Below are positions 1 through 64,000 of a DNA stretch of 64,000 nt, in pieces. How positions within the stretch are numbered: the stretch's first letter is position 1; every line of letters starts with the position of its first letter. The notes under the pieces were generated by a model. It had not been told where the DNA came from. It did not search any database and saw only the letters and a program-made list of their open reading frames with translations. The position numbers and the translations under genes were made by a program. The stretch lies in contig LVAO01000006.1 in the NCBI GenBank assembly GCA_001604065.1, positions 1 through 64,000 on the forward strand, written 5' to 3'. Source of the DNA: Clostridiales bacterium Firm_09 (GTDB lineage Bacteria > Bacillota > Clostridia > Christensenellales > DTU072).

Positions 1-1
1 C

Positions 2-109
2 GAGGAAGAAGGCAATAGCGTTGCCTTCGACGACGGGCAGACGGAAAGCGGCCGAAAAGATTTGCTTGAAGCTCAAAAGTTTACACTGTTATGCCCTTGT
101 TTATGGTAA
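2..109 (+). CDS. 3' end of a truncated or partial CDS, unknown product
   Basis: Open frame from the window edge (EEEGNSVAFDDGQTESGRKDLLEAQKFTLLCPCLW*), ending just before the IS remnant; the tail may be IS-derived. Confidence 0.25.
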   Translation, partial: EEEGNSVAFDDGQTESGRKDLLEAQKFTLLCPCLW

Positions 110-119
110 AATATCATCA

Positions 120-431
120 TCAACTGTTACGGTTGACCCAATGAAAAACCAGCTTTCCTTTATCCGGGACTTGCCAAAAACGAAGGTCATCTGAATATGC
201 TCTTTGCCTGCGTTAATCTGGTGAAGCTCATCGGAAAAATCAAAGCAGAAAAACCGCTATATCCACAAATCATAGGATCGGTCTGACCAAAAACAGCAAA
301 AACGAATAAAAAGGCTGAAAATCAGCCGAAAACCAAAGACAAACCACCATCAGATTCCGCTATAATTTCGAAATCCGAACCTGAATATCAAAATTCATTC
401 TGTATACGTGATTTATGAAGTGGTTCCTTAA
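120..431 (+). mobile_element. Degenerate IS5-derived element; right terminal repeat GATTTATGAAGTGGTTCCTTAA present, left end not identified
   Basis: Near-identical over about 270 bp to the reverse complement of 20347-20756; TTAA at 428-431. Confidence 0.65.
141..286 (+). pseudogene. IS5-like transposase remnant: N-terminus MKNQLSF joined to C-terminus GLAKNEGHLNMLFACVNLVKLIGKIKAEKPLYPQIIGSV*, with internal deletion and frame change
   Basis: C-terminal motif (R/GL-AKNEGHLNMLFACVNLVK) typical of IS5-group DDE transposases; the N-terminus matches the copy at 20.35-20.76 kb. Confidence 0.7.
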
Positions 432-447
432 TTTCAAACATGGTTTC

Positions 448-1011
448 TCATATTATAAGCTGGCTGACCAGCCTGCGGATTTCTTCATCCGACAGCATAT
501 CCCCTTCTTCCGCAAGTGTTTCCTGCATTTCTCCGCCGGACAAATGCTCTCCTTTTTCCGACAGACGTTCTGTCTCGGAAATATAATCCTCCTGTGCCGG
601 CGAATTAAAAGGAATATCCTGCTCAATCATTTCTCTTAGTTCTTTGGCGCATTGGCGAAGATAACGTTCTGTCCGGATAACCTGTTCGCCGAGGTTTTCT
701 GCTTTCTCCAGATTCTGCACCGCTTCTGTCCATTTTGCGCGGTAGGCCTCCAGCCTTTCACATTCCAGCGTATAGCGCACCTTTGCTTCACGCTCCAGCT
801 CTTTCGCCTTATTTTTTGTGTAAGCAAGCGTTTCGGCTATCTCCGCCTCTTTTGCACGGTAACGCGCTAATTCTATAGACAATGCATTGTTTTCGCGTTT
901 CAGCTCTTCAATGCGGTCCGCTTGCAGCTTTTCAAGCGGAACTTCTTGCTTGTTCTCTTTCCTTCTACAAAAAAATCGCTTTGCCATAGTTTGATTATAT
1001 CCCGCAGTCAA
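448..1011 (-). CDS. Hypothetical coiled-coil protein
   Basis: 187 aa ORF, Glu/Lys/Arg-rich heptad-like sequence. Confidence 0.6.
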   Translation of the reverse strand: MTAGYNQTMAKRFFCRRKENKQEVPLEKLQADRIEELKRENNALSIELARYRAKEAEIAETLAYTKNKAKELEREAKVRYTLECERLEAYRAKWTEAVQNLEKAENLGEQVIRTERYLRQCAKELREMIEQDIPFNSPAQEDYISETERLSEKGEHLSGGEMQETLAEEGDMLSDEEIRRLVSQLII

Positions 1012-1138
1012 AAAAACAATCTATGGTTTTTTGTCTTTTTTTGCAACAAAGAAGCACACAGAACGGTTCGTTCTGTCATCAAAGCCAGAAACAAGCAGAA
1101 AAACGCGGACAGAAAAACGCGGGCATCCCGATATCGGT

Positions 1139-2557
1139 TCAATGCGTTTCGTTCAGAAGTTTTTGTTTAAGATTATACAATCCTTCGGAAAGGTCCACCT
1201 TATACTCATGCGGATTGATAAGTCGTCTGTATTCTTCCCAAAGGCTGTCCTTGCACCTTTGCGCATAAAGAACAATCTCGGTCAGCGGCGGCAGATCATA
1301 TATCAGCTTGCCGTTCTCAAATACCTTGACCATCAGATCCTTGAGCCTGTAGTTGGTGAATGTCTTCTTCTTCCATGTTTCCAAAGGGTGGAAGATGGTC
1401 AGCGGTTTGCTCTCGTCAAACTGCTCTTCCCTGAGCGCAATGAGATCCGCCGCGGCCATGCCGTCCGCGTCAAAGATTCTGTATGTGGTCTTGAAGCCCG
1501 GATTGGTAATCTTTTCGGGGGTATCCGAAACCTTCATTTTGGGAATCAGAACTCCGTTTTCTTCTATGCCGGCCAGTTTATATACGCCCCCTAAAGAAGG
1601 CTGCGGAAAAGAGGTTATGAGCTTGGTGCCGATACCCCAGACGTCAATCTTCGCCTCCTGCGCGCGCAAGGCGGCAATGATGTTCTCATCGATATCCCCG
1701 CTCGCAAATATCTTGACATCGGCATGTCCTGCCTGATCCAGCATTTTGCGCGCACGTTTGGTAAGATAAGCAAGATCCCCGCTGTCAATCCTGATGCCGA
1801 TCGGTTTGTGTCCGGCAGCTTTCAGTTCGTTAAACACGGTAATGGCATTGGGGACACCGCTGCGCAATGTGTCATAGGTATCAACCAGAAGCAGGCATGA
1901 ATCCGGATATATTTCTGCGTATTTTCTAAAAGCTTCCAGCTCGGTGGGAAAGCTCATCACCCAGCTATGGGCATGTGTGCCGCCCACTTTGACGCCGAAC
2001 ATTTGTCCCGCATATACGTTGGAAGTCGATTTGCAGCCTCCGATGATGCTTGCCCGCGTGCCATAGATGCCGGCGTCCGGACCCTGCGCACGCCGGAGCC
2101 CGAATTCGGCAACCGCCCCATCTGTTTCCTGCGTGATGCGTAGGGATTTGGTCGCTATCAGCGTCTGATGATTGATGATGTTGAGAAGGGCCGTTTCTAC
2201 CAGCTGGGCTTCGAACAATTTGGCGCGCACAACAACAAGCGGCTCATGGGGAAAGACGATTTCACCTTCGCGCACAGCATAAATATCGCCCGTGAAATCA
2301 AAATTGGTTATTCTTTCAAAAAATTTTTCTCCGAACACATGCAAGGAACGAAGATAGGCGATGTCCTCGGCGGAAAAATGGAGATTTTTTATAAGATCGA
2401 CAGCCTGTTCGAGGCCTGCGGCGACTGCGAACTCCAGATTGGGCGCAGGACGAAAAAAAAGGTCAAAAACGGCGATTTTATCCGCCATGCCGCTCTCCAG
2501 ATAGGCATTCATCATGGAAAGCTCATAAAAATCGGTCAACATTGTTAAATTCCGCAT
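1139..2557 (-). CDS. pncB: Nicotinate phosphoribosyltransferase
   Basis: 472 aa; MLTDFYELSMMNAYLESG... and GTRASIIGGCKSTSNVYAG... family motifs. Confidence 0.93.
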   Translation of the reverse strand: MRNLTMLTDFYELSMMNAYLESGMADKIAVFDLFFRPAPNLEFAVAAGLEQAVDLIKNLHFSAEDIAYLRSLHVFGEKFFERITNFDFTGDIYAVREGEIVFPHEPLVVVRAKLFEAQLVETALLNIINHQTLIATKSLRITQETDGAVAEFGLRRAQGPDAGIYGTRASIIGGCKSTSNVYAGQMFGVKVGGTHAHSWVMSFPTELEAFRKYAEIYPDSCLLLVDTYDTLRSGVPNAITVFNELKAAGHKPIGIRIDSGDLAYLTKRARKMLDQAGHADVKIFASGDIDENIIAALRAQEAKIDVWGIGTKLITSFPQPSLGGVYKLAGIEENGVLIPKMKVSDTPEKITNPGFKTTYRIFDADGMAAADLIALREEQFDESKPLTIFHPLETWKKKTFTNYRLKDLMVKVFENGKLIYDLPPLTEIVLYAQRCKDSLWEEYRRLINPHEYKVDLSEGLYNLKQKLLNETH

Positions 2558-2769
2558 GAAGCATCTCCCGCCGCGTCCGCAGCGTCTCCTACTGTGTTTA
2601 CAAGCATAGTATCACTGCAATCATGAATTGTCAACGGTGGACAATGGGAATCATGATATTTATGGCCGGATTCCGACAAAGAAGGGCGCCCAAACGACTT
2701 GCGCGCCCTTTTCTTCCGCCGGACCATGCAAAAACATTTGATCTTCCGGAGAAAATGTATGAATCGTTA

Positions 2770-4038
2770 TTATGATTCTTTTTTGATTTCTCTTGTTCCT
2801 GTCTGACGTATCCCCACCGGGAAAACATTCTCTTTGCCGAAAACCTCTGCCATAGAACGGCAAAAGGCGTCTTTCTTGTCATTTCTGACAAAAGTCAGGA
2901 TGGTGCCCGCAAAACCGCCGCCATGCACGCGATATGCCTCAACCCCCTCAAAACCCGCGCACATTGCAAGTGCTACGGGAATCGGCTGCTGATGGTCACC
3001 CTCCGGATAGCAGTTCTGGAGCTTCTTGTATGAAGACTCGCCCGACGCCGTAATCAGTTGCATCGCTTCGGTCTGGTTGCCGCTGTCAATCGCTTTGGTC
3101 AGCGCATCAACGCGTTTGTTCTCTTCAAAATAATGCATTGCGCGGAGCACCGCCCGGCCGGGAAGTTTCTTCAGAAGGCCTTTGATATCGGAATAAAATG
3201 CCGTTTCGGAAACAAAGCGTAGTTTTTTCTCCCCGAAATATGCGGCAACCGCCTCCATCTCGGCACGGATGGCGGCATATTGCGGTGTCAGCTCACAATG
3301 GTCGCCGCCGCAATTGACGACGACCGCGCTGAGATTGTCAAAACGCCAGCAAGGTTTGACGACAACGGGATTCGCCGTATCCAGAAAATCAATGAAGCTG
3401 ATGCCCCCCAACGCAATGGACGCCTGATCCATAAGACCGGAAGGCTTTCCGAAATAGACATTCTCTGCAAATTGAGAAATAATCGCTTTGGTCACGGGCG
3501 GCACGGAATTATTATTGTATAAGACATTCAGAATTTCGCAGACAAGCACTTCGAAGGAAGCAGAGGAGCTCATCCCGGCGCCTTTGAATACCTGAGATAC
3601 CGTGGTTGCGCAAAAACCGCCCGTTTTATAGCCGCGGGACTCCAGACCTTTGACAACGCCGCGGACAAGCGCAAAGGAAGATCCTTTTTCTTGCTCGTAT
3701 AATCCGGTATCGTCGATATCGACATTGACTTCGGGGTAACCGAAGCTTCTGATAACAATCCTTCTGTCCTTGCGCGGCGATACCGCCGCAATCGTATCTG
3801 CGGTGACGGCGGCAGCAACGACCTTGCCGTTGTTGTGGTCGGTATGGTTGCCGCAGACTTCTATTCTTCCCGGAGAAGTGAACAAACGGAAATCCTCATT
3901 GCATGCAGCACGGTGTTGCGCAATGAGCAACGCAAAACGCTCTGCTGCGGCCAAATAATCTCCATCGTAAAGCCCGGACGCCTCGGATACAAAAATTTTA
4001 TCATTCAACAACTCTTTTTGGATTTCAGCTATTGCCAA
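2770..4038 (-). CDS. galK: Galactokinase (GHMP kinase); probable TTG start at 4038
   Basis: SPGRIEVCGNHTDHNNG and GAGMSSSASFE motifs. ORF track start at 4125 lies upstream of the likely promoter; TTG at 4038 is preceded by GAGG. Confidence 0.88.
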   Translation of the reverse strand: MAIAEIQKELLNDKIFVSEASGLYDGDYLAAAERFALLIAQHRAACNEDFRLFTSPGRIEVCGNHTDHNNGKVVAAAVTADTIAAVSPRKDRRIVIRSFGYPEVNVDIDDTGLYEQEKGSSFALVRGVVKGLESRGYKTGGFCATTVSQVFKGAGMSSSASFEVLVCEILNVLYNNNSVPPVTKAIISQFAENVYFGKPSGLMDQASIALGGISFIDFLDTANPVVVKPCWRFDNLSAVVVNCGGDHCELTPQYAAIRAEMEAVAAYFGEKKLRFVSETAFYSDIKGLLKKLPGRAVLRAMHYFEENKRVDALTKAIDSGNQTEAMQLITASGESSYKKLQNCYPEGDHQQPIPVALAMCAGFEGVEAYRVHGGGFAGTILTFVRNDKKDAFCRSMAEVFGKENVFPVGIRQTGTREIKKES

Positions 4039-4166
4039 TTTACGCCTCTTTATGTATAATTGATTTGTGTAAATTGTAGCACAAAATCTGCTGCTTTGCA
4101 AATAATTAGATAATGATAGCTTCATTGTTCGATATATACAGCTCTATATAATAAGCGGAGTTTCTT

Positions 4167-5705
4167 ATGCCCAAAAAAAAATTCAGTATTGCTACTGCGT
4201 TAGCAAATCTTGTTGTCTATGCCGAAAAAACTTTTCATGCTAACCGTTTTGATCTGATATATGCAAACAACCAATTATTATCGCTTTTTTCCCTACCGGA
4301 ACCGGGTGAAGCAGACAAAACGCTGCCTGATTTCCAGTCCGGCATCATCGAACCAATCATAGAATACGCAATCGAAGAAGGTCTCTGCAAACCGGAAGAA
4401 TCTTTGCTTTTTGAGACAAGGATTCTCGGCATCGTCATGCCTCCGCCCTCACAAGTGATCAGCACCTTCGATGCAATAGCGGCAACAGACGGCATCAAAA
4501 AAGCCACGGATTATCTTAACGAGCTTTCCATCCACAGCAATTATATCCGCATGCCGGATATCAATAAGAACATCCGATGGACAGCGCCCGGGGTAAAAGG
4601 GGATTTAACCATAACCATCAACCTCAGCAAGCCCGAAAAGGACAACAAACAAGTCGCTATGGAGAGACTTCTGCCACAGACCAGCTATCCCAAATGCAAA
4701 CTCTGTATAGAAAACATGGGTTATGCCGGAGCGCTCAATTATCCGGCACGACAAACCCTGCGCGTCATTCCTATCATGCTCAATGACGAGCTGTGGCATT
4801 TCCAATTTTCACCTTATGTTTATTTTGACAATCACTGCATTGCCTTGTCGGATGAACATCGTCCCATGGCGATTACCGCTCAGACATTTACCCGGCTGCT
4901 GGATTTTGTCGACCTCTTTCCGCATTATTTTATCGGCAGCAATGCCGACCTCCCCATCGTCGGCGGCTCCATTCTTGCGCACGACCATTTCCAGGGCGGA
5001 AGCAAGGTGCTTCCCATGCTCAACCGTCCTGCAAAAAAGCTATTCATGTCCCACGCTTTCCCCGATGTCAGCATCGCCGTATTGGACTGGTACAATTCCG
5101 TCATACGCCTGACCTCCGAGAACAGACCGCAGTTGGAAAAAATAGCTTCCTATATCCTGCAGAACTGGAGAAACTATTCCGACGAAGCCAACGGCATTTT
5201 TGCAAAAACCTCAGAGCCGCACAACACCATCACGCCGATAGCTGCCTATAACGAAGAGTCCGGATATTCTCTTTACCTCATTTTGCGCAACAACCGCACC
5301 GACGAGGCGCATCCCTACGGCATCTTTCATCCGACCGAAGATATGCACAATATCAAAAAAGAAGGCATCGGATTAATTGAAGCGATGGGCATATTCATTC
5401 TCCCGGGCCGCTTGTTTGAAGAAATCCGCGATATATCGGACATTCTTACCGGCCGCAAACCCCTCAATTTCGCAGAACTCAGCCAAGAAGACCATAAGCT
5501 CTTCAAACACATGGGGATGATCGCCCAGCTTGCTAACGATTATGGCCTGAATCTCACCGACGCAGCCGCAGAAGAAGCAATCGTCGGATATATCAACAAC
5601 ACCTGCGTCAAGATTCTCAACTGTACGGCAGTCTTCAAAGACACGCCGGAGGGTAATATTGCCTTTGATACCTACCTGAAAAAGATGAATTTTCAGCAAT
5701 TATAA
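4167..5705 (+). CDS. galT: UDP-glucose--hexose-1-phosphate uridylyltransferase, class II GalT
   Basis: 512 aa; GGSILAHDHFQGG and NKNIRW motifs; divergent from galK. Confidence 0.9.
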   Translation: MPKKKFSIATALANLVVYAEKTFHANRFDLIYANNQLLSLFSLPEPGEADKTLPDFQSGIIEPIIEYAIEEGLCKPEESLLFETRILGIVMPPPSQVISTFDAIAATDGIKKATDYLNELSIHSNYIRMPDINKNIRWTAPGVKGDLTITINLSKPEKDNKQVAMERLLPQTSYPKCKLCIENMGYAGALNYPARQTLRVIPIMLNDELWHFQFSPYVYFDNHCIALSDEHRPMAITAQTFTRLLDFVDLFPHYFIGSNADLPIVGGSILAHDHFQGGSKVLPMLNRPAKKLFMSHAFPDVSIAVLDWYNSVIRLTSENRPQLEKIASYILQNWRNYSDEANGIFAKTSEPHNTITPIAAYNEESGYSLYLILRNNRTDEAHPYGIFHPTEDMHNIKKEGIGLIEAMGIFILPGRLFEEIRDISDILTGRKPLNFAELSQEDHKLFKHMGMIAQLANDYGLNLTDAAAEEAIVGYINNTCVKILNCTAVFKDTPEGNIAFDTYLKKMNFQQL

Positions 5706-5723
5706 ACCCTGCCCGGATCAGGC

Positions 5724-5752
5724 TTGTACAGATCAGAAAAATGTGATATTAT
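5724..5752 (+). promoter_or_regulatory. Predicted sigma-A promoter of dnaX: TTGTAC-17 bp-TATTAT
   Basis: The -10 ends 6 nt before the dnaX ATG. Confidence 0.6.
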
Positions 5753-5758
5753 AAACCG

Positions 5759-7432
5759 ATGGCACATGTATCTCTATACAGACGTTTCCGTCCTGCCACC
5801 TGGGACAAGGTAATCGGACAGGACCATATCGTTCTTACCCTTGTCAACCAGATAAAATCGGGCACTGTCGGACACGCATATCTTTTTACGGGCACCAGAG
5901 GAACCGGTAAAACAAGCTCCGCGAAGATTTTCGCAAAGGCTGTTAATTGTCTTGACCCCAAAAACGGTTCGCCCTGCGGCGTTTGCAGCCATTGCCGGGC
6001 TCTTGCCGATCCTTCCAATCTTGACATCGTCGAAATGGACGCCGCAAGCAACAACGGCGTAGACGAAATCCGTGAGCTCAAAGAAAATGTGCAGTATCCG
6101 CCGACATCGGCAAGATATAAGGTGTATATCATTGACGAAGTGCACATGCTCTCGGGTTCTGCTTTTAATGCACTGCTGAAAACGCTTGAAGAGCCCCCCG
6201 CTCACGCCATCTTCATTCTTGCCACAACCGAAGTGCACAAAGTGCCGCAAACCATTTTGAGCCGCTGCTTACGCTTCGATTTCCGGTTGGTTTCCAAAGA
6301 AAAGCTTGTCGGCTTGCTCAAGCAGATTTTTGCAGAAATCGGTTATTCTTATGAAGAAGAGGCCCTGGAGATTCTTGCGCTGCATGGCGAAGGAAGCGTC
6401 CGCGATACGTTGTCGATTGCGGACATATGCCTCTCCTACTCACCAGAAAAACTGACTGCGGAAGCGGTGCTCGAAATGCTGGGAGCATCGGACTTCCAGA
6501 CGCTTTTTGAGATCGCCTCGGGGATTCTCTCCGGCCAAATCGGCGAAGCTCTTAAGATTGCAGACGGCGTGTACGCACGCGGCAAGGGCATCAGCACGTT
6601 CAATAAGGATTTATGCGCGTTTTTCCGCGACATCCTCGCCGTAAAAAATGTATCCGACTACAAAAGCAGATACAACGCTCAGCAAACGGAAGCCTTGAAG
6701 AAACTCGCCGACCGTTACGACAATTACCGTCTGGGACGCGTCATGGACATTCTTTCTTCGGCAGAAAATCTGATACGTTACAGCACCCAGCCTCAAATCA
6801 TAATGGATGCCTGCATCGTAAAAGCGTCCGAGCTTCAGACCGAACCCAATATCGAAGCGCTTTTGAGCCGCGTCCGGGCGTTGGAAAACAAGCTTGCCGA
6901 TCTGCAATCCGGTGCGATCAAAATCACGTATCCCGATGAACCTTCCCCTCAAATTTCTGTTTCCCAGGCAACCGATAACGGCGATCCTTATCCTTTGCCT
7001 TCAGACGGCGCCCCGTCTTCCGGAATGGAGGACATCCTGTCGAAACTGGTTCCGGCAGAAGAAGAGGCGGTTTTTTGCGACGATACGCAAGAAGATGCGC
7101 CTTCGGGCCCGGATGAGCTTGCAAAAGGGATCATGGGCGGTCTTCTTACGGTGCTGCGGGAACAGAATTACAGCATGTTATACCATGCTTTGTCAAAGCA
7201 AGAAGATTACGGCATGAACGGCAATACGCTTGCCGTACGCGTATCCGATGCGGCAAGCTGGTCGCTTATCAACGCGCCCGGCAATCCGGCTCTTCTCAAG
7301 TCTTTTATAAGACAACAGTCCGGAGGCGATTATGATCTTGAGATCACAAGAAAAAGCAGCCGGGAAGAAATCAGGACCGGCAGCAAAAATACGTTGATAG
7401 AATTGTTCGGCAACAAGCTCAAAAGTCCCTGA
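5759..7432 (+). CDS. dnaX: DNA polymerase III subunit gamma/tau
   Basis: 557 aa; YRRFRPATWDKVIGQDHIV, GTRGTGKTSSAKIFAKAVNC, DEVHMLSGSAFNALLKTLEEPP. Confidence 0.95.
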   Translation: MAHVSLYRRFRPATWDKVIGQDHIVLTLVNQIKSGTVGHAYLFTGTRGTGKTSSAKIFAKAVNCLDPKNGSPCGVCSHCRALADPSNLDIVEMDAASNNGVDEIRELKENVQYPPTSARYKVYIIDEVHMLSGSAFNALLKTLEEPPAHAIFILATTEVHKVPQTILSRCLRFDFRLVSKEKLVGLLKQIFAEIGYSYEEEALEILALHGEGSVRDTLSIADICLSYSPEKLTAEAVLEMLGASDFQTLFEIASGILSGQIGEALKIADGVYARGKGISTFNKDLCAFFRDILAVKNVSDYKSRYNAQQTEALKKLADRYDNYRLGRVMDILSSAENLIRYSTQPQIIMDACIVKASELQTEPNIEALLSRVRALENKLADLQSGAIKITYPDEPSPQISVSQATDNGDPYPLPSDGAPSSGMEDILSKLVPAEEEAVFCDDTQEDAPSGPDELAKGIMGGLLTVLREQNYSMLYHALSKQEDYGMNGNTLAVRVSDAASWSLINAPGNPALLKSFIRQQSGGDYDLEITRKSSREEIRTGSKNTLIELFGNKLKSP

Positions 7433-7542
7433 ACGTTATAAAAATTCCAAAAACGCAAGCGTCAACATCCGAAAGTTATCGATTGATTGTAACAAAATAT
7501 CGCAGCAGATAATAATTTATATTTATTAAAGGAGATACGGAT

Positions 7543-7887
7543 ATGAACAAATTCGGAGGCTTCGGCGGCGGCGGCAATATGCAGCAGCTCATGAGACAGG
7601 CACAGAAGATGCAGCAGGATATGCAAAAAGCGCAGGAAGAACTTGCCGAAACAGAGGTCGTGGCAACATCCGGCGGAGGTATGGTAGAAATTGTCATGAC
7701 CTGCAACAGAGAATTGGTTTCCGTCAAAATCAAACCGGAAGCTGTTGATCCCGAGGATGTCGAAATGCTTGAGGATATGCTGGTTGCAGCTTTTAATGAA
7801 GCTTCCAAGCTGGTGGAAGAGGAGCAGAAACGCGTCATGGGTCCTTATGCAAACATTATGAGCAGCGGATTGGGAGGCCTGATATAG
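7543..7887 (+). CDS. YbaB/EbfC family nucleoid-associated protein
   Basis: 114 aa; between dnaX and recR; MQQLMRQAQKMQQDMQKAQEEL; SD AAGGAG. Confidence 0.93.
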   Translation: MNKFGGFGGGGNMQQLMRQAQKMQQDMQKAQEELAETEVVATSGGGMVEIVMTCNRELVSVKIKPEAVDPEDVEMLEDMLVAAFNEASKLVEEEQKRVMGPYANIMSSGLGGLI

Positions 7888-7888
7888 C

Positions 7889-8470
7889 ATGCAAACAGAA
7901 GCGTTGGCACGGCTGATTGCCAACTTCAGAAAGCTGCCTGCCGTCGGACAAAAAACCGCGGCGCGCTATGCCTACGGCATCCTTGATATGAGCGATGAAG
8001 AAGTCAGCGAATTTGTCGATGCTATTACCGATGCCAAAAAAACGATTCATTTCTGTAAACAATGCGGCAATTATACGGACCTTGAGGTTTGCGAACATTG
8101 TCAGACCGCCGATAAAAGCATCCTATGTATTGTCAAGGAACCAAGGGACATTCTTGCATTCGAAAAGATGGGAGGCTATCACGGACTTTATCACGTTTTG
8201 GGCGGCACCCTCGACTTCCAGAAGGGCATCACGGCGGAGACTCTGCGCATCAAAGAACTTCTGCTCCGTCTGGACGGCGTAAAAGAAGTGATCATTGCAC
8301 TTGATGCGGACATCGGCGGTGAAATGACCTCGGTTTACCTTTCACAACTCCTCAAACCTCTCAATATCGCCGTCACCCGTCTTGCCCACGGCATTCCGAT
8401 GGGAAGTGAGATAGAATATGCGGATGAAATGACGCTGTCCAGAGCTCTGGCAGACAGAAAACCATTGTAA
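7889..8470 (+). CDS. recR: Recombination protein RecR
   Basis: 193 aa; LARLIANFRKLPAVGQKTAARYA; CXXC zinc finger; Toprim motif. Confidence 0.95.
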   Translation: MQTEALARLIANFRKLPAVGQKTAARYAYGILDMSDEEVSEFVDAITDAKKTIHFCKQCGNYTDLEVCEHCQTADKSILCIVKEPRDILAFEKMGGYHGLYHVLGGTLDFQKGITAETLRIKELLLRLDGVKEVIIALDADIGGEMTSVYLSQLLKPLNIAVTRLAHGIPMGSEIEYADEMTLSRALADRKPL

Positions 8471-8490
8471 AAATCGTAATGCAAAACCAA

Positions 8491-8525
8491 AAGCATATGC
8501 CCGACGGGCATATGCTTTTTTTCTT
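8491..8525 (+). terminator. Rho-independent terminator after recR
   Basis: AAGCATATGCCCGACGGGCATATGCTT hairpin followed by T-run. Confidence 0.9.
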
Positions 8526-8576
8526 TTGTATAATTTTCCCTTTGCCTGCTCATAATACCACTGAGGTGAAATAATT

Positions 8577-9191
8577 ATGATAGCTATGATTACATTAGGT
8601 GCATTGGGTCTTCTGATCCTTGTCGGACTGGGCAGGAATATGTTGAAGGATTTCCATATCAACGCTGTATTTTTCGTATTGATTCTTGCAGCCGTCATCG
8701 GTCTCAACTTCATTCCCGACTTATATATCGGCGCATTCAGTTTCAGAATCGGTTCTTTGCTGATGTATCTGTTTGCATTCATCATGTTCTGGGTATTCGG
8801 ACGTTTTTCCAGCCAGCTGACGGCGTTTGCAATTGCGCTCATTCTGGGTGGTCTGGCCTATGCCGCAACAAGGCTTGCCATGCTGACGGGCAATACTTTC
8901 TTCGCCACCAGCAACTGGGTCTATGCTCTGATTATCGGTACGTTAACCTTCCTTCTGACTCAGAACGGCAAATACAGTTTTGTGGTTGCGACAGAAGCGA
9001 TGATGCTCTTCAACGGACTTATCCAGATTGGCACGGGAGCGTACAACATGAATTTCGGATTTGACTGGACGGTGATTGCCGTTGCGACAAGCGTGGTCAT
9101 GTTTGAAGTTTTTTCAAGAGTCATGCACCGTCCCTCCAGACTTGCGTATTATTTTGAAACAAGCAGACTGGAAGAGCATGACAGGATATAA
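8577..9191 (+). CDS. Multi-pass membrane protein, unknown function
   Basis: 204 aa hydrophobic ORF; preceded by GAGGTG. Confidence 0.65.
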   Translation: MIAMITLGALGLLILVGLGRNMLKDFHINAVFFVLILAAVIGLNFIPDLYIGAFSFRIGSLLMYLFAFIMFWVFGRFSSQLTAFAIALILGGLAYAATRLAMLTGNTFFATSNWVYALIIGTLTFLLTQNGKYSFVVATEAMMLFNGLIQIGTGAYNMNFGFDWTVIAVATSVVMFEVFSRVMHRPSRLAYYFETSRLEEHDRI

Positions 9192-9207
9192 TCACTCCGA
9201 AACGGCA

Positions 9208-9250
9208 GAAATGGCGGTCCGGAACAGGGCCGCCATTTCTATGGCCGTTT
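9208..9250 (+). terminator. Terminator-like hairpin
   Basis: GAAATGGCGG...CCGCCATTTC perfect 10 bp stem, T-run at 9245-9251. Confidence 0.6.
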
Positions 9251-9335
9251 TTTCAAAAAACAACGCGGATTGAGAAGCCTGTTCCCACTGCGCGAAGCAT
9301 CCTTGATGAAATCTGTCTTTGTTTTCCCAGACAGG

Positions 9336-9453
9336 TTAAAGAAGCAATGAACAAATACATTAAATTATGCTAAATATTTTTTGATTTTAGCCAAGATGAC
9401 GCATCAATTCATTCTTTGAAAGGAGCACGAGCATTCATTCATTGCTTCCTAAA
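9336..9453. mobile_element. Putative ~118 bp MITE-like element with about 23 bp imperfect terminal inverted repeats
   Basis: Left TTAAAGAAGCAATGAACAAATAC; right (reverse complement) TTTAGGAAGCAATGAATGAATGC; 18/23 identical. No coding content. Confidence 0.45.
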
Positions 9454-10575
9454 TTATTTTTTGTCCGCCAGCCCCAGTTCTGTTTTAATGGCTTCTATCA
9501 GATAATCTGCATTCGGACGGGCAAGGCGGGCGGCAACCTCTTTTCCGATTCCGTCAAAGTTCTCCGCGAATCCCGGGGTACGCAAATAATCATCCAGAAA
9601 AGTAACCAGACTGCCCTTCCCTATCGCCTCAATCGCCAGTCCTTTCAGCCCCTTCAGGCTGCGCTTTTCTGACTCGTTGGCAGGGTCTGTCAGCACAATC
9701 CGTTTTTGCTTATAAAGCGCTTCGGCCGCCGTCAGCGCATTGGGACGGGTAACAACCAAATCGGCGGCGGTATATAACGCGTTATAATCCGCGCCTTCGT
9801 TAAAAGCTTTGTATCCCAAAGACAGCGCAAATTCCAGAAGCTCCCTGTCTTCTCCGCAAGCGGCGACAATCCCGCAGGACGCAGTAAATTCTCTAAGTTC
9901 GAGGAGCGTTCTTCGGTCAATTTCGGCGGATTTGTCTCTGCAGCAAAACAGAATGAGTTTTTTCCCCGGTTCCGCACCGATTATGGCATATGCCTCTTCT
10001 TGGGAAAGGACAGGATCAAGAGCGGTCGTAACCTGAATATTGGATATGGCGATCGCCTTTTCTTTTATACCAAGATTGGCAAGCATGGTAAGCACTGCCA
10101 TGTTCTCTGCAAAATACCGGTCGACATACCCGCTGACAATGTCCGCCCGTGCAAAAAATTCAATCACCGGAACAAACACTTTGGTTTCCTGCGAAAATCT
10201 GGCGCGTACGGCAAGCGTTTCCGCCAGCAGCGTTCCGTCCAGAAGAATGACAATCTCCGGACGATATCGCCCGAAAACATTGCGCATTTTCATATATACG
10301 GGGCTATTGTCTTTGTATTGAAGCTCCGCCTTCGGAAGTTTGTCGATATTCTTATCCGGACGTTCGTGAAACAGGCGGCGAGCGGTCCGGACAACAATTC
10401 CATCCGGCTTCAGTACCAGGTCCATGGCGATCTGCAAAGCCGTATTCTGAAATTCTTTTTCCCCAATAATCACCGTTAAAAGCTCCTTGTTGCCGCCAAG
10501 ACGCTCTTTGATTGCGCGGGCAAAAACAGCGTTGCGCTCTCCCGCAAAAATCAGGATGGTTTTTTTATTGTTCAT
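9454..10575 (-). CDS. Glycosyltransferase-like protein (MurG/MGDG-synthase type C-terminal fold)
   Basis: 373 aa; ADLVVTRPNALTAAEALYKQKRIVLTDPANESEK. Confidence 0.6.
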   Translation of the reverse strand: MNNKKTILIFAGERNAVFARAIKERLGGNKELLTVIIGEKEFQNTALQIAMDLVLKPDGIVVRTARRLFHERPDKNIDKLPKAELQYKDNSPVYMKMRNVFGRYRPEIVILLDGTLLAETLAVRARFSQETKVFVPVIEFFARADIVSGYVDRYFAENMAVLTMLANLGIKEKAIAISNIQVTTALDPVLSQEEAYAIIGAEPGKKLILFCCRDKSAEIDRRTLLELREFTASCGIVAACGEDRELLEFALSLGYKAFNEGADYNALYTAADLVVTRPNALTAAEALYKQKRIVLTDPANESEKRSLKGLKGLAIEAIGKGSLVTFLDDYLRTPGFAENFDGIGKEVAARLARPNADYLIEAIKTELGLADKK

Positions 10576-10586
10576 ATCCTTGGCTC

Positions 10587-12230
10587 CTATTGCTCAAAAA
10601 TAATGGGAATGATAATGGGCTGTTTTTTAAGACGGATATCTATTTCTCTCGCAATCAGCTTGCGGATGCATACTCTTATCTCTGCCGTTGCCATCTCTTT
10701 ATATTCTCCTGAAGCATAGGCTTGCCGGATGCGATTGCGGATGATTGTTTCTACCTCCTGGGAGATGGTCAATCCGCGGACTTCGAATGTAGGATCGTTT
10801 TCAAGAAGTCCCGAAGCACCGACATTCAGTATGACAATCACAAAACCGTCTTCGCTCAGATTCCGGCGGTCTCTGAGAATCATATCGCTGCTTTGTACAA
10901 AGCTGCCATCCAGCATGATTGTGCCTACCGTAAGCTTGTTCACTTTTTTGAGTCCCAGCTTGGATATCTCCACCACATCGCCGATTTCCGGCATCAGCGT
11001 ATTCGCGCGGTTGATTCCCATTGATTCGGCCAGATCGATGTGCTGCTTAAGATGACGGTATTCACCGTGTACGGGTATAAAAAACCGGGGATTGACCAAA
11101 GACATCATCATCTTGAGCTCTTCACGGCAGGCATGACCGGAAACATGCACCTCGCTCATGTCCTTATAAATCACATCGGCACCTTTTTTGCAGAGATTAT
11201 TGATGACGTTGTAAATCAGTTTTTCATTGCCTGGTATAGGGCTTGAAGAAAACACAACGCAATCCGTATCGGTAATCGTTACCTTTCGGAGTTCGTCCTT
11301 GCTCATGCGCGTAAGCGCAGACTCCGATTCGCCCTGAGAACCCGTAGAAATAATGCAGAGCTTATCATAAGGTATCGAATGGATTTGCGAAATATCCACT
11401 ACCGTATCCTTAGGATAATTGAGTTCTTTGAGCTTATGCGCAATCTCTGCGATTTTGATCATTGACCGTCCCGCAAATGCCACCCGGCGGTTGTATTTCA
11501 CACAGCAGTCGATGATCTGCTGCACTCTGTGAATATTGGAAGCAAAGGTGGCAATCACCATTCTTTTATGGATATTGTGCGCGAACAAATCATCCAGCTT
11601 TTTGCCGACGCTTGCCTCGGACATGCTGTATCCTTCACGTTCCACATTGGTCGAGTCTTCGAGAAGCAGAAGAACCCCTTCTTTTCCTATCTGGGCGATG
11701 CGCGCCAGATCAATGTTCTTGCCGTCCACAGGAGTATAATCTATTTTGAAGTCTCCCGTAAAAAACAAAATCCCTTTGGGGGTCGTGATCGACAGAGCAT
11801 ACGCTCCCGCGATGGAGTGCGTCACACGCACAAATTCGACCCGAAAGCAGCCTAATTCGAAAACATTTTTATTTTCATCGACAATATGGGTTTCTATCCC
11901 TTGAATCTTATGCTCTCTGAGCTTGTGTTGAACAAGTGCTATCGAAAAGGAAGAGCCATAAACCGGTACGGGAAGATCGCGCAGAACATATGGAAGTGCG
12001 CCGATATGGTCCTCATGCCCGTGTGTGATCAGAATGCCTTTGATTTTTTCTCGGTTGTGGACAAGGTAAGAATAATCGGGAATGACGTAATCGATACCCG
12101 GCATTTCTTCACTGGGAAACGCAAGACCGCTGTCTACCACAATTATATGATTATTATACTCAATGGCGGTCATATTCTTGCCGATTTCGCCTATGCCGCC
12201 CAAAAATGTAATATATAGATTTTTTGACAA
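10587..12230 (-). CDS. rnj: Ribonuclease J
   Basis: 547 aa; metallo-beta-lactamase motif THGHEDHIGALPYVL; HVSGHACREELKMMMSLVNPRFFIPVHGEYRHL. Confidence 0.95.
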   Translation of the reverse strand: MSKNLYITFLGGIGEIGKNMTAIEYNNHIIVVDSGLAFPSEEMPGIDYVIPDYSYLVHNREKIKGILITHGHEDHIGALPYVLRDLPVPVYGSSFSIALVQHKLREHKIQGIETHIVDENKNVFELGCFRVEFVRVTHSIAGAYALSITTPKGILFFTGDFKIDYTPVDGKNIDLARIAQIGKEGVLLLLEDSTNVEREGYSMSEASVGKKLDDLFAHNIHKRMVIATFASNIHRVQQIIDCCVKYNRRVAFAGRSMIKIAEIAHKLKELNYPKDTVVDISQIHSIPYDKLCIISTGSQGESESALTRMSKDELRKVTITDTDCVVFSSSPIPGNEKLIYNVINNLCKKGADVIYKDMSEVHVSGHACREELKMMMSLVNPRFFIPVHGEYRHLKQHIDLAESMGINRANTLMPEIGDVVEISKLGLKKVNKLTVGTIMLDGSFVQSSDMILRDRRNLSEDGFVIVILNVGASGLLENDPTFEVRGLTISQEVETIIRNRIRQAYASGEYKEMATAEIRVCIRKLIAREIDIRLKKQPIIIPIIFEQ

Positions 12231-12344
12231 AAGAACCTCTGAAAGATTAAAGTATATTTGTATATAGTATATACCAAAATATGGATAATCTCAAACGTTT
12301 TTCTTCTGGCTGAGCCGCAAACCCATTTTTATTCCTGCATGGTA

Positions 12345-13562
12345 TCATTTTTTCGGAATTTCCGTTTTTTCTGCTGTTTTCTTTACTATTTCAAAAAGAA
12401 TCAAAAAACCAAGCGCAAGCATTTCGCTCACCACGGCAAAAAGGACGGCGCCCGCAATTGTTCTTTCATACAGCCATCCGATTGCTGCAGAACCCAGAAA
12501 CCAGGAAACCCCATAGACAGAATAAAATATGCCGTATGCCGTTGCCCTTTTCTCTTTTTTGATGATTGTCGCAATCACCGCTTTCAGTATCGATTCCATT
12601 GAGCCCATGGCAATGCCCCAGATCAGAATCCCCGCGACAATCGCGCCGACGCCTTTGATAAAAAAGAATACAGGAGCAAACGCGATAGAAAACAAAGCGC
12701 TGATTTGCAGGGATTTCACACCGATTCGGTCATATAAATAGCCAAAAAAGACTGCAGAAACCGCATCAATGCCCATAGCCGCAGAATAAAGCAGCGGCAC
12801 ATACACCGCTTTTATTGCATAGGTGGAAGACATATGAAAAGCAAGCAGAGGATAATCTATAAATCCTAAAGCCATCCATCCGGTAGCGATCAGATAGATA
12901 ATAAAAGATTTGTTTCCTTGAAATTTATTTTCTTTCACCGTTGTTTCAAATCGGTCGGGATTGGGATATTTCTGCTTGGCGACCACAAGCAATACAAGCG
13001 TTGTGACGGCAAAAATACCCAATAATCCAAAAGCCGTCTGATAGTCTTTCAGTTCATTTCCATTTTTCAGATTCAGTATGAAAAATACAAACAGAGGACC
13101 CAGAAATGCGCCCAACTGGTCCATGGCTTCCTGCAGGGCAAATGCTTTGCCTATGCCGATTTCGGACGTCGTAAACGATGTCAGCGCGCTTTTTGCCGGG
13201 GCACGAATCCCTTTTCCGACACGCTCAAGCAAAATAAGCAGTATCGCCACCTGCCAGGCGGATGCGTCAACAAACATCAGGCAAGGGATGGCAAGCAGGT
13301 TCAGCGCATAGCCTCCTATCATCATGAGCCAATATTTTTTTGTTTTGTCGGCGATAATCCCTGTAAAAACCCTTAATGACTGGCTGATGAGTTCTCCCAA
13401 TCCGGACACCATGGATATGGCAAAGGCAGAGACACCAATCAATTCCAGATACGTTCCGTAAATGCTTCTTGCCCCTTCATGCGTAAAATCAGAAAGCATG
13501 CTTATCAATCCCAGTATGAAAAGAAACATCCATACCCGCTTTTTGGTAACATCTTTCTGCAT
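12345..13562 (-). CDS. MFS transporter
   Basis: 405 aa, about 12 TM; MLSDFTHEGARSIYGTYLELIG. Confidence 0.85.
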   Translation of the reverse strand: MQKDVTKKRVWMFLFILGLISMLSDFTHEGARSIYGTYLELIGVSAFAISMVSGLGELISQSLRVFTGIIADKTKKYWLMMIGGYALNLLAIPCLMFVDASAWQVAILLILLERVGKGIRAPAKSALTSFTTSEIGIGKAFALQEAMDQLGAFLGPLFVFFILNLKNGNELKDYQTAFGLLGIFAVTTLVLLVVAKQKYPNPDRFETTVKENKFQGNKSFIIYLIATGWMALGFIDYPLLAFHMSSTYAIKAVYVPLLYSAAMGIDAVSAVFFGYLYDRIGVKSLQISALFSIAFAPVFFFIKGVGAIVAGILIWGIAMGSMESILKAVIATIIKKEKRATAYGIFYSVYGVSWFLGSAAIGWLYERTIAGAVLFAVVSEMLALGFLILFEIVKKTAEKTEIPKK

Positions 13563-13745
13563 AGCTGTACCCCTTTCATAAGATTTTCTTTATGTTATTT
13601 TCAGCAAATATACTAAATAATATCATATATCATGCAAAAAGTTAAGGAAAACAAACAATACCTCCTGAAGTAAATGGATTTGTCTTTCGGAAAACAGGAA
13701 TATTCTGACAATTCTTTCTCAAACTAGATTCACAAAGAGGATTTT

Positions 13746-14459
13746 ATGAAAGCTATCATCATGGCGGGAGGCAAAGGCATCCGCCTCAGACCGCTTACCA
13801 ATGACATCCCCAAACCCATGGTAAAAATCATTGATAAACCCGTGCTTCAATATATGCTTGAACTCTGCCGCATCCACGGCATCATCGACATCGGCCTGAC
13901 GCTCGGATACCGCAGCGATTGCATCATGGATTACTTCGGCGACGGTTCACGTTTTGGCGTGAAGCTGACTTATTTTCTGGAAAATGAACCTCTGGGCACA
14001 GCCGGCAGCGTAAAAGCAGCCGAGAATTTTGTATCCGATGACTTTATAGTCCTGTCCGGGGACGCCTATACGACCATCGATCTGTCGAAGGCGATTGCCT
14101 TCCACAAGGCAAAAAAATCTGTCTTCACATTGATAGCGACTCCGCATAAAAGTCCGGCAGGGTTGGGAGTATTGGAAATCGATCATGAGGGAAAGCTCTC
14201 CGCTTTTATAGAAAAACCGTCAGAATCCCGGCCCTCGCTGATCAACTGCGGCATTTATATCATGAATAAATCAATCCTGGATATGGTGCCGGACGGACCT
14301 TACGATTTCGGCAGACAGCTTATTCCCCGTCTGGTCGGAACAGCGCATGCGTTCGTCACCTACGATTACTGGTCGGACATCGGAACGCTTCCTTCCTATT
14401 ATTACACCAATTATCTGATATCTTTGGGCGGAAACGAAGCGGCGGCGGCAACAAGATAA
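13746..14459 (+). CDS. Sugar nucleotidyltransferase (NTP_transferase family)
   Basis: 237 aa; KAIIMAGGKGIRLRPLTNDIPKPMVKIIDKPVLQY. Confidence 0.9.
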   Translation: MKAIIMAGGKGIRLRPLTNDIPKPMVKIIDKPVLQYMLELCRIHGIIDIGLTLGYRSDCIMDYFGDGSRFGVKLTYFLENEPLGTAGSVKAAENFVSDDFIVLSGDAYTTIDLSKAIAFHKAKKSVFTLIATPHKSPAGLGVLEIDHEGKLSAFIEKPSESRPSLINCGIYIMNKSILDMVPDGPYDFGRQLIPRLVGTAHAFVTYDYWSDIGTLPSYYYTNYLISLGGNEAAAATR

Positions 14460-14487
14460 ATCTGTTGTCGGACAAAACGTCTTTTTT

Positions 14488-14514
14488 ACGGCAAAGCAAT
14501 TTGCCGTTTTTTTA
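14488..14514 (+). terminator. Rho-independent terminator
   Basis: ACGGCAAAGCAATTTGCCGT then TTTTTT. Confidence 0.88.
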
Positions 14515-14549
14515 CCGCGTTTATTTCTTAAAAAATATACCTCATTCGT

Positions 14550-14578
14550 TTGAAGTGTTATCTGCATAGTTGTATAAT
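14550..14578 (+). promoter_or_regulatory. Predicted serC promoter TTGAAG-17 bp-TATAAT
   Basis: Near-consensus hexamers, 17 bp spacer. Confidence 0.7.
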
Positions 14579-14612
14579 GAATTCAAATATATACAAAGTC
14601 TAAGGAGAAAAT

Positions 14613-15683
14613 ATGAAAGTTTACAATTTTGCGGCCGGGCCTTCGATGCTTGCCGAAGAGGTAAAACTGACAGCTCAACGTGATTTTTTGAATTACAACG
14701 GCAGCGGAATGTCCGTTACAGAAATGAGTCATCGCTCCGCGGTCTATGAAAATATTCACAACGAGGCTCAATCCTTACTTCGGGAACTGATGCATATCGG
14801 CGACAATTATCATGTCCTGTTTTTACAGGGAGGCGCCAGCATGCAGTTTGAAGCAGTGCCGCTCAATCTTCTTCACACCAAAGCAGATTATGTCGTAACG
14901 GGCAATTTTGCTGCAAAGGCAGCATCAGAAGCCCAAAAATACGGCGATGTCGCAGTGATTGCAAGCTCCAAAGACAAAAACCATACTTATATTCCCGATG
15001 TGGACAAACTTGTTACCCGTGAAGGGGCGGACTATCTGCATATTACCGGCAACAACACCATCTTCGGTACCAGGTACACAAAACTTCCGAAGGTCGCCGC
15101 GCCGCTTGTGGCAGACATGTCCAGTATGATCCTGAGCGAAGAAATTGATGTCAATCAATTTGCCTTGATTTATGCCGGCGCGCAGAAGAACATAGCACCG
15201 GCGGGACTTACACTTGTCATTGTCAAAAAGGACATCATCAACCGTCCCCAATCCATTTGTCCCACAATGCTCAGGTATTCGACGCAGGCCGAAGCAAACA
15301 GCCTTTATAATACGCCTCCCTGTTTTGCCATTTATATGGCAATGCTGACATTCCGTTGGCTCAAGAATATGGGCGGCGTGCCTGCAATCCAGAAAATCAA
15401 TGAATATAAAGCCGGTCTGCTGTACGATTTCATCGACAACTCCTCTTTTTATAAGAACCCCGTGCAGAAGGAATACCGTTCTCTTATGAATGTACCCTTT
15501 ACCACTCCTTCCCCCGAGCTGGACAAAAAATTTACGGCAGAAGCAGAAAAGTCCGGTCTTGTTGCAATCGGCGGACACCGTTCCGTAGGCGGCATGCGCG
15601 CAAGCATATACAATGCAATGCCTGTGGAAGGCGTCAAGACGCTGATTGATTTTATGAAGAAATTTGAATTAGCAAACCGATAA
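14613..15683 (+). CDS. serC: Phosphoserine aminotransferase
   Basis: 356 aa; NFAAGPSMLAEEV, LQGGASMQFEAVPLNLL. Confidence 0.96.
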   Translation: MKVYNFAAGPSMLAEEVKLTAQRDFLNYNGSGMSVTEMSHRSAVYENIHNEAQSLLRELMHIGDNYHVLFLQGGASMQFEAVPLNLLHTKADYVVTGNFAAKAASEAQKYGDVAVIASSKDKNHTYIPDVDKLVTREGADYLHITGNNTIFGTRYTKLPKVAAPLVADMSSMILSEEIDVNQFALIYAGAQKNIAPAGLTLVIVKKDIINRPQSICPTMLRYSTQAEANSLYNTPPCFAIYMAMLTFRWLKNMGGVPAIQKINEYKAGLLYDFIDNSSFYKNPVQKEYRSLMNVPFTTPSPELDKKFTAEAEKSGLVAIGGHRSVGGMRASIYNAMPVEGVKTLIDFMKKFELANR

Positions 15684-15696
15684 GGAGAATGCCTTC

Positions 15697-16860
15697 ATGT
15701 TCGAAATCCTTGCATTGAACGAAATAAGCGACAAAATATTCAGTGTATTTGACGCTAATTATAAGGTAGCCAAAGATATTCCTGCTCCCGACGCTGTCCT
15801 GGTAAGAAGCGCGCCGATGGCAGAGTTTCCCATTAATGACAATCTTCTTGCCGTTGCCCGCGCGGGCGCCGGTGTCAACAATATCCCCCTGCCTCGCATG
15901 ACCGAAGCAGGCGTCGTTGTCTTCAACACCCCCGGTGCCAACGCCAACGCCGTCAAAGAGCTTGCCATATGTGCTATGCTTCTTGCCTCCCGTGATATTG
16001 TCCGCGGCATCTCCTGGCAAAGCACCTTGCTGGGCAAGGGTGACGAGGTGCCTAAGCTTGTCGAAAAAGGAAAGGCTCAGTTCGGCGGGATAGAAATCGC
16101 AGGCAAAACATTGGGCGTCGTCGGCCTTGGCGCAATCGGCGTACGCGTTGCAAATGCCGCAGTCGCTCTCGAAATGAGCGTCATCGGCTACGATCCGTAC
16201 CTCTCGGCAGAAAATAAGAATAAATTGGACCGCTCAGTCTCCGTTTCATCGTTGGAAGACGTGCTTGCAAAATCCGATTTCGTCACACTGCACCTCCCTT
16301 ATACGGAATCCACCAAGTATCTGTTCAACTCCGGCACGATCGCAAAAATGAAAACAGGTGCGGTGCTCATCAATCTGAGCCGCGGGGAGCTTGTCAATAA
16401 TAACGATATAAAAGAAGCCCTGTCTTCCGGCAAAATAAGACGCTATGTGGTGGATTTTCCGACAGAAGACATCATCGGCGTCCCAAAAATTATCTGCATC
16501 CCGCACCTCGGCGCAAGCACAGAAGAAGCCGAAGATAATTGCGCCGTAATGGCAGCCGCAGAGCTAAAAGAATACCTTGAAAACGGCAACATCCGAAACA
16601 GCGTCAATTTCCCCTCACTTCATATCGGCAAACGCAGCGCGCACCGTCTGACGGTCGCCTACAATACCGGCAAAGGGGTCGTAGAGAAATTGACTGCCCT
16701 CCTTGCAGACCTTCCGCATACTTTCAATTTTGCAGAAAAAAAAGATGTCGGCTATGCCATCATCGATACCGATGTTCCTCTTGCAGACGGAGGAGAAGCG
16801 GACAGCATCATGGAAAAGATTTCGAAACTGGAAGATATCCTGTCCATCCGGATTCTGTAA
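15697..16860 (+). CDS. serA: D-3-phosphoglycerate dehydrogenase
   Basis: 387 aa; ARAGAGVNNIPLPRMTEAGVVVFNTPGANANAVKEL; adjacent to serC. Confidence 0.94.
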   Translation: MFEILALNEISDKIFSVFDANYKVAKDIPAPDAVLVRSAPMAEFPINDNLLAVARAGAGVNNIPLPRMTEAGVVVFNTPGANANAVKELAICAMLLASRDIVRGISWQSTLLGKGDEVPKLVEKGKAQFGGIEIAGKTLGVVGLGAIGVRVANAAVALEMSVIGYDPYLSAENKNKLDRSVSVSSLEDVLAKSDFVTLHLPYTESTKYLFNSGTIAKMKTGAVLINLSRGELVNNNDIKEALSSGKIRRYVVDFPTEDIIGVPKIICIPHLGASTEEAEDNCAVMAAAELKEYLENGNIRNSVNFPSLHIGKRSAHRLTVAYNTGKGVVEKLTALLADLPHTFNFAEKKDVGYAIIDTDVPLADGGEADSIMEKISKLEDILSIRIL

Positions 16861-16880
16861 GAAGAATGCCCATAAAAAGC

Positions 16881-16912
16881 AAAAGCACTCCGGTCGGGGG
16901 TGCTTTTATTTT
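16881..16912 (+). terminator. Rho-independent terminator after serA
   Basis: AAAAGCACTCCGGTCGGGGGTGCTTTT then T-rich. Confidence 0.85.
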
Positions 16913-16990
16913 TATTGTTCAAAACGGTGTTCTTCGGACCGTTTCTGCCTGTTGAAAAAACTGCTGTAACGAACAAAATCCTCTATGCCA

Positions 16991-17557
16991 TTACGGCTGC
17001 CTATCATTTTTCTCTTTGGCCACCGGAACAGAGTCCATGGCGTTGGCAAAGATTCTTTCCTTTTCTTGTCGGGATATCAGCCCGGTTAAAGCGAAAGCAA
17101 TCATTATAATTCCGGGGATGTCAATAAGAAGTCTGGTTAAAGCAAACTTTGCGCCTAAGGAAGTGATTTCAAAAAGAAGCATGGGTATTTTGGTAGTAGA
17201 CCATGCGCCGATAAATATCATGATATTAGAAAACTTGACTCCTTTTTTCATAAAAACCGAGGCTACCGGAAACGCTCCGTAAAGAGGACCCGCCGCGGCG
17301 GAACCCAGCAAAAACGCCAGTACGATCCCTTTAAGCCCGGAGCCTTCTCCCATGAATTTTACCATGGTTTGTCTGGGCACCCATACGTCCAAAAGCCCCA
17401 GCAACAAAAAAATGGGTGGAATGACCAGAAGCATTTCTTTGAGCGAATATGCTGTGATGTCCAATGCCTTTTTCCCCTGTTCGCGGAAAATGACATAAAA
17501 TACGGCAAACGCTGCAGCTGTTATCAAGAAAGGCAAATATCTCTTAAACGTTTTCAT
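16991..17557 (-). CDS. Half-size permease (ArsP/DUF318-like)
   Basis: Hydrophobic ORF; start at MKTF avoids overlap with the upstream gene; downstream of an ACR3 gene. Confidence 0.65.
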   Translation of the reverse strand: MKTFKRYLPFLITAAAFAVFYVIFREQGKKALDITAYSLKEMLLVIPPIFLLLGLLDVWVPRQTMVKFMGEGSGLKGIVLAFLLGSAAAGPLYGAFPVASVFMKKGVKFSNIMIFIGAWSTTKIPMLLFEITSLGAKFALTRLLIDIPGIIMIAFALTGLISRQEKERIFANAMDSVPVAKEKNDRQP

Positions 17558-17559
17558 CT

Positions 17560-18042
17560 TCAGACAATCCATCCTATTATAAATGCGACAAGAAAAGAAA
17601 AGGCATAGGCAAAAAGATTCCGCAGCAGAGTGACTTTTTTTCCGAAATACCGGATTTCAACGGGCATTGTCACCACTCCTACCATCATAAGGCTGGAAAT
17701 AAAGGCTGCAATCTGAGAATAACCCGCCCCGTTCTGCAGCAGCAGCGCCGCAGTGGGAAAGGCAATGAATCCGGGAATCAGCGTAATGGCGCCGACAACA
17801 GACGCTAAAAAGACACCCAAAAAACCGGATTCTTTTCCGATGATTCTTGATATTGCATCTTTGTCAAATATCGCAAGCAGAACACCCACCAACAAAATAA
17901 TGGTCAGAAATTGCGGAAGAATATTTTCAAACGCCTTCCAGGCCTTTTTCAATGCGGCAACGGTTTTCTTTTTATCTTTTATGACAGACAAAATGAGAAG
18001 CAGTCCCGCCACAGAATACAATATGATTGTTGCAATATCCAT
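17560..18042 (-). CDS. Half-size permease (ArsP/DUF318-like), partner of the next gene
   Basis: 160 aa hydrophobic; GAITLIPGFIAFPTAALLLQNGAGY. Confidence 0.65.
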   Translation of the reverse strand: MDIATIILYSVAGLLLILSVIKDKKKTVAALKKAWKAFENILPQFLTIILLVGVLLAIFDKDAISRIIGKESGFLGVFLASVVGAITLIPGFIAFPTAALLLQNGAGYSQIAAFISSLMMVGVVTMPVEIRYFGKKVTLLRNLFAYAFSFLVAFIIGWIV

Positions 18043-18057
18043 ATATCCCCGTTCCTG

Positions 18058-19137
18058 TCAATGCTTTTCGTAATGGAATAATGATTGGTTCCTGTTGGCT
18101 ATCCTTACCAACATCAGCATGACAGGAACCTCGACAAGCACACCGACTATCGTTGCCAAAGCGACGCCCGGATGAAGGGGAAACACCGCAATTGCGACGG
18201 CAACGGCCAGTTCAAAAAAATTGCTTGCGCCTATCATGCCTGCCGGAGCAGCAATGTCAAAGGGCAGCCTGAGTATTCTTGCGCCCAAAAAACCGATTGC
18301 GAAAATAAAAAAAGTCTGCAATGTCAGGGGCAGCGCAATCAGAACAATGTGCAAAGGATTCGAAATGATTAAATCGGCCTGGAGTGAAAAAATAATAATC
18401 AAGGTGCACAGCAAACCGGCAATCGTTATTGGGTTGAACGAGGGTATCACTTTTTGATTCAGAAAATCCAGTCCTTTGTTTTTAATGACAAGATGGCGTG
18501 TGACGGAAGCAAGAACAAGAGGTATAACGATAAACAGCACCACGGACAAAACCAGTGTAAGCCAGGGCACAGAAATGCCGTTTACTCCCAACAGCAGACC
18601 GACAATCGGCACAAATGCCGCCAGAATAATCAGATCATTGGTAGCTACCTGCATCAACGTATACGCCGGATTGCCCTTGGTCAGCGCGCTCCATACAAAC
18701 ACCATCGCCGTACAGGGCGCGGCGCCCAGAAGAACGGCACCGGCAAGATAATCCTTTGCCAGATCTGCGGGCAGAATATTTTTATAAATCACATAAAAAA
18801 ATAATGCCGAAATCCCGAACATCGAAAACGGTTTGATCAGCCAGTTGACAACCCATGTCAAAAATAAGCCTTTGGGATTTTTGCCGACATTTTTGATGCT
18901 GGTAAAATCGATTTTGAGCATCATCGGATACACCATCAACCATATCAGAATGGCAATCGGGATATTGATCCGGGCAACCTCGAGCTTTCTGAAAAAATCC
19001 GAAAAACCGGGCAGATATCTGCCCAGAACAATGCCCAGACCCATACAAAGCAAAACCCAAAGACTGAGATAACGATCAAAAAAAGTTATGCCTTGTTTCT
19101 GTTTTCCCATACATTCTCCTGGTTCCATATCAGACAA
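18058..19137 (-). CDS. Arsenite efflux permease, ACR3 family
   Basis: 359 aa; GAAPCTAMVFVWSALTKGNPAYTLMQVATNDLIIL is an ACR3 signature. Confidence 0.92.
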   Translation of the reverse strand: MSDMEPGECMGKQKQGITFFDRYLSLWVLLCMGLGIVLGRYLPGFSDFFRKLEVARINIPIAILIWLMVYPMMLKIDFTSIKNVGKNPKGLFLTWVVNWLIKPFSMFGISALFFYVIYKNILPADLAKDYLAGAVLLGAAPCTAMVFVWSALTKGNPAYTLMQVATNDLIILAAFVPIVGLLLGVNGISVPWLTLVLSVVLFIVIPLVLASVTRHLVIKNKGLDFLNQKVIPSFNPITIAGLLCTLIIIFSLQADLIISNPLHIVLIALPLTLQTFFIFAIGFLGARILRLPFDIAAPAGMIGASNFFELAVAVAIAVFPLHPGVALATIVGVLVEVPVMLMLVRIANRNQSLFHYEKH

Positions 19138-19158
19138 AACATATAGAATTTTGTTTAT

Positions 19159-19187
19159 ATGATAACAGATATATAGATGTTTGTCAA
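19159..19187 (-). promoter_or_regulatory. Predicted promoter of the ars operon, TTGACA-17 bp-TATCAT, with dyad AACATCTATATATCTGTT in the spacer
   Basis: Direct reading of the minus strand. Confidence 0.65.
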
Positions 19188-19349
19188 TTTATTTTGTGAC
19201 ATTAAAAAAGTGTTATACCATATGCTCCTAAAGAATATTTTACAGCAATCTCCGCTGCCGTATCCGATTGCCTGGCCTATTTTATGTCGGCTGTTGCGGA
19301 AGAAAAGTTCTTATAGTATAATGAATCAAGATAACATCGGGAGGAAGAC

Positions 19350-20267
19350 ATGAAAAAAGAAGTATTTGTGAGTTATGACGGCAAAAAGCTCGCATGTTTT
19401 TTGTGGGACGATGTGACAAATCCAAAAGGTGTCATCCAGATTGTTCACGGGATGACCTCGCATATGCAAAGATTTAAAGAGTTCGGAGAAGAGCTGAATC
19501 GCCGTGGATATATCGCCTACGGCGACGATCATCGGCCGCATGGAGAAACAGCGGGATTAGAAAACCTTGGAAAAGCCGGCAAAAACAATTTTTCAGAAAA
19601 CGTACGGGATGAAATTGAGATTACCAAAATGCTCAAAGCGCGCTTCCGTCTCCCGGTACAGCTTTTTTCGCACAGCTACGGCTCCTTTCTTGCCCAGTCT
19701 TATATTACAACGGATTCTGCTTTGATAGACGGACTGATTCTTTCCGGCTCCGCATATATGGGTGGGCTCAAACTCGCATCAGGCAAGCTTCTGACCGGAA
19801 TTCAGAGATTGACACACCGTATGGACACTCCCAACAAGCTGCTTTTTGCTATGACCTTTGTCAAAAACAACAAATACTTTCCGGCAGAAACTCTAAAGAA
19901 CAGCTGGCTCAGCCGCGACCCGGGCATGGTGGAGCAATACAATAAAGACCCGTATTGCAATTTTTTGATGACGCATGGTTTTTATTATTCCATGATGCGG
20001 GGATTGTGGGACACCTATAAAAAATCCAATTTGAATCGGATCCGTAAAGACCTTCCCATTCTGATTATGAGCGGGTCTTTGGACCCTCTCGGGCAGATGG
20101 GCAAAAAAGTCAGGAAGCTGCATGACATGTATGCATCTTTGGGTATAAGCAATCTTAAGCTGCGCATATATGAGGGCGCCCGGCATGAGCTGACTTCCGA
20201 CCCGGACAAAGAAAGAATACTCAATGATATCACGGATTTTTTTGACGCAAACATTATAGGGAAGTAA
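19350..20267 (+). CDS. Alpha/beta hydrolase (monoacylglycerol lipase-like)
   Basis: 305 aa; HGMTSHMQRF; FSHSYGSFLAQ nucleophile elbow. Confidence 0.87.
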   Translation: MKKEVFVSYDGKKLACFLWDDVTNPKGVIQIVHGMTSHMQRFKEFGEELNRRGYIAYGDDHRPHGETAGLENLGKAGKNNFSENVRDEIEITKMLKARFRLPVQLFSHSYGSFLAQSYITTDSALIDGLILSGSAYMGGLKLASGKLLTGIQRLTHRMDTPNKLLFAMTFVKNNKYFPAETLKNSWLSRDPGMVEQYNKDPYCNFLMTHGFYYSMMRGLWDTYKKSNLNRIRKDLPILIMSGSLDPLGQMGKKVRKLHDMYASLGISNLKLRIYEGARHELTSDPDKERILNDITDFFDANIIGK

Positions 20268-20346
20268 ATTAAAAAATCCTCCGGATTGCATCCTATCCCT
20301 TCCGTCAATCCGATGCAGATGTTTCTCCTTAGCCCACCGGCACGAC

Positions 20347-20756
20347 TTAAGGAACCACTTCACAAATCACGTTTGCAGAATGAATTTTGTCATCTAGGTG
20401 CGGATTTCGGAATTATAGCGGAATCTGATGGTGGTTTCTTTGGTTTTCGGCTGATTTTTAGCCTTTTTATTCAGTTTTTGCTGTTTTTGGTCAGACCTAT
20501 CCTATGAATTGTGGATAAAGCGGTTTTTCTGCTTTGATTTTTTAGATGATCTTCACCAGATTGACGCAGGCAAAGAGCATATTCAGATGACCTTCGTTTT
20601 TGGCAAGTCCCGGATCATACAAACCCATTTTTTGAAAGGAACAATGGCTTCCATATCAGAAAGAAATCTCTCTCTTTTTGTAACTCTTGACTTGGCGGAT
20701 TGCTCGATATCGGCAAAGGAAAGCTGGTCTCAAAGATTTATGAAGTGTTTCCTTAA
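20347..20756 (-). mobile_element. Non-autonomous IS5-derived element (410 bp including both TTAA), complete at both ends
   Basis: TIRs TTAAGGAACCACTTCACAAATC and TTAAGGAAACACTTCATAAATC (20/22); interior encodes transposase N- and C-terminal fragments only. Confidence 0.82.
20530..20729 (-). pseudogene. Internally deleted IS5-like transposase
   Basis: DQLSFADIEQSAKSRVTKRERFLSDMEAIVPF...; out-of-frame GLAKNEGHLNMLFACVNLVKII. Confidence 0.75.
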
Positions 20757-20996
20757 GAACCTTAAAAACTGTATTTTGAACTTGCGCCACACCGTTCTAA
20801 ACAACCAATCGGCTTCATATACTGTTGTATGATATGGGGCGCGGCATCCTGAAGGAGCCGCGCCTCTGTTTCTATAAGTTGCCCCTCCCATAAGATACTT
20901 CTGTTTTTCTCCATTTCGGAATTCTTATGTTTTTGCATGGCCGCTGCCCGCACGGCCCCTAGCCTTCTCCTTTGAAGCCCGAGAAGCTTCGCCGGT

Positions 20997-21647
20997 TTAC
21001 GGTTTTTGTCCCGTTGCGCAAAAAATGACCCATTCTGCGATATTGGTCGCGTGGTCGGCTATCCGCTCCAGATATTTTGCTATCATCATCAGATAGATTG
21101 CCTGTTCTGCATTGTCGGCATTTTTTTTGATAAGCTCCACCAGTTCTTCGCGTACAACGCGGAACAGTTCGTCCACTTCATCGTCTGCATCGATCACCCT
21201 TTTTGCCTGTTCGAGATCTTCATTGATAAAAGATGTCATACTTTCGTGCATCATTCCGATGGCATTCTCCGCCATCTTGGGAATATGGACAAGTTTTTTG
21301 ATGTATTTCTCATCCTTATCGATGCTGAGCATGATTTCGGAGATATCCGCTGCCTGATCGCCGATTCTCTCCAAATCAGTAATCATTTTGAGGATTGCCG
21401 AAACTTCGCGGAAATCCTTTGCCACCGGCTGCTGACGCAAAAAGAGACGCAGACACTTCTTCTCGATAGCGCGCTCGTATTCGTCCACCTCCTTATCGCT
21501 TTCTATGACCGCTTGCGCTTCGGCATGATTCCTGTTGACAAGCGCGTCGATACTCCGTCTGATCATCCCTTCACATGCGGCGCTCATCCGTATCGTTTCC
21601 AGCTTGAGTTCTTTCAGCTCGTTTTCATAGGCAATCCGTATCATCAT
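20997..21647 (-). CDS. phoU: Phosphate transport regulator PhoU
   Basis: ELKELKLETIRMSAACEGMIRRSIDALVNR; start adjusted to ATG after AAGGAGGG. Confidence 0.92.
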   Translation of the reverse strand: MMIRIAYENELKELKLETIRMSAACEGMIRRSIDALVNRNHAEAQAVIESDKEVDEYERAIEKKCLRLFLRQQPVAKDFREVSAILKMITDLERIGDQAADISEIMLSIDKDEKYIKKLVHIPKMAENAIGMMHESMTSFINEDLEQAKRVIDADDEVDELFRVVREELVELIKKNADNAEQAIYLMMIAKYLERIADHATNIAEWVIFCATGQKP

Positions 21648-21702
21648 CCCTCCTTGAAATGCAATTTTTATGATTTTCTGTTGAATATTGACCTCCGGTT
21701 GA

Positions 21703-22482
21703 TTATCCGAACCTTCCGGAGATATATCGTTCGGTTTGCCGATGGGCGGGATTGGTAAATATTTTGTCCGTTTCGTCTGCCTCAATGATTTCTCCGAGCA
21801 GAAAGAATACCGTCTTATCGGAAATTCTTGCCGCCTGCTGCATATTGTGCGTAACGACGACGATGGTATAATCCTTTTTCAGCCTGTCGCAGAGATCTTC
21901 GATTTTGCCCGTAGATATTGGGTCAAGCGCGCTGGTGGGTTCGTCCATCAGGATGACTTCCGGCCTGATTGCGAGTGCGCGTGCGATACATAGCCTCTGC
22001 TGCTGCCCCCCGGACAGAGCGAACGCGCTTTTATGAAGCCTGTCTTTGACCTCATCCCACATCGCCGCCTGCATAAGACTCTCTTCAACAATCGCGGCAA
22101 GTTCGCTTTTGCGGCGTATCCCAAGTGCCCGCGCACCGTAAGCAACATTATCAAAAACGCTCATGGGAAAGGGATTGGGCTTCTGAAAGACCATTCCCAC
22201 CTTGCGGCGAAGCAGGGACACATCTCGGATATCCTTATAGATATCCTGCCCGTCAATGGTCACAGAGCCTTCGATACGGCAGCCTTCTATCAAATCGTTC
22301 ATTCGGTTGAGACAACGCAGAAGGGATGACTTTCCACAGCCGGAAGGCCCGATAAAAGCGGTGATTTCTTTATTATAGATATCCAGATTGACATTTTTAA
22401 GAGCCTGGAAATCGCCATAAAACAGATTCAGATTTTTTATGCGGATTCCGACTGCCGGATTGCTTTGCGCCATATCATCCAC
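21703..22482 (-). CDS. pstB: Phosphate ABC transporter ATP-binding protein
   Basis: 259 aa; [36 protein letters not shown]. Confidence 0.96.
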
Positions 22483-24331
22483 CTTTCAGTTTTTTCTGCA
22501 ATCGCTCGCCGATCCGATTGGAGAGCGTATTCAAGATAAGCACCAGAAGAACGAGAATGGCCGCGGTTGCATATGCCTCATTGACATGCAATCCTTCACC
22601 GGCAAATTTATAAAGGGCGACTGCAAGCGACGTTCCGCCCGACATCAGGCTGTCGGGGGTAGGTTTCAGGGAAGCGCCCATTGTGAAGAGAAGCGGTGCG
22701 GACTCGCTGACAATACGACTGATGCCCAAAATGACCGCCGATACCATGCCCGGCATGGCCGAGGGAACGACCACTCGGAATATTGTGCGCACCTTGCCCG
22801 CGCCAAGGGCAAAGCTTCCTTCCCGCAATGCGTCCGGCACACTTTTCAAGGATTCTTCTGTTGCACGGACTGTCACAGGGATTATCATAATCGCAACGGT
22901 CAAGGCTCCGGCAAGAATGGAAGTACCCAAACCAAGAAGACCGGAGAAAAAAATCAGTCCGAACAATCCGTAAACGATGCTTGGGATGCCTCCCAGGGTC
23001 TCAACCGCCAGCCGCACATACGCTGCGCCCTTCTTTTTGCCCGCATATTCATTCATATAGATTGCGGCAAAGACGCCCAAAGGCATTGCCACCGCAACGC
23101 TTACGGCAACCAGAAGCAGCGTCGCAATAATGGATGGGAAAATGGTCTGGGGACCGCCGTACCTGAAGTCCTCGGTCAAAAATGCCCAGCGGATATGCGG
23201 CAGCCCGTTGATAAACACAAACAAAAGAATGCTGAGCAGTGCGCCGAACGCAAAAAAAGAAGCTGCGGCAGACGCCGCCTTTCCGATAGAAGGAAGCGCC
23301 GAAACAACCTTCTTCATCCACAGCGGAACGGGTTTTTGGGTATCCGCAGGCCTGTCTATGTGTATCGGACCTTCTTTTTTCTTTTTACCGACTTTACAAA
23401 CTTTTGCGGCCCTCTTTATTTTTCGCTCCTCCGTGCCGCGCACAATATTAAAAATGATGTTGATGATAAGAACAACAATGAACAGCACGCATCCCGTGCC
23501 GATGAGCGCTCCCAACTGCAATTCTCCCGCATAACCCATTTCCAGCACAACATTACCGGTCAACGTACGAAAACTGGAGAATAAATCTTTGGGGATGACC
23601 GGGCTGTTGCCAGCGACCATGATGACCGCCATCGTTTCTCCGATTGCTCTGCCGGTACCCAATATGAGCGAAGCATAAATGCCGCTTTTTGCCGCGGGTA
23701 CGTTGACAGTAAAGACCACTCTGTCATATTTTGCGCCAAGCGCAAGCGCGCCTTCCGTATAGCTTTTCGGCACAGAATCAAGACCGTTGACAGAAAGCGC
23801 GACAATTGTCGGCAATATCATGACACCCAGCACAACGGATACCGCCATGATTCCGGAGCCGGAGCCATTGTCCGAAAAATAACCCAGTATCGGCAGCAGC
23901 ACCTTCAATCCGAAAAATCCGTATACCACCGAAGGAATACCCGCAAGCAGGCTCACCATCCGAAAAAGCGCTTTTTTAAACCATCCGCGGCAGAATTCAG
24001 CAATATAAACCGCGGTAAAAAAGCCTGTCGTACCCCCAATCAGCAATGCTCCCGCGGTTGCGGCAAAGGAGCCCGCAATCATATTGAAAATGCCGTAGCT
24101 TCCTGTGATTCCGCTGTCGTAGGTATCGTAGCCGGAAGGGCGCCAGACTCTGCCGAAAAGAAAATTCTTCAGCCCGATTTTTGCAATCGCGGGAATCCCT
24201 TTCCAAAAAAGAAAAACAAAAATAGCCAGGACCGCAAAAATGGCAAAGACCGCCGAAAGCATGAATACGCTTTTAAGGACGGCATCCGCATGAAAGGCTG
24301 ATTTTTTAGGAACAGATGAGCGGCTGCGCAT
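22475..24331 (-). CDS. Phosphate ABC transporter permease, PstC-PstA fusion
   Basis: 618 aa single ORF with two permease domains, each with an EAA-like loop ([22 protein letters not shown] and [22 protein letters not shown]). Confidence 0.92.
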
Positions 24332-24333
24332 AA

Positions 24334-25239
24334 TCAGGCAAGTTCTGAAAATTTCTTGATTCCACCGGTATAGATTTTATAAAGCTGGTCAATGGTGATG
24401 TCCTCAAGCGTGTTGTCTTTGTTGACAATGACTGCAATGGCGTCCAGAGCGATGGAAAAGTAATCAAGAGCGGATGCGTCCGCAGACTTGACAGCGCCCG
24501 AAGACATGCCGATGATGTTGCCAATCGTATCGCCTTTGACCGCCGTAATGCCCGCGGCGGAACCCTGCGCATCCTTATTGAATGTTATGCCGATAACGTT
24601 GCTGCCGCCTTTTTTCTGATAATCCGCAATCAGAAGATCCATACAGGGATCCACAGAAGTCGAGCCCTTGATAACGACGGCTCCGCTGATCGGTTCGGCC
24701 GGCGCGATATAGGCGCTTTGCGAAGCGTTTTCCTGTTTCACCAATTTTGCGCCGACGATGTCCTGCGCAGAGGAGCTCCGAAGGTATTTAAGAAAATCTG
24801 CTGCGGCGGGAGTAAGTGCGGCGTTTTTTCTGACAAGAATCACAAAGGGCCTTTGCAACGTATAACTTCCGTCCAGAACGGTTGCCGGAGATCCGGCAAT
24901 GCCTGCAACCTTGACCGCTTTGACGGTATCGTTCAGGGATCCCAAAGAAATATACCCTATCGCGTTTTTGTTTCCCGCAACCTTCATCATGACATTGTTG
25001 GTGGTGTTCTGGATATCCGCGGTTTCGACCAGTGCATCTCTTGAAATGCCGCCGGCCGTTTTCATCAGGCTGTCGCCAGCGGTATTTTTTATCATCCCGT
25101 CAAAGGCTTCTCTGGTGCCGGAGCCCGCTTCACGCGCCACGACGAGGATATCCTTCTCTTCCTTCGTGCAGCCTGCAGAAAGAGCGAGGCCGACAAACGC
25201 CATTGCAACAACAATAATCCGTGCAATCCGTTTCTTCAT
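24334..25239 (-). CDS. pstS: Phosphate ABC transporter substrate-binding lipoprotein
   Basis: 301 aa; lipobox LSAGC; REAGSGTREAF; IKGSTSVDP. Confidence 0.9.
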   Translation of the reverse strand: MKKRIARIIVVAMAFVGLALSAGCTKEEKDILVVAREAGSGTREAFDGMIKNTAGDSLMKTAGGISRDALVETADIQNTTNNVMMKVAGNKNAIGYISLGSLNDTVKAVKVAGIAGSPATVLDGSYTLQRPFVILVRKNAALTPAAADFLKYLRSSSAQDIVGAKLVKQENASQSAYIAPAEPISGAVVIKGSTSVDPCMDLLIADYQKKGGSNVIGITFNKDAQGSAAGITAVKGDTIGNIIGMSSGAVKSADASALDYFSIALDAIAVIVNKDNTLEDITIDQLYKIYTGGIKKFSELA

Positions 25240-25363
25240 GGTAACCTCCTGTGGTTAGTTTCTTTCTTTTCTTATTGATTTACACATTCATGATAAAAAA
25301 ATTCGCAGGAGAGAAAAAAATTTATGGAAGGCGAAAATAAAGGCGTGGTCCCTGAATTTTCTT

Positions 25364-25392
25364 CAAAAAAAACAGCCGCGGTATTCCGCGGC
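25364..25392 (-). terminator. Rho-independent terminator
   Basis: Minus strand GCCGCGGAATACCGCGGCTGTTTTTTTT. Confidence 0.85.
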
Positions 25393-25438
25393 ATATAAAC
25401 TCCATTGTTTTTATCGGAAGAATCAATGGTTATTTTTT

Positions 25439-27016
25439 TCAGTCGTTTTCTTTGGCAGAAGAATCATCGGAGACCGCCATATCGGGGAGCAATTCTTTTT
25501 CTGAGAGCTGTCTTCTTTCGTTCAGTTCGCGAAGGATAACGTCGTGCACATCGTCATTGAGCGCATATTTTAATGTAGGAATTACGGACAGAATACAGCC
25601 GATTGCGGGAGGAATCGAAATGAGGAAAAATAAAATCATCATAATGCTGTCATACTCCGGATTCAGACGGGGCAAAAGGTCATCCGGTCCCATATTTTCG
25701 ATATAACGATTGAGCGCATCCACTTTTTCATCCGAAAATCCGACATATGCGTAGGCTGCTGCGGATAGGATTGTCGCGATACCCGTCGTCAGTTTTGCAA
25801 GAAAAGTCTGGCCTGAGAAAAAGACGCCGTCCGGTCTGGTGCCGTTTTTATATTCCTCAAAATCAACGCAATCGGCTATCATTGCGGATTGGAGGACGAT
25901 GGTGACTCCCGTCGCGCCGCCGCATACGGCAAACAATACGCACAAAACAGCAACATAAACGGGAGAGGACGCAAGTGCGCCTCTGGGCGCAATCCTATAC
26001 AGAACAAAGATAAGCGCAAACGGCAGCGCGCTCAGAAGGTTGCTGCCATTATAAAGCCTTTTTTTGGAGAACCTGCATATCATTCTGGGCGTAAACGCCA
26101 TGGCGACAAAGTTGCCGATGAAGTATCCGCCGCCCAGCACCACCAGGTAAATAAGCGCCTGCGTCGAGTCTTTGCTGGCAAAATAATAGGTAACCAAAGG
26201 CATCACGGCGAGAGCAATCAGCATTTTTGGACTGCCGAGAATACCCGACAAAAGAATCTGTCGGAATGGCTTATTGCCCCAGATGATTTTGAAATTTTCT
26301 TTCATGGTATATTTCTTTTTTGAAGAAGGAATACGCTCACGTATCTTGAAACCGCATAATTGAAACAGCACATATCCGACAAATCCGAAAATGAGCACCG
26401 TCACCAGAAAACCGTACCGTTCTCCATTGGGGCCGCCCATGGTTTCTGCCAGCTTGCCGCTTATGGCAAGCGCCACAGGAAGAATCAACAGGAGAATGAC
26501 GCCGCCGCCGAAATCACCCGCTATCCTTGCCAGCGAAAGAAGTTTGTTGCGGTCTTTATCGTCCTCGGTCATGAGCGCCGTCACTCCCCAGAGCGGAATG
26601 TCGCCTATTGTATAAGTCATGCCATAAAGCACATAAGTGAATGCCGCCCAGCCGACAATCAACGCATTGCGCGCGGCATTGCCACCTATTTCATAAAAGC
26701 CGAAATTGGTAAAGCACAGGACGGTGAAAATATAAATCGGAAGCGGAATAAAAATAAGATACGGCCTGCATTTGCCCCATTTTGTACGTGTTTTATCAAC
26801 AATCGTCCCCATCATGAAATCATTGACCGCATCCCATACCCTTGCCAGCGTCATGATGATGCCAACGGTCATCGCCGGAATCAGAATGGTGAACTGAAGA
26901 TAATACGCCAGTCCTGCGCCGATGATGTTGTAGGTAATATTCTGCCCGAGCATTGAAAGCAGATAGACGTTTCTTTCTGATTTGGTATAGGTAAGCAACT
27001 TCCTTTTCTGTTCCAT
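25439..27016 (-). CDS. GPH-family sugar:cation symporter (MFS)
   Basis: ORF to 27103; start at MEQKRK chosen because of GGAGG 8 nt upstream; VWDAVNDFMMGTIVDKTRTKWGKCRPYL. Confidence 0.88.
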   Translation of the reverse strand: MEQKRKLLTYTKSERNVYLLSMLGQNITYNIIGAGLAYYLQFTILIPAMTVGIIMTLARVWDAVNDFMMGTIVDKTRTKWGKCRPYLIFIPLPIYIFTVLCFTNFGFYEIGGNAARNALIVGWAAFTYVLYGMTYTIGDIPLWGVTALMTEDDKDRNKLLSLARIAGDFGGGVILLLILPVALAISGKLAETMGGPNGERYGFLVTVLIFGFVGYVLFQLCGFKIRERIPSSKKKYTMKENFKIIWGNKPFRQILLSGILGSPKMLIALAVMPLVTYYFASKDSTQALIYLVVLGGGYFIGNFVAMAFTPRMICRFSKKRLYNGSNLLSALPFALIFVLYRIAPRGALASSPVYVAVLCVLFAVCGGATGVTIVLQSAMIADCVDFEEYKNGTRPDGVFFSGQTFLAKLTTGIATILSAAAYAYVGFSDEKVDALNRYIENMGPDDLLPRLNPEYDSIMMILFFLISIPPAIGCILSVIPTLKYALNDDVHDVILRELNERRQLSEKELLPDMAVSDDSSAKEND

Positions 27017-27181
27017 CGCCTTTTCCTCCATACTGGAATCATTATGCTCCATCCTGCGGAGGATGTAAATAGGCAATTCAAAAAAATGTTGCCCGATATG
27101 CAACTCATCTTTAAGAAAATGCGCCGTCCTTCATAACCAAAATCAGCGGTTTATCTGCCTAAGAACACCTGAGAAGAATGC

Positions 27182-27538
27182 TTATCCGCCGCAGGTATCC
27201 TTATGCTGATGCTCATGGCATACCGAACCGGAGGATTTCAGTTCACCCTTCAGGTACCGCTCCGCGGCAGTGCGGGCATCACCGGACGCGCCGGTAATCA
27301 CTTCTATCTTCAAATCATTGAAAATATCGATCGCACCGCTGCCCATTCCCCCGGAGATGATTACATTGACGCCCAGTCCATGAAGATAATTGGGCAAAAA
27401 ACCCGGCCTGTGTCCGGGATTCGGAACAGAAACGGCGTCCTTGACAGTTGTTCCTTCGGCAGAAAAAATCATAAAGTTTTCGCAATGGCCGAAATGTCCT
27501 GTTATGTTGGTGCCTTCGCAGGCTGCAGCTATTTTCAT
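27182..27538 (-). CDS. Dinitrogenase iron-molybdenum cofactor biosynthesis family protein (NifX/NifB-type), Cys/His-rich tail
   Basis: MKIAAACEGTNITGHFGHCENFMIF...; tail CHEHQHKDTCGG. Confidence 0.85.
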   Translation of the reverse strand: MKIAAACEGTNITGHFGHCENFMIFSAEGTTVKDAVSVPNPGHRPGFLPNYLHGLGVNVIISGGMGSGAIDIFNDLKIEVITGASGDARTAAERYLKGELKSSGSVCHEHQHKDTCGG

Positions 27539-27568
27539 AAAACGATTCTCCTTTTCCCATACGGGATT

Positions 27569-28444
27569 TTATTCAATAATGTCGTTATTCTGCAGAATTT
27601 CTATTACTTTCTGAAACACGGCGCGCACTCCTCTTCCGCATGGACTGTCCAGATGCGCAATTGTGGCGCCTGAATTCACAGCTCTTACCGCCTCTGCATC
27701 GTACGGGATACTTCCCGCATAAGCGATGCCTTCTGCGGCGCAATATTCTTTTATTTTTTGGGTTATCGCCGCATTGGTATCCGCCTTGTTGACGCATACG
27801 GCAAGCGGCGTGCCGAAGAAGCGGGCTGTTTGAATGATCCTTTCCATATCGCTCAGACCAGAGATCGAAGGCTCTGCTACAATAAGCGCCATTTGGACTC
27901 CCGACAGCGAAGCGATGACCGGACACCCGATTCCCGGGGACCCGTCTATCACAACAAGCCCCTGCCCGCGATACGCCGAAGCAAGTTGTTTTTTTACTTC
28001 GGTCACCAGCTTGCCGGAGGCGCCGCCGCCCATTTTCAATTTCGCCGTAGAAAAGACGGCCCCTTCGGTATAAAGAAGAAGCTCTCCTCCCGCTTGGGCC
28101 TTCATAACGATAGCGCCGGACGGACAGACCGCCGCACATACACCGCATCCTTCACAGGAAAATGGGTCAATATGATAACCTGCATCATGTCTGACGGCAG
28201 AAAATCTGCATCGGGCTTCACAGTTGCCGCATCCGACGCATTTCTCCTCAACAATATGCGCCTTGGGCAAACCGTAATATTCTTTTGCTTGCGGCGAATC
28301 GTCCCGCCCCGCAATCAGATGAAGATTGGGCGCGTCAACATCGCAATCGGCATACGCCTCCGCCTTCAAAAGCTCAATAAACGCGCCTGCAACCGTTGTT
28401 TTGCCGGTGCCCCCCTTGCCGCTGAGAATCAGAAGCTGTTTCAT
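27569..28444 (-). CDS. MinD/Mrp-like P-loop ATPase with inserted 2x[4Fe-4S] ferredoxin domain
   Basis: SGKGGTGKTTVAGAF; CVGCGNCEARCRFSAVR...CEGCGVCAAVCPSGAI. Confidence 0.92.
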   Translation of the reverse strand: MKQLLILSGKGGTGKTTVAGAFIELLKAEAYADCDVDAPNLHLIAGRDDSPQAKEYYGLPKAHIVEEKCVGCGNCEARCRFSAVRHDAGYHIDPFSCEGCGVCAAVCPSGAIVMKAQAGGELLLYTEGAVFSTAKLKMGGGASGKLVTEVKKQLASAYRGQGLVVIDGSPGIGCPVIASLSGVQMALIVAEPSISGLSDMERIIQTARFFGTPLAVCVNKADTNAAITQKIKEYCAAEGIAYAGSIPYDAEAVRAVNSGATIAHLDSPCGRGVRAVFQKVIEILQNNDIIE

Positions 28445-29283
28445 TCTGCCGCCTCCCGCACTCTGGCAAGAAGCGCAAAAAAAAGTTCTTTTTTGGGATA
28501 ATCAACACGTACTGCGATTTTACCCTCCGAATTCAGCTTTCCCAATGCGCTGTCAAAGGGAATTTCGGCCAGAATGCCTATGCCGTTCTGCAAACAGAAC
28601 TCCCGCGAAGGATTGTTGCCATCGCCGCATTTATTGAGGACAACACCGCAAGGCTTTTTGAAAAGCAGCGCAAGTTCATAGACCATAGCCAGATTATGCG
28701 CGCCAAAAACAGTCGGCTCCGCGACAAGCACACAGTAGTCCGCTTCCCGGATGCTTTCCATCACCGAGCAGGCACTTCCCGGCGGGCAGTCGATGACCGT
28801 CAATCTTGTTTCATTTTTTACAGAATCCATCAGTTGTCGGATAACAGAAACGCCGGTCGCTTCTCCCATGTTCATGGAGCCGCAAAAAGTCTGTACACCC
28901 TCCGAAACACCTTTTTCTATCATGCCCACGATGCGTGCGGTTTCTTTTATTGCCTTCTGCGGGCAAACCAGCGCGCAACCGCCGCAGGAGTGGCAGACTT
29001 CATCAAAAACAACAGGCTTTTTGCCAAATGCCAGCGCATGGAAGCGGCAGAACTCCACGCAGACTTTGCATGCGGTGCATTCTGACAGATCAATGCGCGG
29101 CACAAGAACGCATACCTCCTTGGTTTCGGCAATCTCAGGTCTGAAGAACAGCTTCCCGTCCGGTGCCTCGACATCGCAATCGACATAGCAGGAGTTTTTT
29201 GCCGCTGCGGCAAGATTGACGGCAACAAGTGTTTTTCCCGTTCCGCCTTTTCCGCTTAAAACCGCAATTTTTTTACCTGCCAT
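28441..29283 (-). CDS. MinD/Mrp-like P-loop ATPase with inserted ferredoxin domain (paralogue)
   Basis: [34 protein letters not shown]...CHSCGGCALVCPQKAI; start adjusted from 29400. Confidence 0.92.
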   Translation of the reverse strand: MAGKKIAVLSGKGGTGKTLVAVNLAAAAKNSCYVDCDVEAPDGKLFFRPEIAETKEVCVLVPRIDLSECTACKVCVEFCRFHALAFGKKPVVFDEVCHSCGGCALVCPQKAIKETARIVGMIEKGVSEGVQTFCGSMNMGEATGVSVIRQLMDSVKNETRLTVIDCPPGSACSVMESIREADYCVLVAEPTVFGAHNLAMVYELALLFKKPCGVVLNKCGDGNNPSREFCLQNGIGILAEIPFDSALGKLNSEGKIAVRVDYPKKELFFALLARVREAAE

Positions 29284-29638
29284 GATGATGAAACCCGGGA
29301 TGTATATCCGCAAGGTACTCCAGACGATTGTCCTGATATGCGGCGAGGTTGGACTCGGCGCTTCCGGGCAGATTCTTATAAACCTTGACTTCTCCGTCAA
29401 TCAGCACCTTCGCGGCGTTTTCGCCGTATCTGGGAGCGATGATGACTTTGACTCCTTGATCAATAAGCGTTTGCGCAGCCTGTATGCCAGCTCCTCCCGG
29501 ACTGTTTGCCGCGGGATTTTCAATAAATATACTCTCTTTTGTCGACGTATCATAAAGAAGGAAATACGGCGCCCTCCCGAAAGATGGACATACTTCCGAC
29601 TTCATATCGCTTTCATTTACCGGTATGGCAATTTTCAT
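29273..29638 (-). CDS. NifX/NifB-type dinitrogenase Fe-Mo cofactor family protein
   Basis: [30 protein letters not shown]. Confidence 0.87.
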
Positions 29639-30024
29639 GTTTCACTCCTTTTATTATCGTCATCGGGCGGACAATCATTCCTCCGTCCTGCCCGGCTTCT
29701 GCGGCAGCCCATACCTCCGCATTGTCCTCCTCTGCCGTCGCACAGAAAATATTCTCCGCCTTCAATCAGAAGGGTTTTTCCGTTGACCAATGAATCCGCG
29801 ATTTTTTTGCGCGCAGCGTCATATATCCCCTGCACAGTCGTACGTGCGACGTTCATATGTTCCGAGCACTCTTCCTGCGTCATTCCTTCAAAATCAATCA
29901 GGCGGACGGTTTCATATTCATCGACGGACATGACAATCACACCTTCCGGCGTGCTTCCTATGGGGCCGAAACGATTGATTTCGGGAAGACAGCATACTTT
30001 TCTCCATTTCTTCGGTCTGGGCAT
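29635..30024 (-). CDS. DUF134 family HTH protein
   Basis: [71 protein letters not shown]; Cys-rich tail. Confidence 0.88.
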
Positions 30025-30069
30025 TCTTTGGTTCCTCCTGTCCGACCACAGGGGCGTTCTCCTGTGGTC

Positions 30070-30285
30070 TCACACCTTGTTGCTTTGCGACGGATTGACC
30101 GGCTGATTCTGTTTTTGAACGGATTGCGATTGGTTGGCTATATCAAGATACCTTCTTAAGCAGAATCTACGTCCGAATCCGAAACCTCTTCCCTGTACGG
30201 AAGACGCATTGCTGTTGCAGAATCCAAGTCGGCGTCCTGTCATTGTTCCCAGGCCCAACGGACCGGTACCATCTCTCATCGGCAT
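30070..30285 (-). CDS. DUF5320-like small protein
   Basis: MPMRDGTGPLGLGTMTGRRLGFC...; start adjusted; SD AAGGAGGTG 7 nt upstream. Confidence 0.8.
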   Translation of the reverse strand: MPMRDGTGPLGLGTMTGRRLGFCNSNASSVQGRGFGFGRRFCLRRYLDIANQSQSVQKQNQPVNPSQSNKV

Positions 30286-30310
30286 CGGCAAACACCTCCT
30301 TGTTTGATTC

Positions 30311-30356
30311 TGACATATGTCAATTATTATTATACTCTGTTTCTGACAGATGTCAA
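30311..30356 (-). promoter_or_regulatory. Promoter TTGACA-16 bp-TATAAT with two TGACATnTGTCA palindromes (30311-30322 and 30344-30355)
   Basis: Minus strand ATTGACATCTGTCAGAAACAGAGTATAATAATAATTGACATATGTCAGAA. Confidence 0.75.
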
Positions 30357-30489
30357 TAACTATTTGATATTTTTTTATTTTGCCTTTTAATGAAATCAAA
30401 AAAGCAATTCCTGAGGCAGTTGCCATCCTGCACTGCCCCATGACAGGAATCGTCCTCCCAAGAAAATATCAGCTGCTCATCTTCTGCCC

Positions 30490-30515
30490 CGGGCGGCATA
30501 ATTCCGCCCGATTTT
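30490..30515. terminator. Hairpin downstream of parC, T-run on the plus strand only
   Basis: CGGGCGGCATAATTCCGCCCG then ATTTTTCTT (plus). Confidence 0.4.
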
Positions 30516-30528
30516 TCTTATTTACAGA

Positions 30529-33018
30529 TTAATCAGAGGCTTCATCGATGTGATGTATGACCTTATCAATTTTTGTACCCCTTATAACAGGCTTGCCTTT
30601 GCTTTCCCGCCTGTCAATGCGTATCTGTTCCGTGTTGAGAACGGTAATATTTTTTTCATTGTCAATGATGGCTAAGGAAAAAGCGTCCAGAACCTTCCCT
30701 GCAAAGATAACACTGTTTCTTTCTCCCAAGTCGATTATTCTGACGCCTTTGCGGTTGCGTTTCATCCGTTCAAATTCGCGAGCAATGACTTTTTTGGCAT
30801 AGCCGCTGTCTGTAATGACGGCTATTTCTCCGAGCGGATAAAAGACATCCTTATTCCCTTCCTGTTCGGCCTCCACCGTCGTCTGCCCGGCATAGACCAC
30901 GCTTGCCCCCTCATTCAGCGCGACCCCTATTACACCGCCCGCAATACGTCCCTGCACGGGATAATCCTCCGCATCGGTGTTGACGCAGAGTCCGTCGGAA
31001 GTAACAAACAGAATGGAAGCATTGGGCTCTGCAAATTCTCCGCCGATGATCTCATCCCCCTCTTTGAGCACGCATACCTGATAGCTTTCTTTGTTGACAA
31101 AATAACTTCTGAACTGTGATTTCTTGACATTGCCTTGCTTTGTGTAGAGATAAAAATCCTTTTCGGCGTCCTTTTCCGGGTCAAAAGAGACAGCAAAAAC
31201 CGCTTTTTCTTTTTCGGGTGCGCCCGGATAGCAGCTTGCAAGCGTGCTGCCGCATTCTCCCCAGCGTTTTTCTTTTACAAAATCCGTAACGGATTTGTAG
31301 CAGTTGCCCAGATTGCCGAATATGAAAGTTTCTTTGCCGCCTCCCGTTTCTGCCATTGAAACGGCAAGCGCATCATAATCACAGTCTTCTGCCTCCCGGT
31401 TTGAAGAAAGATAATTGCGGCTGGACAACAGCTTGACACCGCCATCGGCATCTATGACAACTACACCCAGTTTGGAAGAGCGCTTGGTCGGGTCGTAAGG
31501 TTTGATATCAATTGCATCCAGACTGTCCACAATCGTCGTCAGACGTTTTGATTTGTATTTGTCGCGGATTTCTAAAAGCTCTTCGCGCACCACAGACATC
31601 TGTGCGCGCGGCGATGCGATGATTTCCGAAAGGCGGCCGATTGTTTTTTGCAGCTCTGCCAGCTCCGCTTCGAATTTGTATACATCCAGCTTGTTGATAT
31701 TGCCCAGCTGCAACGATAAGATCGCCTCCGCCTGCGCCTCTGAGAGAGAAAAACGTTCACGCAACTTGACTTTGGACTCATTACGTGTCGATGACCCTCT
31801 GATGATGGCAATCACTTCGTCAATTGCAGGCAGGATAAGTGAAAAACCCTCCAGAATATGCTCGCGTTTTTTTGCCAGGCCGATCTCATACTGGCTGCGC
31901 TTAAGAATAATGCCGCGCTGATATTCCAGATAATATTTAAGGATTTCTATTATCCCCATTTGTCTGGGTTTGCCGGCGGCAATGGCCACCATATTAACAT
32001 TGAAATTGGTCTGCAGATCGGTTTTCTGGAGCAGATAATTATAGATCTTTACGGCGTCCTCCCCCTTCTTCAGTTTGATGACAATCCGCATGCCGTTTCT
32101 GTCAGACTCGTCCGCGACATCGGCAATGCATCCCATCTCGTCTTTCTTGGTCTCTTTCAGCTCAAAAATCTTCTCAAGAAGTGTTTTCTTGTTGACTCCG
32201 TAAGGGATTTCGGTAATGACAATGTTCTGTTTGTCTCCCTCCGCATTCTCGATGTCGGACTTTGCACGCAGTATGATTTTCCCCTTGCCGGTCGCATACA
32301 TCTCTTCCAGGCCTTCATTAAGAAGAAAGCCTCCCGTCGGGAAGTCCGGGCCCTTGATAATCTTAAGAAGATCCGGCAGCTTGATCGAGGGCTGTTCGAT
32401 CATTGCGACACAGCCGTCAATGATTTCTGTCAAATTGTGCGAAGGGATATTGGTCGCAAGCCCGATTGCAATGCCTGTCGCGCCGTTGACCAGAAGATTG
32501 GGAAATCTGCCGGGCAGCACGTCCGGTTCTTCCAGCGTGTCGTCAAAATTCTTGTTCCAGCGGACGGTATTTTTGTCCAGATCCCGCAGAAGCTCCATTG
32601 CAAGCGGCTGAAGCCTGACCTCGGTATACCGCATAGCCGCGGCGGGATCGCCGTCGACAGAACCGAAGTTGCCATGTCCGTCCACAAGCGGCATACGCAT
32701 ATTGAATCCCTGCGCCATACGCACCATCGCATCATAAACGGAGGAGTCGCCATGCGGATGATATTTGCCCAGACATTCGCCCACAACACGCGCAGACTTT
32801 TTATATGCGCTGTCCGGTTTCATGCCCAGTTCGCTCATCGCATAGAGAATGCGACGCTGCACAGGCTTCAGGCCATCCTCAATGCGCGGGAGAGCTCTGT
32901 CCATAATGACCGCTTCGGAGTACGGCATCATAGAATCGGGAAGCACTTTTTCAATCGGTTTTTCGATGATGTTTTCGACAAAATTGTCCCTGATATCAAA
33001 TGCTTTTTGCCTTGCCAT
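30529..33018 (-). CDS. parC: Type IIA topoisomerase subunit A (ParC/GyrA family; no canonical GyrA box seen)
   Basis: [42 protein letters not shown]; start adjusted to MARQKAF. Confidence 0.88.
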
Positions 33019-33019
33019 G

Positions 33020-34987
33020 CTATCCTCCGTACTTCTCCGCAAACGTGTCAACCTTATTGAAGTTTGCGTTGTCGTAAATAAAATCCTTTCTCGCCGAAAC
33101 ATCGTCGCCCATCAGGGTCGATATCATCCGTTCTGCTTCGGCGGCATCTTCCACGGTCACGCGCATCAGCGTACGCTTCTGCGGATTCAGCGTCGTTTCC
33201 CAAAGCTGCTCGGGATTCATCTCGCCCAGTCCTTTATAACGCTGCAGCGTATACGGGCCCTTCACACCCTCCAGAAGCTTATCCAGCTCCTCGTCATCAT
33301 AAGCGTATTGGACTTCGCCCTTCCTCTCTATTTTATAAAGAGGTGGCATCCCGATATAGACATGGCCCTCGCTTATAAGCTGGCGCATGTACCGGTAGAA
33401 AAAAGTCAGAAGAATCGCGCGGATATGCGCGCCGTCCTGATCTGCATCGGCCAGAATGATGACTTTATTATATTTCAGATTTGAAATATCAAAATCCTTA
33501 TCATAATCGGTTCCCAGCGCATAAATGATGGTCTTGATTTCTTCGTTGGCGATAATCTGTTCCTTGCGCTTCTTCTCACAATTCAAAGGTTTGCCGCGCA
33601 AGGGAAGTACCGCCTGAAAGCTCCTGTCACGTCCCTGCTTAGCAGAGCCGCCTGCAGAATCCCCTTCTACAATAAAAAGCTCGTTGTTGTCGGCGTTTCT
33701 TCCGGAGCAGGCAGAAAACTTGCCGATAAGGACACTGCCCGTCATGGCGTTTTTTTGCCTTTGGGCATCCTTTGCGCGTTTTTCGGCATCCCTAACCTTA
33801 CTTGAATTAAGCCCGATTTTTACAATCAGATTGCCTATATCTTTGTTTTTGGGTTGGGACAGATACTCATCCAGCTTCTCTCCGACAATGGACTCCACAA
33901 TACTTTTGACTTCCGGATTGCCCAGCTTGGTTTTTGTTTGCCCTTCAAACTGGACATTCTGCATTTTTATACTGAGGATCGCCGTCATACCGTCGCGGTA
34001 ATCGTCGCCGATAATATTGCTGTCCTTTGTTTTAAGCAGATTGTTCTTTCTCGCATAATCGTTAAAACATCGGGTCATGGCGGATTTGAATCCGGTTTCG
34101 TGCGTGCCGCCTTCGGTTGTCGGAATGTTGTTGACGTACGAAATAACCGTTTCGCCGTAATTGGTTGTATATTGGATGGCCAACTGCAATTCAAAATTTT
34201 CGCTTGCGCCCTCCAGATAGATTACTTTGGGGGATTGCAGTTCTTTTGAACTGTTAATATAGCGTACAAAGTCTTCCAGACCTCCCTTAAACATAAAAAC
34301 GCTGTTTCTGGGTTTGCCTTCTTCATCCGTTGAACGGAGATCGGTGACAGAAAGCGTGACGCCCTTATTAAGGTAGGCAAGCTCGCGGATTCTTTTTTTG
34401 ATTTCGTTGAAGTCAAACACCTCTTTGCCAAAGACGGCTTCGTCGGGAAGAAAAGTCACCTTCGTTCCCCGCAGCTTATTGGTTTTTCCCACGACGATAA
34501 GCGGTGTCTTCGTCACACCGCTTTTCACCTTGCCATTTACAATCGGGCTGTGGAACTCCTGACGATATTCCAATTTGTCGCGATAAACCTGTACCGTCAG
34601 CCATTTGGAAAGGGCATTGGTAACGGATGCACCCACACCATGCAGACCGCCGGAAAACTTGTATTCGTTGTTATCGAATTTTCCGCCTGCGTGAAGCATC
34701 GTAAAAACAAGCTCTACGCCGCTTTTATTATATTTGGGATGAATATCAACCGGAATGCCTCTGCCGTTGTCCTCAACTGAAACAGAATTGTCTTCATTGA
34801 TGACAATGTCGATGCGGTCGGCATAACCGTTTGCCGCCTCGTCCATGGAATTATCAACAATTTCCCATAAAATATGGTGAAGTCCTTTTGCGCCGGTCGT
34901 GCCGATATACATTCCGGGACGCAGCCTGACCGCATCCAGGCCCTCCATGACGACGATATTTTGGGCATTATAATCCTTTTCGGGCAT
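33020..34987 (-). CDS. parE: Type IIA topoisomerase subunit B (ParE/GyrB family)
   Basis: [52 protein letters not shown]; start adjusted to MPEKDY. Confidence 0.9.
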
Positions 34988-35026
34988 ACATCCTCCTATG
35001 TAAAAGCGCATAAAAAAACACTATAT

Positions 35027-35055
35027 ATGGTAGCATATAGAATGAATAGTGTCAA
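35027..35055 (-). promoter_or_regulatory. Predicted parE promoter TTGACA-17 bp-TACCAT
   Basis: Direct reading of the minus strand. Confidence 0.6.
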
Positions 35056-35222
35056 TCTATAGTTTTTCCGCTTAAGTATTTCCTGCATGCTTCGCAACCT
35101 CTGGCTTGAAGCGGCCGGAAAAGCATACATGCTATACTTGTCACGCTATCCGGGTACCGTGATTGAAGCCAGACCGCAGCAGGTCCCTGCGCATTCAAAA
35201 ACTCAAAGCATTCCTTTTGAAA

Positions 35223-35462
35223 TTATATCGTTTTGACCGTCTTCACTCTTTCGGCAACTGCTTCGGCGCGAAAACAATAACGGCCATTGGAATCGATATC
35301 GACGTCAACTTTCAATGAGTCCGGAGAATAATCAAAATAACTGCCTAGAACCCGGTCAAGGTCCGCACGCAGCACCTTCATCAATCCGTTGGGAAGATTG
35401 TCTTTATCGGTCAGCAGAACCCTTTTGAGACGTATGATTGAGTTTTTTCCATCCTGTTTCAT
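35223..35462 (-). CDS. minE: Cell division topological specificity factor MinE
   Basis: 79 aa; LLTDKDNLPNGLMKVLRADLDRVLGSYFDYSPDSLKVDVD; next to minD. Confidence 0.8.
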   Translation of the reverse strand: MKQDGKNSIIRLKRVLLTDKDNLPNGLMKVLRADLDRVLGSYFDYSPDSLKVDVDIDSNGRYCFRAEAVAERVKTVKTI

Positions 35463-35466
35463 ATTC

Positions 35467-36246
35467 TTATCCTCTCCTGTGGATGAATCTGTATATCAGT
35501 CCTTGGAACGGACGCTCGCAATCGTACACTTTGCCGCCTTTGCAAGCGACGGCCTCGGCAAGCATCTTATAAGCATTGTAACAGCGTTCGCTGCCGGTCT
35601 CGGCAAACGTTCCGGAAAATCCCAATTTATCGTCCTCGGGGATGGCTCCGCGCAGCGGTGTATGAAGAAGCTCCGCAATTTCCCGTGCGCTCATCGCCTC
35701 TTCTTTTATGACGAGGTCTCCGCGCACACGGTTGACAATCAATCCGATTTCTTTGATATTATAAGTCGTCAGCAGTCCCAGCACCTTGTCCGCGTCGCGC
35801 ACTGCGCTGATATGCGGCGTGGTGACAACCAAGGCCTCTCTAGCAGGCAAAACAGCGCGGTGAAAACCCTGTTCGATGCCTGCGGGGCAGTCAATGATGA
35901 CATAATCAAAATCCTTATCCAGTTCATTGATGACTGCGCAGAAGGCCTGCGCGCTGATGCTGTCCTGCGGGAGCAGCTTTGCAGAAGGAAGCAGATACAG
36001 ATTGTCAAGATTCTCATCGCGTATCAGCGCCTGTTTCAATCTGCATTTTTTTGCCACAACGTCGCCGATATCATAAATAATGCGGTTTTCTGCAGACAAT
36101 GCTACGTCGAGGTTATTCAAGCCGATATCCCCGTCCACCAGCACAACGGAAACGCCGCCGAGCGCCAAGGCAATGCCGAGGTTGGCCACTACCGTGGTTT
36201 TGCCGACGCCGCCCTTTCCCGATGTCACTACGATTCTTCTGCCCAT
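35467..36246 (-). CDS. minD: Septum site-determining protein MinD
   Basis: MGRRIVVTSGKGGVGKTTVVANLG; start adjusted from 36690. Confidence 0.94.
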   Translation of the reverse strand: MGRRIVVTSGKGGVGKTTVVANLGIALALGGVSVVLVDGDIGLNNLDVALSAENRIIYDIGDVVAKKCRLKQALIRDENLDNLYLLPSAKLLPQDSISAQAFCAVINELDKDFDYVIIDCPAGIEQGFHRAVLPAREALVVTTPHISAVRDADKVLGLLTTYNIKEIGLIVNRVRGDLVIKEEAMSAREIAELLHTPLRGAIPEDDKLGFSGTFAETGSERCYNAYKMLAEAVACKGGKVYDCERPFQGLIYRFIHRRG

Positions 36247-36340
36247 ATAAAAACGCCCTCTCCTCATGATATCATCGTGGAAAGGGCGTATTTTGTTGGT
36301 TCTGCGCGAAATGTTTCTTATTTTGCGTCCAAAGAAAACT

Positions 36341-38965
36341 TTATCCCTGCAGCTCTTTGATGCGTTTCTCCAGTTTGCTGCACAGCTCTTGTCCGGCCGC
36401 GAGGTTGGCAGTCTCCTTTTCGATGAGCTGCTTGGGCGCCTTGCCGGTGAAACCGGGATTGCCAAGAAGATTGGTGCAGCGTGCGACTTCTTGACGCGCT
36501 TTATTGAGATCTTTATTGAGCCGCTCAATCTCTTTGTCGATATCGATAAGTTCGCCCAAAGGCACAAAGATTTCGGAATGCTCAAGCAGCACGCTAGAAA
36601 CCTTCTCTTTGAGTTCTTCCCGCGAAGAAATATAGCGGATATCGCCCACGTTGGCAAGCTTGGAAATATAGGGGGCACTCTTTGCGACATAGGCCTGATC
36701 CGCAGTGATGATATACAACGTCAGTTTTCTGGACGGTGCGGCACCGGTCTCCGCCCGGAGGTTGCGGACGGAACGGATGATTTCTTTGACGTTTTCAAAG
36801 CGCTCAAAATCCTTTGCATAAGCAAATTTCTTGCAATGCGCAGGATATTTCTCCAACATAATGGTATCCGATTCGCCGATCTCCTGCCAGATTCTTTCTG
36901 TGATGAACGGCGTAAAGGGATGCATCAGTTTGAGAATCGTTTTGAGGACATAGGTCAGCACCGACAGCGTTTCGTCCTTTCTTTTTTCGTCGGTGCCATA
37001 CAACGCGGTCTTGGAAAGTTCGATATACCAGTCGCAGAAGTCGCTCCACACAAAATCATACAGCTTTGCGGATGCAAGGCCCAATTCGTATTTTCTGATA
37101 TTTGCATTGACTTCCGATACGGTCTTATCCAGCTTATACAGTATCCATTTGTCCGCGTGGTCAAGGCGGAAGGTGCCGAACACCGGCAGCTTTCTGCCCT
37201 CGGAACCGGTCAGAACGAATTTTGCCGCGTTCCAGATCTTATTCAGGAAATTGCGTGAAGGCTCCAATTTTTCTTCTCCGAAGCGGATATCGGAGCCAGG
37301 CGCAACGCCTGTGCAAAGCGAAAAACGCAACGCATCCGCGCCGTATTTCTGGATGAGTTCCAGAGGATCGATTCCGTTGCCCAAAGATTTGGACATCTTG
37401 CGTCCCTGCGAATCACGTACCAGACCATGTATGAGCACCTCCGGGAAAGGAATTTCTCCCATATGCGCGATTCCGGAAAAAATCATACGCGCCACCCAGA
37501 AAAAAATGATATCGTAAGCGGTTACCAGCACATTTGTAGGATAAAAGTACTTCAGATCCGCCGTCATCTCCGGGTAGCCGAGGGTTGAGAAAGGCCAAAG
37601 TGCGCTGGAAAACCAGGTATCCAGCACATCTTCATCCTGTCTGAGGTTTTTGCCGCCGCATTTGGGACAGACAGTGGGATCGGTTTTTTCTACAATCACC
37701 TCGCCGCAGTCCCCGCAGTACCAAGCGGGTATGCGATGTCCCCACCACAATTGACGGCTGATGCACCAGTCCTTGATATTCTCCATCCAATTGAAATAGG
37801 TTTTCGAAAAACGTTCGGGTATGAAAACGATTTTATTGGTGCGTACGGCTTTGATGGCGGGTTTGGCAAGTTCATCCATCTTCACAAACCATTGTTTGCT
37901 GACAATCGGCTCAACAATGCTTTTGCAGCGGTAACACTCTCCGACATTATGAGAGTACGGCTCTGTTTTTTCAATCAGACCCAGCGCCATGAGATCTTCT
38001 ACAATCTTTTTGCGCGCGGTGTCTCTGTCCAATCCTTTATACGCATAAGCATTCTCGTTCATTATGCCGGAGTCGTCCATGACGCGGATGACCGGAAGAT
38101 TGTGCCGGAGTCCCACTTCAAAGTCATTGGGATCATGGGCAGGCGTAATTTTGACCGCGCCGGAACCGAAACCAATCTCGACATAGCCGTCCGCTATGAC
38201 GGGAATCTGCCTGTCCGTAAGCGGCAGCCTGAGCTTTTTGCCCAAAGCAGACTTGTATTTCTCATCGGCGGGATTGACTGCCACTGCAGTATCGCCCAGC
38301 ATGGTCTCCGGTCTGGTGGTCGCTACAACGATATAGCCGCTGCCGTCCTCAAAAGGATAGCGGATATGCCACAAAAAGCTGTCCCGCGCCTCATATTCGA
38401 CCTCCGCATCGGAGAGCGCGGTTCTGCAGTCGGGACACCAGTTGATGATGCGGCTGCCGCGATAGATTTTGCCTTGTTTATAAAGGTTGACAAAAACCTC
38501 GCGTACCGCTCTGGAGCAACGTTCGTCCATCGTGAATGCCTCGCGCGTCCAGTCGCAGGAGCTTCCCAAACGGCGCAACTGCCGGACAATACGTCCGCCG
38601 TAGGTCTCCTTCCAGGCATAGGCGCGCTTCAGAAACTCTTCACGCCCGATGCTCTCTTTGGTCAGACCTTCTTTATGAAGCTGTTCGACGATTTTTACTT
38701 CGGTAGCAATGCTCGCATGGTCGGTACCCGGAAGCCACAGGGTCGAAAATCCCTGCATTCTCTTATGCCGGATAATAATATCCTGTATGGTATTGTTGAG
38801 CGCATGCCCCATATGCAGCTGTCCGGTTATGTTGGGCGGCGGAATCACAATGCTGTAAGGCGCTTTGCCGGGGTCAATCTGTGGGGTAAAATAACCCTTT
38901 TCTTCCCAGTTCTGATAGATTTCCGTTTCAAAAGACTGGGGTACATAATTTTTTGGTAACGTCAT
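36341..38965 (-). CDS. valS: Valyl-tRNA synthetase
   Basis: 874 aa; PPPNITGQLHMGHALNNTIQD; GRKMSKSLGN. Confidence 0.97.
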   Translation of the reverse strand: MTLPKNYVPQSFETEIYQNWEEKGYFTPQIDPGKAPYSIVIPPPNITGQLHMGHALNNTIQDIIIRHKRMQGFSTLWLPGTDHASIATEVKIVEQLHKEGLTKESIGREEFLKRAYAWKETYGGRIVRQLRRLGSSCDWTREAFTMDERCSRAVREVFVNLYKQGKIYRGSRIINWCPDCRTALSDAEVEYEARDSFLWHIRYPFEDGSGYIVVATTRPETMLGDTAVAVNPADEKYKSALGKKLRLPLTDRQIPVIADGYVEIGFGSGAVKITPAHDPNDFEVGLRHNLPVIRVMDDSGIMNENAYAYKGLDRDTARKKIVEDLMALGLIEKTEPYSHNVGECYRCKSIVEPIVSKQWFVKMDELAKPAIKAVRTNKIVFIPERFSKTYFNWMENIKDWCISRQLWWGHRIPAWYCGDCGEVIVEKTDPTVCPKCGGKNLRQDEDVLDTWFSSALWPFSTLGYPEMTADLKYFYPTNVLVTAYDIIFFWVARMIFSGIAHMGEIPFPEVLIHGLVRDSQGRKMSKSLGNGIDPLELIQKYGADALRFSLCTGVAPGSDIRFGEEKLEPSRNFLNKIWNAAKFVLTGSEGRKLPVFGTFRLDHADKWILYKLDKTVSEVNANIRKYELGLASAKLYDFVWSDFCDWYIELSKTALYGTDEKRKDETLSVLTYVLKTILKLMHPFTPFITERIWQEIGESDTIMLEKYPAHCKKFAYAKDFERFENVKEIIRSVRNLRAETGAAPSRKLTLYIITADQAYVAKSAPYISKLANVGDIRYISSREELKEKVSSVLLEHSEIFVPLGELIDIDKEIERLNKDLNKARQEVARCTNLLGNPGFTGKAPKQLIEKETANLAAGQELCSKLEKRIKELQG

Positions 38966-38990
38966 GGGTACAACCTCGTTCGAAATGATA

Positions 38991-39620
38991 TTAATCCTTT
39001 AATCTTTCGGATTTCCTCTCCGTCATGATTTTTCTGATGATCGGAATGGCTTGCTTCAGATAATTGAAAAACGCAACATAGGTCAGCAAAATACCGGCTC
39101 CAAGTATGATCCAATCAAGATTAAACGCCTTCTGCGCAAAAAATACATGGAAATAGCTTAAAAATACACCGGCTGAAATTGTCGCTGAAGCGATTTTGCC
39201 CATGATATTCGCCCGTATCATTTTGCTGGAGTTTGCCATATAAATGCCGCCTGCAATCATCACAGCTTCTTTGAGAAGCAGAAGAACAATAAATATCCAA
39301 TGCACCAGACCCGCTATGGTCAACGACAATACCGCCATCGTATGCATCAGTTTATCGGCCAACGGATCGAGCATAGTCCCGAGATCGCTACCTTGATGGA
39401 ATCTTCTTGCGATCATGCCGTCAAAGATATCCGTGGATGCCGCCGCAACCATAATTATAAGACCTATCAGCGGAAAGCCTTCGGGAAACTCCGCAGACTG
39501 CAGAATATAGGTATTTCGTGCAATTGTGTAATACATAAAAAAAGGAATCGCCACGACCCGCAGATACGTCAGTATATTCGGGATGGTAAAAATCTGATGC
39601 TTTAGATCTTCTTTTCTCAT
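38991..39620 (-). CDS. pgsA: CDP-diacylglycerol--glycerol-3-phosphate 3-phosphatidyltransferase
   Basis: 209 aa; DIFDGMIARRFHQGSDLGTMLDPLADK (CDP-alcohol phosphotransferase motif). Confidence 0.88.
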   Translation of the reverse strand: MRKEDLKHQIFTIPNILTYLRVVAIPFFMYYTIARNTYILQSAEFPEGFPLIGLIIMVAAASTDIFDGMIARRFHQGSDLGTMLDPLADKLMHTMAVLSLTIAGLVHWIFIVLLLLKEAVMIAGGIYMANSSKMIRANIMGKIASATISAGVFLSYFHVFFAQKAFNLDWIILGAGILLTYVAFFNYLKQAIPIIRKIMTERKSERLKD

Positions 39621-39834
39621 AGTGCTCCCTCTGATTATTGCTGAAACAATGTAAGTATATCACTTTGAAGAAAGTTTGACAACGATAATTTCAAGAGCAA
39701 AAAAACAGTGTCCGCCAAACAGACGTATTTGATGAATCAATAATACCAAGATAGTGGGGAAATTCAAAAAATTTTTTCTGCTTCCGGATTCGCTTTCCGC
39801 CGTATTCGATCTCTGAAAATCATGATTCTGCCCG

Positions 39835-40815
39835 TTATTTCATGCGCAGAATCTCTTTGAGTCTGCCGCTTTGGGCAAGCTCTCCGATGCCGCGCAAAAC
39901 GGCCGTTTCAGGTTCCGGGTCAATGACAACGGGAATGCGCAAGTATTTTGCAAAGTAGTCCTGCACGCCCTCAAGTGCCGCTCCGCCGCCCGCAAGATAT
40001 AACCCGCGCGCGCTTGCTTGGGCAATCATATCGGATGGGATTGTTGTGAACAGGCTTTCTGCAACCTCAACAATTTTTTTATAGCACCAGGTAAGCGCCG
40101 GCCGGATCACATCCGCGCCGACCATCTCCTTCCGCAGTGTTTTGTCCAGTATGCCTCTGCCAGCAACTTCTGCAGAAGACATATTGTTTATGTACAGACT
40201 TCCGATTTCCTTTTTTAATTTTTCGGCAGTAAAATCGCTGATGGAAATATTATAGCTGTCCAGCACCCTTTCCCGGATGCGCTTGTCCATTTCGCGCCCG
40301 GCGACATTGAGAGAACACGCCGATACAATACCCTTATCGTTCAGAACGGCGAATTCTGTTGTCCCGCCGCCGATGACTGCGGCAGCACTCCCTCTTTTGT
40401 CTATAAACGGCAGCAAGCCGAGGATACTTTCCACAAGCGTCACATCGCCGAAGCCCGCTTTTCGAAAAGCGTTTTCTGTATTTTCGCGTTCGGCAATCGA
40501 CAATCCGCATGGAATCAACGCAATCAATTCCACAGGCTCCCAAAAACGATGGGGCACAACCTTGCCGATGCAATGCGCTATCACCAGACTTGCAACTTCT
40601 GCATTGACAATGACACCATCCGATACAGGGTTGATAAAGCTCATGCGCTCATCGATGCTGCCCGCTTTGCGGAGGGCTTCGTTGCCGAATGCGACAAGCT
40701 CAAGACCGTTTTTGCGGCGCACCAAAGCAATATCGGGCTCCCGCAAAACTATTGTCTTGTAAAATACAGAGACGTTTGAGGTGCCCATATCGACAATGAT
40801 TGTTCTTTTGCGCAT
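39835..40815 (-). CDS. MreB-like actin family protein (divergent)
   Basis: 326 aa; IIVDMGTSNVSVF; VIGGGTTEFAVL; LYLAGGGAALEGVQDY. Confidence 0.8.
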   Translation of the reverse strand: MRKRTIIVDMGTSNVSVFYKTIVLREPDIALVRRKNGLELVAFGNEALRKAGSIDERMSFINPVSDGVIVNAEVASLVIAHCIGKVVPHRFWEPVELIALIPCGLSIAERENTENAFRKAGFGDVTLVESILGLLPFIDKRGSAAAVIGGGTTEFAVLNDKGIVSACSLNVAGREMDKRIRERVLDSYNISISDFTAEKLKKEIGSLYINNMSSAEVAGRGILDKTLRKEMVGADVIRPALTWCYKKIVEVAESLFTTIPSDMIAQASARGLYLAGGGAALEGVQDYFAKYLRIPVVIDPEPETAVLRGIGELAQSGRLKEILRMK

Positions 40816-40832
40816 TGTGTACTCCGTGGGGT

Positions 40833-41390
40833 CTATATAATGTGCAGCTCTGCAAGCGCTTTTTTTACCGCTTCTACGGGAAGTCCCATGATATTGGTAT
40901 AGTCGCCCTTATAGGATGCGACCAGTCTGCCGTCCTGCACCGCGTAAGCACCTGCCTTGTCATACGGCTGTTCGGTATCGACATATCGGACGATTTCTTC
41001 TTCCGTCAGCTTGCGGAACGTGACTTCCGACGCGACAGCCTCCTTGATTTCTCTTGAGCCGGTACGGACAATAAATCCGCTGTAGACGGTATGTGTCCTG
41101 CCCGAAAGCTCTTTGAGCATGTCCACCGCTTCCTGACGGGTGCAAGGCTTGCCATAATATTTGCCGTCCAGATATACCAGTGTGTCACAGGCAATGACGG
41201 CATCATATTGTTCTTTCTTCTCAGCCGCCTGTATCTTTCTTTGCGCAACGGCAAGAACCGTTTGTTCGGGAGTTGCGCAGACGACATCTTCATCCGCCTC
41301 GGGCGCCTGTACGTCATAGTCCGAAACGATTCTTGAAAGAAGTTCCCGCCTTCTCGGGGAACGCGATGCAAGCAAGATCTTATTTTTCAT
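40833..41390 (-). CDS. maf: Maf family nucleotide pyrophosphatase
   Basis: 185 aa; ILLASRSPRRRELLSRI; CDTLVYLDGKYYGKP. Confidence 0.94.
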   Translation of the reverse strand: MKNKILLASRSPRRRELLSRIVSDYDVQAPEADEDVVCATPEQTVLAVAQRKIQAAEKKEQYDAVIACDTLVYLDGKYYGKPCTRQEAVDMLKELSGRTHTVYSGFIVRTGSREIKEAVASEVTFRKLTEEEIVRYVDTEQPYDKAGAYAVQDGRLVASYKGDYTNIMGLPVEAVKKALAELHII

Positions 41391-41395
41391 GATGG

Positions 41396-42919
41396 CTACA
41401 GAATTTCAAGATTTTTATGGAAGGCTTTGCGGAACTCCGGAGTCGCTTCGGTTGCATCCTTGATTTCAAGTGTCACGTCGCCCAGCGTTTTGGTTTTCAT
41501 GATGACGCTGTCGCCGAGGACATCGCAACTCAGGCCGGTAATAAGACCGCCGCAGCTTCTGTCAAAGCATTCTGCAATGCGGACAATCACACCCAGTTTC
41601 CTGACGGCATCCAGATCCTCTTCGGTCAGCATGGAGGCAAATCTGGAGATATCCAGATTCTCCAGTCCGTCCTTGCTGTGAAGTCCCGCGACAATCGCCG
41701 CAAGCACCAGGTCCTTTTGCGGTATGCCGTAAAGGTTGCTGTTGAGAATGATATACATGGAATGCTTGTGATGATCATAGAATTTGAAGCTGCTGCCGAT
41801 ATCATGCAGCATGCTGGCAACACGCAGAACCTTGACATAAGGACGGGGCAGCTTATGAAGAACCTTAAGCTGACGGAACAACTGCATGGACAGTTCGAAT
41901 ACATGCTCTGCATGCGCAGCATTCATATTAAAATGATGTATCCAGGTATAGATACTGTGTCCGAGAATATCGCTGATGGGTTTTTCGGCGACCGAAGGCG
42001 CGGCATAGCGGAACATCGCCCCCTCTCTGAGCCCCGCCCCGCTGATGATAAGCTCTCCGAATTTTGCAGAATCATAACGGAAATTCTTTATGGATGCAAT
42101 CACGGAAAGCGCCGCCGGAAATATATCCGCGCGCGCGCTGGACAAGCCCTTGATTCTGGATGTCTTGTCGATATCCAAAGGCTTGATGGTGTCGTATATG
42201 GTGTCAAATTCGTCAAAGGGCACCCGGTAATTGTGTGCCATATCAAGGGGATATTTCTTGAGTCTCCTGCTGATTTTGCCGAGGTTGCGGATAGAACCGC
42301 CCACACCGATCAGCTGTGTTTCGGGATCGATTTCTTTGAGCCAGGGAAGCTTGACAAGATGTTCGGTCACATAATTCTCGATTGCCAGAGCACGTTCTTC
42401 TGGATGGACATAATTTGAAAATTTTTCTGTCAGCGTCACGGCTCCGAAAGGAAGCGTATCCTGGGCGATCATCACACGGCGGTTGTAGTATATCATTTTG
42501 ACGCTGCCGCCCCCGATGTCAACAATCAGCCCTTTTGGGATATCCATAGAATTGATGACACCCTGATAAACAAAAGTAGCCTCTTCTTCCTGTGAAATCA
42601 CCGTCAGTTTTATACCGCAAGCGGTCTGCACTTCGTCCACAAATGCTTTCTGGTTTTTTGCGCGGCGAACGGCCGCTGTCGCATATGCAAACACCTTGTC
42701 CACTTTGTGGCTTTCATACAGCGTCCGGAAGGTGCGCAGAGTTTTGATGGTCTGCGCCATGCGGAGAGGACGCAAAAAGCCGTCAATCTCCATATCCTGA
42801 GCAAGCCGGACAGGCTCTTTGAGCTCGTCAATGACGGTAAAATATCCTCCGTCAAGGATTTCCGCAATCACCAGTCTTGCAGAGTTGGATCCTAAATCAA
42901 TAATTGCAATTTTTTCCAT
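41396..42919 (-). CDS. Ppx/GppA exopolyphosphatase with HD-type C-terminal domain
   Basis: 507 aa; IDLGSNSARLVIAEI; IVDIGGGSVKMI; ASMLHDIGSSFKFYDHHKHSMYII. Confidence 0.92.
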   Translation of the reverse strand: MEKIAIIDLGSNSARLVIAEILDGGYFTVIDELKEPVRLAQDMEIDGFLRPLRMAQTIKTLRTFRTLYESHKVDKVFAYATAAVRRAKNQKAFVDEVQTACGIKLTVISQEEEATFVYQGVINSMDIPKGLIVDIGGGSVKMIYYNRRVMIAQDTLPFGAVTLTEKFSNYVHPEERALAIENYVTEHLVKLPWLKEIDPETQLIGVGGSIRNLGKISRRLKKYPLDMAHNYRVPFDEFDTIYDTIKPLDIDKTSRIKGLSSARADIFPAALSVIASIKNFRYDSAKFGELIISGAGLREGAMFRYAAPSVAEKPISDILGHSIYTWIHHFNMNAAHAEHVFELSMQLFRQLKVLHKLPRPYVKVLRVASMLHDIGSSFKFYDHHKHSMYIILNSNLYGIPQKDLVLAAIVAGLHSKDGLENLDISRFASMLTEEDLDAVRKLGVIVRIAECFDRSCGGLITGLSCDVLGDSVIMKTKTLGDVTLEIKDATEATPEFRKAFHKNLEIL

Positions 42920-42985
42920 TATGTAATCCTTAACCCTTTTGTTACCTTTTTTATCCTTTCTTCTGTATTTTATTCTGTTCGGACA

Positions 42986-43939
42986 TCAATTGATTTTATT
43001 GATCGGCGCGCCCGCAAGATAAGCGCGCAGGTTTTCTTCGGCAATCTTCATCAGCCTCCTGCGCGCTTCTGTCGTTGCCCAGGCAATATGCGGCGTTATG
43101 ACCGTGCGCGGCGCCGCAAGCAAGGGATTGTCTGACAGCGGCGGCTCTTTGCCGAGAACATCCAGCCCCGCAGCGGCTACTCGGCCTTCCCATAACGCTT
43201 CTGCAAGATCCGACTCATTGATAAGTCCCCCTCTTGCCGTATTGATGAGGATAACGCCGGGCTTCATCTTGTCTATGGCAGCCTTGTTGATCATTCCCGC
43301 GTTTTCTGCATTCAGCGGGCAATTGAGCGAAACAATATCGCTGACGCGATAAAGTTCTTCAAGAGAAGAAACCAGCTTGCCCTTGACGCCCGCCGCACCG
43401 GATTTTCCTTTGTTGTAGGCAACCACATTCAGCCCAAACGCCTCTGCAATTTCTGCGACACGTCTTCCGATGCGCCCATATCCTATTATGCCGATCGTCT
43501 TGCCCGATAATTCGCTTATCTTTTCGTAATAACAGAAATCTCTTGATCGGACCCAATCCCCCTGCCGGACAGAAGCTGCATGCATGCTGGTTTTGTTCAC
43601 AATTTCGAAAAGTAAGGCAAAAACATGCTGAACTACGCTCTCTGTGCTGTATGCAGGAATATTGGTCACCGTAATGCCCTTTGCAGAGGCATAAACATAG
43701 TCAATGTTATTGTATCCGGTCGCCAATTCTCCGATGTACTTCAGGCCGGGCAGTGCATCCAGGACTTCCCGCGAAATAATACATTTGTTGGTCAGCATTG
43801 CTTCTGCATCGCCCTGCCTTTCTACAATTTGCGCCGCCGGCGTTCTGTCATAGACCGTAAGATTGCCAAGTGTGCGGAATCCTTCCCAATCCAGATCTCC
43901 GGGGTTCAGACAATAGCCGTCCAGTACAACAATATTCAA
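42986..43939 (-). CDS. D-2-hydroxyacid dehydrogenase
   Basis: 317 aa; GKTIGIIGYGRIGRRVAEIAEAFG; LDVLGKEPPLSDNPLL. Confidence 0.9.
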   Translation of the reverse strand: MNIVVLDGYCLNPGDLDWEGFRTLGNLTVYDRTPAAQIVERQGDAEAMLTNKCIISREVLDALPGLKYIGELATGYNNIDYVYASAKGITVTNIPAYSTESVVQHVFALLFEIVNKTSMHAASVRQGDWVRSRDFCYYEKISELSGKTIGIIGYGRIGRRVAEIAEAFGLNVVAYNKGKSGAAGVKGKLVSSLEELYRVSDIVSLNCPLNAENAGMINKAAIDKMKPGVILINTARGGLINESDLAEALWEGRVAAAGLDVLGKEPPLSDNPLLAAPRTVITPHIAWATTEARRRLMKIAEENLRAYLAGAPINKIN

Positions 43940-44102
43940 AAATCCTCTCCTTTTTTATTTCATTGCCATATTCATATTATAATAATCATAAAGCAAATGT
44001 AAACTTAAGTCAATAGGGAAAATGGGGGTAAAAAAATAGAAAACCAATCGATAAATATAAAGTAAACATTACTAAGGGAAAAATGTTCCGCTGCCATGCA
44101 AA

Positions 44103-44136
44103 CAAAAAGCATCATGCAGTTTGGGTGCATAATGCT
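44103..44136 (-). terminator. Rho-independent terminator of the DUF1508 gene
   Basis: Minus strand GCATTATGCACCCAAACTGCATGATGCTTTTTGTTT. Confidence 0.8.
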
Positions 44137-44164
44137 TCTTTCAAATAACCGAGATTCTCTTTAT

Positions 44165-44183
44165 AAGGTATTTGTGAAGTTTG
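44165..44183. repeat. 19-mer AAGGTATTTGTGAAGTTTG, also at 61214-61232
   Basis: Exact match between two intergenic sites. Confidence 0.7.
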
Positions 44184-44187
44184 GTCC

Positions 44188-45030
44188 TTAAGCTTCGCTG
44201 ATTGTATGGTTAAGGACGATATGCTTGAGGCTTTTGATTCCTTTATAGCAATTCTCTTTGGTTGTATAGCCTTGGCTTGCCAGAAGATTGACCGCGTTGG
44301 CCGCACGCAGGCGGAAGCGGAATTTGTTCTCGTTGTCGCGGTAGATTTCGTAAGCGGGACGGCCGATGACAGCTTTATAATCGCTTTTGGTCGCATCCAC
44401 GGTTTCTGCGTCCGCAATACTGATTACGGCGTCTATGCCGCCTTTGCAGGAATATTTATTGGCATAACCCTGGCTATGGCCGATTACAAAACCATTGGCA
44501 GCCTTAACCTTAAAACGAAAGCGGTTGCCGTTGTCCTTATAAATCTGAATGACACCCGGCCTTTTGAGCGCATCCGCCAGTTTTTCACTTTCTATCTGGG
44601 CGGGTTCCGGCGCCGGCGGCTCGGAAGGCGGAAGCGTTTCCTTCATCCTTTTCGCAGGTTCTTTTGCAGGCGTCATGATGGCAACCTTGGGATTTTCTTC
44701 CTTCTTGGCAACGGGGCCGACCGCGGCACAAGGTTTTTCGGCTGCAACAGGCGCTTTTAAGGGATCCTGTTCCGTCTCAAAACGCGGCGCGGTTTTGACG
44801 GACGCTTGGGGGACCGCGGGTGCGGGCACTTGCGCCGGCACAACCGGTCCGGAGGATCCGGTCTGCACGTTTGTCTCAGGAGAGGCCTTTCTTTTCCTGT
44901 TTTTTGCCCGCGATGAAGCCGCGACAAGAACGATTACCAGCAGCAGCAGGGCAGCACCTCCGATGCACGCATAAAGAACATTGTCCGCAAAAAAAACGAC
45001 AATGGATTCCCACAATTCGCTCAGATTCAT
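44188..45030 (-). CDS. Membrane-anchored protein with two DUF1508 (YegP-like) repeats
   Basis: N-terminal TM, Pro/Ala-rich linker, then VIQIYKDNGNRFRFKVKAANGFVIGHSQGY and AYEIYRDNENKFRFRLRAANAVNLLASQGY. Confidence 0.8.
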   Translation of the reverse strand: MNLSELWESIVVFFADNVLYACIGGAALLLLVIVLVAASSRAKNRKRKASPETNVQTGSSGPVVPAQVPAPAVPQASVKTAPRFETEQDPLKAPVAAEKPCAAVGPVAKKEENPKVAIMTPAKEPAKRMKETLPPSEPPAPEPAQIESEKLADALKRPGVIQIYKDNGNRFRFKVKAANGFVIGHSQGYANKYSCKGGIDAVISIADAETVDATKSDYKAVIGRPAYEIYRDNENKFRFRLRAANAVNLLASQGYTTKENCYKGIKSLKHIVLNHTISEA

Positions 45031-45059
45031 GTTTTCTTCCTCCTGAGAAAATATTGATT

Positions 45060-46883
45060 CTATTTCTTTCTGTCCCGCATGGTTTTTCTCATTCTTTCAT
45101 CGTGATTCAGGATAATTTTACGGATGCGCAATGTTTTCGGAGTCACTTCCAGCATTTCGTCTTCGTCAAGAAATTCAATGCATTCTTCAAGCGAAAATTT
45201 CCGCGGCGGCTCCAGTCTCATCGCCTCATCGCTTCCGGAAGCGCGCATGTTGGTGACATGCTTCTTCTTGCAGACATTCACGCAGAGATCGTCCGGTTTG
45301 GGAGAATATCCGACCACCATGCCCGCGTAGACCTGCGTCTGGGGTTCAATGAACAATATGCCTCTTTCCTGCGCGTTGAACAATCCATAGGTAACAGCCT
45401 CCCCTGTTTCAAACGCGATAAGCGCACCGGAAGATCTGCGGGAAAATGCCTTTTTGACCGGAGCATATCCGTCAAAGATGCTGCTCATGATGCCTTCACC
45501 TTTTGTGTTTGTCAAAAAGTCGTTTCTGTATCCCAGAAGTCCTCTTTCAGGCACCCTGAATTCCATTTTGACTCTGTTGTTGAAGGTATGCATATTGGTC
45601 AGCTCGCCCTGCCGTCTGCCCATATCGTCCATGATGGTGCTCATTGCCCAGTCCGGCACTTCTATCGTCAATCGTTCATATGGCTCACAATTGACTCCGT
45701 CGATAACCTTATTGATGACCTGCGGCATGGACACCTGAAATTCGTATCCCTCCCTCCTCATATTTTCTATGAGGATGGAAAGATGGATTTCGCCTCTGCC
45801 GGAAACAACAAACGAATCCGTGGTATCAGTATCCTCAACCCGCAGCGATACATCCTTGAGAAGCTCTTTATAAAGCCTTGCCCGCAGGTGCCTGGACGTG
45901 ACAAATTTGCCTTCCCTGCCTGCAAACGGACTGTCGTTCACAGAGAACACCATCTGAAGAGTAGGCTCCGATATTTTGACAAAGTTGAGCGGCTCCACTT
46001 TTTCGGGCGAGCAAATGGTTTGACCGATTGTAATGTTTTCTATGCCGCTGAAGCAGACGATATCCCCCACGGAAGCGCTCTGGACATTGATTCTTGTAAG
46101 GCCATTGAACTGATAGATGTTGGTTATTTTTGAATTATACACTTCGTTCGTATGGTAGTTGCAGACGGTGACCTCCTGATTGGTTTTCATTTTTCCGCGT
46201 TCTATGCGTCCGATGGCGATGCGTCCCACATAGTCATTATAGTCGATTGAAGAAACAAGAACCTGCAAAGGCGCATCGTCTTCTCCCTCGGGAGGAAGGA
46301 TGTGTTTCAGTATCGTGTCAAACAACGGCTTAAGGTCGGTACCCAACTTGTCCGGCGTATAGCTTGCGACGCCAGCTCTACCCGAGCAGTAAATGATGGG
46401 GCTTTCCAATTGCTCTTCGTTGGCGTTGAGGTCCAGAAGCAGTTCATAGATTTCTTCCAGCACCTCCTGAGGACGCGCGTCCGGCTTGTCAATCTTATTG
46501 ATGCATATGATGACGCGGTGCTTCATTTCGAGCGCTTTCTGCAGTACAAAACGTGTCTGCGGCATCGGCCCCTCATAGGCATCCACCAAGAGGACGACAC
46601 CATTGATCATTTTGAGAACACGTTCCACTTCCCCTGAGAAATCCGCATGCCCGGGCGTATCCACAATATTGATTTTGACATCATTATACATGCAGGAAGT
46701 GTTTTTGGCAAGTATGGTGATTCCGCGTTCTCTTTCGAGGGGGTTGCTGTCCATGACACAGGTTTCGACCACCTGATTCTCACGGAACATTCCGCCCTGT
46801 TTCAGTAATGCGTCCACAAGCGTGGTTTTGCCGTGGTCGACGTGTGCAATGATTGCTATATTTCTTAAATCCTTTCTGATCAT
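45060..46883 (-). CDS. typA: GTPase TypA/BipA
   Basis: 607 aa; NIAIIAHVDHGKTTLVDALLKQGGMFREN; DSNPLERERGITILAKN. Confidence 0.97.
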   Translation of the reverse strand: MIRKDLRNIAIIAHVDHGKTTLVDALLKQGGMFRENQVVETCVMDSNPLERERGITILAKNTSCMYNDVKINIVDTPGHADFSGEVERVLKMINGVVLLVDAYEGPMPQTRFVLQKALEMKHRVIICINKIDKPDARPQEVLEEIYELLLDLNANEEQLESPIIYCSGRAGVASYTPDKLGTDLKPLFDTILKHILPPEGEDDAPLQVLVSSIDYNDYVGRIAIGRIERGKMKTNQEVTVCNYHTNEVYNSKITNIYQFNGLTRINVQSASVGDIVCFSGIENITIGQTICSPEKVEPLNFVKISEPTLQMVFSVNDSPFAGREGKFVTSRHLRARLYKELLKDVSLRVEDTDTTDSFVVSGRGEIHLSILIENMRREGYEFQVSMPQVINKVIDGVNCEPYERLTIEVPDWAMSTIMDDMGRRQGELTNMHTFNNRVKMEFRVPERGLLGYRNDFLTNTKGEGIMSSIFDGYAPVKKAFSRRSSGALIAFETGEAVTYGLFNAQERGILFIEPQTQVYAGMVVGYSPKPDDLCVNVCKKKHVTNMRASGSDEAMRLEPPRKFSLEECIEFLDEDEMLEVTPKTLRIRKIILNHDERMRKTMRDRKK

Positions 46884-46890
46884 ATTCCAA

Positions 46891-47688
46891 TTATGTTTGC
46901 GGCATTATGGTGTAGAACACCTCTGCCCAGTTGTCCGACGGCGCATACATGATATCGATTATTCTGTCTCCGTATTCGCCTTGCTCATAAATCACGTAAT
47001 CATACGTGGTTGCTCTGTAATAAATCTTCCATTCTCCGCTTTCGCCATTGCCGAATCCGAAATCAAATGTTTTCAAATCCATGGCATTCATGACTTTTTT
47101 GGGATGCAGCATCATCGTATCTTTGTCCTGGCCGGGCGCAACAATAAAGAACTCATAGTAATTGACATATCCCTCTTTGACAACACCTTCTTTGTTCCTG
47201 TAATAATATGTCACAGGGTTCCAGGTGTCGATGAGCATTCTGATTTCAATCTGTTCGCCCTTTTTGTATTGCGCAATCCGGAAAGGCTCCGGCGTGTCGA
47301 GCGTAAGCGGAGGTATGACATACTCCTTCCAATCTGAAAATTCGCTTTCGCTTTTTCTCAGCACCGCTTTGACACGGAAGCTCAGAATTCCCTTTACGCG
47401 TTCGACAACACGATAATTATTTGCTGTTTTTACAACGTGGGTTTCTGCGCGATACAGAACATAGTCGTATTTGTATTCCAGCACATAGTATTCGGCGCCG
47501 GGCACCTTGTTCCACTTGATTACAGCAGAAAAATCCGGATACGCGGTAAGCGCTTCCACTTTCGGCGAAGGAATATCATAGGATGAAAGATACGCAAAGA
47601 ACGAAAATGCCGCACTGCCGAAAATGGCAGACACCGTGATGATTGCCAGAATGAATATCAGCTTTTTGCGCTTATCCGGATTTTTCAA
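46891..47688 (-). CDS. Membrane-anchored fibronectin-III-like hypothetical protein
   Basis: 265 aa; N-terminal TM; FnIII-like VIKWNKVPGAEYYVLEYKYD. Confidence 0.6.
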   Translation of the reverse strand: MKNPDKRKKLIFILAIITVSAIFGSAAFSFFAYLSSYDIPSPKVEALTAYPDFSAVIKWNKVPGAEYYVLEYKYDYVLYRAETHVVKTANNYRVVERVKGILSFRVKAVLRKSESEFSDWKEYVIPPLTLDTPEPFRIAQYKKGEQIEIRMLIDTWNPVTYYYRNKEGVVKEGYVNYYEFFIVAPGQDKDTMMLHPKKVMNAMDLKTFDFGFGNGESGEWKIYYRATTYDYVIYEQGEYGDRIIDIMYAPSDNWAEVFYTIMPQT

Positions 47689-47691
47689 ATG

Positions 47692-48942
47692 CTATTTCAC
47701 CAGAACTTTTTTAAGTTTTGCAAAACGGGGCAATCCATCTTCAAGCGGCGCTTTGCAATCACCCTGAATGAGCGGCAGCGCGTAATCGATAAATGCCTGT
47801 CCGAGCATCGTGCCGTCTCCGGTAATCCACTCCAAAGGAACCTTTTTTTCTGTATTGGCGGCAAGTGCGACATCCATCAGCTTATATTTGCAGACGTATT
47901 TGCCGGAGGACATATCACGCTCAAACACTACCATTTTATCGGTTTCTCCTGCGACGGCAGCCCGTACGGCTTTTTGTCCCGCCTTAAAGGCTTCTTCTAC
48001 GTCGATTCTGCTTGCGAGGTGCGCACCGCATCTCTGCATCAGTGAAAATTCGATGCCTCTTACCTTGACGCCGTAGCGGTTGCCGATGAGGTCGGCAAGC
48101 TTAATCGCCAATCCGCCAAGTTGCGCGTGTCCGAAATTGTCCTTCTTCATCTGCTCTGCGGAAATTGCCTCCGCAACGTATTCGCCCTCGGGGGTCTTGA
48201 TGCCCTCCGAAACAGCGACAATGCACTTACCCTTGTTCTTGTCCATTATCTCCTTGACCCTGACAAGGAATTTCTCAATATCAAAAGGCAATTCCGGAAG
48301 ATAAATGAGATCGGGACCCAGGCCCTTATAGCTTGCGAGCGCCGATGCCGCAGTCAGCCAGCCGGCATTGCGGCCCATAATTTCGACGACCGTCACCTGT
48401 CCTTTGTCATAAACAGTTGCATCAAGATTCAGTTCCATCATTGTCGTAGCGACATATTTTGCGGCGGAGGCATAACCCGGGCAATGGTCGGTTCCATAAA
48501 GATCATTGTCGATGGTCTTGGGCACGCCGATCACGTTGCAATCATAGCCGGACTTCATAAGGTATTTTGAAACTTTGTTGCAGGTGTCCATGCTGTCATT
48601 GCCGCCATTATAGAAAAAATAACGGACATTGTATTTTTTGAAGATTTCAAGAATCCTCTTATAATCCGTTTCGTCGGCCTCCGCGTTCTTCAGCTTGTAG
48701 CGCACGGAGCCCAAAGCAGACGAAGGTGTATATTTAAGAAGTTCCAGCTCCTTTTTATCCTCTTTGCTGATATCATAGAGTCTGTCATCCAAAATGCCTT
48801 TGATGCCATGGGCGGCGCCATAGACGGCAGTAATGTTCTTTTGTTTGAGCGCTTCAAGAAAGACTCCCGCCGCGCTGGCGTTAATGACCGACGTGGGACC
48901 GCCGGATTGTCCGAAAATGCAAGCTCCTACCAGATTTTTCAT
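47692..48942 (-). CDS. 6-phosphofructokinase, PPi-dependent type
   Basis: 416 aa; GGNDSMDT and GVPKTIDNDL signature residues. Confidence 0.9.
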   Translation of the reverse strand: MKNLVGACIFGQSGGPTSVINASAAGVFLEALKQKNITAVYGAAHGIKGILDDRLYDISKEDKKELELLKYTPSSALGSVRYKLKNAEADETDYKRILEIFKKYNVRYFFYNGGNDSMDTCNKVSKYLMKSGYDCNVIGVPKTIDNDLYGTDHCPGYASAAKYVATTMMELNLDATVYDKGQVTVVEIMGRNAGWLTAASALASYKGLGPDLIYLPELPFDIEKFLVRVKEIMDKNKGKCIVAVSEGIKTPEGEYVAEAISAEQMKKDNFGHAQLGGLAIKLADLIGNRYGVKVRGIEFSLMQRCGAHLASRIDVEEAFKAGQKAVRAAVAGETDKMVVFERDMSSGKYVCKYKLMDVALAANTEKKVPLEWITGDGTMLGQAFIDYALPLIQGDCKAPLEDGLPRFAKLKKVLVK

Positions 48943-48981
48943 AATCGTATATCTCCTTATACTATTTTGTACATTTATCGT

Positions 48982-49944
48982 TTACTGCGAGAGCAGCGTG
49001 GCGATTCTGTAGAGGTCTTTGTCGATGACGCGCGGCATATCAAGCGCTTCGACAACATCGACAGCGATGATCGCATTGTTTTTTATGCCGACAACCTTAC
49101 CGCCCTCATCATTTTTCAAAAGATCGACAGCCTTGACGGCGCAACGCGCGGCAAGCACTCTGTCTGCCATGCTTGGAGTGCCCCCTCTTTGTATGTATCC
49201 GAGCTTGACCGTGCGGATGACAATGGGGATTTTGGCTTCGATCTGCTTTTTGAGCGTATCCGCATCGCAGACGCCCTCGGCAAGCAATATGATATCCGAC
49301 ACCTTGCCTTTGATGATATTGCGCTTCATGGCAGCGCAAAGCTCGTCAAGGTTGAAAGGGATTTCCGGCACAATCATCGCTTCGGCGCCTCCCGCCAATC
49401 CCGCATACAAAGCAATGTCTCCGCAATGTCTTCCCATTACCTCAATGATACAAGCGCGGTCATGCGAGGTCATGGTATCGCGGATGTTGTTGATGGCAGA
49501 AAGAACGGTGTTTACCGCGGTATCAAAACCGAGCGTGTAATCCGTATAAGCAAGGTCATTGTCGATGGTGCCGGGAATGCCCGCACATGGAAAACCGTAT
49601 TGAACATACAAATCTTTCATGCCCCGGTAGGAACCATCGCCGCCGATAACAATCAGCCCTTCGATTCCGTACGCTTTGAGCACCTCGATGGCTTTATCCA
49701 TTCCTTCTTTGGTCTGGAATTCGGGACATCTTGCGGTTTTCAAGATTGTCCCTCCTCTGTGAATCGTATCCGAGACGGAGCGGCTGTCCATTTTGTAGAG
49801 GTTTCCTTTAATCAATCCGTCATAGCCTCTCTCTACGCCGAATACTTCCATATTTTGGGAGATTGCATAACGAACGGTCGCGCGTATGGCGGCGTTCATA
49901 CCGGGCGCATCTCCTCCGCTTGTCAGAACCGCTATTCTTCTCAT
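48982..49944 (-). CDS. pfkA: 6-phosphofructokinase, ATP-dependent type
   Basis: MRRIAVLTSGGDAPGMNAAIRA; GGDGSYRG; GIPGTIDNDL; start adjusted. Confidence 0.94.
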   Translation of the reverse strand: MRRIAVLTSGGDAPGMNAAIRATVRYAISQNMEVFGVERGYDGLIKGNLYKMDSRSVSDTIHRGGTILKTARCPEFQTKEGMDKAIEVLKAYGIEGLIVIGGDGSYRGMKDLYVQYGFPCAGIPGTIDNDLAYTDYTLGFDTAVNTVLSAINNIRDTMTSHDRACIIEVMGRHCGDIALYAGLAGGAEAMIVPEIPFNLDELCAAMKRNIIKGKVSDIILLAEGVCDADTLKKQIEAKIPIVIRTVKLGYIQRGGTPSMADRVLAARCAVKAVDLLKNDEGGKVVGIKNNAIIAVDVVEALDMPRVIDKDLYRIATLLSQ

Positions 49945-50064
49945 GGCATTACTCCTTTTTCTTTTTGCGGTCGTTTTTCTTTGACCGAATTCTTTGGTTG
50001 GCATGTTTTGTTTCGCTTATAATGATCTTTACCAATCCGGCAACAGGAAGAAGCAAAACAACGG

Positions 50065-51318
50065 TCACTGCCGTATCTGCCCATTGCCCGTCACCGTATA
50101 TTTGACGCTTGTCAGTTCCCGCAACCCGATGGGACCCCTTACATGAAGTTTTTGTGTACTGATGCCCATCTCCGCTCCGAGACCGAACTCAAAACCATCC
50201 GTAAAACGCGTGGATGCGTTGACATATACCGCAGCCGAATCCACTTCACGCATGAATTTTTCCGCCTTCTTCTGATCGGATGTCACGATCGCATCACTGT
50301 GCCGCGTACCATATTTGTTGATATGATCGATTGCCTCCTGAATGCCGGAAACTGCCTTCACCTTGATGATTAGGTCGTCATACTCCCGGTAAAACTCCTC
50401 TTCGTCTGCTTCTTTTATTTCGCAATCCGCTCCCGACAGGGACAATATTTCTTTTGTCCCGCGGATCTCAACTCCGGCGGCATAAAGCGAGGCAAGCATT
50501 TCTTTGATATATTCTGTGCCGAACTCCCTGTCAATCAGCAGGGTCTCAAGCGCATTGCAGGTGGACGGACGGCTGCATTTTGCGTTGATGGCAAGGCGGA
50601 TTGCCATATCCTTGTCTGCGTCAGACGCAATATACATATGGCAGTTGCCTCCGGAAGAAGCGATGACCGGCATTACAGCATTGGCGAGAACAACTTTTTT
50701 GAGTTCTTCTCCACCTCTGGGAATGACTACGTCGATGAATTTCTCTTGTCTGAGCATTTCTACCGTCAATGCGCGGTCCGCACCTTCGATAAGCCCCACG
50801 ATATCGGGAGAAAGACCGGTATCCATAAGCGCTTGCCTGATGAGTCCGACAAGACGCCCGACGCTTTCTGTACTGTCCCGGCTGCCGCGCAAAATGACGC
50901 CGTTGCCGCTTTTTATGCAAAGCGCCGCGGCATCGACTGCAACATTGGGACGCGCCTCAAAGATGATGCCGATTACTCCGAGAGGCGCCCGCACTCTGTC
51001 GATTTTCAGTCCGTTGGGCCGGATGACGCTTTCTACAATTTCGCCTACGGGATCGGGAAGCGCAATGATCGCGTCCAGTCCCTCCGCCATCTGCCGTATC
51101 CGCGCAGGACTGAGTGCCAGACGATCCAAATAGGCTGCACCCTTTCCGGCCGCTTTTGCCCTTTCTGAATCGAGGGCATTTGCCCTGAGGAGCTCCTCTT
51201 CATTTATAAACAAAAGCTCTTTAAGCCGGGACAGGACGCGGTTTTTTTGTTCTGTCGCGGAGGAAGAAAAAGAAAAAGAAGCATATTTGGCTTTGGCACA
51301 CAGATCGCCGACACTCAT
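50065..51318 (-). CDS. proA: Gamma-glutamyl phosphate reductase
   Basis: 417 aa; GVIGIIFEARPNVAVDAAALCIKSGNGVILRGS. Confidence 0.96.
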   Translation of the reverse strand: MSVGDLCAKAKYASFSFSSSATEQKNRVLSRLKELLFINEEELLRANALDSERAKAAGKGAAYLDRLALSPARIRQMAEGLDAIIALPDPVGEIVESVIRPNGLKIDRVRAPLGVIGIIFEARPNVAVDAAALCIKSGNGVILRGSRDSTESVGRLVGLIRQALMDTGLSPDIVGLIEGADRALTVEMLRQEKFIDVVIPRGGEELKKVVLANAVMPVIASSGGNCHMYIASDADKDMAIRLAINAKCSRPSTCNALETLLIDREFGTEYIKEMLASLYAAGVEIRGTKEILSLSGADCEIKEADEEEFYREYDDLIIKVKAVSGIQEAIDHINKYGTRHSDAIVTSDQKKAEKFMREVDSAAVYVNASTRFTDGFEFGLGAEMGISTQKLHVRGPIGLRELTSVKYTVTGNGQIRQ

Positions 51319-51323
51319 TAATT

Positions 51324-52061
51324 TTATTCCTCTTCTTCAATTTCGGGAAGAATCGCATTATGATAAACATTCTGCACGTCGTCGTTTTCTTCCATTTTTT
51401 CAATCAGCTTCTGTACCGATTCAAGATGTTCGCCGGGGTCGATCTGCACATCGGAAAGCATATCGATATTTTGAGAAAGCACATTGACACCCGCCTTGCG
51501 CAGCCTGTCCGCCACTTCGCCCATTTCGGAAGGTTGTGTATAAATTTCAAATACGTCTTCGTCCGTGACAAGGTCTTCGGCGCCCGCGTCCAGCACGATC
51601 ATCATCATGTCGTCTTCGGAAAAGCCTTTCTTATCCGCAATGATGACACCTTTTTTGTTGAACATGAACGAAACGCAACCGTTTTGACCCATGGCTCCGC
51701 CGTATTTGTCAAAAATATGCCTCACTTCGCCGGCCGTACGGTTTCTGTTGTCGGTCAATGCTTCGACAATGATGGCGACACCGCCCGCGGCATAGCCTTC
51801 ATAGGTGATTTCTTCGTAATTGACCGCATCCAGCTCACCGCTTGCTTTTCTTATTGACCGCATGATGTTGTCGCTGGGCATATTGTTCTGCTTTGCTTTG
51901 GCGATGACATCGCGCAAGCGTGAATTGTTATTGGGATCTGGTCCCCCTTGTTTGACCGCGATGGCAAGTTCTCTGCCTATTTTGGTAAAAACGCTGCCTC
52001 TGATGGCATCCGTCTTTCCTTTCTTGACTTTGATATTCGCCCATTTGCTGTGTCCTGACAT
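51324..52061 (-). CDS. YebC/PmpR family transcriptional regulator/translation factor
   Basis: 245 aa; MSGHSKWANIKVKKGKTDAIRGSVFTKIGREL. Confidence 0.96.
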   Translation of the reverse strand: MSGHSKWANIKVKKGKTDAIRGSVFTKIGRELAIAVKQGGPDPNNNSRLRDVIAKAKQNNMPSDNIMRSIRKASGELDAVNYEEITYEGYAAGGVAIIVEALTDNRNRTAGEVRHIFDKYGGAMGQNGCVSFMFNKKGVIIADKKGFSEDDMMMIVLDAGAEDLVTDEDVFEIYTQPSEMGEVADRLRKAGVNVLSQNIDMLSDVQIDPGEHLESVQKLIEKMEENDDVQNVYHNAILPEIEEEE

Positions 52062-52072
52062 ATAAATCTCCG

Positions 52073-52825
52073 TTATTGATAAATTCTGTGTGTGATTGCC
52101 GACAGAGCGATCGAAACGCTGACCGCGGCATTGAGACTTTCGATACCTCCTCCGTACATCGGTACGGCGAGCGTATAAGACGAAATTGCGCTGACGGTTT
52201 TTGACACACCGTGCGCCTCATTGCCCACCGCAAGAGCAAGCCGGGCAGGAGGAACGAATCCATAAACATCTGCACCGCTCATATCGAGAGCAGCGACAGT
52301 GTAATCTCTTAAAAGGTCAGGAAGTTCTTCGCGCTTTGCTTCCAGAAGGTTCGCAAGAAAAATACCGCCCATGGAAGCACGTACGGTCTTGGGATTATAA
52401 AAATCTGCGCATTCCGCGCCGATAATATCATAAACTCCCAGTGCACATGCCGTGCGAAGGATGGTACCCAGATTGCCGGGATCGGAAATGCCGTCAAGAA
52501 GCAAAACAATCCTGCCGCTCAAGGGCTTGGACTTGGGAATGGGTACTACGGCGAGTACGCCGCCGGAAGACACTGTTTCAGAAATGCCGTCAAACACCTT
52601 GTCTGCGACCAGCGTAGTCTCTCCCGTCCAGTTTTCCAACAGATGCTTGTGTTTTTCTGCAACGCCGGCGCGCACAAAAAGAGAAGCCGATTTGTCCTGC
52701 ATATCCTTTATGAGGTTGATTCCCTCCGCGACAAAGAGACCGCTTTCTGACCGACCTTTTTTGTCGCTCAGGCTACGTATCAATTTGATTTTTGCGTTTT
52801 GCGCAGAGGAAATCATTTCATTCAT
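52073..52825 (-). CDS. TrmH/SpoU family RNA methyltransferase
   Basis: 250 aa; LLDGISDPGNLGTILRTACALG; LAVGNEAHGVSKTV. Confidence 0.92.
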   Translation of the reverse strand: MNEMISSAQNAKIKLIRSLSDKKGRSESGLFVAEGINLIKDMQDKSASLFVRAGVAEKHKHLLENWTGETTLVADKVFDGISETVSSGGVLAVVPIPKSKPLSGRIVLLLDGISDPGNLGTILRTACALGVYDIIGAECADFYNPKTVRASMGGIFLANLLEAKREELPDLLRDYTVAALDMSGADVYGFVPPARLALAVGNEAHGVSKTVSAISSYTLAVPMYGGGIESLNAAVSVSIALSAITHRIYQ

Positions 52826-52837
52826 GGCCGACTAGAA

Positions 52838-52868
52838 AAACGGCTGCTTCGCTTTCGAAACAGCCTTT
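52838..52868 (-). terminator. Terminator of the infC-rpmI-rplT operon
   Basis: Minus strand GGCTGTTTCGAAAGCGAAGCAGCC then GTTTTT. Confidence 0.75.
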
Positions 52869-52873
52869 GTTTT

Positions 52874-53230
52874 TTATGCGTTGAGCGCTTTTTTAGCTGA
52901 GTCGCAGAGACTTGCAAATGCCTTTGCGTCATTGACGGCAAGGTCTGCAATAATCTTTCTGTTGAGGCCGATGCCGGCAACCTTAAGCCCGTGCATCAAG
53001 CGGCTGTAAGAAAGATCATTCATTCTGGCTGCAGCATTGATCCGTGCGATCCAGAGGGTACGGAAATCTCTCTTTTTCAGGCGTCTTCCGACATAAGCAT
53101 ACTGTCCGCTCTTCATGACCGCCTGGCGGGCGACTCTGTAAAGCTTGCTTTTGGAACCGTAATAACCTTTGGCTCTCCTTAAGATTTTTCTGCGCTTTTT
53201 GACAGCGTTGACTGCTCTTTTGATTCTCAT
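52874..53230 (-). CDS. rplT: 50S ribosomal protein L20
   Basis: 118 aa; [32 protein letters not shown]. Confidence 0.98.
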
Positions 53231-53240
53231 GGTATGCCTC

Positions 53241-53444
53241 CTATTTTGCCTGACCGCCGATCATTGACTTGATGGTCTTGACTTGAACCTCATTGACGTA
53301 TCCGCCCTGGCGAAGCATTCTCTTGCGCTTGCGGGTCTTCTTGTTGAGAATGTGGTTTTTGTTCTGTTTGGACCTCTTTATCAGTCCACTTGCGGTGAGT
53401 CTGAATCTCTTCTTGGCACCGCTGTGCGTTTTCATTTTGGGCAT
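53241..53444 (-). CDS. rpmI: 50S ribosomal protein L35
   Basis: 67 aa; [24 protein letters not shown]. Confidence 0.97.
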
Positions 53445-53472
53445 AAGTCTGCCTCCTTGTAAGTATAGGATA

Positions 53473-53991
53473 TTATGTTTTTTTCTTTGCTTGTGCGAGC
53501 ACCATTGTTATCGTTCTGCCTTCCTGGGCGGCAGGCTTTTCTATCATTGCGACATCTTCGACCAGCTTATAGAAATTCTGCATCATGGCCATCGAGATTT
53601 CGGGATGCGCCTGCTGGCGTCCTTTCATCATCAGGCTGACCTTTACTTTGTCGCCATCCTCCAGAAATTCCCGGGTTTTGCGGGCCTTTATTTCCAGATC
53701 CCCCACATCGATAACCGCGCTGATCTGAATTGTTTTTAATTCTACCGTTTTATGGTTTTTGCGTTCTTCTTTTTCTTTTTTTATAAGATCAAAACGGTAC
53801 TTTTTATAATCAAGCAATTTGCACACCACGGGTTTTGATTGCGGCGCGATCATCACCAAATCAAGTCCCTTCTCTTCCGCAAGCCTCATCGCATTGTAAG
53901 TGGACATTACTCCCAACTGATCTCCGTTCTGGTCTATAAGTCTTACTTCTTTTTCTCTTATCTCAGAATTGATTAACAGTTCCTTGAAAAT
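53473..53991 (-). CDS. infC: Translation initiation factor IF-3, ATT start codon
   Basis: (M)[36 protein letters not shown] 8 nt before ATT at 53991. Confidence 0.95.
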
Positions 53992-54010
53992 AAGCGTATC
54001 CTCCCTGAAA

Positions 54011-54045
54011 ATAAAAAATGTGTTTTTACGAAGGCAAAAACACAT
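54011..54045 (-). terminator. Leader terminator/attenuator upstream of infC
   Basis: Minus strand ATGTGTTTTTGCCTTCGTAAAAACACAT then TTTTTATTTT; perfect 10 bp stem. Confidence 0.8.
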
Positions 54046-54214
54046 CTCAACAGACTTTCTGCGGGTGAAATCATTCTATCGGGTACCGTACTGCATGCTC
54101 GCATCCGGTGAGAATTGCTTCTGCTTCGTGAATTATTATATCCAATCTATGCGCCGATGTCAAACAATATTCCGTTTTTCCCAAAAATAATCCGTAAATG
54201 CCTTAGTAAAGTCC

Positions 54215-54297
54215 TCATCGGACCACCGCCGTCATTTCAAAATCCTTATCCGGCTGTAAAATTCATTCCGCAAACGATTTGCGAAGTGTTTCCTTAA
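54215..54297 (+). mobile_element. Relic end of the IS5-derived element family
   Basis: AAAATTCATTCCGCAAACGATTTGCGAAGTGTTTCCTTAA aligns to the ends of the 0.4 kb and 20.3 kb copies. Confidence 0.6.
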
Positions 54298-54305
54298 TAA
54301 AAATG

Positions 54306-54314
54306 TGTTATATT
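54306..54314 (+). promoter_or_regulatory. Extended -10 (TGTTATATT) 6 nt before the ATG at 54321
   Basis: TGnTATATT; no Shine-Dalgarno upstream of the ATG. Confidence 0.45.
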
Positions 54315-54320
54315 ATCTAT

Positions 54321-56204
54321 ATGAAATTCGAAAAATTCACAAAGGATCACAAAGATATCCTCGTTCCGCTCTATGCCGGACAAAAAACACTCGGCACAGA
54401 ATATTCTCTGGTGACTCTTCTGGAGTGGCACAAAAATCTGAATCTGGAAGCCGCCGTCGGAGAGGACTATATATGTTTCCGTTTGATTTTCAAGGGCAGG
54501 CAACTTTATTTTCCGCCTGTTGCCGCCAACAAAGCAAGGTATGAAGAAGCATTGGATGAACTTATCGCGGAGGGGGCAAAGATTTTTGCAGAAGTGACTG
54601 ATGCGACACTCCCCAGTTTCTGCAAAAGGAATTTCCGAATTGAACCTGACCGCGATATGGCAGAATATATCTATTCTTCCAAGTCCTTCCGGGAGCTATC
54701 CGGCAAGGCATTGCATAGCAAACGCAATCATATCGCGCAATTCCAGAATGCCTACCGCTATCAATTTGCCGAATATAATAAGGTATATAAAAATGGCATT
54801 CTTGAGCTTCTTGACCGATGGATCAACGAAAAAGCCGCTTCTTACGATGCTCCGGCAGAAATCACATCAAAAAACCTGCAGGAAGAAAAGGCAGCCTTTT
54901 TACAAACCGCAATGCAGGAGAAAGACGTTCTGCTTCATGTCCTTGACAATCTTGCTTTCTACCGATGTTTTGCGGATGTTCTCCTTGTCGACGGCAAGGT
55001 TATCGGCATATCCGCAGGCGAAATCCTGCCTACCGGTGTCGGCGCTGTTTATTTTGAAAAGGCGGACACTTCCTATATCGGGTCTTATACGATGCTCGCC
55101 AATCTGTTTGCCCGCAGGCATTTTGAAGACGTCCTCTACATCAACCGGCAGGAAGATACCGGTGACGAGGGCTTAAGGAAGGCGAAATTATCCTATCGTC
55201 CCAGATATATTTATATGAAATATATTGCCTCCGCCAAAGAAGACAGCATGCAGTTCTCAGAAGATGTCCTCAGATTATACCGTGACAGCTTCCCCGAGGA
55301 CAATCCGAAAACAGTCGATTTCTTTTTCAACAATATTTTTTCTGCAAAACGCCTGAAAACCATCCGTGTGGACAATAAACTGGTAAGCGCGTTGCATATC
55401 GTTCCGAAAACCTTGGATTATCTGGGGAGAAAGCTGACTCTGCCTTACATTGTCGCGCTTGCAACGGACAAGAATTACCAGAAAATGGGATTTGCCACGC
55501 GATTGATGGAAGAAACGCTCCGCTGTCTCAAATCCCAGAAAACGCCGTTCATCGCGCTGTACCCCGCAATCAAGGGATTCTATGAGAAATTCGGTTTCGT
55601 CAAGGTCTTCAAAAGCGACATGGACGCGGATGCCGCTTCTCATTCCGCTTTCAGAAGAATTCCGGTGGAGGATCCTGCCGCGATCAAAGCGATTTTTGAC
55701 CAAAAATCTGCATCCTATGATGTAAAAATCGTCCGCGATTTCCGGCAGACAGAACTCCGCCTCGGTACAGAAAGCGGCATATATCTGCTTATGGGGGAAG
55801 ACGGCACGGCAGCCGGATATGAACTTACAGACTCCGGCGGCGAAACAAGCGAAATCGTTCTGTCGGAGCCGGCGCCGCAAGCCGATGCAGATGCCGATAA
55901 AGAGAAATTCATTGACAATCCGGATGCACCGATGGGAATGGCAAGAATCGCCGATCTGGATAGCGCTTTTGCCTTGGTTGCCCTCAAAAACAAATACAGA
56001 TTCCGGCTGACGGATTGCTTCTTTGAAGAAAACAATGGGGTTTTCGAAGCGTATCCGGGCGGGATTCTGCCGGGCGAAGGCTATGATTTCATCTTGACGG
56101 AACGCCAGTTGTGCGCGCTCTTTTTCGGATATTCTGTCGAAGGCGTGCCCCGCGCGTTTATAGAAGAATTTCCCAGAAAAATATTCGTGCCGGACAAATA
56201 CTGA
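54321..56204 (+). CDS. Fusion protein: DUF2156 (LPG-synthase C-terminal-like) domain plus GNAT acetyltransferase domain
   Basis: 627 aa; MKFEKFTKDHKDILVPLY...; IVALATDKNYQKMGFATRLMEETLRCL (GNAT motif A). Start adjusted. Confidence 0.82.
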   Translation: MKFEKFTKDHKDILVPLYAGQKTLGTEYSLVTLLEWHKNLNLEAAVGEDYICFRLIFKGRQLYFPPVAANKARYEEALDELIAEGAKIFAEVTDATLPSFCKRNFRIEPDRDMAEYIYSSKSFRELSGKALHSKRNHIAQFQNAYRYQFAEYNKVYKNGILELLDRWINEKAASYDAPAEITSKNLQEEKAAFLQTAMQEKDVLLHVLDNLAFYRCFADVLLVDGKVIGISAGEILPTGVGAVYFEKADTSYIGSYTMLANLFARRHFEDVLYINRQEDTGDEGLRKAKLSYRPRYIYMKYIASAKEDSMQFSEDVLRLYRDSFPEDNPKTVDFFFNNIFSAKRLKTIRVDNKLVSALHIVPKTLDYLGRKLTLPYIVALATDKNYQKMGFATRLMEETLRCLKSQKTPFIALYPAIKGFYEKFGFVKVFKSDMDADAASHSAFRRIPVEDPAAIKAIFDQKSASYDVKIVRDFRQTELRLGTESGIYLLMGEDGTAAGYELTDSGGETSEIVLSEPAPQADADADKEKFIDNPDAPMGMARIADLDSAFALVALKNKYRFRLTDCFFEENNGVFEAYPGGILPGEGYDFILTERQLCALFFGYSVEGVPRAFIEEFPRKIFVPDKY

Positions 56205-56267
56205 GCAACATCTTATATCATGCAATGCTATTGTTGCTTCTTCGGTCGCCGCTCAAAATGAATCACT

Positions 56268-56358
56268 TTAAGGAAACACTTCATAAATCTTTGAGAATTC
56301 AAGCGAAAGATTTCCGAGGCGATTTGCGGTTGAGCGTGATTTGTGAAGTGGTTCCTTA
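56268..56358. mobile_element. 91 bp miniature element with the same TIRs as 20347-20756
   Basis: TTAAGGAAACACTTCATAAATCTTTGAG...CGTGATTTGTGAAGTGGTTCCTTAA; both ends identical to the 410 bp copy. Confidence 0.85.
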
Positions 56359-56393
56359 ATTCTCCGACTGAAAACCTGTCCGGAACTGAATTG

Positions 56394-56426
56394 AAAAAGG
56401 GGTTGCCGTTTAAGGACAACCCCTTT
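56394..56426 (-). terminator. Rho-independent terminator of thrS
   Basis: Minus strand AAAAGGGGTTGTCCTTAAACGGCAACCCCTTTTT. Confidence 0.85.
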
Positions 56427-56446
56427 TGGTTTATCGGAATCTGCTT

Positions 56447-58381
56447 TTATTTGATGACTCTGTTGTCGATTTCGAAAGTGATTTTTTCTAAAAAGGCTTC
56501 AAAACTCATTGTGCCAAGATCGCCCTCAGAACGGGAGCGGACGGCAACGACATTGTTCTCTTTTTCCTTATCGCCGATAATAACCATGTATGGCACCTTT
56601 TCCAACTGTGCTTCACGGATTTTGTAGCCGATTTTTTCGCTGCGGTTGTCTGCGGAGGCGCGGATGCCTTTCTTCTGCAGCCGGTCCACGATTTCGTCCG
56701 CTTCGGCAGAGGTGCGCTCTGTGATGCTCAGGACACGAACCTGTTCGGGAGCAAACCACACCGGGAAAGCCGCTTTATATTTTTCGATCAGCAATGCCAT
56801 CGTGCGCTCATAACAACCGATGGAAGTACGGTGAATGATATAGGGACGAACCTTCTCACCCTTTTCGTCTATATAAGACATGTTGAAGCGTTCTGCAAGG
56901 AACATGTCAATCTGAATGGTCACCAGCGTATCCTCTTTGCCGTATACGTTGCGGATCTGGATATCCAGCTTGGGTCCGTAGAACGCCGCTTCGCCGATCC
57001 CTACCGTATACTTCAGTCCGATATGATCCAGGATACGCTTCATTTCGCCTTCTGCATATTCCCATTCCTTGGGATTATCAATATATTTCGACTTGTTATT
57101 GGGGTCCCATTTTGAAAAGCGATAGGATACATCCCCGTCCAGACCGATTGCCTTAAGAACAAACATTGCAAGGTCCAGACATCCGCGGAACTCCTGCTCC
57201 AATTGCGAAGGCATACAGATGATATGTCCTTCGCTGATGGTAAACTGGCGCACGCGGATCAGCCCATGCATTTCTCCGCTGGATTCGTTGCGGAACAGCG
57301 TTGAGGTTTCGCCATATCTCTTGGGAAGATCGCGGTAGGATTTCAGTCCGTTGTTGTAGATGGTATATTGGAAAGGACAGGTCATCGGGCGCAAGGCCAT
57401 CACCTCTTCGCCCTTTGCCTCATCTCCCATGACAAACATGCCATCGCGATAATGATCCCAATGACCGGAGATTTTGTAAAGAGCACTCTTGGCCATATAA
57501 GGGGTCTTGGTCCGAAGGTACCCGCGCCTGGTCTCCTCATCCTCCACAAAACGGGTAAGCGTCTGAAAAAGCACCGCACCCTTGGGCATCAAAAGGGGCA
57601 AGCCCTGTCCGATATTTTCGTCCGTCATGAAGAATCCGAGTTCTCTCCCCAGTTTGTTATGGTCGCGTTGTTTGGACTCCTCCACTTCGGCAAGGTAAGC
57701 TTCCAGATCCTGCTTATTATCAAAAGCGGTGCCGTAGATGCGCGTCAGCATCTTGTTATGCTCATCCCCTCTCCAATAGGCGCCGGTAAGGGAAGTCAGT
57801 TTGAATGCCTTGATCATCCCTGTATTGGCAACGTGGGGGCCTGCGCAAAGATCGACAAAGTCTCCCTGACGGTACAGGGTGATTTCTGCATCCGCGGGAA
57901 GATCCGCAATCAGTTCTGCCTTGTAGGGTTCATCCAGTTGTCTGAAGAACTTAAGAGCTTCTTCTCTTTTTACGGTTTCGCGGATGATGGGCAGATGCTC
58001 TTTGACAATCTTTTTCATTTCGGCCTCAATCGCGGGAAAATCCTCCTGCGAAATGGGGGTTTTGAATTCAAAATCGTAATAAAAACCATTCTGAATGGCG
58101 GGACCGATTGCCACCCGTGCGGTCGGGTAAATGCGTTTGACAGCCTGAGCAAGAATATGCGAGGCGCTATGACGATAAGCCTTTCGGCCCTCCTCATCCG
58201 AAAAAGTCAGAAATTCAATCGCTGCATCCTCTTCAATCGGCGTGTTAAGAGAAACGATTTTTCCGTTGACTTTGGCAAGCAGTGCGGCTTTCAGGCTGTC
58301 ATCCCCCAGACTTTTTGCAATTTCGGCGGGTGTCGCGCCTTTGCCGAACTCCTGTTTTTTATCCGAGTACGTAATTAGCAT
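56447..58381 (-). CDS. thrS: Threonyl-tRNA synthetase
   Basis: HSASHILAQAVKRIYP; MRPMTCPFQYTIYNNGLKSYRDLPKRYGE; start adjusted to MLITYSDKK. Confidence 0.96.
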   Translation of the reverse strand: MLITYSDKKQEFGKGATPAEIAKSLGDDSLKAALLAKVNGKIVSLNTPIEEDAAIEFLTFSDEEGRKAYRHSASHILAQAVKRIYPTARVAIGPAIQNGFYYDFEFKTPISQEDFPAIEAEMKKIVKEHLPIIRETVKREEALKFFRQLDEPYKAELIADLPADAEITLYRQGDFVDLCAGPHVANTGMIKAFKLTSLTGAYWRGDEHNKMLTRIYGTAFDNKQDLEAYLAEVEESKQRDHNKLGRELGFFMTDENIGQGLPLLMPKGAVLFQTLTRFVEDEETRRGYLRTKTPYMAKSALYKISGHWDHYRDGMFVMGDEAKGEEVMALRPMTCPFQYTIYNNGLKSYRDLPKRYGETSTLFRNESSGEMHGLIRVRQFTISEGHIICMPSQLEQEFRGCLDLAMFVLKAIGLDGDVSYRFSKWDPNNKSKYIDNPKEWEYAEGEMKRILDHIGLKYTVGIGEAAFYGPKLDIQIRNVYGKEDTLVTIQIDMFLAERFNMSYIDEKGEKVRPYIIHRTSIGCYERTMALLIEKYKAAFPVWFAPEQVRVLSITERTSAEADEIVDRLQKKGIRASADNRSEKIGYKIREAQLEKVPYMVIIGDKEKENNVVAVRSRSEGDLGTMSFEAFLEKITFEIDNRVIK

Positions 58382-58436
58382 AGATTCTATAAACTCCTCT
58401 GACGCTTGCGATGCGTCTTGCAAATAATATCTGATT

Positions 58437-60011
58437 TTATTGAGGCAGAACGGCAATACCGTCGTATGTGCCGCCCGGATTTCTGATATATTCCACGGTC
58501 TTATCCCCGCGGAAAGTAATCGTCTGGGCATCTACCGTGCTGACGAAATATTCAAATTTCGTTTTGCCGTTTTCGTCTTTTTCATCCAAAGCTTTCACGC
58601 TTTGGATTTTAAGGCTGGATACCGCATATACAGCATCGAAATCACTGTCAATCTCCGCAAGAGAGGCCTCGCCGAACAGCTTGCCGGCAATGCCTGCCCA
58701 GCGGTACATGGTCACATTAGCGATAACCCCCGCCGGTTTGCTCGTGTCGATTTCATATGTTCCGTTTCGTTTCAGCTGATTGCCGTAGACATCCAATAAT
58801 TTGCCGGTATCATAATACTTGATGACGTATTTCCCGCTTGCCGTACATCCGCTGATGGCCGAATTCGACAGCACGCCGGCAAGACCGCCGGCATAATCGG
58901 TTTCGGGCGAAAGAACCATGATCGTTTGCGTCGAGCAGCCGGTAATCGCGGCATGATTTGCGGCATAGCCGGTCAGTCCCCCGACATTGAGAATCTTGTT
59001 GGCTTCGATTGTTTTGCTGAAGATCACTTCTATGCTTTTTGCCTGGCAATGCGAATTCATTAATGCGGTATTGTCTGCATATCCTATCGCACCGCCAATG
59101 TTGGCACGGTAAAAACTGTCAAAAAACAGTTCCACTCCTTCATTTACGTAAACATTCTGCGTCCTGGAAGAGTTATAGACACTGCCAAATGCGCCTCCGG
59201 CATTGAGCCTGTCGGCGTAAACACAGATGCTGCCGTCATAGCTGATATTTTCGATGATATTGTCCTGCGTATTGGAGGCCGAAAGGTCTACCGTCCGGAC
59301 ATAACCGGCGACTCCTCCCGCATATGCGGTATGGAGACGGCTGATTTCTTTTTTGACTCCGAGAGAATCGGTGCCTTCAAATCGGCCCGCCTGCAGCACA
59401 ACACCGCTTTGGACATGATTCATGGTCAAGCTGCCGTTGGACGCGCCCAGAACTCCGCCCGTATAAAGCTTTATGTTCGTGTTCTCATTTGCTAAAACAT
59501 GGTTCAGCGTGCCGTTGACCGTGACGTTTTCTAATACCGTGGTTCCGAAAGCATATCCGATCAATCCGCCTGTGTAAGTTGTTTCGGCAGTATAACCGAG
59601 ATTATAATCGATGGCAAGCGTCAGATTCCGGATGGTTGCATTACGCGTGAAGCCGAAGAATCCGGCATAAGAAGAAGTTTCCGCTATTGTATCACTGCTT
59701 TCTGTTGACAGTCTGACATTGGATATAGTATATCCGCAGCCATCAAATGCAGAACAAAAAGCCGCATCGTAGCTTGTTCCCACAGGCATCCAAACCGCGC
59801 CGGCAAGATCGATGTCATTTGCAAGAACGTAGGTGATCTGATCATAATCCGTTCCGGTATTGCCGGCCATTGCAAGAAGCTCTTCCGCCGTCGATATGGT
59901 ATAAGTATGTCTGCCCTTGTGTGTATTCTCAGGTTCGCAAGCGGCAAGCGCGATCATGCCGACCAGTAATATGAGCAGAAGCGCCGCCGCGGTTGAGAGT
60001 TTTTTCTTCAT
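58437..60011 (-). CDS. Secreted lipoprotein with GLUG-like repeats
   Basis: 524 aa; lipobox LAAC; repeated Y(A/T)GG(L/V)xG blocks. Confidence 0.75.
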   Translation of the reverse strand: MKKKLSTAAALLLILLVGMIALAACEPENTHKGRHTYTISTAEELLAMAGNTGTDYDQITYVLANDIDLAGAVWMPVGTSYDAAFCSAFDGCGYTISNVRLSTESSDTIAETSSYAGFFGFTRNATIRNLTLAIDYNLGYTAETTYTGGLIGYAFGTTVLENVTVNGTLNHVLANENTNIKLYTGGVLGASNGSLTMNHVQSGVVLQAGRFEGTDSLGVKKEISRLHTAYAGGVAGYVRTVDLSASNTQDNIIENISYDGSICVYADRLNAGGAFGSVYNSSRTQNVYVNEGVELFFDSFYRANIGGAIGYADNTALMNSHCQAKSIEVIFSKTIEANKILNVGGLTGYAANHAAITGCSTQTIMVLSPETDYAGGLAGVLSNSAISGCTASGKYVIKYYDTGKLLDVYGNQLKRNGTYEIDTSKPAGVIANVTMYRWAGIAGKLFGEASLAEIDSDFDAVYAVSSLKIQSVKALDEKDENGKTKFEYFVSTVDAQTITFRGDKTVEYIRNPGGTYDGIAVLPQ

Positions 60012-60026
60012 AAGACCTCGCCGGTA

Positions 60027-60929
60027 TTATATATTCTGATCAAGAAACGCAAGGAAATCCGCGTATACTTCTTTATTATTGATTTCGTTCAGGATTTCGT
60101 GGCGCGCGCCATTGTAAACTTTATAGGTGACGGCGGTAAAACCCTTTTCCAGATAAAAATCATATAGCTTTTTTGCCTGGACGGTTTTTGCCGATACGGG
60201 ATCCTCGCTGCCTACGGCAATCAGAATGGGCAAAGCTTTGTTTGCATTGTTGATTGCCTCCCCATACATATGCATGACGCCGGAGAAAAAGCTTTTATAG
60301 AAACCGATGGACAGAGGATAGCCGCAATACTCGTCCGCCTCATATTTTGCGACTTGATCTTTGTCGCGGGAGAGCCAAGCGAATTTCTGACCCTGCGCGG
60401 CAAAAGGCTTATTGTACGCGCCAAAGCTCATCTTGTCAATCAGATATCCGATTTTGTCGGGCCCGAAAATGAGATTCTGAACGGAAGCAATTGCAAGACC
60501 GGCCGCCACCAGCGGATTCTTCATATGCGCGGTGCCGCTCAGGATACAAGCTTTTATCTTTGAACTGTATAATTCGATAAAACGCTGCGCCAGGAAGCTG
60601 CCATAGCTATGCCCTAGCAAAGCAACCTCTTTATTATAAGTTTTGCGGGCAAATTCCACCAGCGTGCGCATATCCTCGACTGTCTGCCCGAAGCTGTCGC
60701 CATCCACGATGCCTTTGGCTCCGGCATTATTGTAGCGATGACCTCTGTGATCGTCCGCGATAACGACATAGCCGTTCGAATTCAGAAATCTGGCAAAATC
60801 ATCATAACGCGCGCTATGCTCCGCCATCCCATGGCTTATTACAACAACGGCTTTGACATCCTGTATCTCGTCCCAGATACTGACGTTCATCCTTTTGCCG
60901 TCGAACGTATCCATCTTGATAGAACGCAT
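60027..60929 (-). CDS. Alpha/beta hydrolase (monoacylglycerol lipase-like), paralogue of 19350-20267
   Basis: 300 aa; ISHGMAEHSARYDDFARFLN; LLGHSYGSFLAQRFIE. Confidence 0.88.
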   Translation of the reverse strand: MRSIKMDTFDGKRMNVSIWDEIQDVKAVVVISHGMAEHSARYDDFARFLNSNGYVVIADDHRGHRYNNAGAKGIVDGDSFGQTVEDMRTLVEFARKTYNKEVALLGHSYGSFLAQRFIELYSSKIKACILSGTAHMKNPLVAAGLAIASVQNLIFGPDKIGYLIDKMSFGAYNKPFAAQGQKFAWLSRDKDQVAKYEADEYCGYPLSIGFYKSFFSGVMHMYGEAINNANKALPILIAVGSEDPVSAKTVQAKKLYDFYLEKGFTAVTYKVYNGARHEILNEINNKEVYADFLAFLDQNI

Positions 60930-61213
60930 AGAAAACCTCCCATATCTAATTTTAAGAGTGATTTAATATATGTTAGCACTTTTTCTTAGCCAATACAAGA
61001 GGTTGTGTCAATTTATGCGGTAACCGATTCCATTTTCTCGAAAGGACATGTCCGGTTTGCATGGAGGAAGAAGCTTTTCCTCTTTTTTATGATTTCTGAC
61101 AGACTGCGCCTTTTGTCCGTTTTGAAAACTTCACACGGTTCACCGGGGCGTGCGGTATGTTCCTGAGCGCGGCGTTCTTCCTTTCGCCTTTGCATCTTGT
61201 TTTGCAAAAACCG

Positions 61214-61232
61214 AAGGTATTTGTGAAGTTTG
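61214..61232. repeat. 19-mer AAGGTATTTGTGAAGTTTG, second copy
   Basis: Exact match to 44165-44183. Confidence 0.7.
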
Positions 61233-61300
61233 TCCGAAACCACCTTTCCTCCGTATCATTTCGTATTCTGTTTCATATTATAAAAGATGATGAGGTTTTT

Positions 61301-62308
61301 ATGAAATCCATTGCTTTGACCGGCGGAGGAACCGCCGGACATGTTATGCCCAACCTTGCCCTCCTGCCGGAATTATATAAATATTTTGACAAAATCATTT
61401 ATCTGGGCGGAAACGGCATGGAAAAAGAAATTGTGCCCAGATACGGCATACGCTTTTTTGAAACGCCGGTCGTCAGACTGAACAGAGAAAACATTACCGA
61501 AAACTTCAAAATTCCTTATGTGCTTCTCCGCGGCATCCGCGAAGCAAAAACGATTCTGGAGGGCGCACGGACCGATGTGGTATTCAGCAAAGGAGGATAT
61601 GCCGCGCTTCCTGCCTGTTTTGCCGCTAAATCGTTAAAAATTCCTGTTATCACCCACGAAAGCGATTATACCATGGGAGTCGCGAACAAACTGATCTCGA
61701 TGTTTGCCGCGGCAACCCTGACCAGTTTCCCAGAAACTCCCGGCGGAATCTTTACCGGCAATCCCGTCCGTCCGGAAATCTTCCGCGGAAGCGCGTCCAG
61801 AGCAAGAGAAAAATACAATCTCCGCTCTCCGCACGTGATTCTGATCTTCGGAGGAAGTCTCGGCGCCGAAGCAATCAATCAGGCTGTGGAGCGCTGCCTC
61901 GACAATCTGCTTTCCATAGGCGATGTTGTCCATATCGCAGGCAAGGGTGCCATCGCCTCCGAACGCAAAGGATATGTACGGCTGCCATTCTCCGATGATA
62001 TGCCGGATTTGTATGCGGCCGCCGATGTTGTCGTCATACGTGGTGGCGCAAACAGCCTTGCCGAAGTCGCGGCGCTCGGCAAGCGCGCATTATGCATTCC
62101 GCTTCCGAAGGGCGCCAGCCGCGGGGATCAGCTTGAGAATGCCAGAAGCTACCAGAAATCGGGACTTGTGCGCGTTATGGAGCAGGATTCGCTGACTCCG
62201 GAATCGCTTTATGCCGCAATAGATGCCCTCCTTTCTGCCGATCCGCCCAAAGGAGTCTATCATCGCGCGAATGAGGCCATTGTAAAAGAAATATTGAAGG
62301 TTTTGTAA
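61301..62308 (+). CDS. murG: UDP-N-acetylglucosamine--N-acetylmuramyl-(pentapeptide) pyrophosphoryl-undecaprenol GlcNAc transferase
   Basis: TGGGTAGHVMPNLAL; VFSKGGYAALPACFAA; IFGGSLGAEAIN; start adjusted. Confidence 0.94.
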   Translation: MKSIALTGGGTAGHVMPNLALLPELYKYFDKIIYLGGNGMEKEIVPRYGIRFFETPVVRLNRENITENFKIPYVLLRGIREAKTILEGARTDVVFSKGGYAALPACFAAKSLKIPVITHESDYTMGVANKLISMFAAATLTSFPETPGGIFTGNPVRPEIFRGSASRAREKYNLRSPHVILIFGGSLGAEAINQAVERCLDNLLSIGDVVHIAGKGAIASERKGYVRLPFSDDMPDLYAAADVVVIRGGANSLAEVAALGKRALCIPLPKGASRGDQLENARSYQKSGLVRVMEQDSLTPESLYAAIDALLSADPPKGVYHRANEAIVKEILKVL

Positions 62309-62373
62309 AATAAAGTCGAAGGAGTTGTGCAAACCACACGTTCTGCTATAATGACGGCATACAGCGAGGTTAT

Positions 62374-63693
62374 ATGTTCAAGAGCGCACCCAGAGTGCTT
62401 GCCGTCGTTCTGCTTGTTTCGATTGCGGTGCTGATGGTCATCGCAAGCAGTTCGGGCTTCACCGAACTTTTCAAAAAGGTTGAAGCAAGCACCAACCATT
62501 CCGACACACAAGAGCACGATACTCCTGCCGCATCGCAGGATGACTCTGTTTCCATCCCCGTGATTTCGTCCAATTTTCCCAAAGCACCGATTCAGGGCGG
62601 TTTGTTTGCCTATGTCCAGACATTGGAAGCGGACAGCGCTCTGACGCTGATGGAAGTTCACCAGAGCGCAGGAGGAATCCTGCTCGTCGTATCCGGCGCG
62701 CCCGCATCGGGAGACTTTACCGTAAAAAAGCAATCCGTCACCGTCGTCAATATGTCCGAGGACGGAACCCTAAGAGCCGCACTGACATTGGATACGCCCA
62801 ATCCCTCCTACTATGTCTGTTCTCAGCTGACATCCGACGGACTTGCCGTCGCGGTAAAAGATTCAACAAAATGTTATCTTTTTACCGTGGATTACGCGCT
62901 GGCGGAAAGCCGCTCTCTGGAGCTTCCTTCGGTCAATTCCGCACGTATCTTCCCGCTGTCGGAAGGCTTTCTGTTCCTTGCCGAACGTGCAGAGAATTCC
63001 GCAACGCTTATTCAGAACGGTGCAATAAAAAAGAGCGCCGCCATTCAGTCCGGAGAGGTTTTTGACATTGTCGAGCTTCGTTCCTCCCTCAACATCTTTT
63101 TGAACGGCATTAACGGTTACAGCATAGTGACATTGGATAAGAATCTTGCGGGCTTTTCTGTCATTTCGATACCGGAAAAACGCGCCTTGAAGCTTCAGCC
63201 GGTCACTGAATCCGGCATTCAGAAATATATTGTTGTCGAACAGGCATCCGGTTCTGTCTATCTCGCCAAATATACCGCATCCTTCCGTGAATCCGAATGC
63301 GAGCGTGTCTGCCTGGGAATCGCAGAGGGCGCCGAAATCTTTCAGAACGGCGAAAGCCTCCTGCTTCTTCTCAAAAGCACGACACCCAGGGTCTATCTTG
63401 TCGATTTGTCGCTTGGGGTCACTCTTTCTTCCTCCGCGTTTTATAAAGACATACGCAAAATCCATGATTGCGCATGCTATCCGGGCGGATATCTGCTCCT
63501 TATTTCCAACAACGCTGCGGACGGATCGCTCACTCTGACCGACGTACGCAATGACGGCTCCCTCTCTTCGAAAATTGTCTCCCTTTCCGTCGAAAAAGCG
63601 CGGTTCACAAAAAATGTCAACGGGACGGCAAGCATCGTCTATTCTGTTAAAGAGGAAGCAAATGTGATAAGGATTGCCGCTGTCTCTCTATAG
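62374..63693 (+). CDS. Hypothetical membrane-anchored/secreted protein, possible beta-propeller
   Basis: 439 aa; N-terminal TM; SD GCGAGG; upstream TTGTGC-16 bp-TATAAT. Confidence 0.65.
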   Translation: MFKSAPRVLAVVLLVSIAVLMVIASSSGFTELFKKVEASTNHSDTQEHDTPAASQDDSVSIPVISSNFPKAPIQGGLFAYVQTLEADSALTLMEVHQSAGGILLVVSGAPASGDFTVKKQSVTVVNMSEDGTLRAALTLDTPNPSYYVCSQLTSDGLAVAVKDSTKCYLFTVDYALAESRSLELPSVNSARIFPLSEGFLFLAERAENSATLIQNGAIKKSAAIQSGEVFDIVELRSSLNIFLNGINGYSIVTLDKNLAGFSVISIPEKRALKLQPVTESGIQKYIVVEQASGSVYLAKYTASFRESECERVCLGIAEGAEIFQNGESLLLLLKSTTPRVYLVDLSLGVTLSSSAFYKDIRKIHDCACYPGGYLLLISNNAADGSLTLTDVRNDGSLSSKIVSLSVEKARFTKNVNGTASIVYSVKEEANVIRIAAVSL

Positions 63694-63827
63694 ATACCGA
63701 TCGGGCGGAAGAAATTGTGCGGTTTTGTATGATGCAATTCCGCTCTTTCTCCATCGCTCCGTTCCGCTCCCGCCATGCACGGACAGCACAGTTGACCTGC
63801 TTCTGAAATATCAGTTGAGGGACATCG

Positions 63828-64000
63828 TCAGAACAAAGTGATACGCTTCAGTCCCGAACGTTCGGCATATTCCAGCAGCACTTTTTCGTATTTCTTATAA
63901 TCCAGTCCGTCGGCAAGCTTTTTGGCAAGCGCCACAAGGCTTACCGGAAGATTGATGCCTGCAAACCCCCTGCCGCTCTGGCTTTCGCCAAAGAAGTCGC
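63828..64000 (-). CDS. Partial CDS (C-terminus), unknown product
   Basis: Open minus frame ending FGESQSGRGFAGINLPVSLVALAKKLADGLDYKKYEKVLLEYAERSGLKRITLF*. Confidence 0.55.
   Translation of the reverse strand, partial: DFFGESQSGRGFAGINLPVSLVALAKKLADGLDYKKYEKVLLEYAERSGLKRITLF

Follow-up and report, generated by a model that had tools for sequence, protein, structure and literature searches.

Twin palindromes at the promoter of a DUF134 operon are probably the operators of its own DUF134 protein

Which regulator reads the two nearly identical palindromes that surround the promoter of a DUF134 operon in the Clostridiales bacterium Firm_09? The locus was analysed in a 64-kb stretch of DNA, hereafter called the window. 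On its minus strand the promoter reads AGTTATTGACATCTGTCAGAAACAGAGTATAATAATAATTGACATATGTCAGAATC, and the arrangement TTGACA-16-TATAAT agrees with the consensus at 12/12 positions with a 16-bp spacer, which is the top score of a promoter scan between positions 26000 and 34000. Sequence inspection and promoter scan also bore out the sequence-only reading that one palindrome overlaps the -35 region and the other the predicted start site, which is deduced from the -10 hexamer, with centres 33 bp apart. The cores are palindromes of the type TGACA-N2-TGTCA: that of O1 is TGACATCTGTCA (30344-30355), with 5-bp arms and an imperfect centre, and that of O2 is the perfect palindrome TGACATATGTCA (30311-30322). 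The two 17-mers indeed differ by one base when read on the minus strand. Twin palindromes had thus been recognised correctly, but the operator is longer than had been claimed, since a position weight matrix (PWM) extends it to about 22 bp. The proposed DUF5320-DUF134-NifX gene order likewise stood, but the label "Mrp" had to give way to a pair of MinD/ParA-type ATPases into which 4Fe-4S motifs are inserted. The features of the locus are as follows.

30351..30356, minus strand: -35 hexamer TTGACA, part of the left arm of O1 (promoter scan)
30329..30334, minus strand: -10 hexamer TATAAT, between O1 and O2 (promoter scan)
30339..30360, minus strand: operator O1 in the 22-bp frame, containing the -35 hexamer; kept in DUF134-bearing relatives (22-bp PWM)
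30306..30327, minus strand: operator O2 in the 22-bp frame, over the predicted start site; kept in DUF134-bearing relatives
30295..30300, minus strand: Shine-Dalgarno sequence AGGAGG of the first gene (sequence)
30070..30285, minus strand: small DUF5320 protein of 71 aa, the first gene of the operon (Pfam PF17253, E=6.6e-15)
29635..30024, minus strand: DUF134 protein of 129 aa, the proposed binder of O1 and O2 (Pfam PF02001, E=2.9e-23; Sigma70_r4_2, E=2e-4; AlphaFold2; Foldseek)
29273..29638, minus strand: NifX-type protein 1, Nitro_FeMo-Co (Pfam PF02579, E=2.9e-22)
28441..29283, minus strand: MinD/ParA-type ATPase 1 with inserted 4Fe-4S motifs (domain search)
27569..28444, minus strand: MinD/ParA-type ATPase 2 with inserted 4Fe-4S motifs (domain search)
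27182..27538, minus strand: NifX-type protein 2, Nitro_FeMo-Co (Pfam PF02579, E=1.4e-18; C-terminal part of the NCBIfam MrpORP model, below its cut-off)

Apart from O1 and O2, exact matches to TGACATNTGTCA were found neither in the window nor in the 1.44-Mb assembly, which is 79% complete. When the full 20-bp pattern was searched in the same genome with up to three mismatches, O1 was the sole match because O2 exceeds three mismatches. A terminator-like GC hairpin (30490-30510) lies between the operon promoter and a gene similar to the A subunit of gyrase or topoisomerase IV.

Taken with the comparisons described below, the palindromes are very probably operators of the DUF134 protein encoded in the operon, which would repress its own synthesis and that of its neighbours. 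The recurrence of the twin-palindrome arrangement in front of related gene clusters in well over a hundred bacteria strongly suggests that it serves as the switch of DUF134. At the level of sequence, the comparisons showed that the sites exist, that they hold a constant position relative to the promoter and that they are conserved in about 150 independent DUF134 loci. For instance, 7 of the 40 genomes sampled from the same family carry DUF134 above the Pfam cut-off, and all seven possess at least one site. The twin palindrome at exactly 33 bp occurs in three of the 40 genomes (G000, G013 and G024), all DUF134 carriers, each time directly 5' of DUF5320-DUF134, and the scan of the 40 genomes detected the pair in none of those that lack DUF134. 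As to the other carriers, G002 combines a perfect O2 with a decayed O1, G005 shows a single site before DUF134 and no DUF5320, and both G023 and G016 have the sites TGACATATGCCA and TGGCATATGCCA; in G016, a pattern scan located the promoter on a separate contig that overlaps the start of the DUF134 contig.

The search was extended to 80 DUF134 loci of GTDB representatives from Clostridia, Negativicutes, Synergistota and Sphaerochaeta and to further loci sampled at the level of the order and of the phylum. When every inverted 5-mer with a spacer of 0-12 was counted without bias in 95 non-redundant 1-kb regions upstream of DUF134, GACAT/ATGTC ranked first (52/95 regions; shuffle mean 0.05) and TGACA-N2-TGTCA second (41/95; shuffle mean 0.25), and the next best dyad reached 9. 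The resulting PWM describes a 22-bp palindrome of 27 bits, GTTATTGACAT followed directly by ATGTCAATAAC, whose central ATAT is nearly invariant (1.6-1.8 bits per position). Among 121 loci encoding a DUF134 with an xR[T/S/A]T recognition helix, 116 have a site and 97 have paired sites, 22-41 bp apart and mostly at 33, 34, 36, 38 or 39 bp (35 bp in L017). Helical phase is not kept between spacings of 33, 36 and 39 bp. In 91 of the 97 paired loci an exact TTGACA -35 hexamer forms the left arm, in 95 a -10 element matching in at least four of six positions follows at 16-18 bp, and an exact TATAAT is found in 59. With the motif fixed and its variable base masked, 64 further independent loci were examined as a held-out set: the site was recovered in 35 of 39 loci with an xR[T/S/A]T helix (0/39 in shuffles) and in 7 of 25 loci with other helices. 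The palindromes are therefore very strongly conserved upstream of orthologous operons; a lack of such conservation had been named as an outcome that would speak against the proposal. At three Desulfosporosinus loci (L080, L087 and L097), two operator pairs stand upstream of DUF134, which suggests that two promoters in series are under control.

The placement of the sites in whole genomes was studied in a sample of 396 genomes of the order, 76 of which contain DUF134. The pair of outer arms, TGACATATG-N18..33-CATATGTCA, occurs in 18 genomes, namely 16 times directly 5' of DUF134, once 5' of DUF5320 at a contig end and once 5' of a NifX-type gene, and its association with DUF134 is strong (Fisher p=2e-12 over the 396 genomes). 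The reversed outer-arm pattern, used as a control, gave 0 matches in the same genomes. A pattern scan with the half-site TTATTGACATATGYC yielded 36 places in 33 genomes, 28 of which have DUF134 (p=9e-18). Twenty-five of the 36 places are at DUF134/DUF5320 promoters and seven at NifX-type/ATPase (NifX/Mrp) genes; the others are at DtxR-like genes (2), at a Crp-like gene (1, L339) and at a place without a gene (1). Since both patterns are almost confined to the promoters of DUF134, DUF5320 and NifX/Mrp genes, they define a small regulon. The operon of the window, a DUF134/NifX/Mrp operon whose promoter carries the 22-bp operator, belongs to this proposed DUF134-operator regulon. Near-exclusive siting at this gene set and the covariation of site and recognition helix were likewise demonstrated by comparing sequences. 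Small DtxR-like genes were observed directly behind a DUF134-type operator (L346:1501-2419 and L348:968-1515), in one case followed by DUF5320, and a DtxR-like gene is a possible extra member of the regulon. A few sites were seen in genomes without detected DUF134 (G095, G203, G154 and G133). In G095, which is 97% complete, an operator pair precedes a NifX-ATPase operon (L320/L350), and no DUF134 exceeded the cut-off.

The protein itself is a clear member of its family (PF02001, 82.7 bits with a gathering score of 27). AlphaFold2 predicted the helix-turn-helix (HTH) at residues 34-81 with confidence and the tail with low confidence; the recognition helix ARTTVQ occupies residues 60-65. The best fold matches in Foldseek were sigma region 4 (SigR and SigE; 2h27 on -35 DNA) and the DeoR operator complex 7bhy, with an rmsd of 0.5-0.9 over 40-48 residues and E-values above 0.1 because the domain is small. 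Moreover, Sigma70_r4 Pfam matches recur among DUF134 proteins. With sigma-70 region 4 (2h27, Sigma70_r4_2), DUF134 shares the HTH fold (rmsd 0.7-0.9 over about 47 residues) and the TTGACA in the target. However, the other sigma regions are lacking: region 2, which binds core and the -10 element, was not found, and only HTH matches of the region-4 type were obtained. The palindromic target would fit a dimeric repressor that competes with sigma. DeoR is a repressor that acts on a palindromic operator. The Bacillus subtilis protein (SorC/DeoR-type; PDB 7bhy / 8r7y) has the nearest solved HTH by sequence (hmmsearch of DUF134 to 7bhy, E=5e-5), and its fold is among the best matches. In contrast to DeoR, which has a sugar-binding effector domain, DUF134 ends in a short tail with cysteines or, in some proteins, is fused to a NifX-type domain; the 129-aa protein of the window carries a DeoR-type HTH, and domain searches of it returned only DUF134 and weak sigma region 4 matches and no C-terminal sugar-binding domain. 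C53 is conserved in 156 of 169 DUF134 proteins and a cysteine near residue 11 in 143 of 169, and the tail usually contains three or more cysteines. Sixteen long proteins are fusions of DUF134 to a NifX-type (Nitro_FeMo-Co) domain (e.g. L234:3001-3717, L247:3001-3774 and L248:3001-3735), which suggests that the fused domain is a sensor or partner of the DUF134 regulator.

The operator varies with the recognition helix of DUF134, an indication that it is DUF134 that binds there. Proteins with xRTT/RST helices are accompanied by the operator TTGACATATGTCAA, enterobacterial proteins with SRQTLA helices by TTGGCATATGCCAA-like sites and the SRPTLS protein of a Bacteroidota plasmid by the site TTATGAACATTTGTTCATTA. 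Most SRPTFQ loci showed no recognisable site of this type, and a search of this branch for a common operator by dyads, k-mers and 20-bp palindromes found none, except for TTATTGACATATGTTCATAA-type sites at some loci of the SRPTF[F/H] group. Among proteins of the xR[T/S/A]T class, the identity of residue 62 predicts the fourth base of TTG[A/G]CAT outside the -35 hexamer. A G at this base was found in 11/11 loci with S or A at residue 62 and in 7/86 loci with T. Residue 62 is the strongest protein column, and the switch also occurs inside one genus (G023 vs G024). The pattern was first spotted by eye and then tested. In held-out loci the rule was reproduced with the training criterion (3/3 vs 3/14, p=0.03) but did not reach significance with a looser one (p=0.24), and the DUF134 tree, which yielded only one starred independent pair, was too weakly resolved to support a formal phylogenetic test. 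The residue-62 rule can be regarded as good but not final evidence that DUF134 binds the sites. Thus, the earlier proposal of DUF134 as candidate regulator is supported by the co-occurrence of the sites with DUF134 and its gene partners and by a site that follows the recognition helix.

How could the switch work? The half-site TTATTGACAT and its reverse complement form the 22-bp palindrome, which a DUF134 dimer would read through its sigma-region-4-like HTH. The half-site contains TTGACA, so that a sigma-4-like helix is a natural fit as its reader; the operator may be viewed as two -35 words placed back to back, one of which would be the real -35 hexamer in O1. As the -35 hexamer lies within O1 and the predicted start site within O2, bound DUF134 is expected to block RNA polymerase, and repression would result from competition with sigma and from blocking of the start site. 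That DUF134 represses is read from this geometry and from the near-consensus promoters. The repressed set would comprise its own operon (DUF5320, DUF134, NifX-type proteins and Fe-S ATPases) and, in relatives, also separate NifX-type genes. The signal is most likely metal or Fe-S status, a guess based on the conserved cysteines, the Fe-S carriers among the gene partners and the fusions of some DUF134 proteins to NifX. A wider picture can be drawn only tentatively and is somewhat doubtful as a whole: DUF134 proteins might be widespread metal- or Fe-S-responsive repressors that read back-to-back -35 words through a sigma-region-4-like helix and compete with sigma, with the NifX-type protein, sometimes fused, acting as a cluster sensor in a feedback loop on Fe-S carriers.

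The main rival of autorepression by DUF134 is a regulator of the CRP/FNR family such as HcpR, which would bind the palindromes while DUF134 is merely co-regulated. The published HcpR consensus, wyTTGACnnnnGTCAArw (PMC1274295), overlaps the DUF134 operator: O2 fits TTGACnnnnGTCA, the 22-bp consensus agrees fully with that of HcpR, and the HcpR palindrome TTGACnnnnGTCAA is matched by the DUF134-operator consensus, with a G in place of the right outer A in the window. Moreover, regulators with cNMP-binding domains exist in most of these genomes, a CRP/FNR-family protein was present in 22 of the 23 DUF134- or site-bearing genomes searched, and one half-site precedes the Crp-like gene mentioned above. 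However, the four central positions, ATAT, hardly vary (about 1.7 bits each) where HcpR tolerates any base, and the mapped sites stand at DUF134/DUF5320/NifX genes and few others, with no recognised hcp gene behind them, whereas the HcpR regulon, which is governed by another protein family, has hcp/frdX targets and no linkage to DUF134. Furthermore, G214 (91% complete) has a site pair and no cNMP-binding match, while G001, G014 and G038 possess cNMP-binding regulators and neither DUF134 nor the pair. Together with the variation of the site with the DUF134 helix, this makes HcpR or a relative a poorly fitting and very improbable explanation. Slightly less improbable, but still unlikely, is another, unlinked regulator common to these anaerobes, with DUF134 acting elsewhere. 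Such a protein would account for the few sites in genomes without detected DUF134 and for the two sites before DtxR-like genes, but its site would have to follow the recognition helix of DUF134 and to accompany DUF134 from Bacillota to Gammaproteobacteria, in which DUF134 plus NifX is the shared element.

DUF134 could also bind the sites and activate transcription, or change between activation and repression with a ligand. An overlap with the -35 region and position +1 is compatible with a MerR-like or dual mode, and the spacing between the sites varies; yet most of these promoters already come close to the consensus (in 53/97, TATAAT stands exactly 16 bp downstream of the -35 hexamer), and the position of O2 downstream of the -10 hexamer suits blocking better than recruitment. 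Activation is the least implausible of the alternatives, but less likely than repression. That the repeats are a coincidence or promoter sequence only has a negligible probability. Indeed, TTGACA is a -35 element in itself, so that a left arm as in O1 is not surprising; however, the extreme enrichment, the recovery in held-out loci and the empty reversed control argue against chance, and O2 is conserved though it is not a promoter element. Conservation refutes this reading.

Repression by DUF134 of its own operon would be of an already known kind, that is, autoregulation through a repressor and its operator, whereas what appears to be new is the family of the protein, the operator and the use of a sigma-4-like helix to read -35 palindromes. 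In the text of the open-access literature, nothing was found on the function of DUF134, on its DNA target or on a GACATATG(TC) operator, and the main text of a C. thermocellum DAP-seq paper mentions neither DUF134 nor CATATG. A study of MrpORP and the orange protein of Desulfovibrio deals with the Fe-S chemistry of the proteins (PMC6345978). The Mrp/NBP35 and NifX-type Fe-S carriers of that system are related to the products of the operon in the window, but the present finding concerns transcriptional control by DUF134. With a predicted operator, a recognition-helix rule and a small regulon of DUF134, DUF5320, NifX-type proteins and Fe-S ATPases, the proposed role of DUF134 as regulator of Fe-S/NifX carrier genes can be tested directly.

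DUF134 (PF02001, UPF0251, COG1342) is common in anaerobes; a sample of 300 genomes from the phylum contained 193 with a match above the cut-off. The site tracks it across Bacillota, Synergistota, Spirochaetota, Bacteroidota and Gammaproteobacteria, and DUF134, NifX and the site are also found together in Treponema, in Bacteroidota and on plasmids of Klebsiella, Citrobacter, Morganella, Proteus and E. coli, a constant company that again speaks for DUF134 as the binder. Because the logic recurs on enterobacterial plasmids, the proposal is testable in common laboratory bacteria. On several of these plasmids (L240, L241 and L243-L245), a DUF134-NifX gene pair is associated with the TTGGCATATGCCAA-like operators; the plasmids are conjugative in E. 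coli, Klebsiella and Citrobacter and non-mobilizable in Morganella and Proteus.
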